Positions 1 through 12,528 of a DNA stretch of 12,528 nucleotides are shown here, piece after piece (positions within the stretch are counted from its first letter, which is position 1; each line of letters starts with the position of its first letter). The translations under genes and the position numbers were made by a program. The stretch comes from a bacterium (GTDB taxonomy: Bacteria > UBA9089 > CG2-30-40-21 > SBAY01). The DNA is taken from assembly GCA_040757115.1 (NCBI GenBank), contig JBFLYA010000115.1, positions 1-12,528 of the forward strand. The letters are read 5' to 3'. Below the pieces are notes generated by a model. That model worked only from the letters and a program-made list of their open reading frames with translations, searched no databases and was not told the DNA's origin.

Positions 1-195
1 ATTCAATTAAAAGTTAGTCAGGATGAAATGGGTTTGATAAAGGTCAATCTGCCAGCAGGGGAAAATTACATTGTGAAGTTAAAATATGAAGATGGACTGA
101 TGGAACAAATTGGCTGGATTATCACCAGTTTATCCTTGGTGAGTGTTTTTCTACTAATAGGAATTTGCTTTTTGCACATTCTGAAGATATTATAG
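1..195 (+). CDS. C-terminal end of a polytopic membrane protein (partial)
   Basis: Frame 1 is open from the first base to a TAG at 193-195 and encodes the last 64 residues of a protein that begins outside the window. The visible part has a soluble beta-like stretch (VNLPAGENYIVKLKYEDG) followed by a single hydrophobic helix of about 22 residues (WIITSLSLVSVFLLIGICF) and a short tail. A small extracytoplasmic beta domain before a final membrane helix is seen at the end of large YfhO-like or GT-C-like membrane glycosyltransferase relatives, so that class is the best guess. It cannot be confirmed from 64 residues. The gene ends 33 bases before the mobile element at 229. Confidence 0.65.
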   Translation: MQLKVSQDEMGLIKVNLPAGENYIVKLKYEDGLMEQIGWIITSLSLVSVFLLIGICFLHILKIL

Positions 196-279
196 TATAA
201 ATTTTTCCTGAGTCAACAAAAAAATTTCGTAACCGTCAGGTAGTCCTTTACCGCAGAGACGCAGAGGAACAGAGAAGAT

Positions 280-479
280 ATGGAAATAAATCAGATAACA
301 GAAAAGATTATTGGTGCAGCCATTGAAATACTTATGACCTGCTTGCCGACTGTTCAGCAGGCAAGCCAGATTTGTTAATCCATCCCTGATTTTCATCAGG
401 GCAAGTTTAATGTTGTTGTACTCAAGAGCTTGCACTGATGAAAATCAGGGATGTTAAGCGTATCGTCCATAAATTTTAA
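280..479 (+). pseudogene. Decayed GxxExxY-family gene inside the element
   Basis: An ATG at 280 begins MEINQITEKIIGAAIEI, which matches the characteristic N-terminus of GxxExxY proteins (small nuclease-like proteins usually about 125 residues). The match stops after about 17 codons, before the diagnostic GxxExxY motif, and the frame ends at about 378. A C-terminal remnant, MKIRDVKRIVHKF followed by TAA, is readable at 438-479 in another frame. An inverted copy of part of the same C-terminal region lies at 381-405. The gene therefore retains both termini, has lost its middle, and has partly folded back on itself. Family assignment is from memory of the consensus. A homologous remnant lies at 6033-6190. 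Confidence 0.6.
381..453. repeat. 25-bp inverted repeat (hairpin) within element copy 1
   Basis: Arms at 381-405 and 429-453 are reverse complements at 24 of 25 positions (core CATCCCTGATTTTCATCAG), with a 23-nt loop. The arms encode the same short peptide (MKIRD) on opposite strands, so the hairpin arose from an inverted duplication of the GxxExxY C-terminal segment. A single related arm, CGGATTTTCATCAG, occurs in the element at 6000-6245. No T-tract follows, so it is not a canonical terminator. Confidence 0.8.
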
Positions 480-533
480 TTTTCTTCTCTGCGTCTCTGT
501 GTCTCTGCGGTGAACGGTTACTAAAATTCAACC

Positions 534-563
534 TTGACAGGTGCAAGATTAATAATGTATAAT
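534..563 (+). promoter_or_regulatory. Sigma-70-type promoter of the GT9 gene
   Basis: A perfect -35 TTGACA (534-539) and perfect -10 TATAAT (558-563) are separated by 18 bases. The GT9 start codon at 572 is only 8 bases past the -10 box, so transcription would begin at about 569-572. The mRNA would be leaderless or nearly so, and the AGGGG at 564-568 would mostly lie upstream of the transcript. The -35 box is 12 bases from the end of the element at 229-521. Confidence 0.8.
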
Positions 564-571
564 AGGGGAAA

Positions 572-1627
572 ATGAAAATCTTGATTATTCAAACAGCATT
601 TATTGGAGATGTGATTTTAGGGACACCACTTTTGCAGACCATTGCCACGGCAGGAAGTATGGAGCACAAAGCACGAAACACGGAGCAGAAAGCAGGAAAC
701 AAAGAATTATCTATTATAACTACACCGCAAGGGAAAGAGATTTTAGATGGAAATCCTTATCTTAATCAGATAATTGTCTATGATAAAAAGGGACAAGATA
801 GGGGCTTTTTTAAATTCCTGGAAATGGTAAAAAAGATTAAAAGGGAAAAATTCGATATTGCGGTCATTCCACATCGTTCACTGCGAAGCAGTTTGTTGGC
901 TTATTTAGCTAAAATACCTGAAAGAATTGGATTTAACACAAGTGCTGGCTTTTTCTTGTTGACGAGAAAAGTCCCATATTTAAGAAATAAGCATGAAGTA
1001 GAGCGGAATTTAGAGTTAGCCTCCACAGGATTGGGAATTAAGGCAATTGAGCAAAATTTAAGTATTTTTTTATCGGAGAAAGAAAAGAATTTTGCCAGAA
1101 GATTCCTTGAGGAAAACAATGTTGGAGATGACTTTTTAATCGGGTTTGCCCCGGGGTCTATCTGGCAAACTAAACAATGGTTGACTTCAGGTTATGCCCG
1201 GGTGGGTGATGAATTAAGCAAAAACTACAAGGCGAAAATTATTATCTTTGGAAGTAAGGCGGACGCAGAAATAGCTGAAAAAATAAGCAAACAGATGAAA
1301 ATTACACCAATTATTGCCGCTGGTAAAACAAATCTTAAAGAATTATCTGCCTTAATTTCAAAATGTCATCTATTCGTTACGAATGATACCGCGCCAATGC
1401 ATATTGCGATGGCTTTTAAGATACCGACGGTGGCGATATTTGGTCCAACAACCCTGGATATTGGTTTTGGACCTTATGGTGAGAATTTTGTCGTGGTGGA
1501 GCGTTCAGGACTTGCCTGCCGACCTTGTAGTTTGCATGGTCCCCGTCAATGCCCGAAAAAACACTTTGCCTGTATGAATGAAATATCACCGCAAGAAGTC
1601 ATCTCGGCTTGCCAAAAACTTGTTTAA
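572..1627 (+). CDS. waaF: Glycosyltransferase family 9, lipopolysaccharide heptosyltransferase II-like
   Basis: This 351-residue protein has the full GT9 plan. The N-terminal Rossmann start is MKILIIQTAFIGDVILGTPLL, with the conserved Asp in the GD pair at residue 13. The second Rossmann half opens at FAPGSIWQTKQW (192-203). The ADP-sugar-binding signature FVTNDTAPMHIA spans 268-279 and IFGPTT 289-294. A C-terminal cysteine cluster (C316, C319, C327, C334) is typical of WaaF/RfaF relatives. Enzymes of this type transfer heptose from ADP-heptose to the growing LPS core on the cytoplasmic face of the inner membrane. The exact acceptor cannot be inferred, so the symbol is tentative. Residues about 29-44 look like an in-frame insertion from a 7-bp tandem repeat. 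The ATG is fixed by the conserved N-terminus. The gene ends tail to tail with the minus-strand operon, sharing three bases at the stop codons. Confidence 0.9.
   Translation: MKILIIQTAFIGDVILGTPLLQTIATAGSMEHKARNTEQKAGNKELSIITTPQGKEILDGNPYLNQIIVYDKKGQDRGFFKFLEMVKKIKREKFDIAVIPHRSLRSSLLAYLAKIPERIGFNTSAGFFLLTRKVPYLRNKHEVERNLELASTGLGIKAIEQNLSIFLSEKEKNFARRFLEENNVGDDFLIGFAPGSIWQTKQWLTSGYARVGDELSKNYKAKIIIFGSKADAEIAEKISKQMKITPIIAAGKTNLKELSALISKCHLFVTNDTAPMHIAMAFKIPTVAIFGPTTLDIGFGPYGENFVVVERSGLACRPCSLHGPRQCPKKHFACMNEISPQEVISACQKLV
656..704 (+). repeat. Degenerate 7-bp tandem repeat inside the GT9 coding sequence
   Basis: Seven consecutive 7-base units (AGTATGG, AGCACAA, AGCACGA, AACACGG, AGCAGAA, AGCAGGA, AACAAAG) fall in the coding sequence. 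They encode a low-complexity charged stretch, roughly SMEHKARNTEQKAGNK, placed where GT9 enzymes normally have a short turn between the first helix and the second beta strand (ELSIITTPQG). The reading frame is kept across the insertion. Confidence 0.65.
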
Positions 1628-3411
1628 TTGTAATTATTAAAGGTTCTATACACGATAACCTTTTCATCTTCATAAAAAGGCTTTTTAAATAAATTATGCA
1701 TAGAACTAAGAAAGTTATCCATATCTTCTTTCTTTGAAAAAATCTGGCATATTGACTGAGTGTTAGAATCCAGTACCAATTTTATAACTGGATTTAAAGC
1801 AAACGGAATTAATCCTCTCAGAAATTTTTCCTGCCTTGATTTAGGTGAAAAAGGCTTGAATCTTTCATTAAAAAACATTTCTTTATGAATTATAATATAT
1901 TTAATATTATATTCCTTTAAAATTTTTATACAATCTGCCTGTTTTATCTGTGTAATTTTTGTATTAATCTCAGAGGGATTTGTAAATATATTGATAAACC
2001 GAGTGTTGTAAATAAATTCTCTAACACCAGGAGATGGATGATTAATATATCCCCCTATTATCTTCTTTTGATGGATGGTTTGAAAATACATATTCAGACC
2101 TTGAACATAATTGTCTCCGTCATGAATCATTGTTTTAAAAGGGAGTTCGAGAACCGCATAATCTCCTTTTTCTTTTCCTAAATAGGCAAAAATTGGTGAT
2201 GGAGTAAATTTAGAAGCAGGTAAAGGTATAATTAAATATTCTAAGCATATTAACAAGGATATAATAGTTAATACCATAATAGCGTATTTTCCCCTGGAAA
2301 AATATTTGCATGTATATCCTGATAATACTGCTAAACACAACATTATCATTACCATATATCGCCATGGAGCTCGCATAAGACTCAATACAGGTAACTTATG
2401 TAATATTAACATCGGCAGAGGTATGTTATCATATATCTTTCCTAAAAAGACAGGATGAGGGCCCACAGAGAGGATAAAGAAAACAAAAATTATTACTATC
2501 CAGAATATTGCAATATACCTTTTCATTTTAAATAGAGAAGATGCGGCTAAAACTATGACTATATATCCATAAAATACAAACCAGCAGACAGAGAGAAAAG
2601 GAGAAAAACTAAATCCATACAAACTTGTTTGCATAGGAATCTGCCGTAAAGGCTTAAAGGTGATAAAACCTTTAAGTATTGGATATGCAAATGGGAAGAT
2701 TAATATTCCAAAGGTAATTATCATAAAAAGGGATTGCTTGATAAAATTTAGACAAAGGATTTTTTCACGCTCAAATATTAAGAAATACAGGATAAATATG
2801 ATGATAAAAAGAAAAGCAAACACCATATAATACCAGGATGATAAAGATATCAAGGTTAAAAAAATCCCTCCGGAAATTGCATTTTTTGTTCTGTTTCCCT
2901 CAAACATCTTTAATAAATAGAGGCAAAAGAAAGGAAACCATTCAATACTTAAAGGGTCTAACACACCATAGTGGAGTAAATGATACGGACAGAAGGCATA
3001 GATAATACCCGAAATGAATGCAGAAGGTCTATGGTCAGTAAGGTGTTTTACTAATAGATAGGTTCCAAATCCACTTACAACAACCGAAAATAAGAAAAGC
3101 AGATTATATACAGCTATTCTTCCCATAATTAGTTGTAATGGAATACCTAATAATAGCTTATCCCAGGCGAATTGCTGAAGACTTAAAGTAGTACCTGTGG
3201 GATAAAAAATTTCTGATGTAAAAAATGGTGTAGTATGTAATTCAAGTAAGGCTTTCTTTACCCACCATAGATTCCATAAGGTTAGTCCGAAGTCTCCAGT
3301 AGGGAATGCAAAAGGGGTATTAATTTTAAAGGCTATTGGGTAAGTAAATATGATAGTTAAGATAATATACCCAAAGAGAATGAGTCCATAGTTTCTCCAT
3401 AAATTTTTCAT
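1624..3411 (-). CDS. Polytopic membrane protein, GT-C-like, uncharacterised
   Basis: This 595-residue protein consists of roughly a dozen hydrophobic segments followed by a soluble C-terminal domain of about 180 residues. It starts with a membrane helix (GLILFGYIILTIIFTYPIAF). Next comes a first extracytoplasmic loop holding TGDFGLTLWNLWWVKKAL and FYPTGTTL, a pattern seen in many uncharacterised GT-C-type (polyprenyl-phosphate-sugar-using) membrane proteins. The segment SGIIYAFCPYHLLHYGVLDPLSIEWFP is also typical of that class. A role in transfer of a lipid-linked sugar outside the membrane is inference. It is the last gene of the minus-strand operon; its ATG is 12 bases after the GNAT stop. 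AGGAAGG (3415-3423 region) forms a good ribosome site. The C-terminal domain (with VLELPFKTMIHDGDN) is not recognised. Confidence 0.75.
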   Translation of the reverse strand: MKNLWRNYGLILFGYIILTIIFTYPIAFKINTPFAFPTGDFGLTLWNLWWVKKALLELHTTPFFTSEIFYPTGTTLSLQQFAWDKLLLGIPLQLIMGRIAVYNLLFLFSVVVSGFGTYLLVKHLTDHRPSAFISGIIYAFCPYHLLHYGVLDPLSIEWFPFFCLYLLKMFEGNRTKNAISGGIFLTLISLSSWYYMVFAFLFIIIFILYFLIFEREKILCLNFIKQSLFMIITFGILIFPFAYPILKGFITFKPLRQIPMQTSLYGFSFSPFLSVCWFVFYGYIVIVLAASSLFKMKRYIAIFWIVIIFVFFILSVGPHPVFLGKIYDNIPLPMLILHKLPVLSLMRAPWRYMVMIMLCLAVLSGYTCKYFSRGKYAIMVLTIISLLICLEYLIIPLPASKFTPSPIFAYLGKEKGDYAVLELPFKTMIHDGDNYVQGLNMYFQTIHQKKIIGGYINHPSPGVREFIYNTRFINIFTNPSEINTKITQIKQADCIKILKEYNIKYIIIHKEMFFNERFKPFSPKSRQEKFLRGLIPFALNPVIKLVLDSNTQSICQIFSKKEDMDNFLSSMHNLFKKPFYEDEKVIVYRTFNNYN

Positions 3412-3423
3412 TTTAGCACCTTC

Positions 3424-4473
3424 CTATATAATCATATCCAGGTCAGAATCACCGAGGGTAAGAAACCAATTTTTGGGTTCTCTTAAAAACTCCATCGGCA
3501 CATCGGGAATTATAGACCGGCCAATATATCTATAGACCGTAGAGCCCTTTCTCACAAAAAAGCCACATTTTTTAAGGGTCTTTAAATAGAAGGCATTTTT
3601 AGGCTCTAAACAACAGATAGAATTTACCTTTTGTTCTTTAAAATATTTTGTTGCCCGCCAGATAAGACTCTCAAATCCTTCTTTCTCTGCTAAAAAGTCA
3701 ACTATGTAACCTGTATTTTGATAGACTCGTAAGACAATATATCCTGATATCTCCTTTTTCTTTTCGGCTAAAAAGATAGTATATTGGACATCCGGACATC
3801 TAACAAACCGCCAATTTAAATACTTCATATCACGGATAGAGATGGCATTAAAGTTTTTAGAGATACGATTCCAGAAGTCGTCTATTCGGGAGTTAAAGGA
3901 CGAAATTTGAGTAAGAGTTATCAGTGGGGATTTTTTGGGTTTAAAGATAAGATCAGAAAGAAGATTTAAAGGAAGAGTAATGAATTTAGGTATTAATTTG
4001 TTTTTAACAAATTTAGTCACGGTGTTTTCCAGATTAACAGATTTTTTCATTAATGGATTAAAAGATATATGGACATCGAAACCAGCTATTCTTTTCCAAA
4101 GTAAATAAGCGGGTTCCGTTGGGAAACCAATATTTAAAGGATTTTCCTCATAAGCCTTTTTGATTAACAAATGCCCTCTGCCACGATATTTAGGATGGGT
4201 CATATGGTCAACTAACCAATATGCCTGGTAGGTTTTTGTGTTAATTAACACTTTGGTAGATATGCCACAGATAAATCCGGCTAATTGGCCTTTATATTCT
4301 AATATCCGAATAAAAGGACCTTCTTTGGGGTTATTGGGATTATCCTCAAATTTCCAGTCCCATCTTTTTCTACACACTTGGGCAATCTCTTTGCCCCATA
4401 CTTCCTCATATAATTTAAAAAGCAATTCTTTATCTTCCTTTGTGTATTTTCTTACAGACCATAGTTTTTCCAT
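3424..4473 (-). CDS. GNAT-family acyltransferase with two GNAT-like halves
   Basis: The 349-residue product starts VRKYTKEDKELLFKLYEEVWG, a classic GNAT beginning. It has the acetyl-CoA pyrophosphate-binding motif in THPKYRGRGHLLIKKAYEE (residues about 92-110). The second half has a repeated fold signal: IRDMKYLNWRFVRCPDVQYTIFLAE, then ISGYIVLRV, and a closing FYLKTLKKCGFFVRKGST. The YLNWRF...P...Y pattern is typical of the second domain of double-GNAT proteins found in surface-polysaccharide loci. The likely role is acylation of an amino sugar or glycan precursor in the cytoplasm. The substrate is unknown. It sits 15 bases after the radical SAM gene and 12 before the membrane-protein gene, so all are co-transcribed. 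The upstream ribosome site is weak, which suggests some translational coupling. Confidence 0.75.
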   Translation of the reverse strand: MEKLWSVRKYTKEDKELLFKLYEEVWGKEIAQVCRKRWDWKFEDNPNNPKEGPFIRILEYKGQLAGFICGISTKVLINTKTYQAYWLVDHMTHPKYRGRGHLLIKKAYEENPLNIGFPTEPAYLLWKRIAGFDVHISFNPLMKKSVNLENTVTKFVKNKLIPKFITLPLNLLSDLIFKPKKSPLITLTQISSFNSRIDDFWNRISKNFNAISIRDMKYLNWRFVRCPDVQYTIFLAEKKKEISGYIVLRVYQNTGYIVDFLAEKEGFESLIWRATKYFKEQKVNSICCLEPKNAFYLKTLKKCGFFVRKGSTVYRYIGRSIIPDVPMEFLREPKNWFLTLGDSDLDMII

Positions 4474-4488
4474 TTTTATTGCCTGAAT

Positions 4489-5925
4489 TTATACAGGAAT
4501 TTTAACCTTTTTTATTCCCCTTTTTGTAATTTTTAAACCTGTATGTAATTCAATTACATCTCTGATACCTTGTAAAGTTCTTTTTAAATTTCCGTCTGAA
4601 TAATATTTGATTTTTCGATGCCATTGAATTAATTTTTTTAAATCCGTTTCGCAAGTATAATAAGGTGCAAGTTTATCAGAAAGCCAGAAACTATCATCCA
4701 TAAAATTATATTTTTTTGCCCTTTCGTATAAGCCGGTCCCAGGAAAGACCATCGCAATCTGTAATTGAATAATATCCGGTCGAGTTTCTTGCAGAAGTTT
4801 TATTGTTTCATTTATACTCTGTTTATTTTCGCCTGGATTTCCCACCATTAAAAAGGCACCTGTAGTAATTCCAATTTTCTTTGTAAATTTCAAGACATTA
4901 ACCATTTCATCTCTTGAGGGTATTTTTTGAGTAACATTCTTCAGAACATCTGTCGAACCTGATTCAATTCCAAAACCAATAAATCTACATCCTGCCTCAT
5001 AGGCTATCTTTAGCATCTCCTCAGATACAAATTTTACACCTGTTTGAAATCCCCAGAATAATATATTAAGTTTTTTCTCTATGAGCATTTTAGAAAGCTC
5101 AATAACCCTTTTTTGGTCAACAGAAAAGATATCATCTATAAAAGCAAAGGTATTACAATTATAGTCATTATATAGCCACTCAATCTCTTTCATAATACTT
5201 GAAGCCGACCGTGCCCGCCATTTACTTCGCCAGATTTTGTTCACCGAGCAAAACTCACATCTAAAAGGGCATCCGCGTGAGGTTATAAGATAACCGGTTC
5301 GCAAGTCTTTATAATTTATTCCATTAATCTCAGCTATCTCACGAAGTAAATATCCTCCGGTGTACATATTAAAATCCATAAAATGGAAAGCAGGAAATGG
5401 GAGTGAATCAAGGTCACTAATAGATTCTCGCTCCTCAGTAGTAATCACCTTTTGGTTATGGAGATAGGCAATACCTTTAATCTTTCCTATTTCTCCCTGA
5501 TTTTGCCAGGTATTTACCAATTCCCGCATAGTATCTTCTCCCTCTCCTATTATTACTCCATCCACCGGGAAATTGGTAAGAATCTGTTCATACATTAATG
5601 TTGCATGTGGACCACCTAAAATAACCTTAATATTTTTATCTATTGCTTTAACCAGGTATATTAATTTAAATAGGCTACCCCGTTGGTCTGACAGCGTCGT
5701 AATTCCTACAATTTGAGGACAAAAATCTCTGATTTGTCTTTCCAACTGTTGCCAATTATATTGATATGCATCAATAATCTTTATCTCATGGCCATCTTTC
5801 TCTAATACCGCGCCAATAGAGAAAAGTCCAATAGGTGCAAAGGCAGATTCTACTGGCTCATCTTCTAAATATCTTGAATATGCAGATGGATGAAATAGAG
5901 GTGGATTTATTAATAGAAGTCTCAT
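4489..5925 (-). CDS. B12-binding-domain radical SAM protein
   Basis: With the ATG at 5925 the protein is 478 residues. The N-terminal Rossmann domain (1 to about 140) is of the B12-binding type: MRLLLINPP, APIGLFSIGAVLEKDGHEIKIIDAY, VILGGPHATL, IIGEGEDT. The cobalamin-ligating DxHxxG motif is not visible (DAYQYN instead), as in many members, so cobalamin binding is uncertain. The radical SAM core follows with CxxxCxxC at C219, C223 and C226 (RGCPFRCEFC) for the 4Fe-4S cluster. FGIESGSTDVL and FLMVGNPGE are further core motifs. An upstream GTG at 5988 would add 21 residues, but the ATG at 5925 opens the conserved MRLLLINPP and has GGAG nine bases upstream. Such enzymes methylate or rearrange lipid or sugar substrates. 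The reaction here is unknown. A mobile element now separates it from the flippase gene. Confidence 0.88.
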   Translation of the reverse strand: MRLLLINPPLFHPSAYSRYLEDEPVESAFAPIGLFSIGAVLEKDGHEIKIIDAYQYNWQQLERQIRDFCPQIVGITTLSDQRGSLFKLIYLVKAIDKNIKVILGGPHATLMYEQILTNFPVDGVIIGEGEDTMRELVNTWQNQGEIGKIKGIAYLHNQKVITTEERESISDLDSLPFPAFHFMDFNMYTGGYLLREIAEINGINYKDLRTGYLITSRGCPFRCEFCSVNKIWRSKWRARSASSIMKEIEWLYNDYNCNTFAFIDDIFSVDQKRVIELSKMLIEKKLNILFWGFQTGVKFVSEEMLKIAYEAGCRFIGFGIESGSTDVLKNVTQKIPSRDEMVNVLKFTKKIGITTGAFLMVGNPGENKQSINETIKLLQETRPDIIQLQIAMVFPGTGLYERAKKYNFMDDSFWLSDKLAPYYTCETDLKKLIQWHRKIKYYSDGNLKRTLQGIRDVIELHTGLKITKRGIKKVKIPV

Positions 5926-5934
5926 CGTTAATAA

Positions 5935-5938
5935 CTCC
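5935..5938 (-). promoter_or_regulatory. Ribosome binding site deciding the radical SAM start
   Basis: On the minus strand GGAG lies nine bases upstream of the ATG at 5925. It supports this start over the GTG at 5988, which lies in what used to be the end of the flippase gene. Confidence 0.6.
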
Positions 5939-5991
5939 ATTAAAACGAAACTGAGGTAATCCGTTTCTAATGCTTTTCCTCTTTGCACTCC

Positions 5992-5999
5992 CTGGTTTC
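5992..5999. repeat. 8-bp target-site duplication, left copy
   Basis: CTGGTTTC abuts the left end of the element at 6000. The identical octamer is at 6246-6253, directly after the right end at 6245. This is direct evidence of transposition into this spot. Confidence 0.9.
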
Positions 6000-6245
6000 G
6001 TCACCGTTCACCGCAGAGACGCAGAGAAAAAATTAAAAACTATTTACCACATGCTTCATTCCATCACGGATTTTCATCAGAGCAAGCTTTTGAAAACCGA
6101 CATATCATGATTGATTAACAAATTTGGTTTTGAGGGCCTATGTAGGACAATGATTGCCTCAATAATCTTTTCTGTTGTCTGATTTATTTCAATCTCTTCT
6201 CTGTTCCTCTGCGTCTCTGCGGTAAATTACCACCTGAACGGTTAC
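6000..6245 (-). mobile_element. Family 1 miniature inverted-repeat element, copy 2 (GxxExxY remnant cargo)
   Basis: This 246-bp element starts GTCACCGTTCA (6000-6010) and ends TGAACGGTTAC (6235-6245), an 11-bp TIR with one mismatch. It is flanked by the perfect 8-bp duplication CTGGTTTC. Internal inverted motifs CCGCAGAGACGCAGAG lie at 6011-6026 and, reverse complemented, at 6207-6222. The long end (TIR, GGTGGTAATTTA, then the CCGCAGAG motif) is on the right, so the element is inverted relative to the one at 229-521. It contains both termini of a GxxExxY gene on the minus strand. It fills the 316-base gap between the flippase and radical SAM genes. There is no transposase. Confidence 0.9.
6033..6190 (-). 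pseudogene. Decayed GxxExxY-family gene in element copy 2
   Basis: Reading the minus strand from 6190 gives EINQTTEKIIEAII, homologous to the start of the remnant at 280. After a deleted middle the sequence continues with NLLINHD and ends as MKIRDGMKHVVNSF with a stop (6077-6033), which matches the usual GxxExxY tail (DGIKRVVN). The frame between the two parts is broken by stops. It is non-functional. Internal deletions differ between the two copies, so both derive independently from a larger gene-bearing parent. Confidence 0.6.
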
Positions 6246-7732
6246 CTGGTTTCTTTCATAGTTTGAGACGACCATATCCTTAGACTTAACCATCTCTTTA
6301 TAAATTCAATATCCTCAGAAGTAATTATACCTATCTTAAATATCAAAATAATATAAACCGATATAAACACTAATCCTGCCATTAAAAGAGTGAATAAATC
6401 TGGATAGTTAAAAATGGTAATAGGATAAATTAAGAGACCACAACCTGAAGCAACTATAAAGATATTAATAAGATTTCTCCAGGGAAGAATACCGTCAAAT
6501 GGAATTTTTAATGAGTGTTTTATGATAAAAAAATAAAAGAATATAGTGAGATATGCAGATAACAAGATACCGATTGCCGGACCTATAAAACCCATAATCT
6601 GAACGAACAAAAGATTAAGGATAACATTTGAGATAAAAAATAGGGCGGCACCGGCAAAGATAGGTTTAGTTTGACCTATCCCCTCAAGAACCTCACCATA
6701 AAGAAGCATTCTTACCGGCAGTGCACATAAATAAATTCTAAAGATATTGGTGCTTTCGATGTAATTTTTTGTGAACAGCAAAGTTATAATTTCCTCACCC
6801 ATTGTAAATAAAAATACAAATATCGGTAGTATAATTAGGGCTATTTTGCTTATATATTTATGCCAGAGTTGAATCAATTCTTCCTTCCGAGATTGGTGAT
6901 GCAGTTCACTAAATTTTGGCATTAAGACATTTCCTGCTGGCAAAAATAGCATCTCGACCAATGCTACCTTAGATGTCCCAACCGCATAGATAGCATACCT
7001 TTGAACCGAGAAGAATATAGAAATTACAATCTTATCGACCATTACCCCTAATCCGCCCACAATCTCAGCCAAACCTCGTGGGAGAGTATATTTCAATTGG
7101 GAACGGAGTAATTGAGGATTCCAATTAAATTCCCATCCCTTCATTAAATATACGGTGTAGAAAAGCATTAAACCGCAGGAAATACTGCCAAATACTACCA
7201 TCCAGTTAATTAGCCCGGCTAATCCATAACCTAAAAATAAAGGAATGATAACTATAAATGCAATGATAGTGTTTACTATCGATAAACCAGCAGATAATTT
7301 TTGTCTATCTACCGCAAGTAATAAATAGTTAAAATATGCCGCCGGGAAAGTAAAAAATAGATATATGCTCAGTATCTTTAGTAACTTTGATAAATCAGGG
7401 TTATTAAAGTAATCTCCGATATTTTTAGAAAGACACCAGAGGATACAAGAAGAAGTCAATCCCAACAGTGATAAAATGATAATTGATTGAATGACAAATC
7501 CTGCTCGTTCAATTTTTACTCTCGGAATAAAATAAGCGATACTTCGTGGAATACCTAATGAGAAAATAACTGTAACTATTGTCGAAATAAGCATTATCTG
7601 TTTATAAGTGCCGTAGTCAGATATAGATAATATTCTGACAAGTATCATACTCAGAACTAATCCAGATACTCCACTAATAACATTGGATAAGACAACTATC
7701 GCGACTTTATCTGAAAGAGAAAATTTTGCCAT
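6242..7732 (-). CDS. Wzx-type polysaccharide/oligosaccharide flippase
   Basis: The 496-residue protein is almost entirely hydrophobic, with about 12-14 membrane segments. It opens with the typical flippase start SNVISGVSGLVLSMILVRILSISDYGTYKQI, the R-x-L...YG-x-Y signature of the polysaccharide-export branch of the MOP superfamily. Cytoplasmic-loop residues such as AGNVLMPKFSELHHQSRKEEL and later ALPVRMLLYGEVLEGIGQTKPIF also fit. It would move lipid-linked glycan units across the inner membrane. It is first in the minus-strand operon with its own promoter at 7744-7772. The stop codon TAA (6242-6244) belongs to the inserted element: without the insertion the frame would continue for seven more codons (ECKEEKH) to TAG at 5967-5969. 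The loss affects only the tail and is probably tolerated. Confidence 0.88.
   Translation of the reverse strand: MAKFSLSDKVAIVVLSNVISGVSGLVLSMILVRILSISDYGTYKQIMLISTIVTVIFSLGIPRSIAYFIPRVKIERAGFVIQSIIILSLLGLTSSCILWCLSKNIGDYFNNPDLSKLLKILSIYLFFTFPAAYFNYLLLAVDRQKLSAGLSIVNTIIAFIVIIPLFLGYGLAGLINWMVVFGSISCGLMLFYTVYLMKGWEFNWNPQLLRSQLKYTLPRGLAEIVGGLGVMVDKIVISIFFSVQRYAIYAVGTSKVALVEMLFLPAGNVLMPKFSELHHQSRKEELIQLWHKYISKIALIILPIFVFLFTMGEEIITLLFTKNYIESTNIFRIYLCALPVRMLLYGEVLEGIGQTKPIFAGAALFFISNVILNLLFVQIMGFIGPAIGILLSAYLTIFFYFFIIKHSLKIPFDGILPWRNLINIFIVASGCGLLIYPITIFNYPDLFTLLMAGLVFISVYIILIFKIGIITSEDIEFIKRWLSLRIWSSQTMKETR
6246..6253. repeat. 8-bp target-site duplication, right copy
   Basis: CTGGTTTC is identical to 5992-5999. 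It lies within the last codons of the flippase gene (reads GAAACCAG on the coding strand). Confidence 0.9.
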
Positions 7733-7743
7733 TTGCTTTGATT

Positions 7744-7772
7744 AATATAACATATAACGATAAGAAAGTCAA
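7744..7772 (-). promoter_or_regulatory. Sigma-70-type promoter of the flippase operon
   Basis: On the minus strand TTGACT (7772-7767) and TATATT (7749-7744) are separated by exactly 17 bases, and TGT precedes the -10 box as in extended -10 promoters. The ATG at 7732 follows the -10 by 11 bases and has no visible Shine-Dalgarno sequence, so the mRNA leader would be only a few bases or absent. This matches the arrangement at the GT9 gene. Confidence 0.7.
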
Positions 7773-7786
7773 GGGTTTATTTTTGT

Positions 7787-7927
7787 AACAGAAATTCTCG
7801 GTGAAAAATTAGATAGAGACTCATTATTCCTTATTTTCCTCTCAAAATCTTTACGAAAAATTTTTTTCTCTATCTCTCCTCAACATAGGTGAATTCAGTT
7901 TCTAAAAATTCACCGAGAATTGCTGTT
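7787..7927. repeat. 19-bp inverted repeat flanking about 100 bp, next to element copy 3
   Basis: Arms 7787-7805 and 7909-7927 (core AATTCTCGGTGAA / TTCACCGAGAATT) match at 18 of 19 positions. A second nested pair, AGATAGAGA (7811-7819) and TCTCTATCT (7867-7875), lies inside. It ends three bases before the TIR at 7931. It may be the remnant of an older element or a large cruciform near the flippase promoter. No coding sequence is seen in it. Confidence 0.6.
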
Positions 7928-8068
7928 TTTGTAACCGTTCAGGATATAGCCACAGAGTCACAGAGAACACAGAGGGAATATATAACCACGAATGAACACA
8001 AATACAAAAAGATTTGTAGTGCGCGGCTAAAGCCTCGTATGTGTTTAGCGTATTTATGCATTGGATAC

Positions 8069-8265
8069 AAACCTGAAAGGTTTGAATTTTACATAACCGT
8101 AGGTGAAACCTACGGAAATGGACATCTACGATGTCTCTCAACCCTGAAAGGGTTGAATTTTAAACGAGGGATAAAATTCGACCCTTTCAGGGTCGCAGAG
8201 TGCATGTATGTGTTTCTTCCGTAGATTGCATCTACGGTTATGTGAAGTTTGACGCTTTCAGCGTC
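8069..8265. repeat. Array of six REP-like hairpins
   Basis: Six perfect interrupted palindromes, each with a 3-base loop, lie at 8069-8083, 8097-8115, 8139-8155, 8179-8195, 8219-8237 and 8251-8265. Examples are CAACCCT-GAA-AGGGTTG and CCGTAGGT-GAA-ACCTACGG. The first three have GAA loops. The last three have TTC, TGC and TTC loops and run as a mirror image, with the spacer ACATAACCGTAG recurring inverted (8092 onward and near 8233-8243). The array is therefore a large palindrome built of small palindromes, similar in style to REP/BIME sequences. Confidence 0.85.
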
Positions 8266-8320
8266 GGGGAAAAATATCGTCACGCTAAACACATACAAAG
8301 CCTCGCACTACAAATCTTTT

Positions 8321-8497
8321 CGACCTGTGCGGTTAAATGTAAAATGGATAATGTAAAATGAGAAATGTAAAATGAAAATGTATAACTGAAAGGTAACGAG
8401 TCTTGCGAAGTACTAAAATTTCCCATTTTTCATTTCCTATTTTACATTTATTTTTCCTTTGCGTCTGGGCGATGAATTAGTCTAATCGCACAGGTGG
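8321..8497. mobile_element. Family 2 miniature inverted-repeat element, nested copy
   Basis: This 177-bp element starts CGACCTGTGCGGTTA and ends TAATCGCACAGGTGG; the 15-bp ends match at 13 positions. It is flanked by a perfect 8-bp duplication AATCTTTT (8313-8320 and 8498-8505). It lies inside the right arm of the 7931-8583 element, and removing it restores that arm's pairing with the left arm. The interior has repeated AATGTAAAATG-type blocks that pair with TATTTTACATTT further on, giving a second inverted repeat. It encodes nothing recognisable. Confidence 0.9.
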
Positions 8498-8670
8498 AAT
8501 CTTTTTATTATTTGTGTTCATTCGTGCTTATATATTCCCTCTGTGTTCTCTGTGACTCTGTGGCTATATCCCTGAACGGTTACAAAAATTCCCGAACCCC
8601 GATTTTCAGGAAAAATTGCTGTCTGCCAATAAAAACTTTATTTTATAAGCACTTAAGTAAAAAAATAAGT

Positions 8671-8706
8671 AAAAGATAAAAAAAGATAAAAAAAGATAAA
8701 AAAAGA
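8671..8706 (+). promoter_or_regulatory. Helically phased A-tracts upstream of a promoter (UP-element-like bent DNA)
   Basis: AAAAGATAAA is repeated three times with an exact 10-base period (8671-8700), followed by AAAAGA. This puts A7 runs on the same face of the helix right up to the -35 box at 8708. Phased A-tracts of this kind curve DNA and commonly act as UP elements for RNA polymerase. Confidence 0.65.
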
Positions 8707-8707
8707 C

Positions 8708-8736
8708 TTGACAAATTTCTTAAAATATGTTATATT
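8708..8736 (+). promoter_or_regulatory. Sigma-70-type promoter of the mini-protein/HTH/TPR cluster
   Basis: A perfect TTGACA (8708-8713), 17-base spacer and TATATT (8731-8736) preceded by TGT form a strong extended -10 promoter. Transcription would start near 8743, giving an untranslated leader of about 170 bases before the first start codon at 8911. Confidence 0.75.
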
Positions 8737-8758
8737 ATAATTGCTCACTTCTCCTTCG

Positions 8759-8809
8759 CCCAATGCCGTCTTGTGGAGCTTAAATGTGCACATTGAGTAC
8801 GGCATTGGG
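8759..8809 (+). promoter_or_regulatory. Structured leader: 11-bp stem enclosing a 12-bp palindrome
   Basis: CCCAATGCCGT (8759-8769) pairs perfectly with ACGGCATTGGG (8799-8809). The 29-base loop contains the perfect palindrome AATGTGCACATT (8783-8794). It lies about 16 bases after the predicted transcription start. The structure could be an RNA element in the leader, or the palindromes could be operators for a dimeric DNA-binding protein such as those encoded downstream. No T-tract follows, so it is not an intrinsic terminator. It is not a riboswitch class I recognise. The rest of the leader (8810-8893) shows nothing further beyond an isolated AGGAGGG near 8864 with no start codon after it. 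Confidence 0.6.
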
Positions 8810-8910
8810 TAAAATAATATTTATGCCTGCCTATCGTGAGATTTTCCATTAAATATTCACCCCAGGAGGGATATTTATATATTAAATTCGAATAAGGAGA
8901 TGAATTAAAG

Positions 8911-9024
8911 ATGGAATTGAAATGTTATTGTTGTCAATCTTATATTGACGGACAAGATTATTTAGAAGTAGTCTTTAAAGGGACAATAATTGGTTACATC
9001 TGTAAAAGATGTAAAGAAAATTAA
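8911..9024 (+). CDS. 37-residue CxxC/CxxC zinc-ribbon-like mini-protein
   Basis: The ATG at 8911 opens a 37-codon frame ending TAA at 9022-9024. AAGGAG at 8894-8899 lies 11 bases upstream, slightly long but usable. The peptide has C5 and C8 (CYCC) near the start and C31 and C34 (CKRC) near the end, separated by 22 residues, which is the spacing of a single four-cysteine zinc ribbon or rubredoxin-like knuckle. It is too short to assign a family. It is followed after 16 bases by the next gene, so the two are probably co-transcribed. It could be a metal-dependent DNA- or protein-binding partner of the HTH proteins downstream. That is inference only. Confidence 0.55.
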   Translation: MELKCYCCQSYIDGQDYLEVVFKGTIIGYICKRCKEN

Positions 9025-9040
9025 TGAAGAGGTGAGATTA

Positions 9041-9490
9041 ATGAAAAGGAAATTTGAAATAGCACCGGTAGAAGGAAGTAAAAATTTAGTAGAGGTTACC
9101 TTTAAGCAAGGTTTTAATCTCCAAATAGATAAGAAAAAGAAAGTTTTGGTAAAATTTGTGATGATAATAATGCACTATGCCGGCGGTGCGGCGACATTTT
9201 TTACCCCAATGTTAAATTTTACCGACAGAGCTTTCCACAACATAAAAACACGTTTCCACGAAGTAGGCTCTAAATCACTATTTCATGGGAACCATTATAA
9301 ACAAAACGCTCGCAAAATCTCAGATGCTCATATTGGGAAAATTCTAACTTTAATTGTTCAAAATCCCACAGTTCCTAATCGAGTAATTGCCGAGGAATTT
9401 AATGCACTGGGAGAATTACAAATAAGTTTTAGAAGTGTAGAAAGACTCCGTAATCTCTATAAATTAAAGAAGAAGAAAAAAGGATTATGA
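9041..9490 (+). CDS. Transposase-like double helix-turn-helix protein lacking a catalytic domain
   Basis: With the ATG at 9041, preceded by AGAGGTGAG, the product is 149 residues. Residues 1-40 are a basic beta-like stretch. Residues about 47-84 (GGAATFFTPMLNFTDRAFHNIKTRFHEVGSKSLFHGN) resemble the first HTH of IS-type transposases, which often end in a G-x-x-x-L-x-H-G-N-R turn. Residues 94-143 (SDAHIGKILTLIVQNPT to SFRSVERLRNLYKL) look like the following winged HTH. The protein then stops in a lysine run with no DDE domain, and no DDE-like frame follows. It could be a transposase remnant or a domesticated regulator. Its position between two intact-looking genes under a strong promoter favours the latter. 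An earlier TTG at 8990 overlaps the mini-protein gene and is less likely. Confidence 0.6.
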   Translation: MKRKFEIAPVEGSKNLVEVTFKQGFNLQIDKKKKVLVKFVMIIMHYAGGAATFFTPMLNFTDRAFHNIKTRFHEVGSKSLFHGNHYKQNARKISDAHIGKILTLIVQNPTVPNRVIAEEFNALGELQISFRSVERLRNLYKLKKKKKGL

Positions 9491-9588
9491 AATAAGAAAA
9501 GGTTTCATATCGCAAAAAGTTTAGATTATTCGAGACAGAAGGGTATCGGGATTTTAAATTATCGATAAAAATTCGAATGGGAGAAAAA

Positions 9589-10488
9589 ATGAAGGCAAAA
9601 GAAGATATTTTTCTCCTCACCGTAGAGGAAGTAGCAGATATTCTTCGTGTCCAACCATTAGCCGTCTTTAAGAGATTGTATGGGAAGGAGCTCCGCGCAA
9701 TTAAATTAGGCTGTAAAACAGTTCGATTCAGGAAGAGTGAGCCGTATCGATATATTAATTGGAAAGAAAGCCAAAATTTTTATGTCAAAGGGAAGAAATT
9801 TGAAAATATAGGAGATGTGAACAATACAGTTGACTGCCTTAAGAATGCCACCAGTATATATCCCCTGAATAAATCTGCTCACCTTGAATTAGGCAAAATT
9901 TATTATAAAAATATAAAAGAAGACCAAACATATTATGAACTGGCTAAACAAAGATTTGAAAAAGGACTAAAAATTGATTTTGAAGATAGAGATATACATT
10001 TATATTTGGGGAAAATGGGGATAACTCCCCAGGAATTAAATTCTCACAATTCAAATTCCATTGAAGAAGAACTATTAACGATAAAGGAATTATCTGAGAT
10101 ATTTAGAGTTCAGTACTTGAAGGCTTACGAAATGGTTATAAACAATGAAATTAGAGGAATACATATTGGTAGATGGAAAATCAGAAGAACAGAAATCGAA
10201 AGATATCTTGAGCAACAAGAGAGTGAGTTGGTTTATAAATGGGCGATAGAAGAAAAAGAACTTGGAAATATAGATAATGCTATGGAATATTTTAAAGAAA
10301 CAACGCGGATTTATCCATTCCATAGAGATGCTCATCTCCAACTTGCAGAAATCTATTGCGAAAAAATGAAATCTGATAAAATTTACCTGTTATGGGCACT
10401 GAAGAGACTTGAGAAAGCATTTAAAATTGATCCTGAAAGATTGGAAATTCAAGAAAAGATAAAAGAATTAGAAAAATTAAAAAATTAG
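9589..10488 (+). CDS. Tandemly duplicated excisionase-type HTH plus TPR protein
   Basis: The 299-residue protein consists of two copies of one module. Residues 9-56 are an HTH_17/excisionase-like (MerR-type) domain, LLTVEEVADILRVQPLAVFKRL with a wing ending RKSEPYRYI. Residues 60-140 are TPR-like helices (AKQRFEKGLKIDFEDRDIHLYL). Residues 162-208 repeat the HTH (LLTIKELSEIFRVQYLKAYEMV ... RRTEIERYL), and 212-298 repeat the TPR helices (NAMEYFKETTRIYPFHRDAHLQL ... ALKRLEKAFKIDPE). Paired segments such as IYPLNKSAHLELGKIYYKNIK and IYPFHRDAHLQLAEIYCEKMK make the duplication plain. A DNA-binding scaffold contacting two sites and a protein partner is a reasonable inference. The ATG at 9589 has GGGAG five bases upstream; an in-frame ATG at 9577 would add four residues. 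Its TAG is the last base before the target duplication of the next element. Confidence 0.7.
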   Translation: MKAKEDIFLLTVEEVADILRVQPLAVFKRLYGKELRAIKLGCKTVRFRKSEPYRYINWKESQNFYVKGKKFENIGDVNNTVDCLKNATSIYPLNKSAHLELGKIYYKNIKEDQTYYELAKQRFEKGLKIDFEDRDIHLYLGKMGITPQELNSHNSNSIEEELLTIKELSEIFRVQYLKAYEMVINNEIRGIHIGRWKIRRTEIERYLEQQESELVYKWAIEEKELGNIDNAMEYFKETTRIYPFHRDAHLQLAEIYCEKMKSDKIYLLWALKRLEKAFKIDPERLEIQEKIKELEKLKN

Positions 10489-10496
10489 CAATTTTT

Positions 10497-10674
10497 CGAC
10501 CTGTGCAATTAGAAATAAAAGGATAATTGATTAAACAGATTACATTTTTTATTGTAAGCGGATTGAACGGATTGAACGGATTTTTTTTATTTCTTTTTCC
10601 GTTAAATCCGCTTACTAAATCCACCCGCTTACTATTAAAAATCTGCTTCCTTAATTTTCTACCTGCACAGGTCG
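10497..10674. mobile_element. Family 2 miniature inverted-repeat element, copy 2
   Basis: This 178-bp element starts CGACCTGTGCAATTAGAAA and ends in the reverse complement of CGACCTGTGCAGGTAGAAA, matching 17 of 19 positions. It is flanked by a perfect 8-bp duplication CAATTTTT (10489-10496 and 10675-10682). It inserted directly after the TAG stop of the HTH-TPR gene (10486-10488) without touching the coding sequence. The middle has a long hairpin, GTAAGCGGATTGAACGG pairing with CCGTTAAATCCGCTTAC at 16 of 17 positions, with a short GAACGGATT tandem repeat and a T8 run in the loop. The hairpin may now serve as the gene's 3' end. The remaining bases to the next promoter (10683-10859) are pyrimidine-rich and hold nothing I can name. 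Confidence 0.9.
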
Positions 10675-10859
10675 CAATTTTTTTAACTATCACTAACTTT
10701 CTAACCCAACTTCATAGCGGTTTCTTAACCATAACCTTTTATCCAAAAAGGCTTCTTGTCCCACCACCGCCTTCTTTTTATCTCACTTGTGGGTATAAAA
10801 GCTCGGGCTACCAATTCCCCTCATTTCACTGACACATTGCAGTAATCTACATTTTTTTC

Positions 10860-10888
10860 TTGACAGAAATATCCTTTTACCGTATAAT
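10860..10888 (+). promoter_or_regulatory. Consensus sigma-70 promoter of the phosphofructokinase gene
   Basis: A perfect TTGACA (10860-10865), an exact 17-base spacer and a perfect TATAAT (10883-10888) make an ideal housekeeping promoter. Transcription should start near 10895, giving a leader of about 34 bases with the strong ribosome site AAAGGGGG (10914-10921). Unlike the GT9 and flippase genes, this one has a conventional leader. Confidence 0.9.
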
Positions 10889-10928
10889 AATATTAAACAA
10901 ATAAATTTAATAGAAAGGGGGATTAACA

Positions 10929-11954
10929 TTGAAGATAGGAGTGTTAACTGGTGGTGGAGACTGTCCGGGACTTAATCCGGCGATTAGAGGGATAGTCTTA
11001 AGGGCAATAGATTTAGGATATGAGGTTATTGGCATTAAAGATGGCTGGAAAGGAATGGTTAATGGTGAGACACAGTCTCTTAATATAAACGATGTTGAGG
11101 GAATAATTTCAAAAGGGGGAACAATACTTGGCACCTCGCGAACTAACCCTTTTAAAAAGGAAGGGGATAAAGAGAAGGTTTTAGAAAATATTAAAAAATT
11201 AGGATTAGATTGTATCATTGCCATTGGTGGTGAGGATACTCTGGGTGTTGCAGAGAAATTCTATCAATCAGGGGTAAAAGTAGTTGGAGTCCCTAAAACT
11301 ATGGATAATGACCTGTCATGCACTGATTATACCTTTGGTTTTGATAGTGCGGTAACCGTAGCCGTAGATGCCTTAGAACGATTGCGGGATACCGCACAGT
11401 CACATCGGAGAGTGATGGTTTTAGAAGTAATGGGTAGATATGCTGGTTGGGTATCTCTTTTTACAGGTATTGCCGGTGGGGCAGATTGGATATTGATTCC
11501 AGAAATTCCGGTTGACCTGGATAAAATGTGTGACCATTTAAAGAAACTACGGCAACGAGGAAAACCTTATGCCGTCATTGTTACCTCTGAAGCCGTCGAA
11601 TTACCAGGAATGGCTGAACAGGAGCAGGAAAAGGATGCCTTTGGGCATATTATTCTTAAAGAAAAAGGTGTTGGAGAAAGAGTGGCGGAAGAGATTAAAA
11701 AGCGAACCGGGTTTGAAACAAGGGCGGCAGTCATTGGACATATCCAACGCGGTGGGGCTCCAACGGTCTTTGACCGAATGTTAGGCATTCGTGTCGGAGT
11801 AAAGGCGGTAGATTTAATCGCTAACCAGCAATTTGGACAGATGGTCTGCTTAAAAGGAAATGAAATACAATCTGCTCCTTTAAAAGAGGCAGTCGCAGAA
11901 CTTAAAATGGTTACCCAACAATGGTGGAATTTAGCTCAAATACTCTTTAAGTAA
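10929..11954 (+). CDS. pfkA: 6-phosphofructokinase (PfkA family), PPi-dependent type predicted
   Basis: The 341-residue protein is a full-length group A phosphofructokinase, which phosphorylates fructose 6-phosphate to fructose 1,6-bisphosphate in cytoplasmic glycolysis. Motifs in order: GGGDCPGLNPAIRG (8-21); GGEDT (100-104); PKTMDND (122-128) with catalytic D126; substrate-binding MGRYAGW (168-174); and GHIQRGGAPTVFDRMLG near residue 270. Two positions decide phosphoryl donor in this family. ATP enzymes have GGDGS and PGT-I-DND, whereas PPi enzymes have Asp and Lys at the two variable glycine positions. Here these are D103 and K123, so pyrophosphate use, and hence a reversible reaction, is predicted. 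The TTG start is chosen because it opens MKIGVLTGGG and has AAAGGGGG seven bases upstream. The next gene follows after 19 bases. Confidence 0.93.
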   Translation: MKIGVLTGGGDCPGLNPAIRGIVLRAIDLGYEVIGIKDGWKGMVNGETQSLNINDVEGIISKGGTILGTSRTNPFKKEGDKEKVLENIKKLGLDCIIAIGGEDTLGVAEKFYQSGVKVVGVPKTMDNDLSCTDYTFGFDSAVTVAVDALERLRDTAQSHRRVMVLEVMGRYAGWVSLFTGIAGGADWILIPEIPVDLDKMCDHLKKLRQRGKPYAVIVTSEAVELPGMAEQEQEKDAFGHIILKEKGVGERVAEEIKKRTGFETRAAVIGHIQRGGAPTVFDRMLGIRVGVKAVDLIANQQFGQMVCLKGNEIQSAPLKEAVAELKMVTQQWWNLAQILFK

Positions 11955-11973
11955 TGAGGTCGGAGGTAGAAAA

Positions 11974-12429
11974 TTGAAATTTAAAAAAGGTTTAATTGTA
12001 GGTTTTTTTGCCGGAATAATCAGGGTGATTTTAAATTTATTAAAATATAAGCTGTTTAAAAGCTATTATATTCTTCCCGCTCTATATTCACCTCGATTAA
12101 ATGGTGACCCAACTCAATGGCTGCTACAAACAGCACTTACAGATTTAATTGTGGGTATACTTTTTGGTCTGCTTTTTGTTTTGTTAATTAACGCCTTGCC
12201 AGGAACCAAAATAAAAAGAGGGCTGGGATATGGATTTGTTATGTGGGTGATTAGTGAGTTACCCTCCTTACTTACGGCATATACAACCCGGATGATAGAT
12301 TTAGGGTTAATTACCTTGTGGGGAATAGCCGGATTAATAAGCAGTTTTGTAATTGGGATGGGAATAGTATTTATTTATGACCTGATGTTAAAACAAGAAG
12401 TTAAAGATGTGCGGTATAATGTCAAGTAA
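11974..12429 (+). CDS. Small four-helix integral membrane protein, unknown function
   Basis: This 151-residue protein starts at a TTG with GGAGGT (11962-11967) six bases upstream, an ideal ribosome site. It has about four membrane segments: LIVGFFAGIIRVILNLL, LTDLIVGILFGLLFVLLI, LGYGFVMWVISELPSLL and LWGIAGLISSFVIGMGIVFIYDL. The loop between the first two contains SPRLNGDPTQW, and the basic N-terminus (MKFKKG) suggests an inside start. I do not recognise the family. Its spacing to the phosphofructokinase gene (19 bases) implies co-transcription, though a functional link to glycolysis is not evident. The final 99 bases of the window after it are AT-rich and hold nothing I can support. Confidence 0.7.
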   Translation: MKFKKGLIVGFFAGIIRVILNLLKYKLFKSYYILPALYSPRLNGDPTQWLLQTALTDLIVGILFGLLFVLLINALPGTKIKRGLGYGFVMWVISELPSLLTAYTTRMIDLGLITLWGIAGLISSFVIGMGIVFIYDLMLKQEVKDVRYNVK

Positions 12430-12528
12430 AAAAAGACAGACTATCCCCCAGCAAGATATAACTAAATTTAAAAAAACTAAAAATTGAGATAAATCTTGTT
12501 AACATAATCTGCTCTTTGATAATTTATT

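Follow-up and report, generated by a model that had tools for sequence, protein, structure and literature searches.

Does a 12,528-nucleotide stretch of a draft bacterial genome (the window) hold members of one mobile family, what moves them, and where do their dissimilar interiors come from? A first-pass annotation had recognized three segments with common ends and different interiors and read them as a non-autonomous, MITE-like family with interchangeable cargo. We propose that the segments are non-autonomous MITEs and mobile insertion cassettes (MICs) moved in trans by an IS66 transposase of the ISBst12 type, a reading to which we assign a probability of about 0.88.

Elements of the window and their copies across the genome

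Element 1 (229-521, forward strand, 293 bp), element 2 (6000-6245, reverse strand, 246 bp), and element 3 (7931-8583, 653 bp, unstranded) lie where the first-pass annotation placed them, with minor corrections to the ends of the first two, and carry no transposase. Element 1, a putative IS66-type MITE recognized by its ends and octamers, has one T missing from its left end (GTAACCGT-CAGG) and lies between aaaatttc and taaaattc, which agree at 6/8 positions. Element 2 belongs to the same subfamily in the opposite orientation; its left end, GTCACCGTTCA, has one mismatch, and its target duplication ctggtttc (5992-5999 and 6246-6253) is perfect at 8/8. The one perfect duplication and one 6/8 candidate first described both hold. 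Element 3 has two perfect GTAACCGTTCAGG ends and CACAGAG subterminal inverted repeats, and its flanks, ctgttttt and aaaaattc, form no target duplication.

Element 3 is a composite. Its hairpin-rich stretch at 8068-8265, built of AACCCTGAAAGGGTTGAAT-type units, is a bounded repeat that recurs as a unit, with dozens of dispersed copies, in a genome from another family of the same phylum. At 8321-8497 it also holds a nested MITE of a second family (CGACCTGTG ends; duplication AATCTTTT). A further copy in the window, at 10497-10674, has CGACCTGTGC ends and is flanked by the perfect 8-bp duplication CAATTTTT. Exact 8-bp duplications bracket 7/10 of the adjacent pairs of this second family in 1.89 Mb of contigs; no mobilizer was identified for it. 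An Rfam scan of the window found no RNA family.

Two genes adjoin element 2. A flippase-like (polysaccharide) ORF at 6242-7732 on the reverse strand ends in a TAA within the element's end, and its stop codon appears to have been set by the insertion. On the other side lies a radical-SAM-like gene (4489-5988); the genome of a congeneric species (G001) lacks it at the equivalent place, the gene's neighbors lying only a few bases apart there.

The ends are abundant throughout the source genome, a 4.32 Mb draft in 462 contigs. Allowing at most one mismatch, GTAACCGTTCA occurs 508 times in forward and 511 times in reverse orientation. The reversed pattern, used as control, occurs 32 and 33 times, so this abundance is not due to chance. 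The counts correspond to ~480-500 element equivalents, or an estimated 2.5-3% of the genome as we derive it from end counts and a median length of ~237 bp. Within the 1.89 Mb of contigs covered by the pair analysis (44% of the genome), 43 of 108 adjacent left-right pairs are flanked by an exact 8-bp repeat, where shuffling predicts 0.4, and none of the 108 by an exact 9-bp repeat. A wider test over the same 1.89 Mb, with GTAACCGTTCA and the variants GTAAGCGTTCA and GTAACTATTCA, which likewise start with GTAA, and with all pairings under 2.5 kb, gave exact octamers for 65/346 pairs and for 0 in a register shifted by one. Target octamers are weakly palindromic and AT-rich (23% GC vs 37% in the examined DNA).

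Elements with exact duplications have a median length of 237 bp; the 237-bp subfamily includes copies that are identical end to end, and interiors differ between subfamilies, as the first-pass annotation had observed within the window. Short and transposase-less, with IS-like ends, a target duplication, and ~500 copies, these elements have the properties of MITEs. The search for paired ends and flanking octamers that the annotation proposed was productive on both counts, and duplications, copy number, and the passengers described below support its notion of a non-autonomous family with interchangeable cargo.

Movement and a candidate IS66 partner

The elements move. G001 has the same subfamilies, with 15 exact duplications in 53 pairs, and insertions in one species correspond to orthologous empty sites with a single octamer in the other, the closest comparisons being at 97-98% identity. 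In G001, a member of the element 1 subfamily (294 bp) is flanked by gagcggtg at a site that is empty in the source genome (98% identity), and a 235-bp copy by aaaaaatc at another such site (95% identity); conversely, a GTAACTATTCA-ended element of the source genome with cattaaat faces an empty site in G001 (98% identity). At the site of element 2, G001 has one octamer copy (ttggtttc) and no element, a comparison that is half resolved, as the neighboring radical-SAM-like gene is missing there too. Near the sites of elements 1 and 3, the G001 contigs break.

A search of the source genome for IS66 transposases (PF03050) yielded five matches. One, on contig C277, lies in a complete IS66 element of ~1.56 kb, the only full-length one that we found in the assembly with the ends of the family. 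It is bounded by GTAACCGTTCAGGTAT and GTAACCGTTCAGGTAGG, and its single transposase ORF is decayed by two in-frame stops; the full-length IS with the same ends and a transposase gene that the first-pass annotation had suggested looking for thus exists, in decayed form. Its flanks, ttattttt and aaaaactt, form no target duplication. Recombination or assembly may be behind this, and it concerns one decayed partner copy, not the MITEs. Elsewhere in the same order, G004 encodes an intact-frame IS66 transposase of 468 aa between GTAACCGTTCAC ends (NF033517, 270 bits, cut-off 180) and G005 one of 522 aa between GTAACTACTCAGG ends. The G004 and C277 elements have the same 11-bp ends as those of the window. 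No exact target duplication was found among the IS66 elements examined in the source genome and its relatives. Single-ORF status (no tnpA/tnpB) was judged from element length and ORF content only.

IS66 transposition has been insufficiently characterized to date (PMC12898284). ISDge4, an active element of the single-ORF ISBst12 group, has the end GTAACTGCTCAGCA and generates an 8-bp repeat (PMC12898284); ends of long-form IS66 elements include GTAAGCGTCC of ISPsko1 and GTAACCGTCC of ISPa75/ISPsy43 (PMC12888890). The window elements resemble the ISBst12 group in their GTAA-type ends, their 8-bp duplication, and the single-ORF DDE_Tnp_IS66 transposase of the presumed partner; they differ from it in having no transposase, and the partner in the source genome is decayed.

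We suggest that a single-ORF transposase of the ISBst12 type would act in trans on the elements, recognizing GTAA[C/G]CGTTCA-type ends and inserting into AT-rich, weakly palindromic octamers, which would give the 8-bp duplication. We infer that the elements were moved by the C277 transposase or by an intact copy of it that escaped assembly, which is conceivable in a draft of 462 contigs. The interiors would have arisen by capture of gene cassettes and subsequent internal deletion, such that an element with a surviving passenger gene would be a MIC and one without it a MITE.

Two other readings of the elements bear on this proposal. Strong inverted repeats are found in all copies, and most copies are intergenic, as would be expected of structural or regulatory repeats, REP-like or terminator-like, that are fixed at syntenic places and are not transposons. 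The 65 exact 8-bp duplications and the empty orthologous sites led us to reject this account, to which we give almost no credence. Alternatively, the mobilizer could belong to another transposase family with 8-bp duplications (IS256, ISL3, or IS6 type, for instance) and recognize similar ends by chance: duplications of this length also occur outside IS66, and among the families giving 8-bp repeats our transposase search covered IS66. Yet the source genome and other genomes of the order contain IS66 elements sharing these 11-bp ends, and GTAA ends match IS66 elements in the literature, making another family improbable. Among the candidate groups initially named (IS66, ISL3, IS256, and IS6), IS66 of the ISBst12 type is the supported partner.

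Passenger genes and the origin of the interiors

GxxExxY genes (TIGR04256; PF13366) account for part of the cargo. The source genome has 68 matches to this family, mostly fragments, and a detectable GxxExxY stretch is present in 23/65 of the elements with exact duplications. Element 1 aligns at both ends to a 472-bp GxxExxY element, with 97% identity across the initial 107 bases and 96% across the final 80; it lacks the middle of the gene but keeps the gene start at 281-331 (MEINQITEKIIGAAIEI). Element 2 matches GxxExxY elements at 88-90% identity across its initial 107 bases and retains a remnant of the gene. On these alignments, elements 1 and 2 are best described as internal-deletion remnants of a GxxExxY-bearing element.

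Other copies retain passengers between IS ends, with a target duplication and no IS transposase, which is the organization of MICs, and three kinds of passenger are represented. A GxxExxY gene occupies L042 1410-1905, with the exact duplication TTATACAC, and another, with one stop, L077 14892-15402 (GATAGGTG). A four-helix protein (23S rRNA intervening-sequence protein) is carried at L121 15465-15948 (AATAATTC) and an Rpn-family nuclease at L154 4176-6117 (AAAAAATC), each duplication again being exact. MITEs of the GxxExxY subfamily are, on sequence comparison, putative deletion products of such MICs; the interiors of several other subfamilies were traced to no gene.

Because of its profile matches (PF13366, 2.6e-45; TIGR04256, 3.6e-47), we regard the fold of the GxxExxY passenger as settled: it is a predicted nuclease of the PD-(D/E)XK superfamily, with a D-X9-E-X-K motif (D68, E78, K80) invariant in 57 proteins. 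Copies in the source genome have as outer sequences GTAACCGTTCA, GTAACTATTCA, the CCTGTG type, or none that we recognized. In elements 1 and 2, the CCGCAGAG motif is part of the GxxExxY gene cassette and not of the IS.

Periodic inverted repeats around the cargo genes

In a sample of other genomes from many families, with taxa as returned by the search tool, the upstream and downstream flanks of 36/44 GxxExxY loci form a strong inverted repeat with each other (score of 32 or more), compared with 0/40 stretches ~640-900 bp away, 0/220 shuffles, and 0/29 ribosomal S20 genes, the last drawn from the second sample of genomes. These flank repeats have a period of 8-10 bp (for example CACAGAGG, CGCAAAGG, and CGCAGATTA), CGCAGAG being one version, and a strict run test detects periodic runs in 35/88 flanks. 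Four-helix genes of many bacteria (loci L315-L344) lie between inverted arrays of 7-bp units at 23/29 loci, with 7-bp periodic runs in 49/60 of their flanks vs 6/58 S20 flanks. Bacteroides finegoldii and Bernardetia plasmids provide named cases with inverted CACAGAG-type flanks. The CCGCAGAGACGCAGAG motif is not an IS feature. Because GxxExxY and four-helix genes elsewhere lie between short-period inverted repeats, the interchangeable cargo appears to be a widespread kind of cassette that has repeatedly been taken up by IS66 ends. On the Sphingomonas parapaucimobilis plasmid, a GxxExxY gene (L347 661-1126) sits within the fabD-fabG pair at spacings of 33 bp and 2 bp.

Scanning the collection for an end plus CCGCAGAG returned only two loci, from one Chloroflexi draft, both MITE-like and without a GxxExxY gene; the kin of the window possibly lie outside this collection. 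In that draft (67% GC), a short element at L176 4587-4710 combines GTAACCGTTCA-like ends with CCGCAGAGACGCAGAG repeats, which suggests transfer or convergence across phyla.

These flanks raise the possibility that the cassettes are themselves mobile, with the short-period inverted repeats as their ends, a small protein of PD-(D/E)XK nuclease fold or an Avd-like four-helix bundle driving their spread, and IS66 ends as a secondary capture. The inverted flanks (36/44 and 23/29 against none at S20 genes or distant stretches), the several different outer sequences of GxxExxY copies in the source genome, and the invariance of D-X9-E-X-K all fit such a scheme. We nevertheless consider it unlikely as an account of the elements described here: the exact duplications of the source genome are found outside the IS66 ends, and IS66 thus accounts for recent movement there; moreover, no empty site or target duplication was found outside IS-type ends in a strict test of low sensitivity. 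A strict scan for ends plus duplication around GxxExxY genes of other genomes gave no match, but it also missed known cases in the source genome, so its negative outcome does not speak for absence. As a broader and still tentative view, which we hold with somewhat less than even confidence, GxxExxY and four-helix genes could be the cores of bacteria-wide self-spreading cassettes, each class marked by its inverted tandem repeats of short period (8-10 bp and 7 bp, respectively) and repeatedly captured by IS66-type or other ends, with the abundant intergenic repeats of CACAGAG/CGCAAAG type in many bacteria as their debris. We found no study in the open-access literature of GxxExxY/PF13366 as mobile elements or of self-moving cassettes.

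The proposed mechanism is ordinary (IS66 MITEs, MICs); copy number and variety of cargo are unusual. MITECca01 of Cardinium reaches 169 copies and 3.5% of the chromosome (PMC9769881) and is likewise short, transposase-less, and abundant, with IS-derived ends and nested insertions; unlike it, the present family has ~500 copies, IS66-type rather than IS982-type ends, many unrelated interiors per end, and traced interiors that come from passenger genes, not from a transposase gene. MICs were first identified in Bacillus cereus, according to a study citing that work (PMC3281130), and passenger-carrying IS66 elements exist as tIS66 (PMC12888890). Both share a passenger gene between IS ends, and MICs the absence of a transposase; in contrast, a single genome here combines GxxExxY, four-helix, and Rpn passengers, with MITEs as decay products of the GxxExxY type. 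In Xanthomonas and Nostoc, intergenic heptamer repeats are also tandem 7-bp units, sometimes in inverted pairs (PMC4692102). In our case, the inverted pairs flank a four-helix-bundle gene, which a text search of that paper did not find mentioned.

In this lineage, ~500 transposase-less copies with IS66-type ends and several unrelated passengers allow the successive stages of cargo capture and decay to be followed. The elements of the source genome also point to a broader class of periodic-repeat cassettes. With this association, the identity of two very common gene families as mobile cassettes would become testable, and such cassettes may offer an origin for the periodic intergenic repeats of many genomes.
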